Shown in pieces: positions 1 to 64,000 of a stretch of 64,000 nucleotides of DNA; the stretch's first letter is position 1; each line of letters starts with the position of its first letter. The translations under genes were made by a program, and so were the position numbers. Source of the stretch: an uncultured Lachnospiraceae bacterium (GTDB lineage: Bacteria; Bacillota; Clostridia; Lachnospirales; Lachnospiraceae). The stretch lies in assembly GCA_944383265.1 (NCBI GenBank), contig CALWOX010000002.1, positions 186,001-250,000 on the forward strand. Reading direction: 5' to 3'. The notes under the pieces are model-generated. The model did no database searches, was not told the DNA's origin, and saw only the letters and a list, made by a program, of their open reading frames with translations.

Positions 1-144
1 CACACCAATGCCGCGGGCTTTTGTCTTGTGATGGGAGAGGCCTCGGACACAGGAGACAACTATATTTCTGTTACCATGAAAGCGGGCTCATATGATGCCT
101 TGTATAACGGAACAACAACACTTTTACAAAAAATAAACAAATAA
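1..144 (+). CDS. C-terminal end of a probable D-Ala-D-Ala carboxypeptidase (peptidase S11), 5' truncated by window
   Basis: The first 47 codons are open and end in TAA. The peptide begins HTNAAGFCLV, which matches the stretch just after the KTG box of S11 (DacA-like) penicillin-binding proteins, where KTGHT..AG..LV is common. The remaining part reads like the last strands and helix of the transpeptidase-fold domain. Such enzymes trim the terminal D-Ala from peptidoglycan stem peptides outside the cell. The catalytic SxxK and SxN boxes lie off the window, so this rests on one motif. The protein ends soon after the domain, with no room here for a PBP5-type C-terminal domain. Confidence 0.55.
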   Translation, partial: HTNAAGFCLVMGEASDTGDNYISVTMKAGSYDALYNGTTTLLQKINK

Positions 145-155
145 AGCGGAAATTA

Positions 156-184
156 TTGCACAAAAATTGTAAGTGTAATATAAT
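156..184 (+). promoter_or_regulatory. Sigma-A type promoter for the P-loop protein gene
   Basis: TTGCAC (156-161), a 17-base spacer and a perfect TATAAT (179-184) lie 44 bases upstream of the start at 228. This sits in the gap after the upstream gene's stop, so the P-loop gene probably has its own transcript. Confidence 0.6.
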
Positions 185-227
185 TTAAGAAACATACAAC
201 ATGACTAACTTTAAGGAGGAGAAGGGT

Positions 228-647
228 ATGGTTCAGTTAATTGTCGGAAGTAAAGGAAAGGGCAAAACAAAAGAGCTGCTTCTCAGAGCGGAGCAGGCTG
301 TTAAGGAGGCTCAGGGAAATATAGTTTATTTGGATAAGAGCTCACAGCATATGTATGAGCTCAGTAACAAAATAAGACTTATCAATGTCAGCAATTTCCC
401 TGTAGATTCCGAGGATGGTTTTATAGGTTTTATAAGCGGTATTATTTCACAGGATCATGACCTTGAATATATGTTTCTGGACAGCTTCTTAAAGATAGCT
501 AATCTTTACGGCACAGATATTACTTCCGCGGTAAATAAGCTTGTGGAGCTTTCAGAAAAGTATCATGTCAACTTCATCGTAAGCGTTTCAATGGACAAGG
601 ATGATTTGGCGGATTCTTTAAAGGAATATGTGGCAGTAGCATTATAA
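228..647 (+). CDS. Small P-loop NTPase of unknown function
   Basis: A 139-residue protein starting at MVQLIVGSKGKGKT. The ATG at 228 is preferred over the in-frame ATG at 201 because AAGGAGGAGAAGG sits just before it. Residues 7-14 (GSKGKGKT) form a Walker A loop. FLDSF near residue 95 is a possible Walker B. No membrane segment or extra domain is visible, and the protein is little more than a bare nucleotide-binding fold. It lies directly upstream of an HlyD-like gene and the sepF-lspA-rluD cluster, which hints at an envelope or division role, but that is inference. I do not recognise a named family. Confidence 0.7.
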   Translation: MVQLIVGSKGKGKTKELLLRAEQAVKEAQGNIVYLDKSSQHMYELSNKIRLINVSNFPVDSEDGFIGFISGIISQDHDLEYMFLDSFLKIANLYGTDITSAVNKLVELSEKYHVNFIVSVSMDKDDLADSLKEYVAVAL

Positions 648-683
648 TAACGACATCTGATAAAAACTGCCGACTTTTTACTA

Positions 684-2081
684 ATGGCTAAAAACGGAAA
701 TAAAAAAATATTACATATAAAAAGAAGATTTAAACTCAATGTAGGCATGATAATTTTTTTCATTATCTTTGTCTACATTGTTTTTAGTGTTACTTCATAC
801 CTTCAGAGAGACCGTATAAAGTATTTTGAGGTTGAGGAGGGAAGCATAGTAAAGGAGCACAGCTATACCGGACTTATACTTCGCGAGGAACAGGTGGTAA
901 ATGCGGAAAAGAGCGGTTATCTGAACTACTATGTGCCGAATAACAGAAAGACTGCGAAGGGCGCCACAGTTTACTCTATTGACGAGACAGGTAATCTTGA
1001 GAGCTATTTGAGGGAGCATCCTGAGCTTATGACAGGTCTTACAGATACGGATATAGCCGAGCTCAGAGCCGCCCTTTACAATGACACTGTAACGCTTACT
1101 GATGTTGACTTCAACCGCATCTATGATGTAAACGCTTCACTCAGTGCTATGGTTATGGAGTATGCAGGATTTAACAGCCTGAGTGCGCTGTCGGATTCAT
1201 TGACAGAGCTCGGAATCAGCTTCAGTGAATTTCAGGCTCCGGCATCAGGGCTTGTATCCTATTCCATAGACGGTTTTGAGAGCATGACGCCCTCTGAAGT
1301 AACGGCCGATATGTTTGATATGGCCTCGTACAATAATGTCATTACAAGTTCAGGCTCAATGGTTGAAAGCGGGGCTCCATTGTACAAGCTTATCACCTCT
1401 GATGTTTGGTCAATAGTCTTCCCCATGGATCAGGAGGATATCGCGACATTTTCCGATGAAAGCAGAGTGACCATAAGCTTTACCGATAAGGACATAAGTA
1501 CAGACGCATCATTTTCTGTAATAAAAGGCTCAGACGGAGAAAATTACGGCAAGCTTGATTTTACAAGATATATGATACAGTTTGCCTCCGAGAGATTCGT
1601 TGAGTTTGAGATCGTAAGCAATAATGTAAGCGGACTTAAAATACCGGAGCGTTCCATAACTTCAAAGGATTTCTTCATTATTCCCGTAGAATACCTTGTG
1701 GAGAATGATGACGGAACCTCAGGCTTTAACAAGGAAGTACTGTCAGATGACGGCACAGCAGTTCAATTTGTCGATACGGAGATATATTCGCAGGATGAGG
1801 AGTATTGCTATGTGGACAGCTCCCCGGACTCCGAATTCAAGGTCGGAGATTATGTGCAAAAACCCGGATCATCGGATCGCTATCAGATTGGTCCTACCAA
1901 GTCTGTCCCCGGAGTATATAATATCAATAAAGGATATACTGTCTTCAGAAGGATAGAAGAGCTTGAGAGGGATAACGGATACTGCATAGTCAAGAAAAAC
2001 ACGCCATACGGGCCTTCTGTTTATGACCATATCGTCCTTGACGCGTCTATGGTCGATGAGGGAGAACTCATATATCAGTAA
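684..2081 (+). CDS. HlyD-like membrane protein with split lipoyl-type domain
   Basis: A 465-residue protein with a basic N-terminus, one transmembrane segment at about residues 19-40 and a long outside part. The region around residues 73-100 (EKSGYLNYYVPNN) and a second one around 186-240 (ASGLVSYSIDG to GAPLYKLITSD) look like the two halves of a biotinyl/lipoyl barrel, as in HlyD-family periplasmic adaptor proteins. The start has no strong ribosome site; it follows the upstream gene by 36 bases and may be read from the same transcript. No partner ABC or RND exporter is next to it, so a classical efflux role is doubtful; an envelope or division role next to sepF is possible but unproven. Confidence 0.7.
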   Translation: MAKNGNKKILHIKRRFKLNVGMIIFFIIFVYIVFSVTSYLQRDRIKYFEVEEGSIVKEHSYTGLILREEQVVNAEKSGYLNYYVPNNRKTAKGATVYSIDETGNLESYLREHPELMTGLTDTDIAELRAALYNDTVTLTDVDFNRIYDVNASLSAMVMEYAGFNSLSALSDSLTELGISFSEFQAPASGLVSYSIDGFESMTPSEVTADMFDMASYNNVITSSGSMVESGAPLYKLITSDVWSIVFPMDQEDIATFSDESRVTISFTDKDISTDASFSVIKGSDGENYGKLDFTRYMIQFASERFVEFEIVSNNVSGLKIPERSITSKDFFIIPVEYLVENDDGTSGFNKEVLSDDGTAVQFVDTEIYSQDEEYCYVDSSPDSEFKVGDYVQKPGSSDRYQIGPTKSVPGVYNINKGYTVFRRIEELERDNGYCIVKKNTPYGPSVYDHIVLDASMVDEGELIYQ

Positions 2082-2136
2082 TTCCTTACAGAAAACTGAA
2101 TTTGAAAGTATTTTGTTCTTTTTTAGTCGAATTCGG

Positions 2137-2165
2137 TTGACATATGAAATAAAAACATTGATAAT
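2137..2165 (+). promoter_or_regulatory. Sigma-A type promoter for sepF-lspA-rluD
   Basis: TTGACA (2137-2142), a 17-base spacer and GATAAT (2160-2165), 48 bases before the sepF start. The 132-base gap it lies in holds no gene; yggS, often found just before sepF in Firmicutes, is absent here. Confidence 0.6.
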
Positions 2166-2213
2166 GTATGGGAATGTAAGATTTTAATGTCAGATTGGAG
2201 ATAACATAGAGCG

Positions 2214-2735
2214 ATGAGTATTTTTAGCAAGCTTATGGAGAATTTCAGCATGAATCCTGATGATGAAGAGGGATACCTCGATGACGATTACGAGGATGAT
2301 GATTACGAGGATAATTCCGGAAAGACAGGACTTTTTTCCAAGAAGTCCGGCTATGATAATCAGGTTCCCCAAAAGAAGGCGGGATTCTTATCCAGAAGCA
2401 ATGTAATACCTATGAAGCACGCGGACGGAGGTATGCAGGTTACTATGATAAAGCCCTCGGGAATGGATGATTCCAGAGAGATCTGCGACAATCTTTTGGA
2501 CGGAAGAGCAGTGGTTCTCAATATGGAGGGAATGAATACCGAGATAGCTCAGAGAATAATCGACTTTACTTCAGGCGCTACCTATTCTATGGGAGGCAAC
2601 CTGCAGATGATAAGCAAGTTTATATTTATAGCCACACCTGAGAGCGTTGAGCTTTCAGGAGATTTTCAGGATATCTTTACAGGCGGTGCCGCATCCGCAA
2701 GGACAAATCTTAACGGACTGAATTTTAATGTTTAA
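2214..2735 (+). CDS. sepF: Cell division protein SepF
   Basis: A 173-residue SepF. The N-terminal helix (MSIFSKLMENFSM) resembles the membrane-binding amphipathic helix, followed by an acidic Asp/Tyr-rich linker (about residues 17-45). The C-terminal SepF core (about 75-165) contains LLDGRAVVLNMEG, QRIIDFTSGATYSMGG and a final IFIATP strand typical of the family. SepF tethers FtsZ filaments to the membrane and helps order the septal ring. The stop overlaps the start of lspA by 8 bases, implying coupled translation. Confidence 0.95.
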   Translation: MSIFSKLMENFSMNPDDEEGYLDDDYEDDDYEDNSGKTGLFSKKSGYDNQVPQKKAGFLSRSNVIPMKHADGGMQVTMIKPSGMDDSREICDNLLDGRAVVLNMEGMNTEIAQRIIDFTSGATYSMGGNLQMISKFIFIATPESVELSGDFQDIFTGGAASARTNLNGLNFNV

Positions 2736-3234
2736 TAAAGCTGACTTTAATATCAGAAGGCTCCCCGCAGTGATACTGAGCGTTTTACTTCTTCTGCTTG
2801 CAGACAGGGTAACAAAGAATATTGCGCTGGATCATTTGGCAGGCCGGGAGCCTTTTTCTGTTATACCGAATGTATTACTTTTTACTTATGTTGAAAACCG
2901 CGGTATAGCCTTCGGTATGTTTCAGGGGAAAGCGGCGATATTTGTTGTAGTTGCGGTGGTAGTATCGCTCTTTTGTCTGTATGCCTGTTTAAAGCTTCCG
3001 AAAGGAAGGCGCTATATTCCTGTATTCCTGTGTCTTTGCGCTATTACAGCAGGTGCTCTCGGCAATATGGCGGACAGGCTGATGTATGGCTTTGTAGTTG
3101 ATTTTATTTATTTTAAGCCTATAGACTTTCCTGTATTTAATGTAGCTGATATATATATAACCTGCGGAGCCTTTATCCTTGTTTTTTTACTGATATTCTT
3201 TTACAAAGAGGATGAACTTAAATTTATAATATGA
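2728..3234 (+). CDS. lspA: Lipoprotein signal peptidase (signal peptidase II)
   Basis: A 168-residue protein with four hydrophobic segments. The two catalytic aspartates are in GNMADR (Asp116) and FNVAD (Asp141), the two conserved LspA boxes; ENRGIAFG is also conserved. It cleaves signal peptides of diacylglyceryl-modified prolipoproteins in the membrane; one likely substrate in this window is the binding protein at 37475-38632. It overlaps sepF by 8 bases and rluD by 4, so all three are translationally linked. Confidence 0.96.
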   Translation: MFNKADFNIRRLPAVILSVLLLLLADRVTKNIALDHLAGREPFSVIPNVLLFTYVENRGIAFGMFQGKAAIFVVVAVVVSLFCLYACLKLPKGRRYIPVFLCLCAITAGALGNMADRLMYGFVVDFIYFKPIDFPVFNVADIYITCGAFILVFLLIFFYKEDELKFII

Positions 3235-4142
3235 GAATGATCTGCAACGAAAATACAAAGCGGCGGCTTGACTCATATCTCTCTGAGATTCGGAGTGATA
3301 TGAGTCGTTCTCATATCAGCAAAATGATAAAAGCCGGGGAGATTACTGTAAACGGAAACAAGGTAAAGCCCGGATATGAGCTTTCCTCCGGAGATGAAAT
3401 AAATATAGTTGAAACCGAGCTTAAAGAGACCGAGGTGGCTCCTGAGGATATAGCGCTTGATATAGTTTATGAGGATAATGATGTCATAGTCATCAATAAG
3501 CCTAAAAATATGGTGGTGCATCCTGCCTGCGGGCATGAATCGGGAACTGTAGTCAACGCACTTCTTTCTCATTGCAAGGACAGCCTCTCAGGCATTAATG
3601 GTGAGCTGAGGCCCGGTATAGTTCATCGTATTGACAAGGATACAACAGGTCTTATCGTTGCCTGCAAAAATGACAAGGCCCATATATCACTTGCCGAACA
3701 GCTTGCCGAGCACAGCATAACAAGGCGGTATGTAGCCCTTGTACACGGCAATATAAAAGAGGACGAGGGCACAGTAGACATAGCTGTCGGAAGAAGCGAC
3801 AAGGACAGAAAGAAGATGGCTGCCGGAGCCAAAAACGGCAGACGCGCTGTAACGCATTTTAAGGTACTTGAAAGATATGGTAACTATACTTTTATAGAGT
3901 GCAGGCTTGAAACAGGCAGAACACACCAAATTCGCGTTCATATGGCATATATAAAGCATCCTCTTGCAGGAGATGAGGTGTATGGAGTGAAAAAAGACAG
4001 GCTTTCCGGTAACGGACAATATCTCCATGCAAGGGTCCTCGGTTTTGTTCATCCCGAAACAGGAAAGTATATGGAGTTTGAAGCACCTCTCCCCGAATAT
4101 TTCAAAGAAACTCTTGACAAGCTGAGAAAGCAAAACCTATAA
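3231..4142 (+). CDS. rluD: RluD-family 23S rRNA pseudouridine synthase
   Basis: A 303-residue RluA/RluD-family enzyme. Residues 8-60 form an S4 RNA-binding domain (RLDSYLSEI...ISKMIKAGEITVNG). The catalytic motif HRIDKDTTG carries Asp135. GRTHQIRVHMAYI and HPLAGDEVYG near the C-terminus are family hallmarks. It isomerises specific uridines in rRNA; the exact sites cannot be fixed from sequence alone. Its start overlaps the lspA stop (ATGA), a common arrangement in Firmicutes. Confidence 0.92.
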   Translation: MRMICNENTKRRLDSYLSEIRSDMSRSHISKMIKAGEITVNGNKVKPGYELSSGDEINIVETELKETEVAPEDIALDIVYEDNDVIVINKPKNMVVHPACGHESGTVVNALLSHCKDSLSGINGELRPGIVHRIDKDTTGLIVACKNDKAHISLAEQLAEHSITRRYVALVHGNIKEDEGTVDIAVGRSDKDRKKMAAGAKNGRRAVTHFKVLERYGNYTFIECRLETGRTHQIRVHMAYIKHPLAGDEVYGVKKDRLSGNGQYLHARVLGFVHPETGKYMEFEAPLPEYFKETLDKLRKQNL

Positions 4143-4210
4143 TAGTGACGATTTAATTTTCTTTATTATCAAATCTTCAAAGATCGGTCATTATTATAGG
4201 TTCTTTTTAT
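4134..4210 (+). terminator. Long-stem terminator after rluD
   Basis: A 16-base arm (4134-4149, starting in the last rluD codons and running through the stop) pairs with 4187-4202 with one mismatch, enclosing 37 bases. It is followed by TTCTTTTTAT. The unusually long loop contains its own short inverted repeat (GATTT/AAATC). Confidence 0.55.
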
Positions 4211-4276
4211 AAGTTCTTTTAATTCCCGAGATTTAATAAGATCAAAAGCTTACAACTAAATATTAAAGGAGTTTAT

Positions 4277-7200
4277 ATGACTGACTTAAAAAAATCAGGT
4301 CGTTTTTTAGCATGTGCGTTGGCGTCATGCCTTATTGTTGATTCCTCAATGACATCCTTTGCCGAAAATCTTTCACGGCAAAAAAATGCGGTTCATTTAA
4401 CCGATTCGACTCAGGCGGTAAAAAGATCCTCCTCCGCTCTCCGAACAGCAAGCTCTTCATCCGCAAAAAAGCCTGAAAGCGAGAAGAAGAACGAGGCGGA
4501 GAATGAGGAGATATCTCTCATTGGTACAAGAAGCTCTGAGGAGGACATAGAGGTAACGCCTGTGGTAACTGATTCAAACTATAAGTTTACTGTCAGGGAT
4601 TCACCTGACGGCTCTGAGATATGGATAGATGTTACAGACTGGTATACCTCCGCAAACGTGACTTACAATTCCACATCCTTCAAGCATAAGGAATGTTCAT
4701 CAGCCTTTATGCTTCTATTTAACGATCAAAAGATAAATTCCATCGGCAGCACAAAATTTAAAGGTAAATACAGTTATTTCAGCAGCAGCGGGAATTCTGA
4801 TGTATCAGGAAGCTTTAAACGTACTGTAAATCTTTCTATGGGCAGTACAACTGTTTCAGGGAAAAAGAATTCAGCCGAGTTATCAAGCAGAGACGGTGGA
4901 AATTTCACACTCTATAATATGTATATGGCAGGCTCAGGAATGTACAATGTCGCATTCGTTGATTGTCCCGGAGATTATTGGGACGGTAATCATCAAAATA
5001 CCATAGAGCATCCCAGGACCAATGACAGCTGTACCTTCTACGCAGGCCCTGCAGATGTCTCCAATTCCTCGCAGATCACGCTTAAGTGGACAGTAACTCC
5101 AATATCGGATGACGACCTTACCAATGAAAAGCCTCTTACCAGAAACTGCTTCAGGATAAAGATAGCAAAAAAGCAGTTTACAGATAAGGGAATAAGACTG
5201 ACAGGAATAAAGCCTATATCATTCTTCGGAAAAGACCCTGAAGTCATTCCTGTGGAAAATAACACTATATTAAAGGATGTGAGCTATAGCGTAAAGGGAG
5301 TCTCATCAGCTCAGAATGCTACTGTACTTTATAAAGAGACAAAGAAAGCAAAGGACGGCAAGGAGGTCACGGAAACTCCCCGTGCCATTACAGGCTACAC
5401 CACCCCCGCACAGCTCAAATTTAATGCCAAGGAAGGCTATGAGGCTGTATTCAAATATACTCCCATAAGCTACAGTATAAGCTATTCAGGCCTTGAGGAG
5501 ATCTCAGGAGACAATCCCAACCCCGCTTCTTATACTGTGGAGGACGATATAATCCTTGAAGCTGTGTCAAGAAATGACGGCTTTAATTTTACAGGATGGT
5601 ATGACGATAAAAACAGCAGAGTTTTAAAAATATCAAAGGGGAGCACAGGAAACAAAAAGCTTACAGCCCGGTGGAGCGCCGATATAAAAGATAATAATGA
5701 CGGCACATACACATACAACAGCGGCAGCAACAAAGGAAAAAGATTTACCTACGGAGCAGACGGTGAGGCAGGCACTGATGACGATCACGAGGTCTCAATA
5801 GGAGATGACGGCGCGTGGGGAAGCTCCGATGACTGCTTTGTCCTTAATACCGACGGAAATCACAAGGTATTTAAGGGAAAGGATAACAGATTTTTGACAC
5901 CTGAGTCAGATTCGGACGATTTCTATGATAATTCAAGATATACAAAGGATACTTATGTGAAGCCGGGAAAAAACAAATATTTTGAGATGGATGAGAAGGC
6001 GCCTTTAAAGTCTGATAAGGATGACGAGCTCTGGTGGAACGGTCCCGATCATGTGACAGGCAGTGATGACGACATGATAATTAAGGACTTTAAGCACAAT
6101 TCATCAGGCAATCTGTATGTTTCCGCGGGCTCTTATATAGAGTACGAGGATGAAAGCATACTAAAACCCGGCAAAGACCTGATATTCGGAACAGAAGATG
6201 ATCTGCATATCAAATTTGATGAAAGTGATGATCCTTATATAGAAAATGACTCGGGAACTGTCACCCGTCCCGGAGCTGACGATGAATTCCTTACAGAGGA
6301 CGATGAGGTATTCCTTCCGGGAAAAGACGGAATCCCCGGAACAGAGGATGATATTAAGGTATATCCCGGTGAGGATGAAATATTCGGTACAGAGGATGAT
6401 TACTACATAAATGACGATGGAAATAAGGTCTTTCCCGGTGAAGACAATAAATTCGGAAGTGATGATGATTTGATGCAGAAGGGTGAAGATATTTTTAAAC
6501 CCGGCGAGGATGGTATATTCGGCACAGAGGATGACGAAAAGGTGGAAAAGCCTGATCCTGCGCCGCCTTCCGAGGAGGAAGAACCCGAGAAAAATGAAGG
6601 GTCTGACGGAGGGAACTCAGGCGGTAACTCGGATAATTCCGGAAATTCCGAAAGCAACGGCAGTGGAGATGATAATAATTCAGGTAACGGAGATAACGGA
6701 TCCGGTAGCGGGTCCTCAGGTGGAGGAAGCTCCTCAGGCTCAGGACACGGATCAGGCGGTTCAGGTCACAGCTCAGGAGGCTCTTCAGGCGGTTCGGGCG
6801 GACCGAATATGTCTGATAACTCATATGTTGATTCGGGCCCCGGTGCAACATCAGGCGCTGATGCAAATACCGGCGCAGCATCAGGCAATGAGCCAAATTC
6901 CGGCACTGAAATCTCAAAGTCCGAAGCACAGTCCGAATATAAATCTGAAACTCAATCAGGAACAACGCAATTATCAGGAACTGAAACATCAAAGTCTGAT
7001 TCCTTATCAACTTCTGATAAAGGCAATAAATCAGAATGGAAGGGCTTTTCATCAGATGAGGTTATAGAAAAAGTGTTCTCAGGTAAAAATTCCGAAAAGG
7101 CCGGCTCAAAAGCTGCAGCTGATTCAAAAGAAAAGAATCCTGCCTCAGAGTCAGCTCTTCCCTCAATTCCAAAGACAGGAGACGAGAGCTCATCTGCGCT

Positions 7201-7303
7201 TATTTTTGCACTAATGACGATACTCTCTATAGCTATAATGCTGCTTCTTTATCTGAAGCTTTTCGGCGAAAGACTTATTATAAAAACCTTAAGAAAAAAT
7301 TAG
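4277..7303 (+). CDS. Sortase-anchored surface protein with acidic glycine repeats
   Basis: A 1008-residue secreted protein. A signal peptide covers about residues 1-30. Residues 395-470 look like an InlB B-type (Listeria-Bacteroides) repeat, with FTGWYDD and KLTARW. From about 475 to 770 there are ten or so acidic units, the clearest being PGxDxxxGTEDD (for example PGKDGIPGTEDD, PGEDEIFGTEDD), which suggest a calcium-binding array. A Gly/Ser/Asn-rich wall-spanning stretch follows. The C-terminus has an LPxTG-like signal, IPKTGD (964-969), then a hydrophobic segment and a basic tail. It has a good ribosome site (AAAGGAG). The ligand is unknown; no sortase gene is in the window. Confidence 0.85.
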   Translation: MTDLKKSGRFLACALASCLIVDSSMTSFAENLSRQKNAVHLTDSTQAVKRSSSALRTASSSSAKKPESEKKNEAENEEISLIGTRSSEEDIEVTPVVTDSNYKFTVRDSPDGSEIWIDVTDWYTSANVTYNSTSFKHKECSSAFMLLFNDQKINSIGSTKFKGKYSYFSSSGNSDVSGSFKRTVNLSMGSTTVSGKKNSAELSSRDGGNFTLYNMYMAGSGMYNVAFVDCPGDYWDGNHQNTIEHPRTNDSCTFYAGPADVSNSSQITLKWTVTPISDDDLTNEKPLTRNCFRIKIAKKQFTDKGIRLTGIKPISFFGKDPEVIPVENNTILKDVSYSVKGVSSAQNATVLYKETKKAKDGKEVTETPRAITGYTTPAQLKFNAKEGYEAVFKYTPISYSISYSGLEEISGDNPNPASYTVEDDIILEAVSRNDGFNFTGWYDDKNSRVLKISKGSTGNKKLTARWSADIKDNNDGTYTYNSGSNKGKRFTYGADGEAGTDDDHEVSIGDDGAWGSSDDCFVLNTDGNHKVFKGKDNRFLTPESDSDDFYDNSRYTKDTYVKPGKNKYFEMDEKAPLKSDKDDELWWNGPDHVTGSDDDMIIKDFKHNSSGNLYVSAGSYIEYEDESILKPGKDLIFGTEDDLHIKFDESDDPYIENDSGTVTRPGADDEFLTEDDEVFLPGKDGIPGTEDDIKVYPGEDEIFGTEDDYYINDDGNKVFPGEDNKFGSDDDLMQKGEDIFKPGEDGIFGTEDDEKVEKPDPAPPSEEEEPEKNEGSDGGNSGGNSDNSGNSESNGSGDDNNSGNGDNGSGSGSSGGGSSSGSGHGSGGSGHSSGGSSGGSGGPNMSDNSYVDSGPGATSGADANTGAASGNEPNSGTEISKSEAQSEYKSETQSGTTQLSGTETSKSDSLSTSDKGNKSEWKGFSSDEVIEKVFSGKNSEKAGSKAAADSKEKNPASESALPSIPKTGDESSSALIFALMTILSIAIMLLLYLKLFGERLIIKTLRKN

Positions 7304-7340
7304 TTTTTATGAGCAATATATATATGTTATATTAGTAAAC

Positions 7341-9557
7341 ATGCGGAAAAGTGTGAACAGAAAACAAATAATTATAATATCTCTTATATCCCTACTGCTG
7401 GCTGTAACCGCAGTGGGGATAGATGTTTGCTTGGAAAACGGTATTTTCAGCAAAGCTGAAACTGCTGCGCCGGAAGAGGTCTCCACTACATCGGAGGCTT
7501 CAAAGGCTTCCACAGGATATATTTATTCCGAGAAGATCAGCTCAAAGCTCACAGACATAGAGGACGAGCCCTATGTTGAGGGACCTGATGTTTTGAATCT
7601 TGCCTATTATTATCCCGAGGGAGCGGATACTTCCGATGTAATGAATTCCTTTGCGGGAAATATCTATAAGAATCTTGCCGTAAAGGATGCGGATTATTTC
7701 TCGACTATCTATGATATGGGCGATGGAGATCCCCTTACAATGGCAAGAGAGCTGGGGTATGATTCATCAAAGGTAATGGGAAAGTATAATCCTACAGTTC
7801 CAGGGCAGGATCCGGAAAATCCGGCTACATGGTCTGTGAACAGATTCAAAAATGTAAACGTGGCATTTTATGACGGAGACGGAAACAGGATCAACGGCTA
7901 CTCAAATGTCAAAGAAATAATGGCTATGGCGTCAGTATATTCTTACTATCATGATATGACAGATGCCGAGGCTATGGAACAATATGCAAACGAGCTTTGG
8001 AGTCGCTCCCACAGCTATACTATAAGTATAGGAGACGTGTATTACTGCAGCGGATGTCTGAATAAAACAATTCAGGACGAGGCGAGAGAGGCCATAGAGC
8101 AGGAACGCAGACAGATTGAGATAGAGGAAGCCCTGGCCCAAAACACAGCAGCTTCTTCAGGTGACGCTTCTTTGTCTTCAGTCGTATATCCGGAAGTGGA
8201 TTTTACTATAGAAGAAATCGAAAACGGAACAGAGGCCCCGAGGATTTTATATGCACCTACGGAGAGTGAGTCGGAAAGTACTTCGGCAGAAAGCTCGGTA
8301 ACCCCCACACCCGGTTCTGAGAGCGAGTCACCTGCTCCTCAGATAATTCATCATGTTTCCGAACCGGAAGACACCGAAAGCAGTACTGCAGAAACTACAG
8401 CGACATCAGCAATCGTTACAGAGTCTGATTCAATGCAGTCAGCTCAGACTGCTGCGGCTGATTCACCTACGATAGAGCTGCAATCCGCAGCAGCAGGGAG
8501 TGACGGCCTCAGCTACAGCGGAGTACCTTTGGACAGTATGTTCATGGCTATGTCATCAAATGATATAGGTATTTCTATAGAGAATATAGGAAACACTCCG
8601 GCGGATACTTCCTCAGAAACTGCGGCTGCCACGGAAGCAACATCAGCAGAAGCCGAGCCTGTAAATACAATAATCAGTCCGGGAGCCAATATGGCAGGAA
8701 GCCCTGAATCCACAGAAGCTTCCGCATATGTCTCTTCGGAGAACGAAGTCGGTGAATCAACTGCTGCAGACACTAACATCGAAACAACAGAAGCTCTTAC
8801 CGAGACTGAGGTTCAGGATGTCTCTGAAATAGTCGGAGACTGCCCCGGACATATAGATTTGTATATAACAGTAACACTTTATGGAATTGATGATATTAAC
8901 GGCCTTATGGCTATTGATCCTATCGGAAACGATCCGGCCAACTTCAATGATCGTTGGCAAGGCTGGACAGAAGAGGCAAAAGCCTCTGCAAGAAGCCTTA
9001 ATTCGGCGGATTGGTTCAAGAGATACGGACTTACTATTTCTGCTATAAATGTAAGAAATCCCTTGAGCGAGTCAGAGATCAACACATATCTTGACAGGAT
9101 GCCTGCGGACATTTCTCAGCAGAGAAAGGATATAGTCAGCTTTGCTCTTCACTCTGTAGGAAAGGTTCCGTATTATTGGGGAGGAAAGCCCAATGGACCG
9201 GGGTATGAGGCCAACAGCTTTGGAGTATTAATGTCCCCTGATACAAAGGGCAGAGTATTAAAGGGACTTGATTGCTCAGGTTGGATAAATTGGGTATACT
9301 GGTCTGTTTTGGGAACATCGCTTCCCGGAGAGAGTACAGGAACTCTTATAGGATGCGGTGAGAGGATACAAAGAAGCGATCTGAAGCCGGGAGATATAAT
9401 GGTAAGGATAGGAGCCGAGGCCCATGTGGTGATGTTTATCGAATGGGCCCAAAACGGAAATATGGTAGTCGTGCACGAGACAGGAGGAGCAATCAATAAT
9501 GTAACTGTCTCCGAGATGTCTGCCGACTGGCCATATTACAGGAAACTTATAAACTAA
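7341..9557 (+). CDS. Membrane-anchored NlpC/P60 cell-wall hydrolase with long Ser/Thr/Glu linker
   Basis: A 738-residue protein with an N-terminal membrane anchor (about residues 10-28). The middle, about 250-495, is low-complexity Ser/Thr/Ala/Glu and probably spans the wall. The C-terminal 140 residues are an NlpC/P60 domain: PYYWGGKPNG, the catalytic Cys in LDCSGW (about 644), His in EAHVVMF (about 694) and a further His in VVHETGG. These enzymes cut peptide bonds in peptidoglycan stems. There is no clear ribosome site before ATG 7341, and it follows the surface protein by only 37 bases, so the two may share a transcript. Confidence 0.85.
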   Translation: MRKSVNRKQIIIISLISLLLAVTAVGIDVCLENGIFSKAETAAPEEVSTTSEASKASTGYIYSEKISSKLTDIEDEPYVEGPDVLNLAYYYPEGADTSDVMNSFAGNIYKNLAVKDADYFSTIYDMGDGDPLTMARELGYDSSKVMGKYNPTVPGQDPENPATWSVNRFKNVNVAFYDGDGNRINGYSNVKEIMAMASVYSYYHDMTDAEAMEQYANELWSRSHSYTISIGDVYYCSGCLNKTIQDEAREAIEQERRQIEIEEALAQNTAASSGDASLSSVVYPEVDFTIEEIENGTEAPRILYAPTESESESTSAESSVTPTPGSESESPAPQIIHHVSEPEDTESSTAETTATSAIVTESDSMQSAQTAAADSPTIELQSAAAGSDGLSYSGVPLDSMFMAMSSNDIGISIENIGNTPADTSSETAAATEATSAEAEPVNTIISPGANMAGSPESTEASAYVSSENEVGESTAADTNIETTEALTETEVQDVSEIVGDCPGHIDLYITVTLYGIDDINGLMAIDPIGNDPANFNDRWQGWTEEAKASARSLNSADWFKRYGLTISAINVRNPLSESEINTYLDRMPADISQQRKDIVSFALHSVGKVPYYWGGKPNGPGYEANSFGVLMSPDTKGRVLKGLDCSGWINWVYWSVLGTSLPGESTGTLIGCGERIQRSDLKPGDIMVRIGAEAHVVMFIEWAQNGNMVVVHETGGAINNVTVSEMSADWPYYRKLIN

Positions 9558-9634
9558 TAACCTGATAAAATAATAAAAATATCATCTCAGGATTAAACAA
9601 GTACTTTTCAAACGAGAGCTTGTCGGAGCTTAAA

Positions 9635-10684
9635 TTATGCATTACGCAGCTTGACGGCGGAACGGGCTTTTCTGAGCCTTTCCTCCTTCATGGCAGCGTA
9701 ATGCTTTTTTGTTGTATTAACATCTGAATGTCCCAGTACATCCGCTACGAGATATATATCGCCTGTTTCCTGATAAAGATGGGTACCATAGGTGCTTCTC
9801 AGCTTATGAGGAGTTATATGTTTAAGAGGAGTGACGACAGATGCGTATTTTTTTACCATATTCTCAACACTTCGAACACTCATTCGCCTGTTTTGAAGAG
9901 ACAGGAAAAAAGCCTCCTCGCTGCCTGAGCATGGTATAACATGAATTCTCTCATCAAGATAAGCCCTAAGAGCCTCCTCAACCTCATCCCCAAAATAGAC
10001 TACAGCCTCTTTTCCGCCTTTTCTGTGTATCCTGACAGCAGTATTTTCAAAGTCGATATCCCTGATATTAATACCGACACATTCGGATACACGCATTCCC
10101 GTTCCCAGCAGAAGAGTGAGTATAGCCGCATCTCTGGTCTTTGTTCTTTTGTGATATAGCTTTTGTTTTTCAGTAAGCTTATCGCCACTGTCTGCCTCAT
10201 CAAGCAAGGCTGCGACCTCATCATACTCAAGTCTGATAATGTCCTTCTCGTGTATCTTGGGAAGCTTCAAAAGGGCAGCGGGATTTACTTTTATTCTCTC
10301 GGTCCTGAAAAGGTAATTGTAAAAAGACTTGAGAGAGGAGAGCTTGCGCTTCAAACCGCTTTCCTTATTAATGATCTCCTTATCCTCATCAGGTCTGTAT
10401 TTTAAATACTCAAGATATTCTTCAAGATCAGTCGTAGTTATCCTCTCAATATCCCTAAGCTTAAAATCACGAAGAGTGTAATTTTTATACTCATTCTTTG
10501 AATTAATAAGAAAACTGAAGAAAACTGTCAGATCATAGGCATATGCAAGACGCGTGCGAGGCTGTGTTACAGGCTCAATACCTCTGAAGAAGAGAGTGCA
10601 CATCTCCGGAAGCTCCTTTTGCATCTTCATCAATTTTATATGTATATTTCGTTCTTGTTGCTCACTGTATGAAAGATTGGCCAT
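9635..10684 (-). CDS. XerS-like tyrosine recombinase
   Basis: A 349-residue site-specific recombinase. An N-terminal SAM-like domain (about 30-140) precedes a catalytic domain with GTGMRVSE (Arg), RKGG (Lys), HKLRSTYGTHL (His and Arg), LGHSD (His) and the nucleophile Tyr in KKHYAAM. The insert before the catalytic Arg (SGDKLTEKQKLYHKRTKTRD) is in the same place as in the lactococcal/streptococcal XerS, a single recombinase that replaces XerC plus XerD. No other mobile-element gene is nearby, which favours chromosome dimer resolution over an integrase. A GAGGT box lies 11 bases before the start. Confidence 0.82.
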   Translation of the reverse strand: MANLSYSEQQERNIHIKLMKMQKELPEMCTLFFRGIEPVTQPRTRLAYAYDLTVFFSFLINSKNEYKNYTLRDFKLRDIERITTTDLEEYLEYLKYRPDEDKEIINKESGLKRKLSSLKSFYNYLFRTERIKVNPAALLKLPKIHEKDIIRLEYDEVAALLDEADSGDKLTEKQKLYHKRTKTRDAAILTLLLGTGMRVSECVGINIRDIDFENTAVRIHRKGGKEAVVYFGDEVEEALRAYLDERIHVIPCSGSEEAFFLSLQNRRMSVRSVENMVKKYASVVTPLKHITPHKLRSTYGTHLYQETGDIYLVADVLGHSDVNTTKKHYAAMKEERLRKARSAVKLRNA

Positions 10685-10743
10685 TATGGAAATTACCTCA
10701 TTAAAATAACTATTAAAACTGATCTGATCTGCTTTACTTATCT

Positions 10744-10772
10744 ATTTTATAGGATTGAGGACTTTATTGCAA
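10744..10772 (-). promoter_or_regulatory. Promoter of the XerS-like gene
   Basis: On the minus strand, TTGCAA (10772-10767), 17 bases, TAAAAT (10749-10744), about 60 bases upstream of the start at 10684. Confidence 0.5.
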
Positions 10773-10857
10773 ACCAATTATTTTAAAAGAAAAGAGCAGC
10801 TGGATCTGATTTTCTTCAGTATTTACTGTGAAAATATCTTAAGCTGAAACAGATTTA

Positions 10858-10889
10858 ACTATTCGCGAAACCCTTGTTTAACGAATAGT
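10858..10889. other. Candidate dif-like recombination site
   Basis: A 32-base imperfect palindrome: arm ACTATTCGCGAAAC (10858-10871), centre CCTT, arm GTTTAACGAATAGT (10876-10889); 12 of 14 arm positions match. Its size and form fit a tyrosine recombinase core (two arms around a 4-8 base crossover region), and it sits 174 bases upstream of the XerS-like gene, the same relative place as dif near xerS in streptococci. The rest of the 10685-11001 gap holds only the recombinase promoter and a terminator. Confidence 0.45.
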
Positions 10890-10948
10890 ATGTATCAAAA
10901 ACAGCAAAAAATCAAGTAAAATCAAAATTTTTTCCTTTCTGTTCTATA

Positions 10949-10985
10949 AAAACATACTCGGAATTCTTTTTTTTATTCCGAGTAT
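10949..10985 (-). terminator. Terminator of the gntR-ABC operon
   Basis: Perfect 11-base stem (ATACTCGGAAT at 10954-10964 with ATTCCGAGTAT at 10975-10985), followed on the minus strand by GTTTTTATAG. It lies just past the permease stop. Confidence 0.75.
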
Positions 10986-11001
10986 ATTTTCCTATAATTT
11001 T

Positions 11002-11850
11002 TTATTCCAAATTCAGTTTTCTATCAAGTACTATATCTGTTATTACTATAAAAACGATCATTAGTATTGCGTCAAATATTGCAACACCGATCAGTATCAT
11101 ATGGATAAGGGCCACAGGATGTCCTGATAATGCTGTTGTTATTTCAGGTGACAACAACGAAAGAAAGAATCCCATTGATATTACCCAGCCTACTACACTT
11201 TGAGCTATGCTTATTATTATGTACCAAACTACAGACATTGCCACCTTGTGGTTTCTGCTGAGCTGTCCCAGTGCCATAGCTGCATAGAGTGTATATATAG
11301 AGCCGATGAGAAGCACGATCATACAAACTATGCATTCCAATATGTAAAGGAAAATATGTCCTGCAACCTCTGTATTTATTATGTCTCTGAATAATTCCCT
11401 CAGCAAAGCGGGTATTTCTGTAAGTGACATAATAAAATCTCCACTTGCAAGCAGTCCTATGGCAAATATTCCTACCACCATGGATATACATGTGATAATC
11501 GATGATACTATTGCCTTTGACATAGTCAGCTGAAAGGTTTTTACGGGTAGCGTAAACATCAAATAGCCTTCATCCTTCAAAAGTCCCTTATAAAATCTCT
11601 GAACTATGACAATAAATGTCATAACAAAGAGGCCCACCAAAACTGCGATATAAAGCAGAGCTAAAAGCACTTGAATAAATGCTACAAGTCCTTCCACGAA
11701 TTCACTCGCTCCGGGTGGAACAAGGGTATCAAGGGGCATATTGTTTATTGTAATTCCGTTTATCAGGGCTACTGCCAAGGTCGCGACATATACAGGAAGC
11801 ATAGCCCTTATCATTGCTATCCACTCATATTTAATCAATTTTCCGAACAT
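11002..11850 (-). CDS. ABC-2 type transporter permease
   Basis: A 282-residue protein with about six hydrophobic segments and no enzyme motif. The start MFGKLIKYEW at 11850 is chosen because GGGGAGGTG precedes it by 7 bases; an in-frame start 18 bases upstream would lack this. The gene follows its ATPase by one base (stop at 11852), and together with the GntR regulator forms a YtrA/YtrB-like unit. Such transporters often export antimicrobials or lipids, or sense envelope stress; the substrate is not evident. Confidence 0.85.
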   Translation of the reverse strand: MFGKLIKYEWIAMIRAMLPVYVATLAVALINGITINNMPLDTLVPPGASEFVEGLVAFIQVLLALLYIAVLVGLFVMTFIVIVQRFYKGLLKDEGYLMFTLPVKTFQLTMSKAIVSSIITCISMVVGIFAIGLLASGDFIMSLTEIPALLRELFRDIINTEVAGHIFLYILECIVCMIVLLIGSIYTLYAAMALGQLSRNHKVAMSVVWYIIISIAQSVVGWVISMGFFLSLLSPEITTALSGHPVALIHMILIGVAIFDAILMIVFIVITDIVLDRKLNLE

Positions 11851-11851
11851 G

Positions 11852-12577
11852 TTATTGCACCTCCCCATAGCTCTGCGTTACTGAGAAAATCTCCCTGAAA
11901 AGCTGGTCTACCGACTTACCTTCCTTTTCACGGATCGCATCCACGCTGTCATGCCGTATTATTTGGCCTTCCTTGAGGAATACTGCTTCATCAAGGATCT
12001 TTTCAACATCCGATATCAAATGCGTAGACATTATCACAGTAGAGTTTTCCGAGTAATTTGTAAGTATTGTCCTTAATATAAAATCTCTTGCCGCAGGGTC
12101 TACGCCTCCTATAGGCTCATCCAGGAGATAAAGCTCTGCTTCACGGCTCATTACCAAAATAAGCTGAACCTTTTCCTTGGTACCCTTAGAAAGATTCTTT
12201 ATCCTATCTCCTTCTGATATGCCAAGGCTTTTAAGCATTTCATTGGCCTTTGCCCTGCTGAAGTCCTTATAAAAATCTTCAAACATTTTCATCAGATCTC
12301 TTACCCTCATCCAATCCGCAAAATACATGCGATCGGGAAGATAAGATACGCAGCTCTTTGTCTCCGGGCACGGTGCAAGGCCGTTTATAAGCACCTCTCC
12401 TCCATCAGGCTTTATAAGCCCGTTTATAAGCTTTATCATGGTAGTCTTGCCTGAGCCGTTAGGACCCAAAAGTCCCACTATCTTCCCTCTCCCTATACTC
12501 AAGTCAACATCCTTCAATGCATATTTGTGTCCATATTGCTTTGAAAGCTTATTCAGACATAACAACTCCTTTTCCAT
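11852..12577 (-). CDS. ABC transporter ATP-binding protein
   Basis: A 241-residue ATPase with Walker A GPNGSGKT (38-45), a degenerate signature LSKGTKEKV (129-137) in place of LSGGQ, and Walker B LYLLDEPIGGVD (Asp153, Glu154). The LSKGT form is usual for YtrB-like and other ABC-2 exporters. It drives the permease encoded next. Its start overlaps the stop of the GntR gene by one base. Confidence 0.92.
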   Translation of the reverse strand: MEKELLCLNKLSKQYGHKYALKDVDLSIGRGKIVGLLGPNGSGKTTMIKLINGLIKPDGGEVLINGLAPCPETKSCVSYLPDRMYFADWMRVRDLMKMFEDFYKDFSRAKANEMLKSLGISEGDRIKNLSKGTKEKVQLILVMSREAELYLLDEPIGGVDPAARDFILRTILTNYSENSTVIMSTHLISDVEKILDEAVFLKEGQIIRHDSVDAIREKEGKSVDQLFREIFSVTQSYGEVQ

Positions 12578-12945
12578 TACTCTCCCTCCTTTATCGCTTC
12601 ATTTATGACGTCAGCGATCTCGTCTCTTGAAAACCCCAGAGCTTTCATTTTTTCAAGAAATGCTTCCACCTGTTTTTTTGCCTGTTTTTTTCTGACATTA
12701 TTTATCTTTTCCATATCATCAGTCACACACCTTCCCGCAGTCCTGTTTGTTATTATCAGCCCCATATCCTCAAGCTCGGAAAGAGCCCTCTGCATAGTGT
12801 TGGGATTTACCCCCGCATCCGCCGCCAGCTCTCTTACCGAAGGAAATCTGCCTCCCGGTTTAAAGCATCCGGATGCTATATAAGCTGCAAGCTGCTCGGT
12901 TAGCTGTGTACGGATAGGCAGATTTTCATCTATCTTCCATTCCAT
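12577..12945 (-). CDS. GntR-family (YtrA-like) repressor
   Basis: A 122-residue protein starting at MEWKIDENLPI (ATG 12945, with GGAGG six bases before). The N-terminal winged helix-turn-helix (about 12-70) shows FPSVRELAADAGVNPNTMQRALSELEDMGLI, a GntR DNA-binding pattern in which serine, arginine and asparagine positions are conserved; the short helical tail lacks a large effector domain, as in the YtrA subfamily. It heads the ABC operon and probably represses it through the palindrome at 13045-13060. Confidence 0.9.
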   Translation of the reverse strand: MEWKIDENLPIRTQLTEQLAAYIASGCFKPGGRFPSVRELAADAGVNPNTMQRALSELEDMGLIITNRTAGRCVTDDMEKINNVRKKQAKKQVEAFLEKMKALGFSRDEIADVINEAIKEGE

Positions 12946-13044
12946 ATATAGCCTCCTTTTCCTGTACAATTATATTTACTGATTCCTGTATATATAATTA
13001 TATGTATTAAATATACTGAACTGAATTAATAATTGATTAATCTG

Positions 13045-13060
13045 TATTAATTGATTAATA
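13045..13060. promoter_or_regulatory. Candidate GntR operator
   Basis: TATTAATTGATTAATA is a perfect 7-base inverted repeat about a two-base centre. It lies directly after the -10 box of the gntR promoter, over the expected start of transcription, where a bound repressor would block the polymerase. A related ATTAAT pair lies at 13025-13042. Confidence 0.5.
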
Positions 13061-13062
13061 CA

Positions 13063-13091
13063 AGCATACAATTCAAAAAACAATCTGTCAA
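13063..13091 (-). promoter_or_regulatory. Promoter of the gntR-ABC operon
   Basis: Minus-strand TTGACA (13091-13086), 17-base spacer, TATGCT (13068-13063). The leader to the start at 12945 is about 110 bases and AT-rich. Confidence 0.6.
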
Positions 13092-13147
13092 CTTATTTCC
13101 CGTAAAGTAAGGAAAGGTTAAGGTATGGATTTTGCCGGAATATAGGC

Positions 13148-13176
13148 TTGAATATAGCTTTGTTATAAGCTAAAAT
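13148..13176 (+). promoter_or_regulatory. Promoter of the TtcA-like gene
   Basis: TTGAAT (13148-13153), 17 bases, TAAAAT (13171-13176). Transcription would begin near 13183, after the upstream in-frame ATG at 13177, which supports the start at 13222. Confidence 0.5.
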
Positions 13177-13221
13177 ATGCAAATGACAGGTTATAAGAAA
13201 ATTTCGGAGGTAACTACTTAC

Positions 13222-13968
13222 ATGGATCTGCAAAAGCTTTTAAGCCTTACAAGAAAGGGAATCGACACTTACAACCTTATTAATGACGGGGATCATATTG
13301 CTGTAGGAGTTTCGGCAGGAAAGGATTCTCTCTCGCTTCTTTATGCGATGAAGCATCTTCAGCGATTTTATCCTAAAAAATATGAGCTCAGTGCTATTAC
13401 CGTGGATCTCGGCCTCGGGAACCTGCTTTTAGATCCTGTAAAGGAACTATGCAGGGATCTTGATGTTCCGTATTATATAGTTGATACAAGGATAGGCGAG
13501 GTACTCTTTGATATAAGAAAAGAATCGAATCCATGCTCGCTCTGTGCAAAGATGAGAAAGGGAGCTCTTAATGAGAAGGCAAAAGAAATAGGCGCTAACA
13601 AGATCGCCTATGCCCATCACAGAGATGATATTATAGAGACAATGATGATGTCGCTTATATTTGAGGGTAGATTTCACAGCTTTTCTCCTCTCACTTATCT
13701 TGACAAGACAGATTTATACGTTATAAGGCCTTTTATCTTTATAGAGGAGAAGAATCTGATAAGCTTTTCCAAGAAGATGAACCTTCCTGTCTGCAAGAAT
13801 CCCTGTCCTGTTGACGGTAATACAAAACGCCAATATACCAAGGAGCTTCTCGAAAAAATATATGAGGAAAATCCGGGCTCTGACAAATGTCTCTTTCACG
13901 CCTTAACGGATGCGGGACTCAAAGGATGGCCTGAGGCAATTAAAAACCCAAGATATAGTAATAAATAA
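13222..13968 (+). CDS. TtcA-family tRNA 2-thiolation ATPase
   Basis: A 248-residue PP-loop enzyme. The start MDLQKLLSL (13222) has GGAGG 11 bases upstream. The ATP-pyrophosphatase loop is SAGKDS (31-36). Cysteines 105 and 108 (NPCSLC) and 195 (NPCPVDG) match the three that hold the iron-sulfur cluster in TtcA-like enzymes. Family members adenylate and thiolate cytidine 32 in tRNA; the shorter Firmicutes branch may act on another base. It stands alone, divergent from the GntR operon. Confidence 0.8.
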   Translation: MDLQKLLSLTRKGIDTYNLINDGDHIAVGVSAGKDSLSLLYAMKHLQRFYPKKYELSAITVDLGLGNLLLDPVKELCRDLDVPYYIVDTRIGEVLFDIRKESNPCSLCAKMRKGALNEKAKEIGANKIAYAHHRDDIIETMMMSLIFEGRFHSFSPLTYLDKTDLYVIRPFIFIEEKNLISFSKKMNLPVCKNPCPVDGNTKRQYTKELLEKIYEENPGSDKCLFHALTDAGLKGWPEAIKNPRYSNK

Positions 13969-13969
13969 C

Positions 13970-14067
13970 AATAAAGATATCATTCGGCAGAGATTTCCAT
14001 TAGCCTTATATGTCGCCATATGCATCGTTTTACAGGCTATATCCCTTGCTTGAATGATATCTTTATT
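13970..14067. repeat. Nested inverted-repeat element between convergent genes
   Basis: Perfect 16-base outer arms (13970-13985, ending GATATCATTC, and 14052-14067, beginning GAATGATATC) enclose a region that can itself pair: TAGCCT with AGGCTA and, at the tip, ATATG-tcgc-CATAT. It could be a two-way terminator, a structured RNA or a small mobile remnant. There is no long T tract on either side. Confidence 0.5.
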
Positions 14068-14107
14068 TATATCTTTTCATTTTATAGTTTTTTCAGTTTA
14101 TATGAGC

Positions 14108-14476
14108 TTACAGCTCCTCCGGATTAAGTATTTTCTTTCCGTCACTCCATATTCTTTCTATATCGTAGAACAGGCGGTTCTCCTTATCAAAGATGTGTAT
14201 TATAACATCATTGTAGTCCATAAGTATCCAGCCTGCGCCTGCCTTGCCCTCTATCTGTCTGCATGCAAAGCCTGCCTTCATAAGCTTCTCCTCAACATTA
14301 TCAGCAAGAGCTGCCGTCTGTCTCAGATTGTCCGCGCTTGCCACAATAAAATAGTCCGCAAGCACTGAAAGCTCGCTGATATCTATCACAGATATATCAG
14401 AAGCCTTCTTCTCATCAAGCGCCCTGTAGGCTTCCTTGACAAGCTCCTTGATCTTTAAATCCTCTCTCTCACTCAT
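14108..14476 (-). CDS. rsfS: Ribosomal silencing factor RsfS
   Basis: A 122-residue RsfS (Iojap/YbeB) protein. The core includes VIDISELSVLADYFIVASA, then the DNLRQTAALADNVEE and GAGWILMDYNDVIIHIF segments characteristic of the family. It binds ribosomal protein L14 and blocks subunit joining under nutrient limitation. It is last in the rplU-rpmA-obg-yhbY-nadD-yqeK-rsfS run, 18 bases after yqeK. Confidence 0.95.
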   Translation of the reverse strand: MSEREDLKIKELVKEAYRALDEKKASDISVIDISELSVLADYFIVASADNLRQTAALADNVEEKLMKAGFACRQIEGKAGAGWILMDYNDVIIHIFDKENRLFYDIERIWSDGKKILNPEEL

Positions 14477-14494
14477 TATACTCTCTCCTGAATC

Positions 14495-15079
14495 TTATTT
14501 TTTGAGACCCTTAAAATATTCGTATGCACTCAATGTATCAGGCGCTATATGCGAGCGTTTTCCGTCCAGATAGCTTATCGTGCCATCAAGTATCTTGAGC
14601 ATACATTCATCTATATCTTTAAATGCAAGAGCCCTTATCTCCTTTAAGTCAGGAGCCTTGAATCTTCTCGGCTCTATATAATCCGCCACATACACGATCT
14701 TTTCCAAAAGAGACATACCTGCACGTCCTGTAGTGTGGTAGCTTATGGCGTTAAGTATGTCTTCGTCCGTGATTCCATATTTTTTCAACGCAAGATATCT
14801 GCCGTATTTCGCATGTACAACAGCAGGGGATTCAAGCTCTGCATCACTTAAATATACACCGTTCTTTTTACATTTCTCAATGAGAACACTCTCGGGGAAT
14901 CTCTTTGCACAGTCATGTAAAAGTCCCGCCATCTCAGCCTTGTCAATGTCCTCACCATAGGCCATTGCCAAAGCGGCACAGGTAAATGACACTCCCAGGG
15001 TGTGCTCATATCTTCCGGGGTCAAGCTTTTCCGAAAGTATTCTTCTTATCCTTTGGATCTCGTCTATACCATAGCCCAT
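14495..15079 (-). CDS. yqeK: HD-domain nucleotide phosphohydrolase YqeK
   Basis: A 194-residue HD-superfamily protein. HTLGVSFTCAALA supplies the first metal-binding His, LLHDCAKRFP the HD pair, and YHTTGRAGM and VYVADYIEP later metal ligands. YqeK proteins split symmetrical diadenosine tetraphosphate (Ap4A) and usually sit next to nadD, as here, with a 15-base gap. Confidence 0.92.
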   Translation of the reverse strand: MGYGIDEIQRIRRILSEKLDPGRYEHTLGVSFTCAALAMAYGEDIDKAEMAGLLHDCAKRFPESVLIEKCKKNGVYLSDAELESPAVVHAKYGRYLALKKYGITDEDILNAISYHTTGRAGMSLLEKIVYVADYIEPRRFKAPDLKEIRALAFKDIDECMLKILDGTISYLDGKRSHIAPDTLSAYEYFKGLKK

Positions 15080-15094
15080 TTTATTAAACTCCCT

Positions 15095-15709
15095 TCATCT
15101 GTACAGTCCCTTTTTCAGGATGTACTTTTCAACGCTTCGAGGCACCATTGACGATATATCCTCGCCCTTTGAAATCATCTCTCTTATCATAGTAGAAGAT
15201 ATGTCTATGTTCCCGCAACTCATTTTGCGTATATCGGGCTTGGATTCACTGAACTTTTCTTTAAGTTGAGCGATTTTTTCGTCAAGGCTTATTTCAGCAG
15301 CATCATCGCTCCTGCCCGCACACAATATAACGGCATTGCTGAAAATAATCTCAGGCTTATACCATTTTTCTATCTTGTAGAGGGAGTCGGCTCCCATTAT
15401 AAAATAAAGCTCATCTTCAGGGTGCAATGCCTTAAGACTTTCCAATGTCACTGCAGTATAGGTATTTCCTTCTCTCATAAGTTCAAAATCACTTACCCTG
15501 AGGAAAGGCTTTTCTCCGGCCGCAAGCTTTGTCATCTCGAGTCTTAAAGACGCATCCGTAACATGTCCTGTAACTGTTTTAAAATACGGAACATTTGCAG
15601 GCATAAGGAAGACAAGGTCAAGTCCGAACTCCCTGTATGCATTCTCCGCAAGGTACAAATGACCGTTATGTATGGGATCAAATGTACCTCCCAGTATTCC
15701 TTTTTTCAT
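15095..15709 (-). CDS. nadD: Nicotinate-nucleotide adenylyltransferase
   Basis: A 204-residue enzyme with GGTFDPIHNGHL (7-18), carrying the nucleotidyl-transfer HxGH motif, and ISSTMIRE near the C-terminus for the phosphate-binding turn. It joins nicotinate mononucleotide and ATP to make deamido-NAD in the NAD pathway. It lies between yhbY and yqeK, a standard Firmicutes order. Confidence 0.95.
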   Translation of the reverse strand: MKKGILGGTFDPIHNGHLYLAENAYREFGLDLVFLMPANVPYFKTVTGHVTDASLRLEMTKLAAGEKPFLRVSDFELMREGNTYTAVTLESLKALHPEDELYFIMGADSLYKIEKWYKPEIIFSNAVILCAGRSDDAAEISLDEKIAQLKEKFSESKPDIRKMSCGNIDISSTMIREMISKGEDISSMVPRSVEKYILKKGLYR

Positions 15710-15715
15710 TTTGTG

Positions 15716-16021
15716 TTACAGCTCTATCTTTCTCTTTTTTTCGTCCTTCTGATATTTGAAAAGCACGATCTTTTTTCCTATAACCTGGACTACCTGTGAA
15801 CCGGTCCTCTCCGCAAGGGTCTCAGCTATAGCATTTATATCATCGTCACAATTCTTCAATACAGATATTTTTATCAGCTCTCGCTTTTCAAGAGCATCCG
15901 CCACAGCCTCTGTCAGCTGAGGTGTAAGGGAACCCTTTCCCACCTGAAAAATAGGGTCTGTAGTCATGGCAAGTCCCTTGAGCTTACTTCTCTGTTTGCT
16001 TGTCATTGCACTGTTATTCAT
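15716..16021 (-). CDS. yhbY: YhbY-type CRM-domain RNA-binding protein
   Basis: A 101-residue CRM-domain protein (MTSKQRSKLKGLA, DPIFQVGKGSLT, VQVIGKKIVLFK). The basic surface and GKGSLT turn fit the YhbY family that binds pre-50S ribosomes. ATG 16021 is chosen since GGAG lies 10 bases upstream; ATG 16006 is also possible. The start overlaps the end of obg by 8 bases. Confidence 0.9.
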   Translation of the reverse strand: MNNSAMTSKQRSKLKGLAMTTDPIFQVGKGSLTPQLTEAVADALEKRELIKISVLKNCDDDINAIAETLAERTGSQVVQVIGKKIVLFKYQKDEKKRKIEL

Positions 16022-17303
16022 AATATTCAAACTCCAATCCTGCTACTCTTACGGTATCTCCCTCAGCAAGTCCCATTTCCTTAAGTCTGTCTATAATTCC
16101 CTGCTCCTTCATGAAATTCTGGAAGAAATTAAAGCCCTTCTCCGACTCAAGATTTGTATATCCGAGCATTTTTTCAACTCTTGCGCCTTCAACGACATAC
16201 ACCTTGGAGCTTTCCTTATAGATATTTAAAGGAAGAGCGTCTTCAACATGAGCATTTACATCATATTCCTTCTCATATATCTTCACATCCTCTTTTATGT
16301 CTCTGAGAAGGTCTGAAATGTAGAAAAGAAGTTCCCTGACACCCTCTCCTGTAGCGGCAGAAATAGGAAAAACTTTTATACCCTTGGGCTCGAATTCACG
16401 CCTTAATCTGTCTACAGGATTCTCATTGCTTCCGTCATCGAAATAAGCGTCCATCTTATTTGCCGCAATTACCATGGGCTTTTTCAGAAGCTCGGGATTA
16501 TATTTTTCAAGCTCTGAATTTATTTTGTTTACATCCTCCACAGGATCCCTGCCCTCAAGAGAGGCCGCATCTGTGACATTTACGAGAACTCTGCATCTGT
16601 CTATATGCCTGAGAAAGTCGTGTCCGAGTCCGATTCCCTCGGAAGCTCCCTCAATAAGTCCCGGGATGTCCGCCATAACAAAGCTCTCGCCATCATTTAC
16701 TTCAACAACACCAAGATGAGGTGTAAGAGTGGTGAAATGATAGTTGGCTATCTGTGGTCTTGCGTTTGATGATTTTGTTATAAGAGAAGATTTCCCTACG
16801 TTCGGAAAACCGACAAGTCCTACATCCGCAATGACCTTAAGTTCCAAAAGCACCTCAAGCTCCTGTCCGGGTTTTCCCGGCTGTGCATATCTGGGGGCCT
16901 GCATAGTAGGAGTGGCAAAATGCATATTTCCAAGTCCGCCTCTTCCGCCCTTAAGAATTATCTCTCTTGTGTTTGAGCCTGACATATCGGTTATGACCTT
17001 GCCGGATTTTAGCTCCCTTACAACAGTTCCCTCAGGAACTTTTATCACAAGGTCATCTCCATCTTTTCCGTGGCAGCGTTTTCCGCCGCCTTCCTCTCCG
17101 TTTCCGGCTACGAATTTATGCTTGTGTCTGAAATCGGTAAGGGTATTCATTCCCTTATCCACCTCAAGGATAAGATCTCCTCCCTTACCTCCGTCTCCAC
17201 CATCAGGACCACCGTTAGGGACATACTTTTCCCTTCTGAATGATATATGTCCGTTGCCTCCGTCTCCTGATTTTATAAAAATTTTCGCTGTATCTGCAAA
17301 CAT
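16014..17303 (-). CDS. obg: GTPase Obg (CgtA)
   Basis: A 429-residue Obg. The glycine-rich N-terminal OBG fold (1-158) begins MFADTAKIFIKSGDGGNG. The G domain has GFPNVGKSS (G1), the DIPGLIEGA switch and NKMDAY (G4). The C-terminal OCT domain ends VRVAGLEFEYYE. Start 17303 follows AAGGTG; an upstream in-frame ATG gives a 12-residue tail not seen in the family. Obg acts in 50S maturation and the stress response. Confidence 0.96.
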   Translation of the reverse strand: MFADTAKIFIKSGDGGNGHISFRREKYVPNGGPDGGDGGKGGDLILEVDKGMNTLTDFRHKHKFVAGNGEEGGGKRCHGKDGDDLVIKVPEGTVVRELKSGKVITDMSGSNTREIILKGGRGGLGNMHFATPTMQAPRYAQPGKPGQELEVLLELKVIADVGLVGFPNVGKSSLITKSSNARPQIANYHFTTLTPHLGVVEVNDGESFVMADIPGLIEGASEGIGLGHDFLRHIDRCRVLVNVTDAASLEGRDPVEDVNKINSELEKYNPELLKKPMVIAANKMDAYFDDGSNENPVDRLRREFEPKGIKVFPISAATGEGVRELLFYISDLLRDIKEDVKIYEKEYDVNAHVEDALPLNIYKESSKVYVVEGARVEKMLGYTNLESEKGFNFFQNFMKEQGIIDRLKEMGLAEGDTVRVAGLEFEYYE

Positions 17304-17358
17304 AGATTCACCTTTTATTAACAAAGAGGCTGTTGCCAATTTAGCAACAGCCTGATTT

Positions 17359-17625
17359 TTACTGATTAACTACTTCGGGATAAACTGAAACCTGCTTGCG
17401 GTCTCTTCCCTTTCTCTCATATCTTACTATTCCGTCAACCTTTGCAAATAAAGTATCATCCTTACCTCTGCCTACGTTGTTGCCGGGATGTATATGAGTG
17501 CCGCGCTGTCTGTAAAGGACATTTCCGGCAAGGACAAACTGTCCGTCAGATCTCTTCGCACCAAGCCTTTGCGACGCTGAATCTCTACCGTTCTTGGTAG
17601 AACCCATACCTTTTTTATGAGCCAT
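17359..17625 (-). CDS. rpmA: 50S ribosomal protein L27 without the cleaved N-terminal extension
   Basis: An 88-residue L27 starting directly [15 protein letters not shown] after GAGGAGGTG. Most Firmicutes make L27 with a short N-terminal extension (of the type LxLQxFA) that the protease Prp removes; neither that extension nor a prp gene between rplU and rpmA is present here. The mature sequence reaches the peptidyl-transferase centre. It is 42 bases from rplU. Confidence 0.97.
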
Positions 17626-17667
17626 TAATTACACCTCCTCGAATTCGGAAATTAAATAGTCCGATTA

Positions 17668-18159
17668 TTATTCCTCTGTCTTCTTGGTTGTCTTTTTAGC
17701 TGTTGTCTTCTTGGCATCAGCCGCCTTTGTGGTAGTCTTCTTAGCCGCGGTCTTTTTTGCGGGCTTCTTCTCAGCAGTCTGAGCTTCCTCAGCGGGAGCC
17801 TCTGCCTTTACCTCCTTGGCGGGAGCGTCATTAAGCTTTGATTCCTGTCCCTTTGCAAGGATCTCCTCAATCTTTACCTCTGTGAAAAGCTGTCTGTGGC
17901 CGTTCTTCTTGTGGTAACCGGTCTTTCTCTTATACTTATAAACGATTACCTTTTTAGCCTTTCCTTCCTTGGTAACAGTTGCTGTAACAGCAGCTCCGTC
18001 GATATAGGGAGCTCCTACAGTCATCTCGTCTCCGTTTATAACGAGAACCTTGTCAAATGTTACCTTTGAGCCTTCCTCTGCTCCGAGCTTCTCAACTCTA
18101 ATGATATCTCCTTCAGCTACCTTGTACTGCTTTCCGCCTGTTGCTATAATAGCGTACAT
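17668..18159 (-). CDS. rplU: 50S ribosomal protein L21 with basic C-terminal tail
   Basis: A 163-residue protein; the usual length is near 103. Residues 1-100 are canonical L21 ([28 protein letters not shown]). The last 60 residues are a low-complexity Ala/Lys/Thr/Glu tail with [12 protein letters not shown]-type units, resembling histone H1-like tails. The start at 18159 has GGAGG eight bases upstream; the in-frame ATG at 18180 lacks one. Confidence 0.95.
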
Positions 18160-18245
18160 TACAGGTACCTCCTTAATCATTACTCGCTAGCCTTGGTGGC
18201 AGGATGCACTTTTACCTAAGCTAAGCGGCATACTTCTAGATATTA
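18160..18245 (-). promoter_or_regulatory. rplU: Possible L21 leader RNA
   Basis: The 5' leader of rplU can fold: on the minus strand CGCTTAGC pairs with GCTAGCG around a conserved-looking middle containing GCATCC and GCCACC, ending just before the ribosome site. Firmicutes rplU operons often carry such an autoregulatory L21 leader; that it is the same element is a guess from place and form. Confidence 0.35.
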
Positions 18246-18283
18246 TCATTATGTATATTAAAATGTCAAGTATTTTTTTTCTG

Positions 18284-18826
18284 TCAGGATTCCGGATCAT
18301 GTCTTGATTCCAGATCCTTGCTCAAGGCCTCAAGATAATGGCACAGGTATTCTCCCTTGGAAAAAATCCTGTAGCTTTTTTCAACTTCATCGTAAGTGAA
18401 TGATTTTCTTCCGCCCCTTTGCATCCTCTCCCAAAAAGTAAGGACATCAGAAAATGGCATGTAGTACATTTCATTTCTTTTTGTGTAGAAAAGAATTATA
18501 AATGCGATTCCTCCCTGCTCCTCGAACTCCTTCATGAATCTTACCTGGTGCTCATGGAGATTCTGAAGCGGAAAGGTGTCCGCTGCGCATTCCTTAGCAT
18601 CAAAGCAAACAGGTATTCCCTGGACAGCCCCGATATAATCTACAGTACTTTTTTTTTCAAAATAGGCCAGTGTTATCTGTCTTGAAGAATTCATATCCAC
18701 AGGAGTTATTGGTGTCGGTATCTTTTGTATCAGCGCCAATCGCCTGAGCCTGTAGGCCTCATTCGTTCTGTTTATAAAGTCCTCCAAGGTAGAGCCTCTG
18801 AGCCCATGTCCCTTCCAAGTAGCCAA
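18284..18826 (-). CDS. recU: RecU-type Holliday junction resolvase
   Basis: A 180-residue protein matching RecU: an N-terminal RGSTLEDFINRTNEAYR helix, STVDYIGAVQGIPVCFDAKE (the metal-binding D...E/K nuclease core), FPLQNLHEHQVRFM and a final SYRIF-type region. RecU cuts four-way DNA junctions during recombination in Firmicutes. In Bacillus it pairs with ponA; here it follows trpS by 17 bases instead. Confidence 0.9.
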   Translation of the reverse strand: MATWKGHGLRGSTLEDFINRTNEAYRLRRLALIQKIPTPITPVDMNSSRQITLAYFEKKSTVDYIGAVQGIPVCFDAKECAADTFPLQNLHEHQVRFMKEFEEQGGIAFIILFYTKRNEMYYMPFSDVLTFWERMQRGGRKSFTYDEVEKSYRIFSKGEYLCHYLEALSKDLESRHDPES

Positions 18827-18843
18827 AAATGCTCCTCCGCTCC

Positions 18844-19950
18844 TTATTGTCCAAGCTTATTCATCCAGTCTCTTATCAGAGCGCTGTCATCAAAATAATT
18901 GATCCTCATGGCTGTCTTTACCTCTGAAAGGACCTTGCCTGTGGTTATACGCGCTTTCTCTGTTCCCTTTCTGAGTATCTCATAAACTCCGGGAATATCC
19001 GCCTCCCAAGCCTTTCTCTTTTCCCTGATAGGCTCAAGCTCCTCTGTCATCACCTTTTCAAGGAACTTCTTGCACTTTACATCTCCAAGGCCGCCTCTTC
19101 TGTAATGCTCCTTCATCTCCTCGAGATTGCTGTAATCAGGGAGATACCTCTCAAAATGCTCGTCTCTTGAAAAAGCATCCAGATAAGTAAATACCGCATT
19201 GCCCTCTATATTTCCCGGGTCGGATATATTTATATGATTAGGGTCTGTGTACATTGACATTATCTTTTTGTGAACGACTTCAGGCTTATCAGAAAGGTAA
19301 ATACAGTTTCCGAGGGATTTGCTCATCTTTGCCTTTCCGTCGGTTCCGGGGAGTCTTCTGCATATCTCATTTTCATTGAGCATACATTTGGCTTCCACAA
19401 GAGTATCACCATAAACCGAATTGAACTTTCTTACGATCTCATTGCACTGCTCGATCATAGGGAGCTGATCTTCACCGACCGGCACGCAGTTTGCTTTGAA
19501 TGCGGTGATGTCTGCAGCCTGAGATATGGGATAAGTATAAAATCCCACGGGAATTCCCACTCCGCCGTCATCAAATCCCCTCATCTTTATCTCATTTTTT
19601 ACAGTCGGATTTCTCTCGAGCCTAGCCGTCGTTACAAGGTTCATATAATAAAAGCTTAACTCATGCAGAGCGGGAAGCTCGGACTGTATACATATCGTAG
19701 TCTTGGCAGGGTCAAGTCCGCATGAAAGGTAGTCAAGCGCCACCTCAATTATATTTTCTCTTATTTTTTCGGGATTATCCGAGTTGTCCGTAAGGGCCTG
19801 TGCATCAGCGATCAAAATATATATGTCATCAAATTTTCCACTGTTTTGCAAAGCCACTCTTCTCTTTAAGGAGCCTACATAATGTCCTATATGAAGCTTG
19901 CCTGTAGGCCTGTCTCCTGTAAGGATGATATTCTTGTTGTTTTGAGCCAT
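18844..19950 (-). CDS. trpS: Tryptophanyl-tRNA synthetase
   Basis: A 368-residue class I synthetase with GDRPTGKLHIGHYVGSL (HIGH signature near the N-terminus) and KMSKSLGN (KMSKS). It charges tRNA-Trp. It is longer than the 330-residue classical form, mainly through a region after the KMSKS loop. No T-box leader is present; the start abuts the stop of pgeF with no gap, so it is carried by the upstream operon. Confidence 0.95.
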   Translation of the reverse strand: MAQNNKNIILTGDRPTGKLHIGHYVGSLKRRVALQNSGKFDDIYILIADAQALTDNSDNPEKIRENIIEVALDYLSCGLDPAKTTICIQSELPALHELSFYYMNLVTTARLERNPTVKNEIKMRGFDDGGVGIPVGFYTYPISQAADITAFKANCVPVGEDQLPMIEQCNEIVRKFNSVYGDTLVEAKCMLNENEICRRLPGTDGKAKMSKSLGNCIYLSDKPEVVHKKIMSMYTDPNHINISDPGNIEGNAVFTYLDAFSRDEHFERYLPDYSNLEEMKEHYRRGGLGDVKCKKFLEKVMTEELEPIREKRKAWEADIPGVYEILRKGTEKARITTGKVLSEVKTAMRINYFDDSALIRDWMNKLGQ

Positions 19951-20910
19951 TTATTCCTCCTTCATGCAGAGCATGGCGGCGGCATTTCCGCGCTTGTCTC
20001 CGCATATTCTGTGTGAATATAATAATTTATGATTACATCTTGTGCATACATTAGTGACTGATATATTTTCAGGCTTTACTCCCACCTCCAAAAGCACAAG
20101 ATAATTTGCATACCATAGGTCAACGTAATATTTTCTGTCCTCTTTTATATCCTCAACTGATGATATCCCTGTTTTTTTCAGCACCGAGATGTCTTTATTC
20201 CGTATATCCTCTGCAGAGTTATCCTCAGATATGTATTTTACAAGCTTACCTGAATCGGCCTCGGGAAATGACCTTATAAATTCACAGGCAAGTTCATATC
20301 CCACCTCAAAGCAGTCCCCGCATATTCCGGGGCCTATACAACAAATAAGGTCCTCGGGCTCCGCTCCGAATTCCCGCTTCAGGCTCTCCGCTGTCACTTT
20401 TCCCATTCTGTTTACAGTCCCTCGCCATCCGCTGTGAGAAAGACCTATACACTGTCTTTCGGGTGAGTAAAAATAAAGAGGGATACAATCCGCATAAAAG
20501 GTTACAAGAGTCAGTCCCTTTATATCGGTTACGAGGCCATCTATATCATCATAATCTCTTTCGCAAAGTATACCTTTTCCGTAATCAGCCTCAGTAACCC
20601 TTCTTATATTTGTGGTATGGGTCTGCTTTGAGGCCGTCATACGATTAATATCCACTCCGATGGCTGATGAGAATCGCATGTAATTTTCTATTACATGCTC
20701 CCTTTTATCGCCCCTCGTAAAGGAAAGATTCATAGAAGCATAATATCCCTCAGAAACACCTCCAAGCTTCGTCGAAAAAGCATTTATAACGCCTCTGTCA
20801 TCAAGACTTTTAAAGCTGAGATAGGGGACCTTTCCCTCATGCACATTAAAAATATTATTTTTATTTTTAAATCTCAGTTCTTTTAAACTATGGTTATTTG
20901 TAGCGGACAT
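19951..20910 (-). CDS. pgeF: PgeF/YfiH-family peptidoglycan editing factor
   Basis: A 319-residue protein of the DUF152/laccase-like family: KQTHTTNI (metal His), TLVTFYADCIPLYFYSP (Cys), LSHSGWRGTVNRM (His) and CIGPGICGDCFEVG. Family members remove misincorporated L-Ser-type residues from peptidoglycan precursors or act as purine nucleoside phosphorylases. The start has GGAGGTCTG just before it. Confidence 0.9.
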   Translation of the reverse strand: MSATNNHSLKELRFKNKNNIFNVHEGKVPYLSFKSLDDRGVINAFSTKLGGVSEGYYASMNLSFTRGDKREHVIENYMRFSSAIGVDINRMTASKQTHTTNIRRVTEADYGKGILCERDYDDIDGLVTDIKGLTLVTFYADCIPLYFYSPERQCIGLSHSGWRGTVNRMGKVTAESLKREFGAEPEDLICCIGPGICGDCFEVGYELACEFIRSFPEADSGKLVKYISEDNSAEDIRNKDISVLKKTGISSVEDIKEDRKYYVDLWYANYLVLLEVGVKPENISVTNVCTRCNHKLLYSHRICGDKRGNAAAMLCMKEE

Positions 20911-21278
20911 CAGACCTCCGTTGCTCTGAAAGCATCTCTTATGTGTGTTATATGACTTCCTGTTATCTCAACCACATCAAAACGGACAGGACCTGAATAC
21001 AAGCCCTCTTTTGCCGCATAGTACCGAGCTGCAGTTATTATTTTTTGTCTCTTTCTGAAGTCTACCGCTTCATAAGGTCTTCCCATACACTCGGTCCTTC
21101 TGTATTTTACCTCAACAAAAACCGTCGTGTCTCCCTCGGAAGCAATTATATCTATCTCTCCATAACGGGCAAAGAAATTTCTCCTGATTATTTTAAAGCC
21201 CAGATTTTTCAGGTATTCCGCAGCCTGTTCCTCGTAATATCTGCCCTTTTGCGTTGTATTTAAAAAATTTTGTCTCAA
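20910..21278 (-). CDS. yraN: YraN/UPF0102 endonuclease-fold protein
   Basis: A 122-residue protein with the restriction-endonuclease-like core: a leading Glu (KGRYYEEQAAEYLKNLGF), GEIDIIA (Asp) and FVEVKYR (E-x-K). The family's in vivo role is unsettled. It overlaps rnhB by 4 bases and the pgeF start by one base, inside a tightly packed operon. Confidence 0.92.
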   Translation of the reverse strand: MRQNFLNTTQKGRYYEEQAAEYLKNLGFKIIRRNFFARYGEIDIIASEGDTTVFVEVKYRRTECMGRPYEAVDFRKRQKIITAARYYAAKEGLYSGPVRFDVVEITGSHITHIRDAFRATEV

Positions 21279-21973
21279 GTTTTAGCTCCTGTAGCTCCAC
21301 CGACATCTGTAAAATGGCCTATAAAGCTCTTTCTGTGTATGGGGCATAGGCCGTATTTTTTCAGAGCCTCTATATGCTGCTTTGTTCCATAACCCTTGTG
21401 CTTTGCAAAGCCGTACTCAGGGTACTCTTCATCATATTTCAGCATCATTTTGTCCCTTGTCACCTTGGCAAGTACTGACGCCGCAGCTATCGAGAGGCTT
21501 CTTGCATCACCGTGAACTATAGCTATCTGTTTTATATTTATATCCGGAATGTTTACGGCATCATTGAGTAAAAGCTCGGGGCACGATACTGTCCCTGTCT
21601 TTTTTTCAAGCATATAAGAACACATCGAAACAGCCTCCCGCATTGCCCTGTAGGTGGCCTGAAGTATATTTATCTCGTCCACAAGCTCGGGGCCTGCTAT
21701 ACCTATTCCATAAGCTACCGCCTTTTCCATGATCTCGGGGAAAAGGGTCTCTCTGCGTTTTTCACTGAGCTTTTTGGAATCATTTAAAAAAAGTATTTCT
21801 TCGTTCCTGTCCAAAATACATGCTCCGGCTACAACAGGTCCCGCCAGAGGGCCTCTCCCGGCTTCGTCAACACCGCAAATATAGCTGTACACAGAGTATT
21901 TGTCCTCAAACTCCCACATTTTAAGGAGTCTTTCTCTCTCTGCTTTGAGTTTTTCCTCGCTAAGCTTTCTCAA
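21275..21973 (-). CDS. rnhB: Ribonuclease HII
   Basis: A 232-residue RNase HII. GVDEAGRGPLAGPVVAGA carries the first catalytic Asp and Glu; LLNDAVNIP and HGDARSLSIAAASVLAKVTRD give the other two Asp. It removes ribonucleotides from DNA. It overlaps rbgA by 14 bases; the rbgA-rnhB-yraN order is usual in Firmicutes. Confidence 0.95.
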   Translation of the reverse strand: MRKLSEEKLKAERERLLKMWEFEDKYSVYSYICGVDEAGRGPLAGPVVAGACILDRNEEILFLNDSKKLSEKRRETLFPEIMEKAVAYGIGIAGPELVDEINILQATYRAMREAVSMCSYMLEKKTGTVSCPELLLNDAVNIPDINIKQIAIVHGDARSLSIAAASVLAKVTRDKMMLKYDEEYPEYGFAKHKGYGTKQHIEALKKYGLCPIHRKSFIGHFTDVGGATGAKT

Positions 21974-22856
21974 GACTTATCCTTCCTAATCTCCCGTTTT
22001 TGAAATCATCTGTAATGAGCTTTGCGGCTCTTTCGAAATCAGCCTCGGCTCCTCTCTTGATACAGCCTCTTTTCTTTGCTATGACCTCAAGATATGCAAG
22101 GGCCTCCTTATTTACTCCGAGAGCCATGAGCCTTCCTTCATATTCGGAAATAAGATTTTTTATCTCGTCTTCGGAAAGCGCATATCTCTCTTCAAGAACT
22201 CCGCTGTAATTCTTTATGAGATAATCTATAAGCTCTATCACCAGTTCTTCCTTATTAATTATCTGATCATTTACCGCACCGATGAGAGCAAGGTTCGTTC
22301 CTATCCTCTCATCATCAAACTTGGGCCAAAGTACACCTGGGGTATCCAAAAGCTCAAATCTTGTATTTACTCTGAGCCACTGGTTTCCCTTTGTAACGCC
22401 CGGCTTATCTCCTGTCTTGGCGGATGCCTTGCCACACAATGAATTTATGAATGTGGATTTACCAACATTCGGTATTCCGCATATCAAAGCCCTGACAGGA
22501 CGCTCTTTGATGCCTTTTTCTCTGTCCCTTTTGTATTTTTCTTCGGCCAGCCTCTCCATGGCTGATCTGACCATGCCAAGATTATTATTACTTCTGGAAT
22601 CAAGGGCGACTACCTCGCAGCCATCATTTTTAAATGACTTTATCCATGCTGTCGTAACATTTTTGTCGGCAAGATCTGCCTTGTTCAATAGGACAAGTCT
22701 CTTCTTTCCCCTTGTTATCTTCTTTATATCCGGGTTTTCAGTCGATATCGGAGCTCTGGCATCCAGAAGCTCAATAACTATATCGACAAGCTTCACATCC
22801 CTTTCCATGGCCCTTCTGGCCTTGGTCATATGACCGGGATACCACTGAATCTTCAT
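21960..22856 (-). CDS. rbgA: Ribosome assembly GTPase RbgA
   Basis: A 298-residue circularly permuted GTPase. IQWYPGHMTKARR opens the protein; NKADL (G4) comes before GIPNVGKSTFIN (G1) and DTPGVLWPK (G3), the permuted order of the YlqF family. The C-terminal helical domain follows. RbgA drives a late step of 50S assembly. Confidence 0.95.
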   Translation of the reverse strand: MKIQWYPGHMTKARRAMERDVKLVDIVIELLDARAPISTENPDIKKITRGKKRLVLLNKADLADKNVTTAWIKSFKNDGCEVVALDSRSNNNLGMVRSAMERLAEEKYKRDREKGIKERPVRALICGIPNVGKSTFINSLCGKASAKTGDKPGVTKGNQWLRVNTRFELLDTPGVLWPKFDDERIGTNLALIGAVNDQIINKEELVIELIDYLIKNYSGVLEERYALSEDEIKNLISEYEGRLMALGVNKEALAYLEVIAKKRGCIKRGAEADFERAAKLITDDFKNGRLGRISLEKA

Positions 22857-22863
22857 AATTATA

Positions 22864-23415
22864 TCACCTTACAGGCCCAAGCCTGCTTAAAGGCCTCAGC
22901 CTGAACCAAATCTTTCCTTTTATATTTTCTCTTTTTACATTTCCGATATTGCTGAATCTGCTGTCCTCGGAGGAGTCGGTATTATCACCTATCAAAAAGT
23001 ATTCGTCATCAGCAAGTACTACAGGATTCTCCGCTATACCGGGAAGCGCAATATTTCCTATCCTTCCGTCGGTATCCAATCTGTAATTATTTATATATAT
23101 CTCCCCACCCAGTATCTGTATGGTCTCTCCGGGGAGCCCGACTATTCTTTTTACATTAAGCCTTGAGCTGTCGTCCTTTTCAAATACAACTATATCAAAT
23201 CTTTTCGGATCACCGAAGTCATATGCAAGCTTGTTTATAAGACACATATCCTCAGCCTCAAGAGTAGGAGACATGCTGTGTCCGTTTATCACAGTCTGAT
23301 TCATAAAACTGTTTACAACAAACCATGCAAAGGCTATAACAACTATTATATCAGTTATCCAATGTATAATATTCCTCAACAGAGGATTCTCATCATATGT
23401 ATAGTATAAAGCCAT
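22864..23415 (-). CDS. lepB: Signal peptidase I
   Basis: A 183-residue membrane protease with one N-terminal membrane segment (about 20-38). The catalytic Ser is in NGHSMSPTLEA and the Lys in RLNVKRIVGLPGE; GDNTDSSEDSRFSNIG is the conserved box E. It removes signal peptides of exported proteins, such as the surface protein at 4277-7303. It is a short Gram-positive form placed 59 bases after rplS. Confidence 0.95.
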   Translation of the reverse strand: MALYYTYDENPLLRNIIHWITDIIVVIAFAWFVVNSFMNQTVINGHSMSPTLEAEDMCLINKLAYDFGDPKRFDIVVFEKDDSSRLNVKRIVGLPGETIQILGGEIYINNYRLDTDGRIGNIALPGIAENPVVLADDEYFLIGDNTDSSEDSRFSNIGNVKRENIKGKIWFRLRPLSRLGPVR

Positions 23416-23430
23416 ATCGAATCTTTCTCA

Positions 23431-23462
23431 ATAAAAAACATAGGGTGCCTTTTGGGCACCCT
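23431..23462 (-). terminator. Terminator between rplS and lepB
   Basis: Stem AGGGTGCC (23442-23449) with GGCACCCT (23455-23462) and a five-base loop, followed on the minus strand by TGTTTTTTATT. Some transcripts must read through to supply lepB, unless an unseen promoter exists. Confidence 0.8.
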
Positions 23463-23474
23463 TAGTTTACCATC

Positions 23475-23822
23475 TTATCTCATAAGCTCCTTAACCTTAG
23501 CTGCCTTACCTACTCTATCGCGTAAGTAATTGAGCTTAGCTCTTCTTACCTTACCATATCTTACAACCTCGATCTTTGCAACGAAGGGGCTGTATAAAGG
23601 CCAAGTCTTTTCAACTCCTACTCCATTTGATACCTTACGTACTGTGAAGGTCTCTCTGATGGAGCCGCCCTGTCTCTTTAAAACTGTTCCTTCAAAAATC
23701 TGAATTCTCTCGCGGTTTCCCTCTCTGATAAGATTGTGGACCCTGATAACATCTCCTACGTTAAACTCAGGGATCTCCTTTCCGCGCTGCTCGTCCTCGA
23801 TCTTCTTAATGATCTCCTGCAT
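23475..23822 (-). CDS. rplS: 50S ribosomal protein L19
   Basis: A 115-residue L19: [50 protein letters not shown] and a basic tail with [11 protein letters not shown]. The start has AAGGAGG. L19 lies at the subunit interface. It is separated here from trmD by a CorC-like gene, although the two are normally adjacent. Confidence 0.97.
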
Positions 23823-23920
23823 CTTTATTTCCTCCTTAAAACTATTTGACGTTCTTGCCTGCTTTCAGACAGAGGACCGTCTTGCTTTAATTGCAACTGT
23901 TAAATATTATCATATTTATT
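23823..23920 (-). promoter_or_regulatory. rplS: Possible L19 leader RNA
   Basis: The 98 bases between corC and rplS can fold on the minus strand: GACG pairs with CGTC around CCTCTGTCTGAAAGCAGG, which forms a smaller hairpin, just before the AAGGAGG site. Firmicutes rplS genes commonly have an autoregulatory leader; this is a positional guess. Confidence 0.3.
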
Positions 23921-25225
23921 CTATTCTTTCAAGCCGTTTTTTGAGATATCCGAGTTATATTTTTCCGGTTCTGCTACAGGCTTTACAATGAGCTTTACTC
24001 TCTCAACTCTGGTCTTGTCCGCCTTGTCTATGATAAACATCAGATTCCCGTCATTTACCTTCTCCCCTGTTTCAGGAAAATGGTTCAAAAGTCCTGTGAC
24101 ATATCCTCCGATAGAATCAAAGTCCTCGGACATAAGCTCCGTTCCAAGCCTTTCATTTATATCGTCAAGCTTCATTGCGCCGTCTATCAAATAAGCATTA
24201 TCGGAAAGTACAATAAAATCCTCATCCTCATCGTCATCATACTCGTCTCTTATCTCTCCCACCAGCTCCTCAAGCATATCCTCAAGAGTGATCATTCCGA
24301 CAGTAGAGCCGTATTCATTTAAAACTATTATGACATTTGCGGTGGACTTTCTCATTTCAGCTATGAGCTTTGATACCTTTTTGTACTCATAGGTATACAA
24401 AGGCTCTCTCATCAGCTTTCTGATGGAGAAATCTTCTTTATTCTCGACACGCATCATATCCTTCAGATTAAGAATTCCTATGATGTTATCCGTATCATCC
24501 TCGTATACGGGAAGTCTTGAATAAAGCTCCGACTTAAACACCTTAAGCACAGCCTCGTAGCTGTCATCCACGTCGACTACCGTCATATCGACTCTCGGAA
24601 CCATAATATCCTTTGCAGTCTGATCTCCAAAGTCAAAAACATTGGTGATCATCTGCTTTTCATCGCTCTCTATAACTCCCTCCTCATGGCTCATATCCAC
24701 AATAGTCCTGAGCTCTTCCTCTGTGATGAGTTCTTTTTCCTTCTTGGGATTTATCCTGAGGATTGTCATTACACCTGTTGAAAGTATGCCTACTATCCAG
24801 ACAATAGGCGTAAAAAGCGTCATAAGAAAACTGATGTATCTCGCATATGTCAATGCAAGCTTATCTGCATGTATAGTTGCGGCTGTCTTAGGGGTTATCT
24901 CTCCGAAAAGAAGCACCAAAAGTGTAAGTATTCCTGTTCCCAGTCCCACATATGCATTTCCGAAAACATTTGTGCAAAATACTGTGGCAAGGGATGCTGC
25001 TGAAAGATTGACGATATTGTTACCTATCAATACTGTAGAGAGCATCTTAGGCTGGTTGTCTATGATTTTCATAACCAGCTTGGCTTTTGAGCTTCCCTCC
25101 TCAGCCAGATTTTTGATCTTTATCTTATTTGCAGAGGTAAGCGCCGTCTCGGCTGATGAAAAGAAAGCCGATAAGGCAAGCAAAATCAAAATAGCGATCA
25201 GTTGTAACCCCGAGGTACTGTCCAT
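23921..25225 (-). CDS. CorC/HlyC-family membrane protein with CBS domains
   Basis: A 434-residue protein: an N-terminal CNNM membrane domain with about four segments (1-180), a CBS pair (about 200-330; DIMVPRVDMTVVD, IIGILNLKDM, TVGMITLEDMLEELVG) and a C-terminal CorC-HlyC domain (about 345-425). Such proteins are linked to magnesium or cobalt efflux; older names call them hemolysins. It lies inside the trmD-rplS block. TATAAT-like sequence upstream suggests its own promoter. Confidence 0.9.
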   Translation of the reverse strand: MDSTSGLQLIAILILLALSAFFSSAETALTSANKIKIKNLAEEGSSKAKLVMKIIDNQPKMLSTVLIGNNIVNLSAASLATVFCTNVFGNAYVGLGTGILTLLVLLFGEITPKTAATIHADKLALTYARYISFLMTLFTPIVWIVGILSTGVMTILRINPKKEKELITEEELRTIVDMSHEEGVIESDEKQMITNVFDFGDQTAKDIMVPRVDMTVVDVDDSYEAVLKVFKSELYSRLPVYEDDTDNIIGILNLKDMMRVENKEDFSIRKLMREPLYTYEYKKVSKLIAEMRKSTANVIIVLNEYGSTVGMITLEDMLEELVGEIRDEYDDDEDEDFIVLSDNAYLIDGAMKLDDINERLGTELMSEDFDSIGGYVTGLLNHFPETGEKVNDGNLMFIIDKADKTRVERVKLIVKPVAEPEKYNSDISKNGLKE

Positions 25226-25344
25226 TAAAAAAAATCACACTCCTTTAAAATAATTGTTGATTCTATATTATACAATAAAGCCTTCCTTTGAGAAAGCATT
25301 ATTTTTTCGAGTTTTATGCCGAGAAAGTACTATTCCCACGAATT

Positions 25345-26106
25345 TTACAAATTGTCCGAAGTCCCCGCAGCTTCCTCAAGGCTCCTTAAATATTTCTTCT
25401 CCTTTTCAGAAAGTACCGCATTCTCAAGAAGATCCGGTCTCACTCTTAGAGTCCTCTCTATGGATTTCTCTCTTCTCCATTTTTCGACGTTAGCATGGTG
25501 TCCTGAAAGCAGTATTGGCGGTACTTCAAGTCCCTTATATTCCACAGGCCTTGTGTATTGCGGGTACTCAAGGAGATTGTCATGAAAGCTCTCTATGTCC
25601 GCCGATTCATCCTTTCCCAGGACTCCCGGGACGAGCCTTGATATACAGTCGATCATTATCATGGCCGGTAATTCTCCGCCCGTAAGCACATAATCACCTA
25701 TAGATACATTTTCTGTATCCAAAAGCTCAAGAGCACGCTCATCGACCCCTTCGTAGTGTCCGCAGAGGAAAATTATATTTTCTTCCTTGGCATATTCTTT
25801 TGCCATGGACTGATTAAAGACTTTTCCCTGTGGAGTAAGATATATGACTCTGGGTTTCTTTCCCTCATCACCTATCTTTTTTACCACAGCATCATAACAA
25901 TCACAAATAGGCTGCGCCTGCATAACCATGCCTGCGCCGCCTCCGTAAGGATAGTCATCCACGTGACCATGCTTTTCATTTGTATAATCTCTTATATTTA
26001 CAGCCTCGACCTTAAGTATCCCCTTGTCTATGGCACGGCCTGTTATACTTGTCTTAAGTCCGTCCATTATCATATCAGGGAATAAAGTCATTACATAAAA
26101 ATTCAT
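25345..26106 (-). CDS. trmD: tRNA (guanine-37-N1) methyltransferase
   Basis: A 253-residue SPOUT methyltransferase. MNFYVMTLFPDMI opens the protein; FLCGHYEGVDERAL, SIGDYVLTGGELPAMIMID and YTRPVEYKGLEVPPILLSG form the trefoil-knot SAM site. It methylates G37 to prevent frameshifting. It follows rimM with a one-base gap. Confidence 0.97.
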   Translation of the reverse strand: MNFYVMTLFPDMIMDGLKTSITGRAIDKGILKVEAVNIRDYTNEKHGHVDDYPYGGGAGMVMQAQPICDCYDAVVKKIGDEGKKPRVIYLTPQGKVFNQSMAKEYAKEENIIFLCGHYEGVDERALELLDTENVSIGDYVLTGGELPAMIMIDCISRLVPGVLGKDESADIESFHDNLLEYPQYTRPVEYKGLEVPPILLSGHHANVEKWRREKSIERTLRVRPDLLENAVLSEKEKKYLRSLEEAAGTSDNL

Positions 26107-26107
26107 T

Positions 26108-26620
26108 TTACAGATCCGAAAGCCCGTCCAAAAGGCGGACGATCATTTTTTTACTTTCTATATCTATTGAAAGTATGCAGTCCTTTATTGCAGGGATCAA
26201 AAGATCCTTCTGTCCTTCTCTTCTGACAACATACACATCATTGGCACCTGTCTCCATGACATCCGCCACTTCTCCAAGGAGGTTTTCCGACTCATCAATG
26301 ACCTTAAGGCCTATAATGTCGGCAATATAGTACTCGCCCTCCGAAAGCGTATCTCCATGCTCTCTGTCCACATAGAGCTCCGCCCCCTTATACTTCTCTA
26401 TATCGTTAATATTATCTATACCCTTAAATTTAAGTATGACGAGATTCTTGAAATATCTGACTTTCTCTATTTCAAGCTCAAGCTCCTCCCGCTTTGTTAC
26501 AAGGAATACCTTATCTATTGATTCAAATCTGTCAGGTGTAGCTGTAGTCGGGAATACCTTTACCTCGCCTCTTATGCCATGGGTGGTGGTTATTACACCT
26601 ACCCTCAATAAATCATCCAT
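26108..26620 (-). CDS. rimM: 16S rRNA processing protein RimM
   Basis: A 170-residue RimM: an N-terminal barrel (LRVGVITTTHGIRGEVKVFP) and a C-terminal PRC-barrel (EGEYYIADIIGLKV, DLLIPAIKDCI). It binds S19 and aids 30S head maturation. It is in the standard rpsP-khpA-rimM-trmD order. Confidence 0.96.
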   Translation of the reverse strand: MDDLLRVGVITTTHGIRGEVKVFPTTATPDRFESIDKVFLVTKREELELEIEKVRYFKNLVILKFKGIDNINDIEKYKGAELYVDREHGDTLSEGEYYIADIIGLKVIDESENLLGEVADVMETGANDVYVVRREGQKDLLIPAIKDCILSIDIESKKMIVRLLDGLSDL

Positions 26621-26670
26621 AGATCTCCTGTACAGTTGTTTTTTTCAGATAAAGCAAAGTGGATATTTCA

Positions 26671-26898
26671 TTACTGAATATCCACTATTACCTTTACTCT
26701 GTCTTTAGATGCCGCAGCATTCATGACTGCCCTTATGGCCTTTGCAATGCGGCCTGATTTGCCGATAACCTTTCCCATATCGGATTGAGCCACAGAGAGC
26801 CTTAAAATGACGGTATCGCCTGACTGCTCCTGCTTCACAATCACCTCATCGGGGCTGTCAACAAGAGACCTTGCAATGATCTCCAAAAGTTCCTTCAT
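26671..26898 (-). CDS. khpA: KH-domain RNA-binding protein KhpA
   Basis: A 75-residue single KH domain; the GxxG loop is seen in MGKVIGKSGRIAKAIR (GKSG). KhpA (YlqC) proteins partner with KhpB and bind mRNAs and small RNAs, affecting division and growth. It sits 22 bases after rpsP. Confidence 0.94.
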   Translation of the reverse strand: MKELLEIIARSLVDSPDEVIVKQEQSGDTVILRLSVAQSDMGKVIGKSGRIAKAIRAVMNAAASKDRVKVIVDIQ

Positions 26899-26920
26899 AA
26901 AGTCACCTCAAATCGGTTGA

Positions 26921-27166
26921 TTACTTGTTGATTTCCGCGATCTTCAAAAGCTTTGCAACAGTTTCTGTGGGCTGAGCTCCGTTAGCAAGCCACTTCTTGG
27001 CAGCCTCTGCGTCGATCTTTACAACGCTGGGCTCCTGATTAGGGTCATAGTATCCGATCTCTTCGATGAATCTTCCGTTTCTGGGTGAGCGTGAATCCGC
27101 TACGATAACCCTGTAGAAAGGTCTCTTCTTCTGTCCGATACGTCTTAATCTGATTTTAACTGCCAT
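26921..27166 (-). CDS. rpsP: 30S ribosomal protein S16
   Basis: An 81-residue S16: [40 protein letters not shown] and the [12 protein letters not shown] turn are canonical. The start has a GGAGG site. It heads the khpA-rimM-trmD run after ffh. Confidence 0.97.
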
Positions 27167-27254
27167 TGTTTTTTCCTCCTCAAATATGCTGAATTTGATT
27201 ATTATTAATTTATATTCACGGTTAAACCGGAATCATCTGATAAAAACTTAAATC

Positions 27255-28640
27255 TTAAAAGGGGAAACGTCTTCCGCCGAGCCTTCCGCCTCCGAGACCG
27301 CCGAGTCCTCCAAGCATTCCGCCCATACCGCCTTTGCCTTTCTTTCCCATAGCACCGCCCATCTGCTTCATCATCTTTCGCATCTGTTCAAACTGCTTTA
27401 CTATGCGGTTGACCTCAGAAATATCGGTGCCTGAACCCTTTGCTATTCTTTGTTTTCTTGAAGGGTTCATAAGCGAAGGATTCTGTCTCTCCTCCTTTGT
27501 CATAGAGAGTATGATAGCCTCTACCCTGTCCATCTGCTTTTCATCTATATCCACGTTTTTCATGGCGGACATTCCGGGTATCATGCCAAGTATAGTGGAA
27601 AGACCTCCGAGCTTTTTCATCTGGCGCATCTGCTCAAGAAAATCATCAAAATTGAACTCAGCCTTTCTGAGACGTCTTTCCATCTCTCTGGCCTTGTCCT
27701 CATCGACCTCCTGCTGAGCCTTCTCAATGAGAGAAAGGATATCTCCCATTCCGAGTATCCTTCCGGCCATTCTGTCAGGATAGAACTCCTGCAGGTCTGT
27801 GAGCTTTTCGCCCATTCCCGCGTAATATATAGGTTTTCCGGTAACGGCCCTTATTGAAAGAGCGGCACCGCCTCTCGTGTCTCCGTCAAGCTTTGTAACT
27901 ATAATTCCGTCTATTCCGACTTTTTCGGAGAACATCTGAGCTACATTAACGGCGTCCTGACCGGTCATTGCATCGACTGTGAGAACTGTATAGTCCGTCT
28001 TTACAGCATTTTTGATGTTGCAGAGCTCCTCCATCATATCCTCATCAATGTGAAGACGTCCCGCAGTATCAAACATCACCACGCTGTAGCCGTTGTCCTT
28101 CGCATAGGTATATGCACTCTCGGCTATATGTACAGGGTCCTTGCTGTCCTCTATGGAAAATACTGTAAGTCCGAGCTTTTCTCCGTTTACCTGAAGCTGC
28201 TTTACCGCTGCAGGTCTGTAAACGTCGCAGGCCGCTAAAAGTACCTTTCTGCCTGCGGATTTGAATCTCGCTCCGAGCTTTGCGGCTGTAGTCGTCTTAC
28301 CTGCACCCTGAAGTCCTACCATCATTACAGTCGTTACCTCAGGAAGGGGAAGAAGCTTTATGTTAACGGGATCCTTTCCCATCATCTCAATGAGCTCTTC
28401 ATTGACGATCTTTATGACCATCTGAGCGGGAGTCAGGGAATTCATGACCTCCTCGCCTACAGCACGTTCCTGACAGTCCTTGACAAACTGCTTGACGACC
28501 TTGAAATTGACATCCGCTTCAAGGAGAGCAAGCTTTACTTCCTTTAAGGCTGACTTAACATCCTCCTCGCTGAGCTTTCCTTTACCGCGCAGATTCTTGA
28601 ATATATTTTGAAGTTTTTCCGATAAACTCTCGAATGCCAT
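27255..28640 (-). CDS. ffh: Signal recognition particle protein Ffh
   Basis: A 461-residue SRP54. It contains the N domain, a G domain with GLQGAGKTT, DTAGRLHID and TKLDGDTRGG, and a methionine-rich M domain ending in a Gly/Met-rich tail (GGMGGMLGGLGGLGGG) longer than usual. It binds 4.5S RNA and signal sequences and docks on FtsY. ATG 28640 is chosen over the in-frame TTG nine bases upstream. It follows ylxM by nine bases. Confidence 0.96.
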   Translation of the reverse strand: MAFESLSEKLQNIFKNLRGKGKLSEEDVKSALKEVKLALLEADVNFKVVKQFVKDCQERAVGEEVMNSLTPAQMVIKIVNEELIEMMGKDPVNIKLLPLPEVTTVMMVGLQGAGKTTTAAKLGARFKSAGRKVLLAACDVYRPAAVKQLQVNGEKLGLTVFSIEDSKDPVHIAESAYTYAKDNGYSVVMFDTAGRLHIDEDMMEELCNIKNAVKTDYTVLTVDAMTGQDAVNVAQMFSEKVGIDGIIVTKLDGDTRGGAALSIRAVTGKPIYYAGMGEKLTDLQEFYPDRMAGRILGMGDILSLIEKAQQEVDEDKAREMERRLRKAEFNFDDFLEQMRQMKKLGGLSTILGMIPGMSAMKNVDIDEKQMDRVEAIILSMTKEERQNPSLMNPSRKQRIAKGSGTDISEVNRIVKQFEQMRKMMKQMGGAMGKKGKGGMGGMLGGLGGLGGGRLGGRRFPF

Positions 28641-28649
28641 ACTGTTCAA

Positions 28650-28910
28650 TTACCTCTCGCCCTCGGCTTCATTCTCCTTGGTCTTAAGAAAATTCTCAAG
28701 AAGGTGAAGCTTGGATTCATAAGTCTCAAGCTGCTTGTCGCATCTCTTTATGATATCATGGACAGCCTGCCTGCTTATGCCCTGCTCCTCGGCTATTTCC
28801 GAGAGGGACATGTCATTTGTGACCAATTCTCCATATACAGCTCTCTGATGCTCGGTGAGAAGCTCACCGTAAAAATCATACAGCATTCCCTGTCTTACTA
28901 TTTTTTCCAT
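28650..28910 (-). CDS. ylxM: YlxM-family helix-turn-helix protein
   Basis: An 86-residue protein: [22 protein letters not shown], then a sigma-70 region 4-like helix-turn-helix ([22 protein letters not shown]). YlxM almost always precedes ffh and is thought to influence SRP formation. The start at 28910 matches the B. subtilis protein. No ribosome site precedes it, and the promoter lies so close that the mRNA would be nearly leaderless. Confidence 0.9.
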
Positions 28911-28920
28911 AACAGGTTGT

Positions 28921-28949
28921 AATATACACGAAATAAGAAGGGGTGTCAA
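28921..28949 (-). promoter_or_regulatory. Promoter of ylxM-ffh
   Basis: Minus-strand TTGACA (28949-28944), 17-base spacer, TATATT (28926-28921). The ATG begins only 10 bases after the -10 box, leaving little or no 5' leader. Confidence 0.65.
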
Positions 28950-28969
28950 GTAGTTTTTCTTTACACCCT

Positions 28970-30253
28970 TTAATTATCTTTCCCTTCCTTTTGCGTAAAC
29001 GAATCTGCCACTGTCGTATTTATAAACTCCGTCTTCGTCTTCGAATACATTATCTTCTGTGATCCGTAAAGCCCCGTGTATCCGGAGAAAGCAAAGGCCA
29101 CAGCTATTACTATTGAATAAAAAGGCATTGCCGCCGTACTCATCATCTCGAGAGATATTATGAGCGTTGATACAGGACAGTTTGTGACTCCCGCAAAGAG
29201 TCCCGCCATGCCGCACGCCGCGCAGAGCTCGGGTGAAAATCCCAGGATACGGCCGAAGGTACATCCAAAAGTGGCTCCTATACAGAAGGTAGGCACTATC
29301 TCTCCTCCCTTAAACTTTCCTCCGAGAGCTACAGCGGTAAAGATCATTTTAAGAATAAAAGCCTCATAGGGAACTGTCCCCTTAAAAGACTGCTCTATTA
29401 ATCCTATACTCGTTCCCTCATAGATATCCGTGCCTGTAATAAGCGTCAGAGCTATGAATATAACGGAGGCTGCAAGTATCCTCAGGTAATAGTTGCTCTT
29501 AAATACCTTATCATAAATCTGATTGGTCTTTTTCATTACTGTGCAGAAAAGCACGGAGGTAAATGCACAGCCTATGCCCAAAAGCACCACCATAATTACC
29601 GATCTCGGTGAGAGCTCAGGCACAGTATTAAGCATAAACATTTCAAAATCCGTCCCAAGAGAAGCGGATATACCATAAGCTATGAAGGCCGAGAAAATAC
29701 AGGGAACAAGGGCCGAGAAATACATTATCCCGACGGACACAACTTCAATGGCGAATACCGCGGCAGCTATCGGTGTACCGAAAACTGCTGCAAAGAGAGC
29801 CGAAGTCCCTGCCATAACAGCCACCTTTTTATCCTTTTCATCAAGGGAAAAGAGCCCTCCGAGAAGAGAACCGATTCCGCCGCCCATCTGCAGAGCGGCT
29901 CCCTCTCTTCCTACAGACGCTCCCACAAGATGCGAAAGGACTGTGGAGACAAACATAAGCGGAATGAGCGGCTTGGCTATGCTGCTGTCACCGCTCACAG
30001 CCTCAAGCACAAGATTAGTCCCCTTATTTCCTCTCTGGTTAAATACGCCATGAATAAATACTATAAACACACCTGCCGCAGGCATCAAAAACAGAAGCCA
30101 CGGATTCATGGTCCTTATCTCTGTGGCCTTTACTACGGCAAGGGAAAAGCAGGCACCCGTCAATCCTCCGAAAATGCCTGCCGCAAGTGAAAATATCCCC
30201 CACTTAACAAAGTATTTTAAATTGTTTAAATTGTCCTCAATAAAGCTTTCCAT
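28970..30253 (-). CDS. ClC-family chloride channel or transporter
   Basis: A 427-residue membrane protein with about ten segments. The ClC selectivity boxes are visible: [15 protein letters not shown] (GxEGP-like loop), [13 protein letters not shown] and [24 protein letters not shown]. The first box has Ala where Pro is common. ClC proteins move chloride or fluoride; this one lacks a C-terminal CBS pair. ATG 30253 is preferred to the in-frame TTG at 30268. It interrupts the ftsY-ylxM neighbourhood. Confidence 0.9.
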
Positions 30254-30339
30254 TTTACATTCATCCAATCCTGATTGCCGGCTCTTTTATTACAGTCAAA
30301 TATAGCTAAAGAAAAATGACATGAAAAATCACGTTAGAA

Positions 30340-31260
30340 TCAGGACTTTACATCAAAGAGAGCATTCACGAAATCATCAGGATTAAATTTCTGAAGGTCG
30401 TCTATCTTCTCACCTACGCCTATATATTTTACAGGTATAGAAAGCTCGGAGGCTATTGCTACTGCGATCCCTCCCTTTGCGGTTCCGTCCATTTTTGTAA
30501 GTATTATTCCGTCCACGTCACAGGCGGACATAAACTCTTTAGCCTGATTAAGGGCATTCTGACCTGTGGTTCCGTCCAGTACAAGAAGTATCTCCTTATG
30601 GGCTTCGGGCCATTCTTTATCTATTATCCTTCTTATCTTTGCAAGCTCTTCCATAAGGTTTTTCTTATTATGAAGCCTTCCTGCCGTGTCGCATATAAGG
30701 ATATCCGCATCTCTGTTTTTGCATGCCGATATGGCGTCATAGACCACCGATGCGGGATCCGAGCCCTCGTCCTGGGCTATCATCTCTATTTCATTTCTTT
30801 TCGCCCATTCGCTGAGCTGATCTATAGCCGCCGCCCTGAAGGTATCAGCCGCCGCAAGTATTACCTTCTTTCCGTCAGCCTTAAAATTTGAGGCAAGCTT
30901 TCCGATAGATGTGGTCTTTCCGACACCGTTTACTCCTATGACAAGGATCACGGACCTTTCATTTTCAAAGTCATAAGCGTGCTCATCCGGCTGCATCTGT
31001 GCCTTTATACTCTCTATCAAAAGTCTCCTGCACTCCGAAGGCTCCTTTACATGAAGCTCCTTGACCTTTGCCTTCAGGTCCTCAATGACCTTATCTGTAG
31101 TCTTTATACCCAGATCTCCCATTATGAGCGTTTCCTCAAGCTCCTCATAGAATTCATCGTCTATAGAAGAAAATGATCCGAATATACTGTCTATTCCGTT
31201 TACTATATTGTCCCTTGTCTTTGTCAGTCCCTTAGCCAGTTTTTCAAAAAATCCCGCCAT
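30340..31260 (-). CDS. ftsY: SRP receptor FtsY
   Basis: A 306-residue NG-domain GTPase with only a short N-terminal part: GVNGVGKTTSIGK (G1), DTAGRLHNK (G3), TKMDGTAKGG (G4) and GVGEKIDDLQKFNPDDFV at the end. It receives the Ffh-ribosome complex at the membrane. It follows smc by 23 bases. Confidence 0.96.
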   Translation of the reverse strand: MAGFFEKLAKGLTKTRDNIVNGIDSIFGSFSSIDDEFYEELEETLIMGDLGIKTTDKVIEDLKAKVKELHVKEPSECRRLLIESIKAQMQPDEHAYDFENERSVILVIGVNGVGKTTSIGKLASNFKADGKKVILAAADTFRAAAIDQLSEWAKRNEIEMIAQDEGSDPASVVYDAISACKNRDADILICDTAGRLHNKKNLMEELAKIRRIIDKEWPEAHKEILLVLDGTTGQNALNQAKEFMSACDVDGIILTKMDGTAKGGIAVAIASELSIPVKYIGVGEKIDDLQKFNPDDFVNALFDVKS

Positions 31261-31283
31261 AAAAGCCTCCTGATTTAACTATT

Positions 31284-34200
31284 TTAATTTTCAAGCTTGT
31301 CCGCCACAAGATCCACTGATACAAGAGCGGTCACGCCCTTCTCCTGCATGGTCACTCCGTAAAGCCTGTCCGCAGCCTCCATAGTTCCCCTTCTGTGGGT
31401 TATTATAATAAACTGTGTATGCTCTGTAAGTCTGTGAAGATACCCTGCAAATCTGCCTACATTTGAGTCATCCAAAGCCGCCTCGATCTCGTCCAAAAGA
31501 CAGAAGGGCGAGGGCTTAAGATTCTGTATTGCAAACAAAAGAGATATAGCGGTCAATGCCTTTTCCCCTCCTGAAAGCTGCATCATGTTTTGCAGTTTTT
31601 TTCCGGGCGGCTGGGCTATTATTGCTATTCCCGCTGAAAGTATGTCTCCTCCGTCCTCGGTCACAAGCTCAAGCTCTCCCTTTCCTCCTCCGAAAAGCTC
31701 CTTGAACACCTTGTCGAATTCAGCCTTTATCAGAGCAAATTTTTCTTCAAATTGACGCTTCATACCTGCGTCAAGTTCTTCTATAACAGCAACTATCGAT
31801 TTCTCGGACTCCGTAAGATCATCGTGCTGAGCCTTAAGGAATTCATACCTCTCGCTTATCTCCTTATAGTCCTCCACAGCCTGAATATTTACAGGGCCCA
31901 GAGCCTTTATAGCGCTTTTAAGCTCTGAGACACACTTTTTTATGTCCGCCTTGTCTCCAATGTCATCTCTGTAGTATTCCTTTGCTCCGCTTACTGTAAG
32001 CTCATATTCGGACCATATATACTCTGTTGCCGAATCAAGCTCGGACTGAAGCTTCTCCTCTCGGTTTTTAAGCCTCATGAGTTCCTTTTCCATGCCGAGT
32101 ATATCTGTTGAAAGCTCCTCTCTCCTTGAGAAAAATTCCTTCCTTGATGCGGATCTCTTCTCTTTTTCCGCCTCTTTTTCAAGTATCTCCTCCTTGAGTG
32201 CGGCAATACCGCTTTGGGCATTTTCTATGTCCCCGCGGAGTCTCTTGATATATTCTTTCTTTTCGCCTATACCTGAGGTGCTTTCACTTCTCTTTGAAAG
32301 TAGGCCCTCTCTCTCATCCTCAAGCTTTGTAAGCTCTGATTCAAGTCTTTGTATGTTTTCCGAAATGAAGCCTGTTTTCTGGGAAAGCTCCGAATACTGA
32401 AGCTGCATATCGGAGATTATACCGAGGGATATGGTATTTTTCTCTATTGATATCTCGTTCAGCTCATTTTTCAGCCTGTCAGCTTCCAGCCCCTTTTCGT
32501 CCAGCTCCTTTTCCTTTTTTACGATCTGTTCGTTTAAGCTGTCAACCTGTTTTAATATCTTCTCTATCTCTGCAGTAAGCTCGTCTATCTCTCTCTGACG
32601 TCCCATAAGATTTGAGCTGTTTTTGTATGCTCCTCCGCTTATGGAACCTCCGGGATTTAAAAGCTCACCGTCAAGAGTGACTATCTTAAGGCTGTGCTTA
32701 AACTTTCTCGCAAGCCTTATGGCATTATCGATATTGTCGACAACAACAGTTCTTCGCAAGAGATAATCATTAAGTTCCCTGTACTCGTCGGATACCTCTG
32801 TAAGCTCGCTTGCACGCCCTATGACTCCGGGCTCCTTTAAGGCCGCATCGTTATCCTGAGCTGTCCTTGCTCTTACAGCATCCAGAGGAAGGAAGGTAGC
32901 TCTTCCGAATTTGTTTTTCTTAAGATATTCTACAAGTACCTTTGCCGTTTCCTCGGAATCAGTAACGATGTTTTGAAGCGAACCGCCAAGAGCTGTCTCT
33001 ATAGCTGTCTCGTACTCCTTCTTTGTCTTTATGATGTCCGCTACTACGCCTCTGATGCCATGGACACGGCCTCTTGTCTCCATTACCTTCTTTACGGATT
33101 GACCATAGCCCTCATATCTCTCCGCAATGTTTCTTAAGGACTCAAGCTTGGTACTGCTTCTGTGGTACTCCTGTTGTCTGTCATTTATGGCTCTGTTAAG
33201 TCTTTTTACCTCTTCGGAGATCGAATTGTATTCATTCACCGAGAGATTGAGCCAATTTTTCACTCTCTCCTCTCGATCCTTTATCTCTGAGAGCTCGTTT
33301 TGCTTTGTTCTTATTCCCGAAAGCCATGAGGCGCCCATAAATTCATCCGGCTCGTCCTCATTTTCATCCTTGGGGATATCCTCTTTGTCAACCCCGGATT
33401 CAAATACAGGAATCTCATCCTCGCTCAGATTTAAAAGCTTTTTTATCCTGTTTTTAAAATCCGATATTTTATCACTGAGCTCTGAAAGCCCTGTATCGCT
33501 TATGCCCACGTCCGACAGACTTTGTGCCCCGCTCTCGGCTTGCTTTTCTTTGACAAGTTCAAGCTGCTCGGAAAGAGCGGAAAGATTTTCAAAATAGGAT
33601 AAAACAGTTTTTTCCTTTGAATTTATCTCATTATCTACCGCAGACAGTCTGTCATTAAAATATACTATTGAATTCTCATCAGCCTTTATCTGTTCCTCAG
33701 ATATGCTTATCTGAGAATTGAGGCTGTTTATATAGTTTTCTCCTCGGGAAAGCTCATTTTTCCGTTCATTTATAAGAGACTCAAGGGAGCTTACCTCCCT
33801 GTCGGCATTGTCATAGCTTTGTCTCAGCTCCTCAAGGGCCTTTTTTGCATCCTCAAGAGATGCATCGGCTATACTCTCGGATTCCTTAAGCTTTTTCAAT
33901 TCCGCCAAAAGCTCATCCGCATCCCTTATAAAAAGATTCAAATCATAAACTCTCTGCTCGTCTCTCAGTCTCAGATATTCTTTCGCACTTTCAGCCTGTT
34001 TTTTTAAAGGCCCCACCTGTCTCTCAAGCTCGGAAAGAATATCAGATATCCTTAAAAGGTTGGCTCTCTCGCTCTCAAGCTTTTTTTCCGCTATAGCCTT
34101 TCTGCGCTTAAATTTAACTATACCTGCGGCCTCGTCAAAGAGATATCTCCTCTCCTCAGGTTTTCCGTTAAGTATAGCATCTATCTGTCCCTGACCTATT

Positions 34201-34619
34201 ATGGAATAGCCCTCTTTACCTATTCCGGTGTCATAAAAGAGCTCATTGATATCCTTCAATCTGCAGGCGGTTTTATTTATCATGTACTCGGACTCTCCGG
34301 AGCGATACAGACGTCTTGATACTGTTACCTCATTAAAGTCTACAGGAAGTCTCCTGTCGGAATTATCAAGGGTTATGGCAACATAAGCAAAGCCCTGAGG
34401 CTTTCTGAGCTCTGTTCCCGAGAATATGACATCCTGCATTGAGCCGCCTCTGAGCTGTTTTACCTTCTGCTCTCCCAATACCCATCTGACAGCATCGGCA
34501 ATATTCGATTTTCCGCTTCCGTTGGGGCCTACTATTCCTGTAACACCCTCGTTGAACTCCAACAAGGCCTTGTTTGCAAAGGATTTGAAGCCCTGAATTT
34601 CAATACTCTTAAGATACAT
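31284..34619 (-). CDS. smc: Chromosome condensation ATPase Smc
   Basis: A 1111-residue SMC; 1150-1200 is typical. Walker A is GPNGSGKSN near residue 32. Long coiled coils flank a hinge (about 520-650; GVRGVVADIIK-type, GRATFLPLDAV, GSISGGA). The C-terminal head has LSGGEKALTA and LLDEIEAALDD. An acidic, proline-containing stretch around residues 395-430 (EDEIPVFESG, DENEDEPDEF) breaks the first coiled coil. It folds DNA with ScpA and ScpB, whose genes are not here. Confidence 0.96.
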   Translation of the reverse strand: MYLKSIEIQGFKSFANKALLEFNEGVTGIVGPNGSGKSNIADAVRWVLGEQKVKQLRGGSMQDVIFSGTELRKPQGFAYVAITLDNSDRRLPVDFNEVTVSRRLYRSGESEYMINKTACRLKDINELFYDTGIGKEGYSIIGQGQIDAILNGKPEERRYLFDEAAGIVKFKRRKAIAEKKLESERANLLRISDILSELERQVGPLKKQAESAKEYLRLRDEQRVYDLNLFIRDADELLAELKKLKESESIADASLEDAKKALEELRQSYDNADREVSSLESLINERKNELSRGENYINSLNSQISISEEQIKADENSIVYFNDRLSAVDNEINSKEKTVLSYFENLSALSEQLELVKEKQAESGAQSLSDVGISDTGLSELSDKISDFKNRIKKLLNLSEDEIPVFESGVDKEDIPKDENEDEPDEFMGASWLSGIRTKQNELSEIKDREERVKNWLNLSVNEYNSISEEVKRLNRAINDRQQEYHRSSTKLESLRNIAERYEGYGQSVKKVMETRGRVHGIRGVVADIIKTKKEYETAIETALGGSLQNIVTDSEETAKVLVEYLKKNKFGRATFLPLDAVRARTAQDNDAALKEPGVIGRASELTEVSDEYRELNDYLLRRTVVVDNIDNAIRLARKFKHSLKIVTLDGELLNPGGSISGGAYKNSSNLMGRQREIDELTAEIEKILKQVDSLNEQIVKKEKELDEKGLEADRLKNELNEISIEKNTISLGIISDMQLQYSELSQKTGFISENIQRLESELTKLEDEREGLLSKRSESTSGIGEKKEYIKRLRGDIENAQSGIAALKEEILEKEAEKEKRSASRKEFFSRREELSTDILGMEKELMRLKNREEKLQSELDSATEYIWSEYELTVSGAKEYYRDDIGDKADIKKCVSELKSAIKALGPVNIQAVEDYKEISERYEFLKAQHDDLTESEKSIVAVIEELDAGMKRQFEEKFALIKAEFDKVFKELFGGGKGELELVTEDGGDILSAGIAIIAQPPGKKLQNMMQLSGGEKALTAISLLFAIQNLKPSPFCLLDEIEAALDDSNVGRFAGYLHRLTEHTQFIIITHRRGTMEAADRLYGVTMQEKGVTALVSVDLVADKLEN

Positions 34620-34626
34620 GCTTTAC

Positions 34627-35325
34627 TTAATTTTCCGCCTTCAGTTTTTTTAGCGCATTAAGAGCGGCCTGCTGCTCGGCATTCTTCTTGGAATGTCCCT
34701 TTCCCTCAGCCACAAGCTTATCATTGACGTATACTTTACTCTTAAATACCTTATTGTGCTGCGGGCCTCCGAAATCCTCGGTCTCATAGCGCAGGCTGTT
34801 ATTCTCATCTTGCTGTACAAGCTGCTGAAGGGCGGTCTTTCCGTCCTTTAAAAGGACAAGCTCGTCTATATCGGATATAATGTGCTCTCTTATGAATCTC
34901 TTGGCATTTTCGATGCCGCCGTCAAGATATATGGCCCCTATAAGCGCCTCAAAGGCGTCAGACAATATTGAAGGCTTTTCCCTGCCTCCGCACATGTCCT
35001 CGCCCTTTCCCAGATACAGATAATCCCCAAGCTCTATATCCTTGGCACAAACATTAAGCGCCGCTTCAAATACTAATGAAGAGCGCTTTTTTGTGAGCTC
35101 ACCCTCCGGCTCGTGAGGATATTTATTGTATAAAAAATCTGATATAACAAGCTCCAGAACAGCGTCGCCCAGAAACTCAAGTCTCTCATTGTTGGTCTCC
35201 CTCTTCCACTGCATCTCCCCCTGATATGAGGAGTGGGTCATAGCACGCTTAAGAAGGCTGAGATCCTTAAACCTGTAGTCTATAGCATCCTCAAGCATGC
35301 ACAAATTTCTAAGCTCTTTACTCAT
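34627..35325 (-). CDS. rnc: Ribonuclease III
   Basis: A 232-residue RNase III: the signature NERLEFLGDAVLEL and a second acidic site (DAFEALIGAIYLDGG), then a double-stranded RNA-binding domain (KTALQQLVQQ to KKNAEQQAALNALKKL). It processes rRNA precursors and duplex RNA. It lies 7 bases after smc's upstream end and 3 bases from plsX; acpP, often between plsX and rnc, is absent. Confidence 0.97.
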   Translation of the reverse strand: MSKELRNLCMLEDAIDYRFKDLSLLKRAMTHSSYQGEMQWKRETNNERLEFLGDAVLELVISDFLYNKYPHEPEGELTKKRSSLVFEAALNVCAKDIELGDYLYLGKGEDMCGGREKPSILSDAFEALIGAIYLDGGIENAKRFIREHIISDIDELVLLKDGKTALQQLVQQDENNSLRYETEDFGGPQHNKVFKSKVYVNDKLVAEGKGHSKKNAEQQAALNALKKLKAEN

Positions 35326-35328
35326 AAT

Positions 35329-36366
35329 CTAAGCATTCCCCTCATTTCCGTCCTTAAGAAGCTCCTTATCGGCTGTGAGCATCTCGGATATCTTGTCATT
35401 TATTCCAAGCTTTATAAAGCTCTCGCACTGAAGTATTGCTGTCGATATCTCAGCCGAGGTGGAATTTCCATGGCATTTTACCACCAATCCCTTGCAGCCC
35501 AAAAGTGGCGCTCCGCCGTACTGCGAAGCGTCAAAGGACTTAAGAGCTTCCTTTAATGCGGGCTTTATCATGAGAGCCCCAAGCTTCGATCTGGTATCTC
35601 TCATAAGACCTGACTTAATAATATGAAGGAAGGTGGAACCCAATCCCTCATAAAATTTCAATATGACATTCCCTGTGAATGCGTCACAAACCACAACATC
35701 AGCAGAATCTCCCGCGGGGATCTCTCTTGCTTCTATATAGCCTTGGAAGTTTATATCTTTAAGTCTTTTCATCAGAGGAAGGGTCTCCTTTAAGAGAGCG
35801 TTTCCCTTCTCCTCCTCAAGTCCGATGTTTACAAGCTTTACAACAGGGTCCTTTATCTTGCAGACATTTTCCATGTATATTGCGCCCATTCTCGCAAACT
35901 GTAAAAGCCATTCGGGCCTTGCATCCACATTGGCTCCGCAGTCTACCAAAAAGCATACCCCCTTCTCTGTGGGTATGAGTGTTGCAAGGGGCGGTCTCTC
36001 AACTCCCTTAAGCCTTCCGACTATAAGCTGTCCGCCTGCAAGTATTGCTCCTGATGAACCTGCCGAGACAAAGGCATCAGCCTCCCCCTCCTTCACAAGT
36101 TTCATCCCCTTTACTATCGATGAATCCTTTTTCTTTTTTATCGCCATTACAGGAGACTCATCAAGGCCTATGACTTCTCTTGCGTCAAGACCGGAAAGTC
36201 TTTCCTTATCATAGCTGTAATTTGAGAGCTCGGAGTTAATCACTTCCTCAGGGCCTGAAAGTACAAGGCTTATATCCTTACTTTTTTCAAGTGCCTTTAT
36301 AGCTCCCTTTATTATTTCAGAAGGGCTGTTATCGCCGCCCATCGCGTCCAAAACGACTTTTATCAT
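35329..36366 (-). CDS. plsX: Phosphate acyltransferase PlsX
   Basis: A 345-residue PlsX: VVLDAMGGDNSPSEIIKGA at the start, FVSAGSSGAILAGG, PLATLIPT, DCGANVDARPEWL and LLGCKGLVVKCHGNS. It makes acyl-phosphate for phospholipid synthesis with PlsY. It begins a plsX-rnc-smc-ftsY transcript; neither rpmF nor the fab genes, its usual neighbours, adjoin it. Confidence 0.96.
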   Translation of the reverse strand: MIKVVLDAMGGDNSPSEIIKGAIKALEKSKDISLVLSGPEEVINSELSNYSYDKERLSGLDAREVIGLDESPVMAIKKKKDSSIVKGMKLVKEGEADAFVSAGSSGAILAGGQLIVGRLKGVERPPLATLIPTEKGVCFLVDCGANVDARPEWLLQFARMGAIYMENVCKIKDPVVKLVNIGLEEEKGNALLKETLPLMKRLKDINFQGYIEAREIPAGDSADVVVCDAFTGNVILKFYEGLGSTFLHIIKSGLMRDTRSKLGALMIKPALKEALKSFDASQYGGAPLLGCKGLVVKCHGNSTSAEISTAILQCESFIKLGINDKISEMLTADKELLKDGNEGNA

Positions 36367-36487
36367 AGTTATACCTTTAAACTTTTTTGTTTTTATCTTA
36401 CTTATTTATTTCACATTCCGATAATGAACATTTAAAATTCATCTGTAGTAAGCTTCAATATTTTTCTTAAGTATTACCTCAACCTAT

Positions 36488-36516
36488 AATATAATAGAGT
36501 TAGGATTATAAATCAA
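36488..36516 (-). promoter_or_regulatory. Promoter of plsX-rnc-smc-ftsY
   Basis: Minus-strand TTGATT (36516-36511), 17 bases, TATATT (36493-36488), leaving a leader of about 115 bases before plsX. I see no clear FapR-type operator in it. Confidence 0.5.
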
Positions 36517-36590
36517 GGGCGGATTAAGGCTGTGCAGCCTCACTGTGCCGACATTTTTTACTGTTTGCCGGCTGTTTTTTTCTATATCTA

Positions 36591-36619
36591 TTGATTTTTG
36601 CCCTTATAAAGTGTAAATT
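36591..36619 (+). promoter_or_regulatory. Promoter of tRNA-Gly
   Basis: TTGATT (36591-36596), 17 bases, TAAATT (36614-36619). Transcription would start a few bases before the mature tRNA end at 36631. Confidence 0.55.
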
Positions 36620-36630
36620 ATAGTATATAT

Positions 36631-36701
36631 GCAGATATGGTGCATCGGTAACACGTTAGCTTCCCAAGCTGAAGAGGCGGGTTCGACTCCCGTTATCTGC
36701 T
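36631..36701 (+). tRNA. tRNA-Gly(CCC)
   Basis: A 71-base cloverleaf. Acceptor GCAGATA pairs with TATCTGC; the anticodon loop is TTCCCAA, giving CCC; the T loop is TTCGACT. The discriminator is T and no CCA is encoded. It lies alone between plsX and the YedE operon, on the opposite strand to both. Confidence 0.93.
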
Positions 36702-36718
36702 CTCGTTTGATTTAAAGG

Positions 36719-36750
36719 TACGTCGTAGTTCTGAATACGGCGTATTTTTT
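36719..36750 (+). terminator. Terminator of tRNA-Gly
   Basis: TACGTCGTA (36719-36727) pairs with TACGGCGTA (36736-36744) with one G-T pair, followed by TTTTTT. Confidence 0.7.
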
Positions 36751-36757
36751 GTACCAA

Positions 36758-36790
36758 AAGAGCCCGCTGTATCAAGTTTCACGGGCTCTT
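36758..36790. terminator. Probable terminator facing the YedE operon
   Basis: AAGAGCCCG (36758-36766) pairs with CGGGCTCTT (36782-36790) around 15 bases. Plus-strand continuation is CTTATCTTTTTT and minus-strand continuation TTGG after the arm's own Ts, so it may stop transcripts from either side, chiefly the operon ending at 36875. Confidence 0.55.
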
Positions 36791-36874
36791 CTTATCTTTT
36801 TTGATAAATATATTTTCCTACACCATTACACCATGCTTTATCTGCCGAAGATTTATTCTCGTACGGAAGACAGG

Positions 36875-37111
36875 CTAAAACATTATCTCCTGCATATCCT
36901 CAAAATCTATATTTTTTTCCTTGAGGAATGTTGAAAGCTCCTCTCCTGTTCCGGGTTCAGAACACCAAGCAAGACCGCATCCTGCTGAAAGCTGTCTGGG
37001 TACGGGAATCATCCTTCCCTGAATATTTTCAGCTATACATACCTTCTCACAGGCTATCGCATCAGCTGTTGTATGAAATGTGGTAATAAGTCTAAGTTTC
37101 TTCTCTCTCAT
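36875..37111 (-). CDS. DUF3343 protein, putative sulfur/selenium carrier
   Basis: A 78-residue DUF3343 protein starting MREKKLRLITTFHTT at ATG 37111, with GAGGGG upstream; the in-frame start 15 bases earlier is less likely. Cysteines at 21, 25, 45 and 50 include the family box PRQLSAGCGLA. The family is predicted to bind or carry sulfur or selenium and commonly accompanies YedE and TusA/YedF proteins. It is the last gene of the operon. No biochemical role has been firmly shown that I can recall. Confidence 0.8.
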   Translation of the reverse strand: MREKKLRLITTFHTTADAIACEKVCIAENIQGRMIPVPRQLSAGCGLAWCSEPGTGEELSTFLKEKNIDFEDMQEIMF

Positions 37112-37190
37112 TAAAGTTCCCCTCAAGATGTTTTTGAAATCTATAGAATTTTATCAAATATAAGCGATTTTGTCATCTTGAATATTATCA

Positions 37191-37400
37191 TTACTTTTTG
37201 ATTATTACCTCAAATTCCGATCCTACAGCATGTACCTCCGCGCTTCTGCCCTGTGATGCCGCATATTTTTCGACATTCTTGTAGCAGTGAGGTTCTGAAA
37301 CCAATACCTTTATATCCTCATTTCCATGACTCTTTAAAGCCTCCGCTGTCATCATTACAGGCTCCGGGCATGAAAGCCCTCTGGCATCTACTTCGTACAT
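37191..37400 (-). CDS. TusA-family sulfurtransferase-like protein
   Basis: A 69-residue protein starting MYEVDARGLSCPEP at ATG 37400, with GAGGTG upstream. Cys11 lies in the family's C-P-x-P box, the persulfide-carrying site. The fold ends with FEVIIKK. TusA relatives pass sulfur (or perhaps selenium) between a desulfurase or transporter and an acceptor. Its place between the ABC binding protein and DUF3343, downstream of yedE, suggests it accepts what the operon imports. Confidence 0.88.
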   Translation of the reverse strand: MYEVDARGLSCPEPVMMTAEALKSHGNEDIKVLVSEPHCYKNVEKYAASQGRSAEVHAVGSEFEVIIKK

Positions 37401-37474
37401 AAAAATCACCTCATTGAATTAATATTAAACTTTTAACCTTTTTCGGAAACTCTCCTTTTAATGATCCTGTGTTA

Positions 37475-38632
37475 TTATTTCCAGCCTTCAAGAGAATTTA
37501 CATTATCCACATTTACGAGAGTAAGAGGAAGATAAACATTACTGTCAAAGGTCTCTCCTTCATTGAGCATTACAGCCATCTGAAGAGCGGCCTTTGTATA
37601 GCGTGCGCTTGAATAGGACATTGAGCCTGTCATCTTTCCTTCCTGAATAGCAGCCTTCGCATCGTCTGTAAAGTCAACTCCGTAAATAAGGACTCCGTCT
37701 ACGCCTTCCGCCGAAAGAGCCTCGACAGCCGCCAAAGCCATTACATCATTACAGCAGAATATACCCTTAAGGTCAGGATACTCTGTAATGAGTGCCTTTG
37801 TTGCGTCATATGCAAGTGTTGCGTCCCAGTCACAGTTCTGTACGGCTACAAGCTCATAGCTGTCATTTGCTTCTATGGTCTCTGTAAAGCCTCTTGTACG
37901 GCCTTCACTCTGGCCTGCTCCTGCAAGTCCCGCAAGGACTGCAACCTGTCCTCCTTCAGGAAGCCTCTCCATCATATCGTTTGCCACAGTCTCGCCCTGC
38001 TCCGCAAAATCTACAGTTATAGTTGCATCGAGATAGCCGCCCGCTTCAGCCAAAGCCTCTGTGTCGACTCCGGGGCCGAGGTTTATTACCTTGACGCCGT
38101 TTTCATTACACTTTATTATTCCGGGGATCAGGTTTGTTCCGTCAATAGGAGAAACGATGATAACGTCGTAATCCATGTCTGCCATGGTCATAAGAACGTC
38201 AAGCTGAGATGCTGTATCTCCCTCTGTAGTTCCTGTCTGAACGTCTATGGGAACTCCAAGCTCCTCGCCTGCGGCAATATAGCAATCCTTCATAGTTACC
38301 CAGAATGGGTTGGTAAGAGATATAACTACAGCGCCCACCTTGATCTCTCCGAAGTTTTCGGGCATAGGGCCGATCTGCTCCTCCATGGACTTATCAAAGT
38401 CAGCATAAAGCTGCTTTACCGTATCAGATATCTCGCCTGCGGTCTCCTCCGGATTTGCCTCTGTCTGTGCGGCTTCCGTCTCTGCAGCAGTCGTCTCCTC
38501 CTCGCTCTCTGCAGCGGCAGCCTCTGTAGTTTCAGTCTGAGCCTCAGTCTCAGCAGTTTCAGATGAGGCCGAACAGCCCACAGCACCAAGTACCATAGCC
38601 GCCGAAAGTAAGCATGCTAAAAATTTTTTCAT
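37475..38632 (-). CDS. Ribose-type ABC transporter substrate-binding lipoprotein
   Basis: A 385-residue exported protein starting MKKFLACLLSA, with a lipobox-like AVGC, then an acidic Glu/Thr/Ala-rich linker of about 60 residues. The rest is a type I periplasmic binding fold of the RbsB class (AVVISLTNPFWVTMKDCY, VIIVSPIDGTNLIP, GIFCCNDVMALAAVEAL, IYGVDFTDDAKAAIQEG). The family binds sugars, autoinducer-2 and related polyols. The start has GGGAGG. The ligand is unknown; the operon context suggests a sulfur- or selenium-bearing compound. Confidence 0.88.
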   Translation of the reverse strand: MKKFLACLLSAAMVLGAVGCSASSETAETEAQTETTEAAAAESEEETTAAETEAAQTEANPEETAGEISDTVKQLYADFDKSMEEQIGPMPENFGEIKVGAVVISLTNPFWVTMKDCYIAAGEELGVPIDVQTGTTEGDTASQLDVLMTMADMDYDVIIVSPIDGTNLIPGIIKCNENGVKVINLGPGVDTEALAEAGGYLDATITVDFAEQGETVANDMMERLPEGGQVAVLAGLAGAGQSEGRTRGFTETIEANDSYELVAVQNCDWDATLAYDATKALITEYPDLKGIFCCNDVMALAAVEALSAEGVDGVLIYGVDFTDDAKAAIQEGKMTGSMSYSSARYTKAALQMAVMLNEGETFDSNVYLPLTLVNVDNVNSLEGWK

Positions 38633-38675
38633 AACCAATACCTCCCTTTTATCGTCTGTTGAAGTTGAATATGTT

Positions 38676-39635
38676 TTATCCTATACGGGCTCTCCTCTCC
38701 CTCAGCTCCGCAATAACGACAGCGCAAAGAAGCATAGCTCCTGTTATGAATTGCTGATAGTATGAGGATACACTCATTATAGTCAAGCCGTTTCTTATAA
38801 GCCCCATCAAAAACACAGCGATAACCGTGCCGAAAAGGCTGCCTTTACCTCCGTGGAGTGCGGTGCCTCCCATAATTACCGCACATATGGCGTCCATCTC
38901 CATATTCAATCCGGCATTCGCCTCGGCGCTGTTCAGTCTGGCCGAAACTATAATTCCTGATACTGACGCCAAAAATCCCATAAGGGCAAAGACCGATATC
39001 CTGTATTTCCATGTCTTTACTCCACATCGCTTTAATGCCTCAGGATTTCCTCCCAAGGAAGCGATGTAGCTTCCCCATTTCATAAAGAAAAATACAGGTA
39101 TCATTGCAATAATGATCACAAATGCTGCTGTCACTCCTGATTCCATTCCGAAAATATCACCGCATCCGATTTCCCTGAAGGACTCGGGAAGCTTGGTGAC
39201 GGGTATTCCCTCTGTAACCATAAGAGACAGCCCTCTGTACATATACGAGGTCGCAAGTGTTATTATAAGCGGATTTATCCTTGTAGCATAAACCAGTACT
39301 CCATTTATCACTCCCATAACAGTGCCTGATAAAAGTCCCAATAATATACAAAGAGCAATAGGAAGCTCAGCCTTAAGCGATATAGCGGTACATATCGCAC
39401 TGAATGAAAGGATAGACCCTACAGAGAGATCTATAGCTCCTGACGTTATAATGCACATCATTCCTACCGCTAAGATCATGCGATAGGAGTTGGCTTCAAG
39501 TATATTTACAACATTTTTTAAAGAGTAAAAGGACTCTGTACTTATGGAGAGAAAGACGGAGATCATAAGGCAAAAGCATATAAGCAAAACAGGCGACGAA
39601 AACTCTTTTTTTATATACCCTAATATCTTCTCCAT
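38676..39635 (-). CDS. Ribose-type ABC transporter permease
   Basis: A 319-residue protein of the RbsC/BPD_transp_2 family with eight or more hydrophobic segments. Family boxes: ITSGAIDLSVGSILSFSAI, GVLVYATRINPLIITLATS, and MDAICAVIMGGTALHGGKGS (the EAA-like loop). The start MEKILGYIKKEF at 39635 has GGAG five bases before it; an in-frame ATG at 39689 would overlap the ATPase gene by 17 bases and is an alternative. Confidence 0.9.
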   Translation of the reverse strand: MEKILGYIKKEFSSPVLLICFCLMISVFLSISTESFYSLKNVVNILEANSYRMILAVGMMCIITSGAIDLSVGSILSFSAICTAISLKAELPIALCILLGLLSGTVMGVINGVLVYATRINPLIITLATSYMYRGLSLMVTEGIPVTKLPESFREIGCGDIFGMESGVTAAFVIIIAMIPVFFFMKWGSYIASLGGNPEALKRCGVKTWKYRISVFALMGFLASVSGIIVSARLNSAEANAGLNMEMDAICAVIMGGTALHGGKGSLFGTVIAVFLMGLIRNGLTIMSVSSYYQQFITGAMLLCAVVIAELRERRARIG

Positions 39636-39672
39636 CTTATCTCCCATATATTTAAGTCTCTTGGCCGAGATG

Positions 39673-40419
39673 TCAAAATATCCTTTCATCCTCTCGCCTT
39701 AAGATAAGCTCTCTCAGTTCCTCAGGTGAGGTGTCTGACACCGCTGTATCCACAAGTACTTCGCCCGATCGCATTACATAAATATGGTCCGCAATATCAA
39801 ATACCTGCTCCATGTTGTGGCTGACTATAAGTTGAGCTATGCCTTTCCTTTTAAGCATTCCCAGCATCTCCATGGTCTTTGCGCTCTCCTGTATGCCCAT
39901 AGCCGCCGTAGGTTCATCCAGCAAGAGCAGCTTCGCAGGTCTTCTCAAAGCTCTTGCAATGGCAAGTCCCTGCCTCTGGCCTCCCGACAGATTTCTCACA
40001 GGCTCGGAAAGATCAGGTATTCTTACCTTTATTTCCTCAAGCAGAGCTGCGGCTTCTACTCGCATGGCTTTTCTGTCAAGAAAGCCGCATCTCGTTATCT
40101 CATCTCCGAGGAAAATATTTTCAACGCTGTTTTTAAAATTATCAAGAGACAGATCCTGATACACTGTCCTGATACCCGCGTTTATCGCCTGAGCTACAGA
40201 AAGCCTGTGATAGCTGTTTGTTCCTATTTTTATGATACCCTCATCCGGCTCAAGGCTTCCCGAAAGTATCTTTATAAAGGTGGACTTTCCCGAGCCGTTA
40301 TCGCCTATTACAGCTGTGATCTTTCCTTCAAATGCCTTTATTGTGACCTTTTGAAGGGCCTTTATGTGATTAAAGCTCTTGGATATATTTTCAGCGGAGA
40401 GTAAAATTTTATCTGACAT
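39673..40419 (-). CDS. Ribose-type ABC transporter ATPase, single domain
   Basis: A 248-residue ATPase: Walker A GDNGSGKST (39-47), signature NLSGGQRQGLA, Walker B LLLLDEPTAAMG. RbsA-type ATPases usually fuse two such domains (about 500 residues); this is a single-domain version, as in FrcA-like transporters. It follows yedE by 41 bases and precedes the permease in the normal rbsA-C-B order. Confidence 0.92.
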   Translation of the reverse strand: MSDKILLSAENISKSFNHIKALQKVTIKAFEGKITAVIGDNGSGKSTFIKILSGSLEPDEGIIKIGTNSYHRLSVAQAINAGIRTVYQDLSLDNFKNSVENIFLGDEITRCGFLDRKAMRVEAAALLEEIKVRIPDLSEPVRNLSGGQRQGLAIARALRRPAKLLLLDEPTAAMGIQESAKTMEMLGMLKRKGIAQLIVSHNMEQVFDIADHIYVMRSGEVLVDTAVSDTSPEELRELILRREDERIF

Positions 40420-40460
40420 TTCCGGTCCTGTATTTAAGTGCCGCGTAAATTTCGCTGCAG

Positions 40461-41534
40461 CTATTTGTTTTTCTTTGGCATAAAGCCGATTATAAATGTT
40501 ACTATAATGCAGATTATAAGTGTTATCTTTCCTGCAGTTCCGGGTCCTCCTACAGCCTCTGCTGATGCGGCTGATGAGGCAAGTCCGAAGTTATGGCAGA
40601 AGGCAGCTCCCACAAAAAGGCCGAGGAAAGTAACCGCTGCATCTGATGAGCCCTGACCTGCAAGTATGATCTGTCTTAAGGGGCAGCCTCCTGCAAGAAC
40701 GCCTGCAAAGCCTACAGCATAAAGTCCGAGGAAGTTCCAGATATGCTGAGCATGAGCTACAGGCTGTCCGTTAAAGCCTAAAGTGAACTTTCCGAGAGCT
40801 ATGTTTCCCACAAGCATAACCACAAAGAAGCCTGCAAGTATTGCAAAGAGATCGAGATTACCCATAAGGATAACGTCTCTGATTCCGCCTATAGTACACA
40901 TCCTTATTCTCTGAGCTACTATTCCGAATATGATTCCCGCCAAAAGAGCAAGGATAACAGGCGCATGCATAGATCCGGGGCCTGACTCACTGAACGCAAA
41001 AAGTGCAGGCACAAAAATTGAAAGTGCAAAGAGAAGCACCCAAGCTATAGGAAGAACAGCTCCCGAAAGAGCTGAGGTCTCGTGTGAGCGTCCCAATGAA
41101 AAGCCCTTCTTTAACGCAAGTGTTCCTGTGAATATACCTGCAACAAAGCCTACAGCTCCTACATAGGCGTTGAGATCACCTGCTGACATACGTATTATCA
41201 TTCTTAAAGGGCAGCCCAGAAATACAAGAGCTCCGACCATCATGATAAAGCCTAAAATAAAACGTGTCATAGGTGAAGATCCTGCAGTTGAACGGTACTC
41301 CTTTGTGACAAGAGAAATCACAAAAGCACCCAAGAGAAGACCTGCTATCTCAGGTCTCATATACTGAACGATAGCCGCTTGATGAAGCTTCATAGCTCCT
41401 GCCGAATCACGAATAAAGCAGGCAATACAGAAGGCCATGTTTCCGGGGTTTCCTGTTGCGGCAAGTATAACCGCAAGTACCCCGAGGATTGCTCCCGCAA
41501 TGAGGAGCGTTACTTTGTTTTTTGCTAAATCCAT
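40461..41534 (-). CDS. yedE: YedE/YeeE-family transporter, putative selenium or sulfur importer
   Basis: A 357-residue membrane protein with about nine or ten segments, starting MDLAKNKVTL at ATG 41534 (GGGG upstream). Conserved cysteine boxes of the family are all present: FCIACFIRD (Cys36, Cys39), LGCPLRMIIR, MCTIGGIRD and GGCPLRQIILAGQG. YeeE relatives import thiosulfate together with a TusA-like partner, and YedE is tied by gene context to selenium use. It is the first gene of the six-gene operon. Confidence 0.88.
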   Translation of the reverse strand: MDLAKNKVTLLIAGAILGVLAVILAATGNPGNMAFCIACFIRDSAGAMKLHQAAIVQYMRPEIAGLLLGAFVISLVTKEYRSTAGSSPMTRFILGFIMMVGALVFLGCPLRMIIRMSAGDLNAYVGAVGFVAGIFTGTLALKKGFSLGRSHETSALSGAVLPIAWVLLFALSIFVPALFAFSESGPGSMHAPVILALLAGIIFGIVAQRIRMCTIGGIRDVILMGNLDLFAILAGFFVVMLVGNIALGKFTLGFNGQPVAHAQHIWNFLGLYAVGFAGVLAGGCPLRQIILAGQGSSDAAVTFLGLFVGAAFCHNFGLASSAASAEAVGGPGTAGKITLIICIIVTFIIGFMPKKNK

Positions 41535-41589
41535 CTCATTTTCCCCTTTTCTTTTTGTTTTTACATTACCCGGGTTTTTAACAATTTGT

Positions 41590-41618
41590 AATTTATCACC
41601 TACAATATTTACTGTCAA
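41590..41618 (-). promoter_or_regulatory. Promoter of the YedE-ABC-TusA-DUF3343 operon
   Basis: Minus-strand TTGACA (41618-41613), 17 bases, TAAATT (41595-41590), leaving about 50 bases to the yedE start. The rest of the 41535-41932 gap is AT-rich and holds only the rpmF terminator; I see no riboswitch. Confidence 0.6.
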
Positions 41619-41867
41619 TCCGACTGAAATTGTCAAATTTAGACTAAATATCAGCTTTTTATGCAACTTTTTTTAAAGTTGAAACTATTTGTTACTGAGT
41701 TTTTTAAAAAAACACTTAAAGGCCTGTTTTTCTTAAATTGTGTAATTTTTTGTAAACTTTAATTCCTGTCTGTATTGCAATTTTCGTCATGTAAAATTCT
41801 GTATATTAAGACACCTTTTAAAGCTGTCTTTTACAGTTTTACGAAATACATTATAGTAAAAGTACAA

Positions 41868-41905
41868 CAAAAAAGAGCCCTCAGTCTTAATACTGAAAGC
41901 TCCTT
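41868..41905 (-). terminator. Terminator of rpmF
   Basis: On the minus strand a stem built from GAGCTTTCAGT and ACTGAGGGCTC (with internal mismatch) closes on ATTA and is followed by TTTTTTGTTG. It lies just past the rpmF stop. Confidence 0.75.
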
Positions 41906-41932
41906 CTTAATCTCATATTCTGTAGAAGGGTA

Positions 41933-42115
41933 TTAGTCCTCTACCTTAACTATCTCTCTCTTGTTGTAGCTTCCGCAGCTCTTGCACACCATGTGAGGCA
42001 TAACAAGTGCGCCGCACTTACTGCACTTTACAAGATTGGGTGCGCTCATCTTCCAGTTAGCTCTGCGGCTGTCTCTTCTGGCTTTTGATGATTTATTCTT
42101 AGGACAGATTGACAT
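41933..42115 (-). CDS. rpmF: 50S ribosomal protein L32
   Basis: A 60-residue L32 of the zinc-binding type: MSICPKNKSSKARRDSRRANW, then CSKCGALVMPHMVCKSCGSYN with four cysteines. The upstream DUF177 (yceD) gene that normally precedes it is missing, and plsX, which normally follows, is 5.5 kb away. Confidence 0.96.
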   Translation of the reverse strand: MSICPKNKSSKARRDSRRANWKMSAPNLVKCSKCGALVMPHMVCKSCGSYNKREIVKVED

Positions 42116-42204
42116 GTCTACACCTCCTTTTTCTTAAAGCTTTTGTTTTAAGCCCAAACGGAAAAGCCCGTTACAGTCAATTCCGTTTTAAAACAACTTT
42201 AGAT

Positions 42205-42233
42205 ATTATACATAGACGGAATGATATTGTCAA
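42205..42233 (-). promoter_or_regulatory. rpmF: Consensus promoter of rpmF with leader hairpin
   Basis: Minus-strand TTGACA (42233-42228), 17 bases, TATAAT (42210-42205), a full consensus match. The leader of about 80 bases carries a perfect 8-base inverted repeat (AAACGGAA at 42156-42163 with TTCCGTTT at 42181-42188) ahead of the ribosome site. Confidence 0.75.
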
Positions 42234-42346
42234 CTATAACTTGGGCTTTTCCTTTAATAAATTGCTCTAATTTGTGTATGTACTCCTGAAATCAATTCCC
42301 GGAGTTATATTTTATAATACTGTGAGCTCTTAAATGTACTTAGTAA

Positions 42347-43546
42347 CTACTTTACAAGAGCCTCTGTATCCATAGCGATCTTAAGCTCCTCGTTTGTAGG
42401 AAGAAGAAGGACCTTAACCTTTGAATCATCGGAAGAGATGACTGTCTCTTTTCCTCTGACATCATTTCTCTCATCGTCGATCTTTACTCCGAGGTATCCG
42501 AGATACTCCTCGCAGATAAGCTTACGAGTAACCTTGTCGTTCTCTCCTACTCCTGCTGTGAAGCAGATGCAGTCAACGCCGTTCATAGCAGCGGCATATG
42601 CACCGATGTACTTTGCAACTCTGTATCTGAAGGCCTCAAGAGCAATCTCGCACTTCTCATTTCCGTTTGCAGCTTCCTTCTCGATATCACGGAAGTCTGA
42701 TGAAACTCCGCCGCTCATCCCGAGGATTCCGGACTTCTTGTTGAGGATGTTGAGCATCTCGTTGATGTCCTTGCCCTCCTTGTTGCATATGAACTGAAGG
42801 ATAGCGGGATCAAGATCACCTGAACGTGTTCCCATGATAAGTCCCTCAAGCGGGGTAAGTCCCATTGAAGTATCCACGCATACTCCGCCGATAGAAGCTG
42901 AGATAGAAGCTCCGTTTCCGAGGTGGCAAACTATAACCTTTGCCTTCTCGGGATCAAGTCCTGCGAACTCTATAGCTCTGTGAGATACATAGTCGTGTGA
43001 TGTTCCGTGGAAACCGTAGCGACGGATGCTGTACTTCTCAAGGTACTCGGCGGGAATAGCATAGGTATAAGCCTTGGGCTTCATTCCCATACCGAAGGAA
43101 GTATCAAATACAGCTACATTGGGCTTTCCGGGCATAGCAGCCTCGCATGCCTCGATTCCCATAAGGTTTGCGGGGTTGTGAAGAGGTCCGAGGTCGAAGC
43201 ACTCTCTGATAGCAGCCTTTACAGCGTCGTCAACTATGATAGACTTTGTGAACTTCTCTCCTCCGTGGAGTACTCTGTGTCCGATAGCATCGATCTCGTC
43301 AACAGACTTAACTACGCCGTGCTCGGGATCTGTGATAGCAGCCATAACCATCTCAACAGCCTTCTTGTGATCGGGCATAGCCTCCTCCTTTATGAGATCC
43401 TCCTTTCCGGGCACCTTATGTGTAAGCTTTGATCCGTCAATGCCTATTCTCTCGCAGAGACCCTTACACATAACCTCCTTTGTGTCCATATCAATGATCT
43501 GATACTTGAGTGATGAACTTCCGCAGTTCAAAACCAAAATTTTCAT
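42347..43546 (-). CDS. ackA: Acetate kinase
   Basis: A 399-residue enzyme: MKILVLNCGSSSLKYQ, VLHGGEKFTKS, DTSFGMGMKP, RYGFHGTSHDYVS, HLGNGASISA, MGTRSGDLDP and FTAGVGEND are all canonical AckA boxes. It forms acetate and ATP from acetyl phosphate. It is paired with pduL, 123 bases upstream, which would supply acetyl phosphate. The start has AAGGAG. Confidence 0.97.
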   Translation of the reverse strand: MKILVLNCGSSSLKYQIIDMDTKEVMCKGLCERIGIDGSKLTHKVPGKEDLIKEEAMPDHKKAVEMVMAAITDPEHGVVKSVDEIDAIGHRVLHGGEKFTKSIIVDDAVKAAIRECFDLGPLHNPANLMGIEACEAAMPGKPNVAVFDTSFGMGMKPKAYTYAIPAEYLEKYSIRRYGFHGTSHDYVSHRAIEFAGLDPEKAKVIVCHLGNGASISASIGGVCVDTSMGLTPLEGLIMGTRSGDLDPAILQFICNKEGKDINEMLNILNKKSGILGMSGGVSSDFRDIEKEAANGNEKCEIALEAFRYRVAKYIGAYAAAMNGVDCICFTAGVGENDKVTRKLICEEYLGYLGVKIDDERNDVRGKETVISSDDSKVKVLLLPTNEELKIAMDTEALVK

Positions 43547-43668
43547 TGGTCCATTCTCCTTTTTCTTTTATCTTGCTTTATCCTGAATTGGAATTTAGGC
43601 TTTCGTATTTAACATTATATTTCAATGTTACGGTTTGTATTACAATATTACAATTTTAATACAATATA

Positions 43669-44244
43669 CTATTTAACTATAGTTCCTCTCATATCTCTTC
43701 CGCATGCCGCAGCATTGGACTCATCTGTGTCAATGTGCATGGCAAGGGCATAGGAAGGTGATACTCTTATGACTGTATCTCCGAATATGGTCATCCTTCC
43801 GTTTCCGCTGTCAAGCTTGACATTTACTATCTCGCCGTTCTCAACTCCGAAGGCCTTGGCATCCTCAGGAGTCATGTGGATATGTCTCTTAGCTACGATA
43901 ACTCCCTCCTTAAGCTCTACCTCTCCTTTAGGTCCTACAAGCTTGCAGGCGCCTGAGCCCTTGGTGTCTCCCGACTCTCTGATAGGCGCATCAATTCCGA
44001 GAGAACGCGCATCAGTAGCGGAAAGCTCCACCTGGTCGGCTCCTCTGCAGGGTCCGAGTATAGATACTCCGCTAAGCTCCTTCTTGGGTCCTACTACAGT
44101 TATCCTCTCGTTTGAAGCGAACTGTCCGGGCTGTGAAAGCTCCTTCTTTACAGTGAGCTCATATCCCTCACCGAAAAGGATCTCAAGGGTCTCCTTTGTG
44201 ACATGCGCATGTCTCGCACTGGTTTCAACCATAAAATCGTTCAT
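43669..44244 (-). CDS. pduL: PduL-type phosphate acyltransferase
   Basis: A 191-residue PduL. Zinc-ligand motifs are TSARHAHVTKETLEILFG near the start and AKRHIHMTPEDAKAFGV in the middle; RVSPSYALAMHIDTDESNAA ends the second barrel. It interconverts acetyl- or propanoyl-CoA and the acyl phosphate. It starts straight at the domain with no encapsulation peptide, so it is likely cytosolic rather than in a microcompartment, and stands where pta is usual before ackA. Confidence 0.93.
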   Translation of the reverse strand: MNDFMVETSARHAHVTKETLEILFGEGYELTVKKELSQPGQFASNERITVVGPKKELSGVSILGPCRGADQVELSATDARSLGIDAPIRESGDTKGSGACKLVGPKGEVELKEGVIVAKRHIHMTPEDAKAFGVENGEIVNVKLDSGNGRMTIFGDTVIRVSPSYALAMHIDTDESNAAACGRDMRGTIVK

Positions 44245-44270
44245 TGTCTTTTTGCCTCCGAAAATATGCT

Positions 44271-44603
44271 TTAGAATTTTTCAAATCTGTCCACGTTTAC
44301 AACAAAGATGGTGGCTCCGCCGACCTCAACACTCATAGGCATCGTAGCATAGTTCACCATGCTGGTGCCTGATATGTAAGGCATGTTTACAGTTATTCTC
44401 TGGCTCTTTCCGCATTCCTTGCGTATTACCTCGATAGCGTGCTCTACCTTTTCATCGTCTGTTCCTATCATTATGGTGACGTTTCCCTTCTTGAGGAAGC
44501 CTCCTGTGGTAGCAAGCTTTGTTACACTGTATCCTTCTTTATTGAGTGCGCTTGTGACATCGTCTTCATTGTCGTTTCTGACAATCGCATAAATAAGCTT
44601 CAT
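44271..44603 (-). CDS. darA: PII-like cyclic-di-AMP receptor DarA
   Basis: A 110-residue YaaQ/DarA-type protein: MKLIYAIVRNDNEDDVTSAL, LATTGGFLKKGNVTIMIGT and GGATIFVVNVDRFEKF match the family. It binds cyclic di-AMP as a trimer; its targets are not settled. The start has GGAGGTGC. It is 26 bases upstream of pduL on the same strand. Confidence 0.92.
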   Translation of the reverse strand: MKLIYAIVRNDNEDDVTSALNKEGYSVTKLATTGGFLKKGNVTIMIGTDDEKVEHAIEVIRKECGKSQRITVNMPYISGTSMVNYATMPMSVEVGGATIFVVNVDRFEKF

Positions 44604-44827
44604 AACAGCACCTCCTATGAATATAAGGTTCTAAGTCTCATCGGGACTTATTCTTGGTAATTATTTTAACACACTTAATAAAAAAAAGCTACTTTACGGT
44701 TTTCGCAAAATGCTTTAAATTTAATGTGTATCGGGAAATATACATATTCCCTGTATTTCAGGGTATTTTGATTTGTGAAAATATTTTATCATAAATATAC
44801 ATAAAAATATATAATGGAGAGAAATTT

Positions 44828-46159
44828 ATGCAGACAGCCGCTGTTATATGCGAATTCAATCCCTTCCACAATGGGCATAAATATATAATAGATCAGGCAA
44901 AAAAAATCACAGGCGCAGATTATGTTATGGCGGTCATGAGCGGAAACTTTGTTCAAAGGGGTGAGCCCGCTGTCATGAACAAATTTCTTCGGGCCGGGGC
45001 AGCCTTACGATGCGGTGCGGATATCGTGGTTGAGATACCGCCTTTCTTTTCTACAGCCTCTGCTGCGGATTTTGCCGGGGCAGGTGTCAGCATAGCTTCA
45101 GCCTCAGGTATAGCTGACTTTCTTGTTTTCGGGGCTGAAAAGGCCGATATCAATGAGCTTTCAGATATAGCTGAGATCCTTTTGGAAACGGAAACAGATA
45201 AAAGCTCCGAGCTTTCCGAAAAGTATTCCCTGCTGCTGAAAACAGGGCTCTCGTCAGGTATGAGCTATCCTGCGGCAAGAGAAAATGCCCTGAGAAATCT
45301 GGGTTTTAAAAACGCTCACCTTATCTCCTCCCCCAACAATATACTTGCCTGCGAATATTTAAGGGCTGTAAAAAGCCTTGAAGCATCTGGAAATCCCAAA
45401 TATAAAAAGCTCAGGCCTGTGGCGGTAAAAAGGATAGGCGACAGTTTTCTCGCGGAATCTCCCTCCGACAGCTCATTTACCTCGGCGACAGCTATAAGAA
45501 ATATCCTGTTTTCATATTCACACGATTCTTCCAAAGCTTTGTGCAGGGAGGCTTTGCGTGGGGAGGCTTCGGTCTCGGAGCTGCGCGGAAGACTCTCTCC
45601 TTATCTGCCCAAAGAGATACTTGAGCTTTATACAGACCATGTATTTGAATCAGGAAGCAATTTTGAACCCCTTATATCAAAGGACAGACTGAGCGATATG
45701 CTGAATCTTAAGCTGCTTGAGCTCATGGATGAGGATGCTGATTTTACGGACTACTGCGATGTTTCACAGACTCTTTCTCAACGTATAAAAAAAACGGCCC
45801 TAAGGCCTATGACCTTCAGCGACCGTATAGAGACGCTTAAAACAAAAGACTATACATATTCAAGGATCTCTCGAGCTCTCCTTCACATTGTACTGGGTAT
45901 GAGATCTTCTGAAATGAAAGAGCTTAAGGCACATGGATATACGGATCATATAAGGCTTTTGGGATTCAGGCGTTCATCATCCGCACTTTTAAAGGAGCTT
46001 AAAAATAATTCCTCTCTTCCTATAGTCACGAAAGCAGCGGACAATAAGGAGCTCCTTAAGCATTCGTTAAAGGCCGACAATATCTATTACTCTCTCCTTG
46101 CGGGAAAAAACAAATATATAAAAAATGAATTTGAGAGGGAAATAGTGACAGAGCCATAG
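44828..46159 (+). CDS. tmcAL: tRNA(Met) cytidine acetate ligase
   Basis: A 443-residue YlbM/TmcAL: ICEFNPFHNGHKYII with the nucleotidyl-transfer HxGH, MSGNFVQRGEPAVMNKFLRA and LISSPNNILACEYL. It acetylates the wobble cytidine of elongator tRNA-Met using acetate and ATP, which fits its place beside acetate kinase. The start has GGAGA. Its stop TAG abuts the stop of the next, opposite gene with no base between. Confidence 0.93.
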   Translation: MQTAAVICEFNPFHNGHKYIIDQAKKITGADYVMAVMSGNFVQRGEPAVMNKFLRAGAALRCGADIVVEIPPFFSTASAADFAGAGVSIASASGIADFLVFGAEKADINELSDIAEILLETETDKSSELSEKYSLLLKTGLSSGMSYPAARENALRNLGFKNAHLISSPNNILACEYLRAVKSLEASGNPKYKKLRPVAVKRIGDSFLAESPSDSSFTSATAIRNILFSYSHDSSKALCREALRGEASVSELRGRLSPYLPKEILELYTDHVFESGSNFEPLISKDRLSDMLNLKLLELMDEDADFTDYCDVSQTLSQRIKKTALRPMTFSDRIETLKTKDYTYSRISRALLHIVLGMRSSEMKELKAHGYTDHIRLLGFRRSSSALLKELKNNSSLPIVTKAADNKELLKHSLKADNIYYSLLAGKNKYIKNEFEREIVTEP

Positions 46160-46981
46160 TTAAAACTCTATAACTCTGTCGGTTCCCTCTCTTTTTGCAA
46201 CACTTATGCAGAGTTCGTCGGCTCTGCATATATTTTGATTTTTATCTATGGCTTCTCTCACTGTTGAAAGAGCAAGCTCGGGAGTATTGTTTTCCTTGCT
46301 GAGATGCCCGAGGAAAATGTGCTTTATGGCCTTTCCCGAGGGAGCATATTTCAAAAGCTCGGATATGAGAAGCCCTGAATTATTGTTGCTGAGATGCCCC
46401 TCTCTCGACATTATCCTTCGCTTCAAATATATGGGATAGCTTCCGTTTGCAAGCATACCTCTGTCGTGATTCGCCTCTATCACAGCCGCATCCGCACCCA
46501 AAATATTATCTCTCACATAGTCGTTGAAATATCCCAAGTCAGTAGCTACAGCACAGCTCTTATCGCCGCTCGTGAGTCTGAAGCCCAAGGGCTGTGCGGC
46601 ATCATGAGAAATTGTAAAAGGCCTTATTTTTATATCGCCTATCTCATACTCCATATCTGCGGAAACCGAATGCATAAGCTCTCTTGCGGAATAGCTGAAG
46701 TACTCGTCTCTCGCGGCTCTCGGCAAGGCCCTTAAGGTTCCCTCCGAGCTGTAAAGCTTTATTCCGCTTCCTGTCATAAGTCTCTTCAGGCCCTTGATAT
46801 GATCCGTGTGTTCATGGGTCAAAAGAACAGCGTCTATGTCCTTTAAACAAAGGCCCAATTCATGTAAAAATTCATCTGTCTTCTTCGCTGTTATGCCACA
46901 GTCGATAAGTAAATGCGTCCGCTCGGTCCCCACATAGGTGCAGTTTCCGCTGCTTCCGCTTGCAAGTGTTGTTATTCGCAT
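46160..46981 (-). CDS. YycJ/WalJ-like metallo-beta-lactamase fold hydrolase
   Basis: A 273-residue metallo-hydrolase with LASGSSGNCTYV at the start and THEHTDHIKGL (His56, His58, Asp60, His61) binding two metals; further ligands are in ISHDAAQP and EANHD and LGHLSKENN. YycJ relatives are nucleases linked to DNA repair and wall stress. In Bacillus yycJ is next to walRK; here it lies two bases after coaE. Confidence 0.88.
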   Translation of the reverse strand: MRITTLASGSSGNCTYVGTERTHLLIDCGITAKKTDEFLHELGLCLKDIDAVLLTHEHTDHIKGLKRLMTGSGIKLYSSEGTLRALPRAARDEYFSYSARELMHSVSADMEYEIGDIKIRPFTISHDAAQPLGFRLTSGDKSCAVATDLGYFNDYVRDNILGADAAVIEANHDRGMLANGSYPIYLKRRIMSREGHLSNNNSGLLISELLKYAPSGKAIKHIFLGHLSKENNTPELALSTVREAIDKNQNICRADELCISVAKREGTDRVIEF

Positions 46982-46982
46982 T

Positions 46983-47552
46983 CTATATAAGCTCTCTTAT
47001 CTGTTTTTCGGTCGATGCAAGGCTTCCCCCGTTTTCTATTATGAAATCCGCAAAAAGTCCGAATTCCTTTTCACCCTGCTGCTTGCTGATTATATCAAAG
47101 CATTTTTTTGCTGAATAGCCCCTTTTTCTCATAAGTCTTTCCATACGCACCTTAAGCGGGGCATGTATATACCATACAGCCGTGCTGAGCTCTCTGAAAT
47201 TTTTATCAGGAACAGCCGTCTCAACAGCCCATTTTTCCGCGTCGGAATTCTCTATGATTTCCCTCACCCTTTTCCATACGGCAGGATGCACTATACTGTT
47301 GCTTAAGGCCATATTTTTGCTGTCCGAATATATCAGATTCCCATAATATTCCTTGTCAAGCTCTCCTGAAGGAAGAATTATCTTATCGCCAAAGACAGCT
47401 GCGAGCCTTTTCATCAGCTCGCTTCCCGGTGTCATCAGCTCCTTTGCCACCTCGTCTGTCCTTATTGTCTTAAATCCGCAGTCTTCAAGTATCCTGAGAA
47501 CCTCCGATTTCCCTGTACCCACGCCACCTGTTATTCCGAGAACATAAGCCAT
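46983..47552 (-). CDS. coaE: Dephospho-CoA kinase
   Basis: A 189-residue kinase starting MAYVLGITGGVGTGKSE at ATG 47552 (GGAGGTG upstream). The P-loop is residues 9-16. IRTDEVAKELM, VHPAVWKRV and RMERLMRKRGYS are family boxes. It performs the last step of coenzyme A synthesis. The polA-coaE order is frequent in Firmicutes. Confidence 0.95.
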   Translation of the reverse strand: MAYVLGITGGVGTGKSEVLRILEDCGFKTIRTDEVAKELMTPGSELMKRLAAVFGDKIILPSGELDKEYYGNLIYSDSKNMALSNSIVHPAVWKRVREIIENSDAEKWAVETAVPDKNFRELSTAVWYIHAPLKVRMERLMRKRGYSAKKCFDIISKQQGEKEFGLFADFIIENGGSLASTEKQIRELI

Positions 47553-47599
47553 TTGCACACCTCCTTCGCAGCATATCCGAAAGACCGACAGGATCAATA

Positions 47600-47932
47600 T
47601 TATCGGTCAAATTCGGGAAGCCTTTCATTCAACCACTTTATCGCCTCTTCTATGCCTTCCTCGCTGAAATCAAAGTATGTATCTCTCTTAAAGCTGTCAT
47701 CAGTAAAGTCATAGGCATAGGGCTCAGGCCAAACACAAGCCCTGAGCCTTGTTACAGTCTTAGTTTCATCCGACTCATCCGGAGCCTTTTCTTCGCTTAC
47801 CTCAGCCTTTTCAAGAAGGAAGCGCATGCCTCTCTTTTCTCCGGTATACCTTGATTTTTTGAGGAAGCCTATGGGGAGAACATCATGAAGCGTAATATCA
47901 TCACTGATATATTCGTCCTTAATGACAGTCAT
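47600..47932 (-). CDS. Uncharacterised 110-residue protein between polA and coaE
   Basis: A small soluble acidic protein with no signal peptide or membrane segment. It has a Glu/Ser/Asp-rich middle (about 45-60) and an aromatic C-terminal half (CVWPEPYAYDFT, DTYFDFSEEGIEEAIKWLNERLPEF). It overlaps polA by 14 bases and precedes coaE by 47, so it is co-transcribed. I do not recognise a family; its fixed place suggests a conserved clostridial gene. Confidence 0.75.
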   Translation of the reverse strand: MTVIKDEYISDDITLHDVLPIGFLKKSRYTGEKRGMRFLLEKAEVSEEKAPDESDETKTVTRLRACVWPEPYAYDFTDDSFKRDTYFDFSEEGIEEAIKWLNERLPEFDR

Positions 47933-50612
47933 ACCATGTATCCCCCAAATTCACGTCAGCTATAAGCTTTACCTTAAGCTTTGCCGCATTTTCCATCTTT
48001 TCCTTCAATATACCCTTTACCTTCTCGGCCTCATCCGTGGGGCACTCAAGAAGAAGCTCATCATGAACCTGAAGTACGATCCTTGACTTCAGTCCCTGTC
48101 TTCTCAGCTCCCTGTCCACGGATATCATGGCAAGCTTCATTATGTCCGCTGCCGTGCCCTGAATAGGTGAGTTCATGGCAACTCTCTCACCGAAGCTCCT
48201 CTGCATAAAGTTTGAAGAGCTTATCTCCGGGATAGGCCTCAGTCTGTTAAAAAGTGTAAGGACATATCCGTTTTCCTTTGCATGAGCAACCTGAGAGTCC
48301 AGGAATTCCTTCACTCCGGGATAAGTTTCGAAGTATTTATTTATGTAGGATTGGGCCTCCTTCCTGTCTATGGAAAGATCCTCTCCAAGTCCGAAGGCGG
48401 ATATTCCGTATACTATACCGAAATTAACAGCCTTTGCATTTCTCCTCATCTCGGGAGTGACCTCGTCAAGAGGCACATGAAATACCTCGGAGGCTGTAAG
48501 ACTGTGAATATCCACAGCATTCTTATATGCGTTTATCAGCTTTTCGTCACCTGACATAGAGGCGAGTATCCTGAGCTCGACCTGAGAGTAATCGGCATCC
48601 GCAAATACACAGCCTTCCTTTGCCACAAAGACCTTTCTTATCTCCTTACCCTCTTCCGTCCTGACAGGGATATTCTGAAGGTTGGGATCCGTGGAGCTTA
48701 TCCTTCCTGTGGCGGTTATGGTCTGATTAAAGGTACCATGTATCCTGCCGTCATCGCTTATGTAGCTGTCAAGCCCCACCGCATAAGTTGAATACAGCTT
48801 TGTGAGTGTCCTGTATCTGAGTATCCTGTTTACCACAGGATAGTCGGGCGCCAGCTTCTGAAGCACGTCCGCTGCTGTAGAATAGCCTGTCTTTGTCTTT
48901 TTTCCGCCCTTTATATGAAGCTTTCCGAAAAGTATCTCTCCAAGCTGCTTAGGCGAATTTATATTAAATTCCTCTCCTACCTCCTTATATATAGAGACCT
49001 CCACCTCATCGATCTGAGCCTTTAAGAGCTCAGCATAGGATTTAAGGCTCTCTCTGTCAATCTTTATTCCTGTCATTTCCATGGAATTGAGGCTGTAGAT
49101 AAGAGGAAGCTCAATGTCCTTATAAAGGCTGTCCATTTTAAGCTCCTTAAGCCTTCTTAAAAGCTCAGGGCCTGATTTTAAAGCTACAGCTGATGAATAG
49201 CCCATTACATCAGCAGCCTCTCTTCTACCCTCCAAAAGAGCATCCAACAGCTTTTCCTTTCCCAAAAGCTCAGCCTTTGAGGGCAGTTGCAGCTTCAGAT
49301 AGTCCGCGGCAAGATCCTCATAATCATAGCTGTCCTTCAAGGGATTGAGAAGGTAGGCTGCTATCTCGAGGTCATAAATATTTTCGGCTCTGAAATCCTC
49401 CGAAAAAATTTTGAGCTGTGATTTAAGCCCTGTCGTAAAAAATTTCTTTCTGCCGCCCTGTTGCTCCTCGCTACCCTTAAATATCCTGTATATCCCCTCC
49501 TTAAGCATGTCGGGACCGAGTCTTTCCGAACATACAAGAACATAATTGCGGTCATTACAAAGTGAAAGGGCTATGGCCTTCGGAGCACGGGCCTCATTTG
49601 TGTTTCCGGAATCCTCCGGTATTATTTTAAATCCCACAGAGCTGTATTCAAGAGCATCCTTAAAAACAACATCAGCAAGATAAGGATCCGTCACTACCTT
49701 AAGATTTTCAGGCCTGTATTCATTTGTGGTGCTGACTCCGTTTTTCTGAAATCTGGGGACCAGGGATTTGAATTCAAACTTTTTCATAAGCTCAAGGGCC
49801 TTGTCATTATACATATCGGAGATCTCGGCATCATCAAAACTGAAGGATATAGGCACATTAATATTTATGGTCGCAAGTACCTTTGACATTTCCGCCATGT
49901 CATAATGCTCCATAAGGGCCTTTGCGGCTCTGGGAGGCTTAAGCTCGCTCACATGGGCCACGGCATTCTCTATTGAACCGTATTCCGCGATAATAGCTTT
50001 TGCGGTCTTTTCTCCGATTGAAGGAACTCCCGGAATATTGTCCGAGGTGTCCCCCATAAGAGCTTTTACATCTATAAATTCCAAAGGACTCACGCCCCAC
50101 TCGTTTTTGACGTCGTCGGGATAATAATTATATACCTCTGTCCTTCCCTTTGAGGTTTTAGGGATGCTTATCTTTATATGCTCGTCAGCAAGCTGCAGCA
50201 GGTCCCTGTCTCCTGAAAGAATAGTGACCTCAACACTGTCGGATTGGCTTTTCTTTGCGACAGTTCCAAGGATATCATCGGCCTCATAGCCTTCCATTGT
50301 AAGTATGGGGATATTCATAGCTGAAAGCACTTCCTGAATCAGCGGGACCTGCTCATGAAGTTCCTCCGGCATAGGTTTTCTCGTCCCCTTGTAATCAGCA
50401 TAAATATCATTCCTGAAGGTTTTTCTCGAGACGTCAAAGGCAACGGCGAAGTGATCCGCCTCCTCATCGTCTATGACCTTAAACATGATAGTAAGAAATC
50501 CGTATACAGCATTCAAATGCTTACCTTCGGAATTGGTAAGCATGGGCATACCGTAAAAAGCCCTTGATAAAATGCTGTGTCCGTCTATTAATAAAAGTTT
50601 TCCCTTGCTCAT
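47919..50612 (-). CDS. polA: DNA polymerase I
   Basis: An 897-residue Pol I starting MSKGKLLLIDGHSI at 50612 (GAGG 11 bases upstream). The 5' nuclease domain (1-290) has DGHSILSRAFYG and SGDRDLLQLA. The 3'-5' exonuclease domain (about 310-500) lacks the first acidic pair (VGFKII where DTET is expected), so it is probably inactive, as in Bacillus. The polymerase domain has DYSQVELRILA (motif A), RRNAKAVNFGIVYG and VHDELLLE (motif C). It starts within the stop of the upstream gene. Confidence 0.96.
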   Translation of the reverse strand: MSKGKLLLIDGHSILSRAFYGMPMLTNSEGKHLNAVYGFLTIMFKVIDDEEADHFAVAFDVSRKTFRNDIYADYKGTRKPMPEELHEQVPLIQEVLSAMNIPILTMEGYEADDILGTVAKKSQSDSVEVTILSGDRDLLQLADEHIKISIPKTSKGRTEVYNYYPDDVKNEWGVSPLEFIDVKALMGDTSDNIPGVPSIGEKTAKAIIAEYGSIENAVAHVSELKPPRAAKALMEHYDMAEMSKVLATININVPISFSFDDAEISDMYNDKALELMKKFEFKSLVPRFQKNGVSTTNEYRPENLKVVTDPYLADVVFKDALEYSSVGFKIIPEDSGNTNEARAPKAIALSLCNDRNYVLVCSERLGPDMLKEGIYRIFKGSEEQQGGRKKFFTTGLKSQLKIFSEDFRAENIYDLEIAAYLLNPLKDSYDYEDLAADYLKLQLPSKAELLGKEKLLDALLEGRREAADVMGYSSAVALKSGPELLRRLKELKMDSLYKDIELPLIYSLNSMEMTGIKIDRESLKSYAELLKAQIDEVEVSIYKEVGEEFNINSPKQLGEILFGKLHIKGGKKTKTGYSTAADVLQKLAPDYPVVNRILRYRTLTKLYSTYAVGLDSYISDDGRIHGTFNQTITATGRISSTDPNLQNIPVRTEEGKEIRKVFVAKEGCVFADADYSQVELRILASMSGDEKLINAYKNAVDIHSLTASEVFHVPLDEVTPEMRRNAKAVNFGIVYGISAFGLGEDLSIDRKEAQSYINKYFETYPGVKEFLDSQVAHAKENGYVLTLFNRLRPIPEISSSNFMQRSFGERVAMNSPIQGTAADIMKLAMISVDRELRRQGLKSRIVLQVHDELLLECPTDEAEKVKGILKEKMENAAKLKVKLIADVNLGDTWYDCH

Positions 50613-50944
50613 AAAATCAACATCCTCAAACACATGATAGAAATAACAAAAAGCGCCCAAAAGCTGACCGTGTCCGCAGCATAGGCCAATATCCTTCGCA
50701 AAGAAAGCCTCCGCAGATATTTGTCTGTATCCGACAGGCGGTTTTTGAAGGCCTTGCTGAGGTTGTAGTCCCTGTCTTTATTGTCAAGAAGTCCTACTCC
50801 CTCCGTGACAAGATAATACACCTCAAGATCCTCCCTGCAGGACTTGCAGCTCTCTATATGGTTTACAAAATCATTGAGCTCCTCATCGTCAAGCTCATAG
50901 TCCAAATATGGTATTATTTTTTTCTTACATTCAAGACAATCCAT
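50609..50944 (-). CDS. Zinc-finger (zf-HC2) membrane protein, anti-sigma-like
   Basis: A 111-residue protein: Cys3 and Cys6 at the start, then HIESCKSCRED, the HxxxCxxC core of zf-HC2 anti-sigma factors. A C-terminal hydrophobic segment (about 90-111) would anchor it. No sigma factor gene adjoins it; instead its stop overlaps the polA start by four bases, an odd coupling. It may act on a distant sigma factor or on a membrane partner. Confidence 0.8.
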   Translation of the reverse strand: MDCLECKKKIIPYLDYELDDEELNDFVNHIESCKSCREDLEVYYLVTEGVGLLDNKDRDYNLSKAFKNRLSDTDKYLRRLSLRRILAYAADTVSFWALFVISIMCLRMLIL

Positions 50945-50970
50945 AAATCAGCGCCACTTTCGTTTTTTTC

Positions 50971-50999
50971 ATTATAGCAAATAGAATATGGAGATTCAA
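50971..50999 (-). promoter_or_regulatory. Promoter of the zf-HC2-polA-coaE operon
   Basis: Minus-strand TTGAAT (50999-50994), 17 bases, TATAAT (50976-50971), 27 bases before the start. Confidence 0.65.
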
Positions 51000-51053
51000 T
51001 GAAATAAGATTAACGACATTTCCAAAGAGCCATCGGGTGAAATTTGACCCTTT

Positions 51054-51943
51054 CTAAGATTTTTCAGAAAAAATCAATTCAGGTCGATAGTTTTTTTGAT
51101 TAAACTCCATCCAAGAATCAAGCTCATCTTTTTCAGGAATAAGAAAAGCTTTCAAGTAATCTATGGTAATTTCCTGAGCGACTTTTACATTGAAATTCTC
51201 TCTACTTCTTAAAACAGGAATCAAATCCGTCTTTATTCTATGCTGATCCAGCTTTAAAATATTATCAAATTCAAAGTATTCAGGTGCATTTTCCCTCGCA
51301 ATAGCACTGTAAAATACTGTGCATTTACGCATAAGAGATTTTTTATTTTCATCCGGATTTTCATATTTTTGCATATTATATATATCATACAAATCTCCAG
51401 GTGCGGTTCGACTTAACAAAGCAACGATTTTAGAGGAAAAAATCTCTGTGGGGTCAAGGCATAATACATTAACATCTTTTTTATCCACGGAAGTTTTACC
51501 TGCCTTTTTTCAAGAGGAAATACATGACAACGAAGCATATAGTTTATCTCTATTTTAATATTATCCTTTGCTCCTCCCGAATTGATGTATTCATAAACAA
51601 ATGAATCCAACGCATGGTATTGCTTTGATTTGCGACTCAAACTATAGCCCGATGCCGACATAAATTTATCAATATGCTCTGTGATATTTTTTCGTTCTGT
51701 GATCATTTTCTCTCTATCAATATTTTTGCAAAAATCCAAATCTATATCTACAGAAAGTCTTGGAAGGTCAAATACTGTAAGGTTGATAGCTGTGCCACCT
51801 TTTAAAGCAAGTCTATCCGAAAGAAAGGTGTCCTCGGATATAAAATTCAATACATCTGTCAATCTGCACACTTTTTCAAAAGTATCTCTTACAAAGCCAA
51901 GTTCCTTTGCCTGTCTGCCTATAATAGTTCTGTCATACTGCAT
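51054..51943 (-). pseudogene. abiEii: AbiEii-type nucleotidyltransferase toxin, frameshifted
   Basis: The first part (start MQYDRTIIGRQAKELG at 51943, AAGGGG upstream) has the AbiEii nucleotidyltransferase motif LALKGGTAINLT...LSVDIDLDF. Near residue 145 the frame closes, while the next frame continues with DVNVLCLDPTEIFSSKIVALLSRTAPGDLYD to 51054. The switch fits loss of one A in the A6 run at 51510-51505 (minus strand). Restoring it joins the two parts into one ordinary AbiEii of about 295 residues. It overlaps abiEi by 11 bases. It could also be a sequencing error. Confidence 0.8.
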
Positions 51944-52694
51944 CGCGATATATCCCCTTGTCTGTAATGCTGCGTAAATCTTTAGGAGCAAAAAGCTTCC
52001 ATCTTTTATGAAGTATAAAATCCTTCTTTTTTTCAAATAAATAACTCTTGCTTCCCGATATGTGCTTTTCACATTCACAAAAGAATGATTCAGATAAATA
52101 CATCTCATTTTTGAAAAACTCAAGTATATAACCTGTTTTTTGATAAAGCTTCCCACAGTTGTATATTTCCAATGCCTCCAACAGCTTATCATGAGATAAA
52201 AAAGGAATCAGTTCCAGGCATCTCAAAAGTTCCTCAATTCCCCCTGCATTTTTAAAATCTGATATGCAATCAATAACTGTTCTTTCCAAGGATGTAACAC
52301 GAACTCCCTCTGTTGTATCAATAACCCCGACAGTTCCGTGAAATCCTATCGGTTGATAGTCAATACCGTCATATGAAAAAGGTCTGACTTTTTTCTCAGT
52401 AGAAAAAAATAGTGTATAAAACACCTGATTTGCATATCCGTAGTATTCAAGCGCACTGTGATGAGACACATAGGAATCATCCGACAGATGAGAGGCGATC
52501 TGATATCGGTTAGGAATAGGCTGTCCGGTTTCAAGGCTGATCACAGCATAAAGATCGCGACGAACACGTTCAATATATCCCTTTTCGGAATAACTGCGTA
52601 TATACCAATCCGCAGCACCCTCAGAGCCTGTTATAATAGAAAGTTCTTTTCTTGAAAAGCATTTTACTGCAGCTAATTTTTTATATAATTCCAT
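51933..52694 (-). CDS. abiEi: AbiEi-family antitoxin and autoregulator
   Basis: A 253-residue protein. The N-terminal winged helix (FSRKELSIITGSEGAADWYIR...GYIERVRRDLYAV) binds DNA; the middle (PNRYQIASHLSDDSYVSHHSALEYYG, TSLERTVIDCIS) is the conserved AbiEi region; a C-terminal antitoxin part follows. In type IV systems AbiEi counters AbiEii without direct binding and represses its own promoter. The start has AAGGGGTGG. Confidence 0.9.
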   Translation of the reverse strand: MELYKKLAAVKCFSRKELSIITGSEGAADWYIRSYSEKGYIERVRRDLYAVISLETGQPIPNRYQIASHLSDDSYVSHHSALEYYGYANQVFYTLFFSTEKKVRPFSYDGIDYQPIGFHGTVGVIDTTEGVRVTSLERTVIDCISDFKNAGGIEELLRCLELIPFLSHDKLLEALEIYNCGKLYQKTGYILEFFKNEMYLSESFFCECEKHISGSKSYLFEKKKDFILHKRWKLFAPKDLRSITDKGIYRDAV

Positions 52695-52710
52695 TTTTTA
52701 CCACCCCTTA

Positions 52711-52766
52711 TTTTTATAATAGCTCAAAATAGTATTATTAACAACTATTTTGAGCTATTATAAAAA
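52711..52766. promoter_or_regulatory. AbiEi operator 1: perfect 23-base inverted repeat
   Basis: Arms 52711-52733 and 52744-52766 are exact reverse complements around a 10-base centre; the core reads TAGCTCAAAATAGT and ACTATTTTGAGCTA. It contains a minus-strand TATAAT (52762-52757). It lies 16 bases before abiEi. AbiEi proteins are known to bind inverted repeats in their promoter. Confidence 0.75.
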
Positions 52767-52785
52767 CAATCAATTTAATTTATTA

Positions 52786-52815
52786 TCAAAATCGTAGTAT
52801 TTACAACTATTTCGA
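52786..52815. promoter_or_regulatory. AbiEi operator 2: second copy of the operator core
   Basis: This 30-base stretch (TCAAAATCGTAG then TATTTACAACTATTTCGA) matches operator 1 core at 52724-52753 in 26 of 30 positions. The copies are 62 bases apart, about six helical turns, so both would face the same side of the DNA. Confidence 0.6.
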
Positions 52816-52861
52816 TAAAAAATAAAAACACATCTGTTATCCGGTTCTCCAATCTTATGTA

Positions 52862-52890
52862 TTGATTTTACCTTTTCTTTGTGCTATAAA
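52862..52890 (+). promoter_or_regulatory. Promoter of tRNA-Leu
   Basis: TTGATT (52862-52867), 17 bases, TATAAA (52885-52890), 15 bases before the mature tRNA. Confidence 0.6.
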
Positions 52891-52905
52891 TATAAGGTAC
52901 TTTCT

Positions 52906-52988
52906 GCCGCCGTGGCGGAATTGGCAGACGCACTTGACTCAAAATCAAGCGGTTAACAGCCATGCCGGTTCGAGTCCGGCCGGCGGCA
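52906..52988 (+). tRNA. tRNA-Leu(CAA)
   Basis: An 83-base class II tRNA. Acceptor GCCGCCG pairs with CGGCGGC with A as discriminator; the anticodon loop CTCAAAA gives CAA; a variable arm (GGTTAACAGCC) and T loop TTCGAGT follow. No CCA is encoded. It marks the boundary between AbiE and the CRISPR-Cas locus. Confidence 0.96.
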
Positions 52989-52998
52989 TATAAAAAGC

Positions 52999-53027
52999 AG
53001 GAGCATAAGAGCTCCTTTTTTATTTTT
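52999..53027 (+). terminator. Terminator of tRNA-Leu, near the csm6 end
   Basis: AGGAGC (52999-53004) pairs with GCTCCT (53011-53016) around six bases, followed by TTTTTATTTTT. The minus strand also has GCTTTTTATA past the stem, so it may stop csm6 transcripts too. Confidence 0.75.
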
Positions 53028-54336
53028 CATTTATTAAATTTATAATCTTTGAATTCATATCATTATATGAATTCCAGTACCCATCCTTTATATTCATTTT
53101 TGTGTAATTAAACATAGTCTTTATTTTATCCATTATCTGCTTTCCTGAAAAGCCTGTTAAATCTTTAATCTTGTTATCATCTATTGAAATAATCTGATGT
53201 GCTGCAAGATTTCTGATATTCTTCTCAACAGCTCTTAAGTCTTCGACTAATTTATTTAAAGAGTTATTATCTGAATAATATAAAATTATTTTTACCAAAT
53301 GATCTGAATAGACATTTTCATAATTAAAATTAGAATAATTATTTTCTAATACTTTGCTAATATCACTATTAAATAATTTTGCTTTTGACCATTTCAATCC
53401 GTTTTTTGTATTATCACAAAAATCCTCAATATTTATCTTAAACTGCTTTTTCAGCACAATATCAAAGAGATCAAATAATAAAGGAGTTATAGCTCTTATA
53501 AAATCAGCATATTCTTTTCTTCTTAATTTTACGTCCAAGCTTAAAGCATATTCAAAATATTTTCTTGCTCCGCCCTCTTTAACAGGTAAGCAATCAAATT
53601 TACTGTTTAATATTTTATCTACTTCTTTAAAATTCAGCAGTAACCTGTAATATGCCATTTTAATGAATTCAATGTATTTATCTGTATACTCGCTTGGAAT
53701 ATTTTGAGCTACATCTAAAGCAGCCTGATAATCATACACTAACAAATGATTTTTAATTATTTCTTCGTTTTTTATGACTGATAATGTAGGACAATGAATC
53801 TCTTTGCATCTGTTCTCAAATTCCACACTATTATCTTCATCAAGTTCCCATAATACCTCTACATCGTAATTTTTATGTTTTGATTCATTCATTCTCTTTT
53901 CAGGTGTTATTACCTGTATAAGCTTGCAGGGAAATTCGCCTAAAGTCTTTATTACAAGTAAAGCACTTTTCATTGCCGGGGTTCCCGAAGAAACATTTAA
54001 TATTAACGTATCAGTGTCATCCATCTTATTAATCAATTCTGCCAATATTTCTGTAAATTCTTTATAAAAAAAATCAAATTCTTGAACATCTGTCAATTCT
54101 TCTCTTTTTATCAAGTCGTAGTCAAAACTTCTTTGTTGTAAAATCATCAATTTATCAAGACAATATGTATATCTTTTGTCCTGTTCCTGATTTTCAATCA
54201 CTTCCTTAGACATGTATAAATAAACTTTATCAGGTTTATATACCCTACAAATATGTAACATTGAGCCATCCCTACAATTGGATAATGAAATAGGATCAGT
54301 ACCTCCGACCGGAGAAAAAAGAATTGTCTTATTCAT
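53020..54336 (-). CDS. csm6: Csm6: CARF-HEPN ribonuclease of type III-A CRISPR
   Basis: A 438-residue protein. The N-terminal CARF domain (about 1-150) opens ILFSPVGGTDP and has LILNVSSGTPAMKSAL (114-120 core), the cyclic-oligoadenylate pocket. The C-terminal HEPN domain has RNLAAH (Arg375, His380), the RNase R-x4-H motif. When Cas10 makes cyclic oligoadenylate on seeing target RNA, Csm6 cuts RNA broadly. It ends the locus, downstream of cas2 by 11 bases. Confidence 0.9.
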   Translation of the reverse strand: MNKTILFSPVGGTDPISLSNCRDGSMLHICRVYKPDKVYLYMSKEVIENQEQDKRYTYCLDKLMILQQRSFDYDLIKREELTDVQEFDFFYKEFTEILAELINKMDDTDTLILNVSSGTPAMKSALLVIKTLGEFPCKLIQVITPEKRMNESKHKNYDVEVLWELDEDNSVEFENRCKEIHCPTLSVIKNEEIIKNHLLVYDYQAALDVAQNIPSEYTDKYIEFIKMAYYRLLLNFKEVDKILNSKFDCLPVKEGGARKYFEYALSLDVKLRRKEYADFIRAITPLLFDLFDIVLKKQFKINIEDFCDNTKNGLKWSKAKLFNSDISKVLENNYSNFNYENVYSDHLVKIILYYSDNNSLNKLVEDLRAVEKNIRNLAAHQIISIDDNKIKDLTGFSGKQIMDKIKTMFNYTKMNIKDGYWNSYNDMNSKIINLINEK

Positions 54337-54347
54337 TTAAATACTCC

Positions 54348-54665
54348 CTAAATAATTATAATCTCTTCATTTTTTATAGTTTTATTTACGCCAAAAAGGT
54401 TTACCTCACCATATCCTATAATTTTATAAATTCTTACGCTGTCTTCCTTTTCTGATATTAGCTTTGGTATTTCAAAAAGTAATTTTTTATATAATCGTGG
54501 TGAAATAAAAGCCTCAAATGCTGATTTTTGGACTCTAAAGCCATATCCCGACATTTCTTTAGCAAATTTAACTCTGCGTTTATTGCTAACTATATCATAT
54601 ATTATTAAAACAAATAAATTTTTTTCTTGTTCAATCTCTGTTGAATTCCAAAAATAATTTTCCAT
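54348..54665 (-). CDS. cas2: CRISPR adaptation protein Cas2
   Basis: A 105-residue Cas2: FVLIIYDIVSNKRRVKFAKEMSGYGFRVQKSAFEAFI matches the ferredoxin-like core, where the Asp of YDI is conserved; IYKIIGYGEV forms a later strand. It forms the integrase with Cas1. It follows cas1 by five bases. Confidence 0.95.
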   Translation of the reverse strand: MENYFWNSTEIEQEKNLFVLIIYDIVSNKRRVKFAKEMSGYGFRVQKSAFEAFISPRLYKKLLFEIPKLISEKEDSVRIYKIIGYGEVNLFGVNKTIKNEEIIII

Positions 54666-54670
54666 ATAAA

Positions 54671-55678
54671 TTACCTTATAATTATAGGTTTATATAATTC
54701 ATGGTTCTCAGTCTCTATGCACTTTATTAATTGGTTTATTTGCAAATCTATAGCCTGACGAAAACTTGTTTCATATTCTATATATGATAAATATTTTGTT
54801 TTTGTTCTAAACTTATTTTCCAACTTATTAACTAATGTTTTAAATGTATTATCTTTTAAATACACGCCTTTGGGATTGTCCATAAACTCAAAACCATTTA
54901 TTTCTATCTCACTGCCGTTAATCAAACTCATAACTGTAGAATCCACTAGTACTGCCCTCCATTCCTCCATTAGGTCACTTGCTAATGTAGGATGCTTTTC
55001 TCTATCCTTATGCATAAATCCAAAATACGGATTTAAACCTTTAGCTTCAATTTTTCCATAAATTTCATTAAGTAAAATAGAATATCCAAGGCTAATCATT
55101 GAATTAAACGGATCTAACGGTGGCCGTTTGGTCCTTTTATTAAATACGAAGTCTTCTTTTATAAGTTTCCCTAATGTTTTAAAATAATATTTCGCACAAA
55201 TTCCCTCATATCCCATCAATTGTTCAACGCTTTCAGACAAATCAACTTTAGAATTAATATACTGCATTTGTTTAACTACATGATCAATTTTGTAATCATT
55301 ATTGTTTCTTGCATATCTTCTGAGAATAACTATTTGATTTTTTATCTTAGCATTAATTATTTTTTTCGAAAAACCCAATTTAAAAACTTCATTGCTATGA
55401 ATTTCCGCCTGTTTACGTTGTCTTTGAACATTAACATGATTAGTTGAAATCAGCCTTCCATAGTATGAACCATATACAGAAAAGAAAACTATATTTATCC
55501 CTCTTTTTAGACATTCTTGAAGGCACTGCGTTGTCAATTGCACCTTTCCAAATATTTCAATTACTTCAAGTGTTTCGATAGGTATGCTTTTAATTAATCC
55601 ATTTCTATATTTAATTACACATCTGTTACTCTCTATACCAATCAATGCGCCTTGATCTGTAACATAAAGATAACTCAT
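54671..55678 (-). CDS. cas1: CRISPR integrase Cas1
   Basis: A 335-residue Cas1. The N-terminal beta domain opens YLYVTDQGALIGIE. The metal site is Glu158 (GYEGICAKYY), His223 (YFGFMHKDRE) and Glu238 (SDLMEEWR). It inserts spacers into the array. There is only a weak ribosome site, and 509 bases without a gene lie upstream. Confidence 0.96.
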   Translation of the reverse strand: MSYLYVTDQGALIGIESNRCVIKYRNGLIKSIPIETLEVIEIFGKVQLTTQCLQECLKRGINIVFFSVYGSYYGRLISTNHVNVQRQRKQAEIHSNEVFKLGFSKKIINAKIKNQIVILRRYARNNNDYKIDHVVKQMQYINSKVDLSESVEQLMGYEGICAKYYFKTLGKLIKEDFVFNKRTKRPPLDPFNSMISLGYSILLNEIYGKIEAKGLNPYFGFMHKDREKHPTLASDLMEEWRAVLVDSTVMSLINGSEIEINGFEFMDNPKGVYLKDNTFKTLVNKLENKFRTKTKYLSYIEYETSFRQAIDLQINQLIKCIETENHELYKPIIIR

Positions 55679-56187
55679 CTTTTCTTTTGTAATGCATTTA
55701 TATCAAATACACCATACTCCCATATCATATAGTAGTAGTGTTTATAGTCCCTCTCCAAGGACTGTACGCTTTACTGTCAAAAACACTGTAAATCAAAATT
55801 TATTATAAAAAGATAGTATCATGAGCTATGTTATAATTGATGCCGCGGTAAAAATAGCATCGGATACTATAATGTCAATCTCCATTCGCTCACTATAACG
55901 TTATTTTCATATATGACTCTCAATAACTATTTGAATGCATCATGCCATAATGACAATAAAGAACTAAAGTCTCTAACCGGAGCTTTGATTATGTCGCACC
56001 CGCGAAATCCCCAGGGCTTAAACATCCCATCCGCCTTGTTGAAATCTTATTTTCTGACATAGATGGGACAGAGGTTGTAATAAATAAGATAATAAAAGCA
56101 GGCCGAAAAAAGCATTTTTGTATTGCGTTCTTCCGCTCCACAAATAGGCTTGTCAGATCGATCTTAATATCTAAATATTTATTTTTC
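55679..56187. other. Gene-free stretch upstream of cas1 with a nested hairpin
   Basis: No credible coding sequence on either strand. At 55813-55870 ATAGTATC pairs with GATACTAT, enclosing GATGC-GCATC. A further hairpin GTCC...GGAC lies near 55747-55762. Short open stretches around 55950-56190 are broken and may be decayed coding sequence. The cas1 promoter should be here, but I cannot place it with confidence. Confidence 0.4.
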
Positions 56188-56376
56188 CTAGTATAGATTC
56201 TCTGAAAGCTTTATTATTAAGTCTCTTATTTGTTGCTTAGATAAGCCTTTTGTAAGCTTATCTACATCAATCTTCTTTTTGTTTTGCTCTTTGAGTTTTA
56301 TGAGCTCCCAGCTCACTGCAAAGAGGGCAAATGCCATGTATATAAACACGGCGCATATAATTGTCCCTTGACTCAT
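56188..56376 (-). CDS. Small single-span membrane protein inside the CRISPR locus
   Basis: A 62-residue protein with a strong AAGGTGG ribosome site eight bases before ATG 56376. Residues 5-24 (TIICAVFIYMAFALFAVSWE) form one membrane helix. A Lys-rich stretch (KLKEQNKKK) and an amphipathic C-terminal helix (LSKQQIRDLIIKLSENL) follow. I know no family for it. It lies between the array's distal end and cas1, on the cas strand. Confidence 0.65.
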   Translation of the reverse strand: MSQGTIICAVFIYMAFALFAVSWELIKLKEQNKKKIDVDKLTKGLSKQQIRDLIIKLSENLY

Positions 56377-56511
56377 TCTGTCACCACCTTATATAAATTT
56401 TATTTCAGATATATTCTCATATCCAATATGTGCCAGTGCGCATATGTTATCTTTAAGCCTAAAACATAGCGCATATTGTTTAAATACTACTTGTACATAA
56501 CCTAAATAATA

Positions 56512-58194
56512 GTTTCCGTCCCCTCTCGGGGGATATCTATATCTAAATAAAATCTATCAATTTCCAGAATATCAGCGCGGAGACTGTTTCCGTCCCCTCT
56601 CGGGGATATTTATATCTAAATGAGGGCATACCATTGAAGATACGTTGAAGCAGTGTTTCCGTCCCCTCTCGGGGATATCTATATCTAAATTGCGTATCAA
56701 ATAACAATAATCAAACAAAGAAAGGTTTCCGTCCCCTCTCGGGGATATCTATATCTAAATAGACTTTGATTATTTTTTAAAAAGGCGCATGGCTGCTGTT
56801 TCCGTCCCCTCTCGGGGATATCTATATCTAAATTTACACAGTCTAAGCCATTCAGGCATTGCAATGCGTTGTTCCCGTCCCCTCTCGGGGATATCTATAT
56901 CTAAATGATTTTGGATAGCATTACCATAAAAGAATATGCGTTTCCGTCCCCTCTCGGGGATATCTATATCTAAATAAATTCTTTAAAGAGCCTTAAAGAC
57001 AAGAGCCTTAGTTTCCGTCCCCTCTCGGGGATATCTATATCTAAATCTATGCTCTCGAAGGAGAGAAATTCAAGTCCCCCGTTTCCGTCCCCTCTCGGGG
57101 ATATCTATATCTAAATTGTTATAAACGGTATTAATATAGCGTTTAGTAATTTGTTTCCGTCCCCTCTCGGGGATATCTATATCTAAATGGACAAAATGAC
57201 TTATCAAGAAATTAATGAAATATGGTTTCCGTCCCCTCTCGGGGATATCTATATCTAAATGATAATGCAGGCAAGCCATTAGATATAAGGATATCAGTTT
57301 CCGTCCCCTCTCGGGGATATCTATATCTAAATACTTCATGAACACTGTTACAATTTTAGAATATGGTTTCCGTCCCCTCTCGGGGATATCTATATCTAAA
57401 TCAGCTTGAGAGATTTTCTTTTGGAAGTCGATAATAAGTTTCCGTCCCCTCTCGGGGATATCTATATCTAAATTATGAAAAACATGACAAAGAAAAACGA
57501 GCTTATTAACGTTTCCGTCCCCTCTCGGGGATATCTATATCTAAATGAAGGAGTGATATCCTATGACATACTAATATCTCGTTTCCGTCCCCTCTCGGGG
57601 ATATCTATATCTAAATACGAACTGATAACTTATTTGAAAGAGTCTTTGAAGAGCGTTTCCGTCCCCTCTCGGGGATATCTATATCTAAATGTTTATAATG
57701 GAGACTTACAACAATAGCATAAGGAGTTTCCGTCCCCTCTCGGGGATATCTATATCTAAATGCTAAATATAACGATTTAACGGGATTGCGTTTTGGGGTT
57801 TCCGTCCCCTCTCGGGGATATCTATATCTAAATAGCGGCGGAGTGATTGCAAGAGCTATACAGTTGCTTGTTTCCGTCCCCTCTCGGGGATATCTATATC
57901 TAAATTTACTTAATTAATCGCACATTGAAAATTAAATAATGTTTCCGTCCCCTCTCGGGGATATCTATATCTAAATTTTAAGAAATATAGCAAGGAATAC
58001 AGCAGAGGAGTTTCCGTCCCCTCTCGGGGATATCTATATCTAAATAGTTTTACTTGAATGCCGTACATTGAAAATTGAATACGGTTTCCGTCCCCTCTCG
58101 GGGATATCTATATCTAAATAAGGGAAACAGCAAAGATAACAGCTGAGACAATAGTAAAGTTTCCGTCCCCTCTCGGGGATATCTATATCTAAAT
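56512..58194 (-). CRISPR. Type III-A CRISPR array, 24 repeats and 23 spacers
   Basis: Repeat of 36 bases, plus strand GTTTCCGTCCCC then TCTCGGGGATATC then TATATCTAAAT; the TCCCC-TCTC-GGGGA part forms a hairpin. Spacers are 33-39 bases. Variant repeats lie at the left: the first has an extra G (37 bases), the second a C-to-T change at 56611, the sixth (56871) T-to-C at its fourth base. The right end is intact. Read on the minus strand the repeat ends ACGGAAAC, a fitting 5' handle, so transcription runs right to left with the leader at 58195-58329. Confidence 0.97.
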
Positions 58195-58329
58195 CCTGTC
58201 GTTTTTAAACCTTATTTTTCCTATGCAAAATACACTTTTTGCGGGGCAAAAATATTATATCTTTTTCTTTTAATTTATTATGCTTTGTTTTTTGAATAAA
58301 ATGGCTCTAAATAAAGTCGCGGCGCAAAA
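58195..58329 (-). promoter_or_regulatory. CRISPR leader
   Basis: 135 bases, AT-rich, between csm5 and the intact end of the array. On the minus strand it holds TATAAT (in GATATAATATTTTTG) about 60-65 bases before the first repeat. The -35 region is weak. New spacers should enter at this side. Confidence 0.65.
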
Positions 58330-59439
58330 TTACAGTATTTCAAATTTTCCAACTCCCATGTTATATAATTTCCCATTAAATCGAGTACACTTGCATATAT
58401 GCGGAGATATATTATTTCTAATATCACTATTATGCTTATGTTGAAAATAATTCTTGCCCAAATTATTTCTGAAAATTTTGTCCGCCACTATAACTCCATC
58501 TTCTTCAAATAGAGGATATATGATTGTTTTACTTAGAAAGCCAACCCCGCCTCCGATCCATACAATGTTTTTTTCTTTTTCTTCTCTACCAAATTTATCG
58601 TAAAAATATCTGGTTACAATACTTTGAAAAATATTTATAGCTGAATTTATATCTTGAATCGTATATGGACATTTTGTCTCATCAATAGTTATCCTAAAAT
58701 ATACATCAGTTCCAGGTTTTATGGCTTCTCTGAGAATTGGAATTTTTCTTTCTTTACCATCTATACTATAATCAATTTTTTGACATAGGATTAAGCTGTC
58801 GATGGAAATAGGATCGCTGTCGCTGACTATAATACCGGACATCAAACTATTTAGCGCATTTCTTTTATCTATTCCAATAATGTTTTTTTTATGAAATGCT
58901 TTAATTTCCAAACTATTTGTTGAGCCGGACAAGAAGGACTTAGGAGATTTTTTTTCTTCCAGTTCTTTTATTATCATATGCGTTATGTCCTTAAATGAGT
59001 CTGATTCTTCAACTATAGCTTTAGCTAACAGTGCTGTCCTCAGCATTCCTTTTATCCCACTTCCGGGAACAAACGGCTGACTATATGCATCTTTTATAAA
59101 TGTAATAATGTTTTTTGCATTTTTTAAGGCATATATATCCACATCTTTTATATTTAAAGCATACTTAGTCCATTTGCTGTAAATTTTTTTTTCGATGTTT
59201 TTTAATTCTAACCATTTGCCTAAATCTGTATTTTTATTTCCTAATATATAATCTTGATATTGCTTCTCTTTACCAAGCTTTACAAGATCTTGGTACATCA
59301 ACGATTCATCAGGCACAAGTATCAATCCCTGCTTAGGGACAGAGATATACATTTTTTTATTTATATTCTCTCCCCCGCCTATATGTATAGGTGATAAAGC
59401 CTTTACTCTTATATTATATTGTTTTATAAAATTATGCAT
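58330..59439 (-). CDS. csm5: Csm5, type III-A effector subunit
   Basis: A 369-residue RAMP protein: YNIRVKALSPIHIGGGENI at the start and QPFVPGSGIKGMLRTALL (glycine-rich G-SxKG loop). Csm5 caps the crRNA 3' side of the complex and helps its maturation. ATG 59439 has GGGGGTG just before it; an in-frame GTG at 59445 is an alternative. It follows the csm4 stop directly. Confidence 0.92.
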   Translation of the reverse strand: MHNFIKQYNIRVKALSPIHIGGGENINKKMYISVPKQGLILVPDESLMYQDLVKLGKEKQYQDYILGNKNTDLGKWLELKNIEKKIYSKWTKYALNIKDVDIYALKNAKNIITFIKDAYSQPFVPGSGIKGMLRTALLAKAIVEESDSFKDITHMIIKELEEKKSPKSFLSGSTNSLEIKAFHKKNIIGIDKRNALNSLMSGIIVSDSDPISIDSLILCQKIDYSIDGKERKIPILREAIKPGTDVYFRITIDETKCPYTIQDINSAINIFQSIVTRYFYDKFGREEKEKNIVWIGGGVGFLSKTIIYPLFEEDGVIVADKIFRNNLGKNYFQHKHNSDIRNNISPHICKCTRFNGKLYNMGVGKFEIL

Positions 59440-59441
59440 TA

Positions 59442-60350
59442 TCACACCCCCAAAAAAATGGTTTTAGAATATCTGTATACAGGATGATTACCACCTAAAG
59501 AAACATCATAAACGTCTCCTTCAAATACATTTCTAAAACACGAACCTGCGGAAAAAACAAATAAATCTTTCTTTTTTTGCATAGTTTCTGAATATGTTTG
59601 AGAATAAATAAAGCCCGAACGCTTTTCAATGCGATAAGAAGCTTCCTCAAGAGCTTTATCCATTTCACATTCTTTAGGTAAGGCTCCTGATAAACACATA
59701 TGCATCTCTGAGTTTTTGTTTATTAAATTTAAAAAACTTCCTATATTCTTTTCGTAATAAAATTCAAATTTCCCCAATCCTGAAGTTCGCTTTCCGCCTA
59801 TTCCTGATAAACTCAATGAAATTAATAAATCTTCAAATAAATTTTTATAATTAATATTTTCAAACGCAATTATTATATAAAGTCCGCACTCTTCGCTGAA
59901 AAAAAATGTTCCAACCTGATATGGCATATTCTCGTCTGATTTTATCGCAACCTTTGTAACAGACTCTTTTTTACCAAATTCCCCACCGAGCACAGGATAG
60001 TCAAATTTATATTCTTCTCTGACATATGTTTCAAAGTAATCTATCGGTATAAATTTAAGTTTTTTATATTTCTTTTTTTCTGTAGAACTGCTTTCTGCAT
60101 CTGTCTTTATACGTAATATCGGTTTTGGCAGATAATATACATTGCCTGCATATGGAAAAGTATCCGAAAATAAAAGTTGTCCATTTTTTACAGCATCATA
60201 TAACTCCTTATCTCTACCTTGCTTCAATGCTTCTATATAAAGTGCGGAAAATAAACTGTCTGCGTGAAATATAATATCCCCGCTATTTAATATCCCTGTC
60301 CCAAAATGCACTCCTGTAGTAAATTTAAATTTAATTATTGAATAATTCAT
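59442..60350 (-). CDS. csm4: Csm4, type III-A effector subunit
   Basis: A 302-residue Cas5-like RAMP: IIKFKFTTGVHFGTGILN, FHADSLFSALYIEALK and SGIGGKRTSGLGKFEF (glycine-rich loop). Csm4 binds the crRNA 5' handle and contacts Cas10. It lies two bases after csm3. Confidence 0.93.
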   Translation of the reverse strand: MNYSIIKFKFTTGVHFGTGILNSGDIIFHADSLFSALYIEALKQGRDKELYDAVKNGQLLFSDTFPYAGNVYYLPKPILRIKTDAESSSTEKKKYKKLKFIPIDYFETYVREEYKFDYPVLGGEFGKKESVTKVAIKSDENMPYQVGTFFFSEECGLYIIIAFENINYKNLFEDLLISLSLSGIGGKRTSGLGKFEFYYEKNIGSFLNLINKNSEMHMCLSGALPKECEMDKALEEASYRIEKRSGFIYSQTYSETMQKKKDLFVFSAGSCFRNVFEGDVYDVSLGGNHPVYRYSKTIFLGV

Positions 60351-60352
60351 TC

Positions 60353-61021
60353 TTATTCCTCAAATTCTTCAAAAATCTTATTGCACTCATCTATAACATT
60401 ATCACTAAGATCTCCAACCGCCACATTTACCTCAATATTGCAAAACTTTATCTTTCCGTACCCTCTAGTACCGCTTCCTCCCAAATAGTCGTATTCTAAT
60501 ATTTTAAAGCCATCTTTTATAACCTGAAAATCTCTCAATATGTTTTCTTCACCCTGTTCTTGTGAGACCTCATATATTAAGCTCATAGGAAATTTTGAGC
60601 CTCTTATTACCCTCTCAATTTGTCTGGGATTTGCAACTCCCGTTGTCCTCTTAATAGAATTCTCAAATTTAATTTCTGTCCTTGAGTATGCTCCTTTCTT
60701 CTCCAACTCTTCCTTATTAGAAAGTATCATATCACTAAAAATAAGTCTTCCCGCTTTTTTATTTTTTGCACTTCCAAATATTCCTAATAATAGTTCATCA
60801 TCATCGTCAGGTGTTTCTGCTATAACAGTATTATATTTTTTCGCAAGAAGACTCCTCAACTTACCTTTCAAACTACTTCCGGGAATCATCGGATTACCGT
60901 TTATAGGATCTTTTATCACAGGTGAATCAACAGCTCCTATCGCAGAGAATGCAGTGGATCCACCTATGTGCATTCCGGTAATCACTTCAATTGTTCCTGT
61001 AATTTCTATTTTTGCATACAT
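60353..61021 (-). CDS. csm3: Csm3, target-RNA cleaving backbone subunit
   Basis: A 222-residue Cas7-like protein: IEVITGMHIGGSTAFSAIGAVDSPVIKDP with the catalytic Asp at position 32, and PMIPGSSLKGKLRSLL. Copies of Csm3 line the crRNA and cut bound target RNA every six bases. The Asp is intact, so RNA cleavage should work. Confidence 0.95.
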   Translation of the reverse strand: MYAKIEITGTIEVITGMHIGGSTAFSAIGAVDSPVIKDPINGNPMIPGSSLKGKLRSLLAKKYNTVIAETPDDDDELLLGIFGSAKNKKAGRLIFSDMILSNKEELEKKGAYSRTEIKFENSIKRTTGVANPRQIERVIRGSKFPMSLIYEVSQEQGEENILRDFQVIKDGFKILEYDYLGGSGTRGYGKIKFCNIEVNVAVGDLSDNVIDECNKIFEEFEE

Positions 61022-61024
61022 ATG

Positions 61025-61417
61025 TTATTCATCCTTTCCACCATAATATTTTCTAAATGCAACCAAAGCTTCCATGTATCTGCTGAAAATTATATATTGT
61101 TTTTTGCTGTGTCCGATTTCGCTTATATAATCAATTATTCCTGTAATTTCTACGAAATTTTTTACAGACTGTTCTCTTCCTGACTCATAGAAAAATCTTA
61201 TTTTTAAATAATTAATTCTTCCTATTAACTCATCCGATAGATTTTCTCCCTTAGAATTTAAAACATCATTATATATATCAGCAGACATTGCCAATAAGTT
61301 TCTGATCTGGGATGTAGTCAAGAGTTTTACCGGCCTACCCTTATTGTCCTTCAAATTTATTAATTTCTTTATATTATCTTCTGCCAGATCAACATAGTTT
61401 ATTTCAGTCAATTTCAT
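61025..61417 (-). CDS. csm2: Csm2, small type III-A subunit
   Basis: A 130-residue helical protein with LLTTSQIRNLLAMSADIYND, KIRFFYESGREQSVKNFVE and a final FSRYMEALVAFRKYYGG, the usual Csm2 pattern. Several copies fill the minor filament. Its start overlaps the cas10 stop by 14 bases. Confidence 0.93.
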   Translation of the reverse strand: MKLTEINYVDLAEDNIKKLINLKDNKGRPVKLLTTSQIRNLLAMSADIYNDVLNSKGENLSDELIGRINYLKIRFFYESGREQSVKNFVEITGIIDYISEIGHSKKQYIIFSRYMEALVAFRKYYGGKDE

Positions 61418-63731
61418 TTTCTATTTCCTCCCGATTCAAATAAACATATATATAAATAGCCATAACTAATTCTTTTCTGTCTTCTATATTTTGATACCAT
61501 TTAAACATTTTCCCTGAAAAATTTTTATATAAATCAATCTTCTCTTGAGAATCAGTTTTTTTATCAGGCTCCATTCTGGATAAGAGATATGCAAACCTGG
61601 CTCTATTTATTATATCTTTACTATTTCTTAATAAATCTAATAAATTATATATAAAGGACTTTCCATAATTATCAGTTTGTTCAAAAAAAGCATTTATAAA
61701 TTCAAATTTTTCGCATATAACTTTATCATTAAACTCAGACCATTTAAAAACACCCTCTTCCGAAAATAAAGCAATTGAATCTTTCGTATTATTTTCATTA
61801 TTTTTAGCTAAATCCTCCAAGTCCCCGACTTCTGCTGCCATCAGATTTGCAGGATATCCTGATTTATAAATACCTATTCCACCTGATAAAGTTAAAGTTC
61901 CCTGTACAAACCTTTCAAACGAATTCTTTATATCAATAAAAATTGAAAGTATATCATTCCATGATCCAACAATAAAAAAGTCGTCTCCACCGGAATATAT
62001 AATTGTTGCATTCCTTTTGTTTATACTATTAAATCTATTCTCATATCCTGACTCAAGCAATTTATTAATATAGCATTTAAAAAAGAGTGACATCATTCGT
62101 GAAAATGTTGCAGTTCTGGACAATGAAGAAAATTTATCCTGCTCATCGAGTCTTTTAAAACCTGAAACTATTGTTTCTCCAAGGTTATCAACGTCCGCTC
62201 TCAAAACTCCTATCCTGTTTATTCCCTCTGATTTTTTTGAGAATTCCTCAAAACTGTCTCTTGTAGTATAATCTCCTACCCACAATTTAGTACTTACATG
62301 TTTGCCTGTGAACATTCTGTTTTTCGTGTAACATCTTACATAGTACTCATCCTTCATATGGCTTTTAAGTTCTTCTTCTGTATCAACAAACAAATATTTA
62401 TCAAATGGTAAAGGAAGGCAAACTGTATCTCTCTTAAATGAAATAGTAAAATAAATATCCTTTTTTAATATCATAGAAGATATTTTTTCAAGAGCAGAGC
62501 ATATACTGCATCTTCCATTTTCATCAACCTCTCCTGATGTCCTGCAGACTTTACATTCTCTTTCTCCATTTCTTTTTTTATTATTTAACTCTAATATCTC
62601 TTCTTTACTATAACGGTGAAGTTTCTTATTTGATATTTGTTCTGATATATTTTTATATATTGCCTGATATGAACCTGCCGGCAAATTTTGAAGGTCATTT
62701 GAGCTACATTCACTATATCCACCACCAATATATAATGCAGTATCAAAATTTTTTAAAAACCACTTGTTTATCTCCTTTTCCATATACACAAGAAGTTTTT
62801 TTACTCTTATGGTGTTGGGTAGAAGTAAATAACAGTGACCACCACCTGAATATATTAAATTTGCTCTTGATAAGTTTAAATCTGTAATAATCTCATCAAT
62901 AATATGTTCCATCAAAACTTCTAAATAAAAACTCCTCGCCCTTAATCCCTTTAGTGCATTTTCCGTTGTTATAGTATAAATAAAATCTTGAATTCCCGAT
63001 ATATCAAGTGAGTATAGAAGGAAGACTTTTCGGTCATAAAAATCTTTTTCATTGTCAAATAAGTATTTTCTAAAATCTGATTCTCCGGACCGGCAAAAGT
63101 AATCATATATACATAAAGCAATTGCTGCTGTTATTTTTACATGGTCAAATAAAGAAATATCTTGTAATTCTCTTTTCGAAGTTGAAGATGGTATATAGGT
63201 AAGGTTTGCTTCTAATATTGTTAATAGCGAATTTATGTATTCTTCTGTAAAATTTATCCCCTTCAAATTATCGGTAATATTATCCAAAACAGTTCTATAA
63301 AACACTTCATTCATTTGTACACTTTCGTCGGTAGGATAGTTTATTTCTTTATCCGTATCAAGTACAACCATTTTATAATGATAGTTCTGATTATTTCCAT
63401 TAAGTATATTAAAGACACTTGATAAAGGAGTAGATTTATCAAATCCGTCTTCCTGATCGTCTCTATTTCTTCTGTCTGCTGCTGCAGCTATATTGTCGGC
63501 AATATACGTAATATATGCTATACTATCCCGTTTTAATGCAGCATGTGATAAATTCTTTTTATGGTGATATCTTATACAATCTAATATATCTGTATCAGAT
63601 ATTCCGGCATCATTTTTCAAAAAGTCATAGCCACTCTCGCTATGGTTTCTTCCATCACCTGTTCTATATGCAATTTTTCCTATATCATGTAAAAGGCTTC
63701 CTATAACAAGTTTAATCTGCATATCAGTCAT
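61404..63731 (-). CDS. cas10: Cas10 (Csm1), type III-A signature protein
   Basis: A 775-residue Cas10. HD nuclease motif: SLLHDIGKIAYR (His15, Asp16). Zinc finger: CKVC...CSIC (about 393-410). Polymerase palm: YSGGDDFFIVG (GGDD about 580-584). Palm 1 lies around residues 250-380. With target RNA bound it cuts single-stranded DNA through HD and makes cyclic oligoadenylates through GGDD; both sites look intact. It overlaps the end of cas6 by eight bases. Confidence 0.96.
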   Translation of the reverse strand: MTDMQIKLVIGSLLHDIGKIAYRTGDGRNHSESGYDFLKNDAGISDTDILDCIRYHHKKNLSHAALKRDSIAYITYIADNIAAAADRRNRDDQEDGFDKSTPLSSVFNILNGNNQNYHYKMVVLDTDKEINYPTDESVQMNEVFYRTVLDNITDNLKGINFTEEYINSLLTILEANLTYIPSSTSKRELQDISLFDHVKITAAIALCIYDYFCRSGESDFRKYLFDNEKDFYDRKVFLLYSLDISGIQDFIYTITTENALKGLRARSFYLEVLMEHIIDEIITDLNLSRANLIYSGGGHCYLLLPNTIRVKKLLVYMEKEINKWFLKNFDTALYIGGGYSECSSNDLQNLPAGSYQAIYKNISEQISNKKLHRYSKEEILELNNKKRNGERECKVCRTSGEVDENGRCSICSALEKISSMILKKDIYFTISFKRDTVCLPLPFDKYLFVDTEEELKSHMKDEYYVRCYTKNRMFTGKHVSTKLWVGDYTTRDSFEEFSKKSEGINRIGVLRADVDNLGETIVSGFKRLDEQDKFSSLSRTATFSRMMSLFFKCYINKLLESGYENRFNSINKRNATIIYSGGDDFFIVGSWNDILSIFIDIKNSFERFVQGTLTLSGGIGIYKSGYPANLMAAEVGDLEDLAKNNENNTKDSIALFSEEGVFKWSEFNDKVICEKFEFINAFFEQTDNYGKSFIYNLLDLLRNSKDIINRARFAYLLSRMEPDKKTDSQEKIDLYKNFSGKMFKWYQNIEDRKELVMAIYIYVYLNREEIENEID

Positions 63732-64000
63732 TTTCTAACTCTCCTTTTTGAAATAGCCTTATACTTCCCATACCGAGAGAAGTTTTTATTCCAATCCCTG
63801 AAAATTCACTAAATTTGAATAAGAAATCAGCAAAATTAGCTAATGTATCTGTTCCTGATATTTTGAAAGTAATTTGCCCTATAAAGCCCGGAATAAAAAT
63901 ACCCTCCATATCAAATCTTACGCTTCTGATTTTATACCTTATAATTTTGGTTTTATTGCTAAGTTCATCTAACGTATCGTCATCAATCATATTTTCTTTA
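63724..64000 (-). CDS. cas6: Cas6 pre-crRNA endonuclease, C-terminal part, cut by window edge
   Basis: The last 88 or more residues of a Cas6-like RAMP. FIPGFIGQITFKISG and GIGIKTSLGMGSIRLF match the C-terminal half and the glycine-rich loop of Cas6. The frame stays open past the ATG at 63990 to the window edge, so the start lies outside. It cuts the array transcript within repeats to make crRNAs. Confidence 0.85.
   Translation of the reverse strand, partial: KENMIDDDTLDELSNKTKIIRYKIRSVRFDMEGIFIPGFIGQITFKISGTDTLANFADFLFKFSEFSGIGIKTSLGMGSIRLFQKGELEND

Follow-up and report, generated by a model that had tools for sequence, protein, structure and literature searches.

Why would an importer of the sugar-transporting kind sit inside a block of selenium genes? 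The question is raised by a 64,000-nucleotide stretch of the genome of an uncultured Lachnospiraceae bacterium (hereafter the window), in which three ABC transporter genes lie between yedE and a tusA-like gene. According to the portions available to us of papers from 2022, 2024 and 2026, selenium transport systems of a dedicated or high-affinity kind have yet to be identified (PMC9312934, PMC11097638, PMC13188914), and among open-licence papers we found no report linking such an importer to selenium. The first-pass annotation had proposed that the transporter may import a thio- or seleno-organic compound, an interpretation that our analysis partly supports, while the thio- or selenosugar it offered as ligand is a conjecture.

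Results

The operon comprises six same-strand genes separated by short gaps (yedE, ATPase, permease, lipoprotein, TusA-like and DUF3343; Table 1), the permease start overlapping the ATPase end by 17 bases. Coordinates and profile matches bear out this layout and the families first assigned, as well as the CPEP box, the four cysteines of the DUF3343 protein, and the position of the block between plsX and rpmF. The terminator that had been placed at 36790 was recovered as a hairpin with a 13-base loop, absent from the list of the consensus scan, which covers loops of 3-8 bases. As for the single promoter proposed upstream of yedE, the site does match well, but promoter-like sites number 18 in 5.5 kb versus 10.7 (sd 3.6) in shuffles, and because many are expected by chance this one remains a plausible candidate. 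The first-pass annotation did not mention the tRNA-Gly gene beside the operon; in a search for regulatory RNA, nothing in the window apart from two tRNAs reached the Rfam gathering scores.

Table 1. Features of the operon and its flanks, in window coordinates.
Feature	Position	Strand	Details
yedE (seleno-YedE, TIGR04112)	40461..41534	-	357 aa; NCBIfam 476.8 bits, cut-off 200
CUT2-type ABC ATPase, single-domain	39673..40419	-	248 aa; PF00005 101.5 bits
CUT2-type permease	38676..39689	-	337 aa; PF02653 130.8 bits
Substrate-binding lipoprotein	37475..38632	-	385 aa, lipobox Cys20; PF13407 174.8 bits
TusA/YedF-N-like carrier, CPEP box	37191..37400	-	69 aa; PF01206 60.8 bits
DUF3343 / Se_S_carrier, four Cys	36875..37111	-	78 aa; PF11823 76.5 bits (gathering cut-off 25)
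Sigma-70-like promoter candidate	41590..41618	-	TTGACA-17-TAAATT, 10/12 match, with TG
Terminator-like hairpin 3' of DUF3343	36756..36792	-	12-bp stem, -19 kcal/mol, z -4.3
rpmF	41933-42115		flanks block
plsX	35329-36366		flanks block on the other side from rpmF
tRNA-Gly	36631-36702	+	between operon and plsX

With a Peripla_BP_4 lipoprotein, a BPD_transp_2 permease and an ABC ATPase in one operon, the ABC genes make up an intact importer of the CUT2 type. Walker A and Walker B motifs and an LSGGQ motif can be read in the translation of the ATPase, which at 248 aa has one domain in place of the usual fused pair; CUT2 ATPases are usually, although not universally, fused double domains of ~500 aa, with single-domain exceptions such as FrcA. 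The lipoprotein reached none of the sugar-specific NCBIfam cut-offs in the profile search, scoring 188 of 335 bits against the allose-binding equivalog model and 111.6 of 337 against RbsB. Among solved structures it comes closest to allose- and ribose-binding proteins, and its fold is that of allose-binding protein (TM 0.90-0.92 by target length for 9jwt, 8wl7 and 1rpj), at 29-30% identity to the natural allose-binding proteins. In the alignment, G186, P187, C294 and Y340 are found in 22/22 rows, and I104 in all 21 rows that have the position. Residues N13, W16 and R151 of allose-binding protein, plus a Trp, an Asn and an Asp, are retained in the orthologs, while K9, D91 and a late Gln, presumably polar sugar contacts, are replaced by I (21/21), G (22/22) and Y (22/22), so that the polar contact residues of a ribose or allose importer are missing at three mapped positions. 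By alignment, then, much of the sugar site is kept in the pocket and three contact positions are altered in every ortholog.

YedE exceeds the curated cut-off of the selenium-specific model more than twofold, and is a putative selenium transporter. The TusA-like protein matches the N-terminal domain of YedF only (TIGR03527 45.4 bits, cut-off 110), and is therefore not a full-length YedF but a predicted persulfide (or perselenide) carrier; the DUF3343 protein belongs to the Se_S_carrier family by score and by its cysteines. A profile search located selD in the same genome (G000:C2:289777-290706; 366 bits), with one in-frame TGA. In Methanococcus, according to the part of PMC11097638 available to us, none of five transporter loci, yedE included, was absolutely required for use of any selenium source tested, and deleting yedE revealed no need for it with any of these sources.

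Within the genus, the importer is present in 3 of 25 genomes, always between yedE and tusA and upstream of plsX. Absence of this adjacency from all other genomes had been named beforehand as grounds for giving up the first reading; two other genus genomes carry it, and the reading is not refuted on this ground. Three sister genomes without the importer show a contiguous selB-yedE-tusA-DUF3343-csd order, and in the genome of the window 56 bases separate selB from csd, with the yedE-tusA-DUF3343 trio surrounding the ABC genes. Since selB abuts csd here and the trio is contiguous at that place in the sisters, gene order and tree suggest that the trio apparently moved and that the ABC genes are likely the gained part of the block. 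The earlier idea of gain by insertion would thus apply to the ABC genes but not to yedE, which groups with the yedE genes of the genus; its acquisition together with the ABC genes was rejected on this placement. The split in that tree between importer and non-importer genomes has support of 92/76 and is not starred.

Beyond the genus, we counted 21 of 23 loci as orthologs, leaving L096 (24% identity) and L097 (34%) out of all counts; L086 and L087, like L088 and L090, are near-copies, each pair representing at most one lineage. The selenium tie proposed at first held up: selD is over cut-off in 20/21 genomes with an orthologous binding protein compared to 89/391 class genomes (Fisher p about 1e-11, against a background not matched for phylogeny), the exception being G178, and in 9/10 of records L075-L083 and L085 alone (binomial p about 1e-5). 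Similarly, seleno-YedE is over cut-off in 24/25 genomes with importer or glycosidase (all except G184) compared to 24/150 in the window's family, again a background not matched for phylogeny. Among CUT2 families, co-occurrence covered this binding-protein family alone. A tie to selenium-dependent molybdenum hydroxylases was considered through YqeB, which is over cut-off in 19/26 genomes with importer or glycosidase, that of the window among them, and in 47/89 selD-bearing class genomes (48 at E 1e-50, all 48 with selD); the enrichment is not clear (Fisher p 0.075, with four genomes common to both sets), and the tie is kept only within a rival explanation. A selenouridine tie was dropped because SelU is over cut-off in just 10/26 of these genomes, the window's genome not among them.

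In the fetched stretches, selenium, double-cubane or corrinoid-methyltransferase genes accompany the importer in 9/21 ortholog loci; the other 12 show no such markers in stretches that contig ends shorten in some cases. Selenium genes are adjacent in 7/21, double-cubane genes in 6/21, and MtaA/CmuA-like methyltransferase, corrinoid or activase genes in 4/21, with G038 also beside such genes; weak matches (L081 Csd, 33 bits; L089 HGD-D, 33 bits; L080 CobW, 124 bits) are outside this tally. No corrinoid-methyltransferase genes were found in the window or in four 20-kb stretches beside it. A PsuG-like glycosidase, here enzyme X, lies near the importer in 16/21 loci. Its closest structural match is PsuG (Foldseek E 1.2e-16), and it retains a Lys and an Asp at the positions of the catalytic Lys and a metal-binding Asp of PsuG. 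A search with its own profile gives 317.6-342.1 bits in three genomes of the class and at most 98 for the next matches; these strict matches (3/391, in a sample not chosen for selenium) all come with selD, and the same search found no candidate partner in the window's genome. Enzyme X also occurs near PnrA-type binding-protein and permease genes (L112, L113), and with PfkB kinases and ADP-ribosylglycohydrolases (L057, L111); its place beside nucleoside-type importers fits plain nucleoside salvage, against a selenium reading. In a distant Bacillota genome (L093), a binding-protein relative and the glycosidase abut yedE-tusA with neither ATPase nor permease; as an independent case this is weakened because the binding-protein ORF lacks its first part and a reverse-transcriptase ORF lies upstream.

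Discussion

Its location inside a selenium block, together with the fact that nearly all the relatives we found elsewhere belong to selenium-using bacteria, makes this pump a good candidate for the dedicated selenium-compound importer that has long been missing. The link between importer and selenium is well supported by co-occurrence with selenium genes and by the locus, and we give a probability of about one in two that these ABC genes specify an uptake system dedicated to organic selenium, its ligand having a sugar- or nucleoside-like moiety and probably being a (methyl-)seleno-glycoside. Beyond what is observed directly, namely the order of the genes, their orthology, their occurrence together with selenium genes and the altered pocket residues, the following route can be envisaged. 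The lipoprotein would capture the organoselenium compound, and the permease and single-domain ATPase would carry it inward, where selenium could be freed; in many relatives a PsuG-like glycosidase is available for this step, and some have a set of corrinoid demethylase genes or a double-cubane reductase for it. From there the TusA-like protein and the DUF3343 protein may pass the selenium to SelD, to be built into selenoproteins and seleno-cofactors, while YedE might handle selenium (or sulfur) flux, in a direction that we can only presume, across the same membrane.

Import of an ordinary nucleoside or C-nucleoside such as pseudouridine for salvage, with selenium entering the picture through selenium-dependent molybdenum hydroxylases that act on nucleobases in the same organisms, is unlikely although it has a real chance of being correct. 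The structure and key residues of enzyme X, its PnrA-type, PfkB and ADP-ribosylglycohydrolase neighbors, and the presence of YqeB in most of these genomes, the window's included, are all what one would expect of such a pathway; however, YqeB does not clearly exceed its frequency in selD-bearing class genomes, the glycosidase is missing from the window's organism, and the position of the importer inside yedE-tusA-DUF3343 is left unexplained. That the block serves sulfur instead, importing a thiosugar of the methylthio-ribose type, seems improbable in view of a YedE so far above a selenium-specific cut-off and of the near-constant presence of selD and seleno-YedE, even though a role in sulfur handling is established for TusA, for DUF3343 and for YeeE/YedE proteins more widely. 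DUF3343 is present also in SelD-lacking organisms, and non-selenium corrinoid clusters have been tied to methionine salvage, according to the parts available to us of PMC5322559 and PMC10418091, respectively. Even less probable is an ordinary ribose- or allose-type importer that landed by chance between yedE and tusA: the allose-binding fold and sequence identity of the lipoprotein agree with it, but genome-wide co-occurrence with selD and yedE, selenium genes adjacent to other orthologs, the apparent relocation of the trio and the invariant change of sugar-contact positions all argue against it.

Returning to a selenium-compound importer, the system resembles RbsABC and AlsABC in its lipoprotein and permease families and in the allose-binding-protein fold, but differs in its single-domain ATPase, in the I, G and Y at the K9, D91 and late Gln positions, and in scores below sugar-specific cut-offs. 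The seleno-YedE/YedF/DUF3343 block of Lin et al. 2015 (PMC5322559) likewise combines yedE, a SirA/TusA-like gene and DUF3343 in a selD genome, whereas the window has an ABC importer between yedE and tusA, and "ABC" occurs 0 times in the available text of that paper. As for type I mlp clusters (PMC10418091), a few importer relatives adjoin MtaA/CmuA-like, corrinoid, activase or double-cubane genes, a likeness at the level of families, type I clusters being defined by the Mlp2/Mlp3 types; no such genes lie at the locus of the window itself, and neither "ABC transporter" nor "YedE" occurs in the available text. The same text argues, and presents an assay in vitro, that methyl-selenides are demethylated by MtaA-like/corrinoid/activase clusters. 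Enzyme X shares with PsuG (PF04227, pseudouridine-5'-phosphate glycosidase) the fold and catalytic Lys position, but is set apart by scores against its own profile, and is absent from the window's genome.

A broader and rather doubtful proposal is that this would be the first binding-protein-dependent importer dedicated to selenium compounds, with which anaerobes, including gut bacteria, might scavenge sugar- or nucleoside-linked and perhaps Se-methylated selenium, such as the methyl-selenosugar excreted by the host, cleave it by means of a PsuG-like glycosidase and a corrinoid demethylase in those that have them, and deliver its selenium to SelD. The importer is in any event a concrete candidate where dedicated selenium transport has gone unidentified, and if host selenosugars are indeed taken up, it would link selenium excretion by the host to its gut bacteria.

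Results

Gene calls and profile matches confirmed on the minus strand the six genes listed in the first-pass annotation, namely yedE, an ABC ATPase, permease and binding lipoprotein, a TusA-like gene and a DUF3343 gene, with rpmF and plsX as the operon's two flanks and a terminator-like hairpin 3' of DUF3343, its last gene. The yedE product is a seleno-YedE (TIGR04112, 476.8 bits against a cut-off of 200), and the TusA-like protein is matched better by the YedF model than by the TusA ones, in each case below the cut-off. The genome (2.3 Mb, 97.5% complete) carries YqeB and a selD with an in-frame TGA. It also has selA, selB and csd on the window's contig, together with a yedF-like gene; no SelU over cut-off was found in this genome.

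Within the genus, an orthologous binding protein occurs in 3 of 25 genomes (86% identity in the two besides ours), and seleno-YedE in 8, including all three importer genomes (hypergeometric p 0.024). The order yedE-ATPase-permease-lipoprotein-tusA-DUF3343, then plsX, is found in all three; in one of them (L076) a gene for a PsuG-like glycosidase, hereafter X (261 aa), lies between lipoprotein and tusA, and three extra ORFs (121, 245 and 95 aa) separate tusA from DUF3343. Importer-free genomes have selA-selB-yedE-tusA-DUF3343-csd-yedF (L116, L119, L042) or selD-yedE-tusA-DUF3343-csd (L117), and in the window's genome selB is followed by csd, 56 bases apart. In the YedE tree, one starred clade (99/99) holds seven rows, the three importer genomes and these four, with L117 outermost; the importer rows and the non-importer rows are each starred, and the sister relation of both has 92/76. 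The YedE of a fifth importer-free yedE genome, L118, differs and is placed elsewhere. Gain of the block by insertion, as first proposed, therefore has to be corrected: the gene orders, the selB-csd junction of the window's genome and the YedE tree indicate that the trio yedE-tusA-DUF3343 is native to the genus and has apparently been relocated and brought together with the ABC genes, and we infer that the two are functionally coupled.

A single scan across named genomes returned 23 loci; once two weak ones had been dropped, 21 binding-protein orthologs remained, with 43-85% identity to the window's protein. Two (L075, L076) are genus relatives, and the other 19 come from records labelled Oscillospiraceae, Pseudoflavonifractor, Clostridia, Clostridiales, Mageeibacillus, Maledivibacter, Bacillota, Dethiobacter, Syntrophomonas, Pelotomaculum, Desulfoscipio and one Desulfobacteraceae-labelled MAG, whose X is 96.6% identical to that of Dethiobacter. 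The selenium link of the first-pass annotation is supported, as selD over cut-off is present in 20 of 21 ortholog genomes against 89 of 391 class genomes (Fisher p about 1e-11), and in 9 of 10 for records L075-L083 and L085 alone (binomial p about 1e-5), p-values that overstate the association because genomes are counted as independent and deep-branching lineages may be richer in selD than the class sample. Seleno-YedE over cut-off is found in 24 of 25 genomes (the 21 plus G469, G334, G247 and G038), against 24 of 150 family genomes.

Some of the 21 stretches are shortened by contig ends. ATPase, permease and binding protein occur together in 19; L081 begins inside the ATPase and L093 lacks ATPase and permease. 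X is in the fetched stretch of 16 (L076-L084, L086-L088, L090-L093). Selenium genes (yedE, yedF, tusA, DUF3343, csd or selD) lie in seven (L075, L076, L087, L088, L090, L092, L093), yedF being split over two ORFs in L087 and YedF over cut-off in L092 and L088. HGD-D or double-cubane genes lie in six (L087, L088, L090, L092, L093, L094), the L092 protein passing the double-cubane reductase cut-off, and methyltransferase, corrinoid or activase genes in four (L087, L088, L090, L095). At least one of these three groups is present in 9 of 21 loci and all are absent from the fetched stretches, part contig-end-limited, of the other 12; none of three other CUT2 importer loci (L058, L059, L060), a small control, has any. 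In L086, L087, L091, L092, L094 and L095 the gene for the binding protein or for X is followed by one for a short iron-sulfur protein; that of L091 distantly resembles epoxyqueuosine reductase (TIGR00276, 69 bits against 200), and those of L086 and L087 weakly so.

Coordinates of additional features
Stretch	Position	Feature	Setting
L076	7786-9120	121-aa cysteine-rich protein and SLAC1-like membrane protein	between tusA and DUF3343; unique among the genus' three importer genomes
Window's contig (C2)	168589-169797 (L064:2589-3797)	HGD-D protein (PF06050), double-cubane reductase-like	about 16 kb before window start
L093	6789-7919	reverse-transcriptase ORF (PF00078 on 7290-7916), preceded by short ORF	directly upstream of binding-protein ORF without its first part; then X, yedE, tusA

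X belongs to PF04227 and has a PsuG-like fold (model of the L077 protein, pLDDT 93.8; Foldseek matches 4gik, 4gil, AlnA and TM1464); by alignment it keeps Lys133 and Asp116 at the positions where PsuG has its catalytic Lys and an Asp that binds metal. The class sample holds three strict matches (317.6-342.1 bits), followed by a gap down to 98 bits, and all three genomes have selD. Because the surroundings of X in L112 (two ORFs intervening) and L113 include a PnrA-type binding-protein gene plus ORFs for an ATPase and a permease, and because in L111 X sits at a contig end together with PfkB, two ADP-ribosylglycohydrolases and other ABC-type ORFs, its substrate is probably a ribosyl compound. 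The PnrA-type nucleoside importer genes of L112 and L113, both from selD genomes, are a second importer type paired with X. A profile search found no X candidate in the window's genome, and import there must therefore feed another freeing route.

A related importer in genome G038 (lipoprotein 36% identical; L057, L120) occurs with PfkB, two ADP-ribosylglycohydrolases and X, and is adjoined by a methyltransferase/corrinoid gene set on the opposite strand that converges on X. This set includes four MtaA/CmuA-like methyltransferases, of which one passes the cut-off while a full-length one and two short ones stay below it, a corrinoid protein (205.8 bits, cut-off 215.3), an activase (461, cut-off 800), a CobW-related protein (79.4, cut-off 180) and a double-cubane reductase (512, cut-off 350). 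On inspection, three methyltransferase-type proteins keep a His-x-Cys plus a later Cys.

The lipoprotein model (pLDDT 85) matches allose- and ribose-binding proteins. Pocket positions were taken from a profile alignment to the allose-binding protein and counted by column over the orthologs, the L093 row lacking the N-terminal ones. Its K9 is Ile in 21 of 21 rows, and D91 is Gly, E92 Pro, a late Gln Tyr and an Ala Cys (C294), each in 22 of 22 rows; N13, W16, R151 and a Trp, an Asn and an Asp are retained, and F15 is Phe in 16 rows and Tyr in 5. From these residues, the pocket would suit a sugar-like moiety that makes fewer polar contacts on one side, and would leave space for a bulkier substituent.

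Discussion

Lin et al. link YedE and DUF3343 to selenium (PMC5322559). In Methanococcus, yedE and TusAD are reported to go up when selenium is depleted, along with several genes for ABC binding proteins and a probable SdmABC methyltransferase operon (PMC11097638); of five transporter loci deleted there, yedE included, none proved strictly essential for any selenium source, and the single significant uptake phenotype was that of SauU with selenocyanate. Corrinoid clusters have been argued to demethylate methyl-selenides, and His-x-Cys plus a later Cys is described as a zinc site tied to sulfur or selenium substrates (both PMC10418091). It is possible that the importer, PfkB, ADP-ribosylglycohydrolase, X, methyltransferase, corrinoid, activase and double-cubane reductase genes of G038 make up a complete selenoglycoside pathway.

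Mammals excrete a methylated selenoglycoside, 1beta-methylseleno-N-acetylgalactosamine (PMC5372522), which could be the importer ligand in gut carriers, but does not readily suggest itself for those from groundwater or sediment. We therefore favour an organoselenium glycoside or nucleoside as the importer's substrate, with a probability of about 0.5. The wider claim, that this importer serves selenium metabolism, appears likely.
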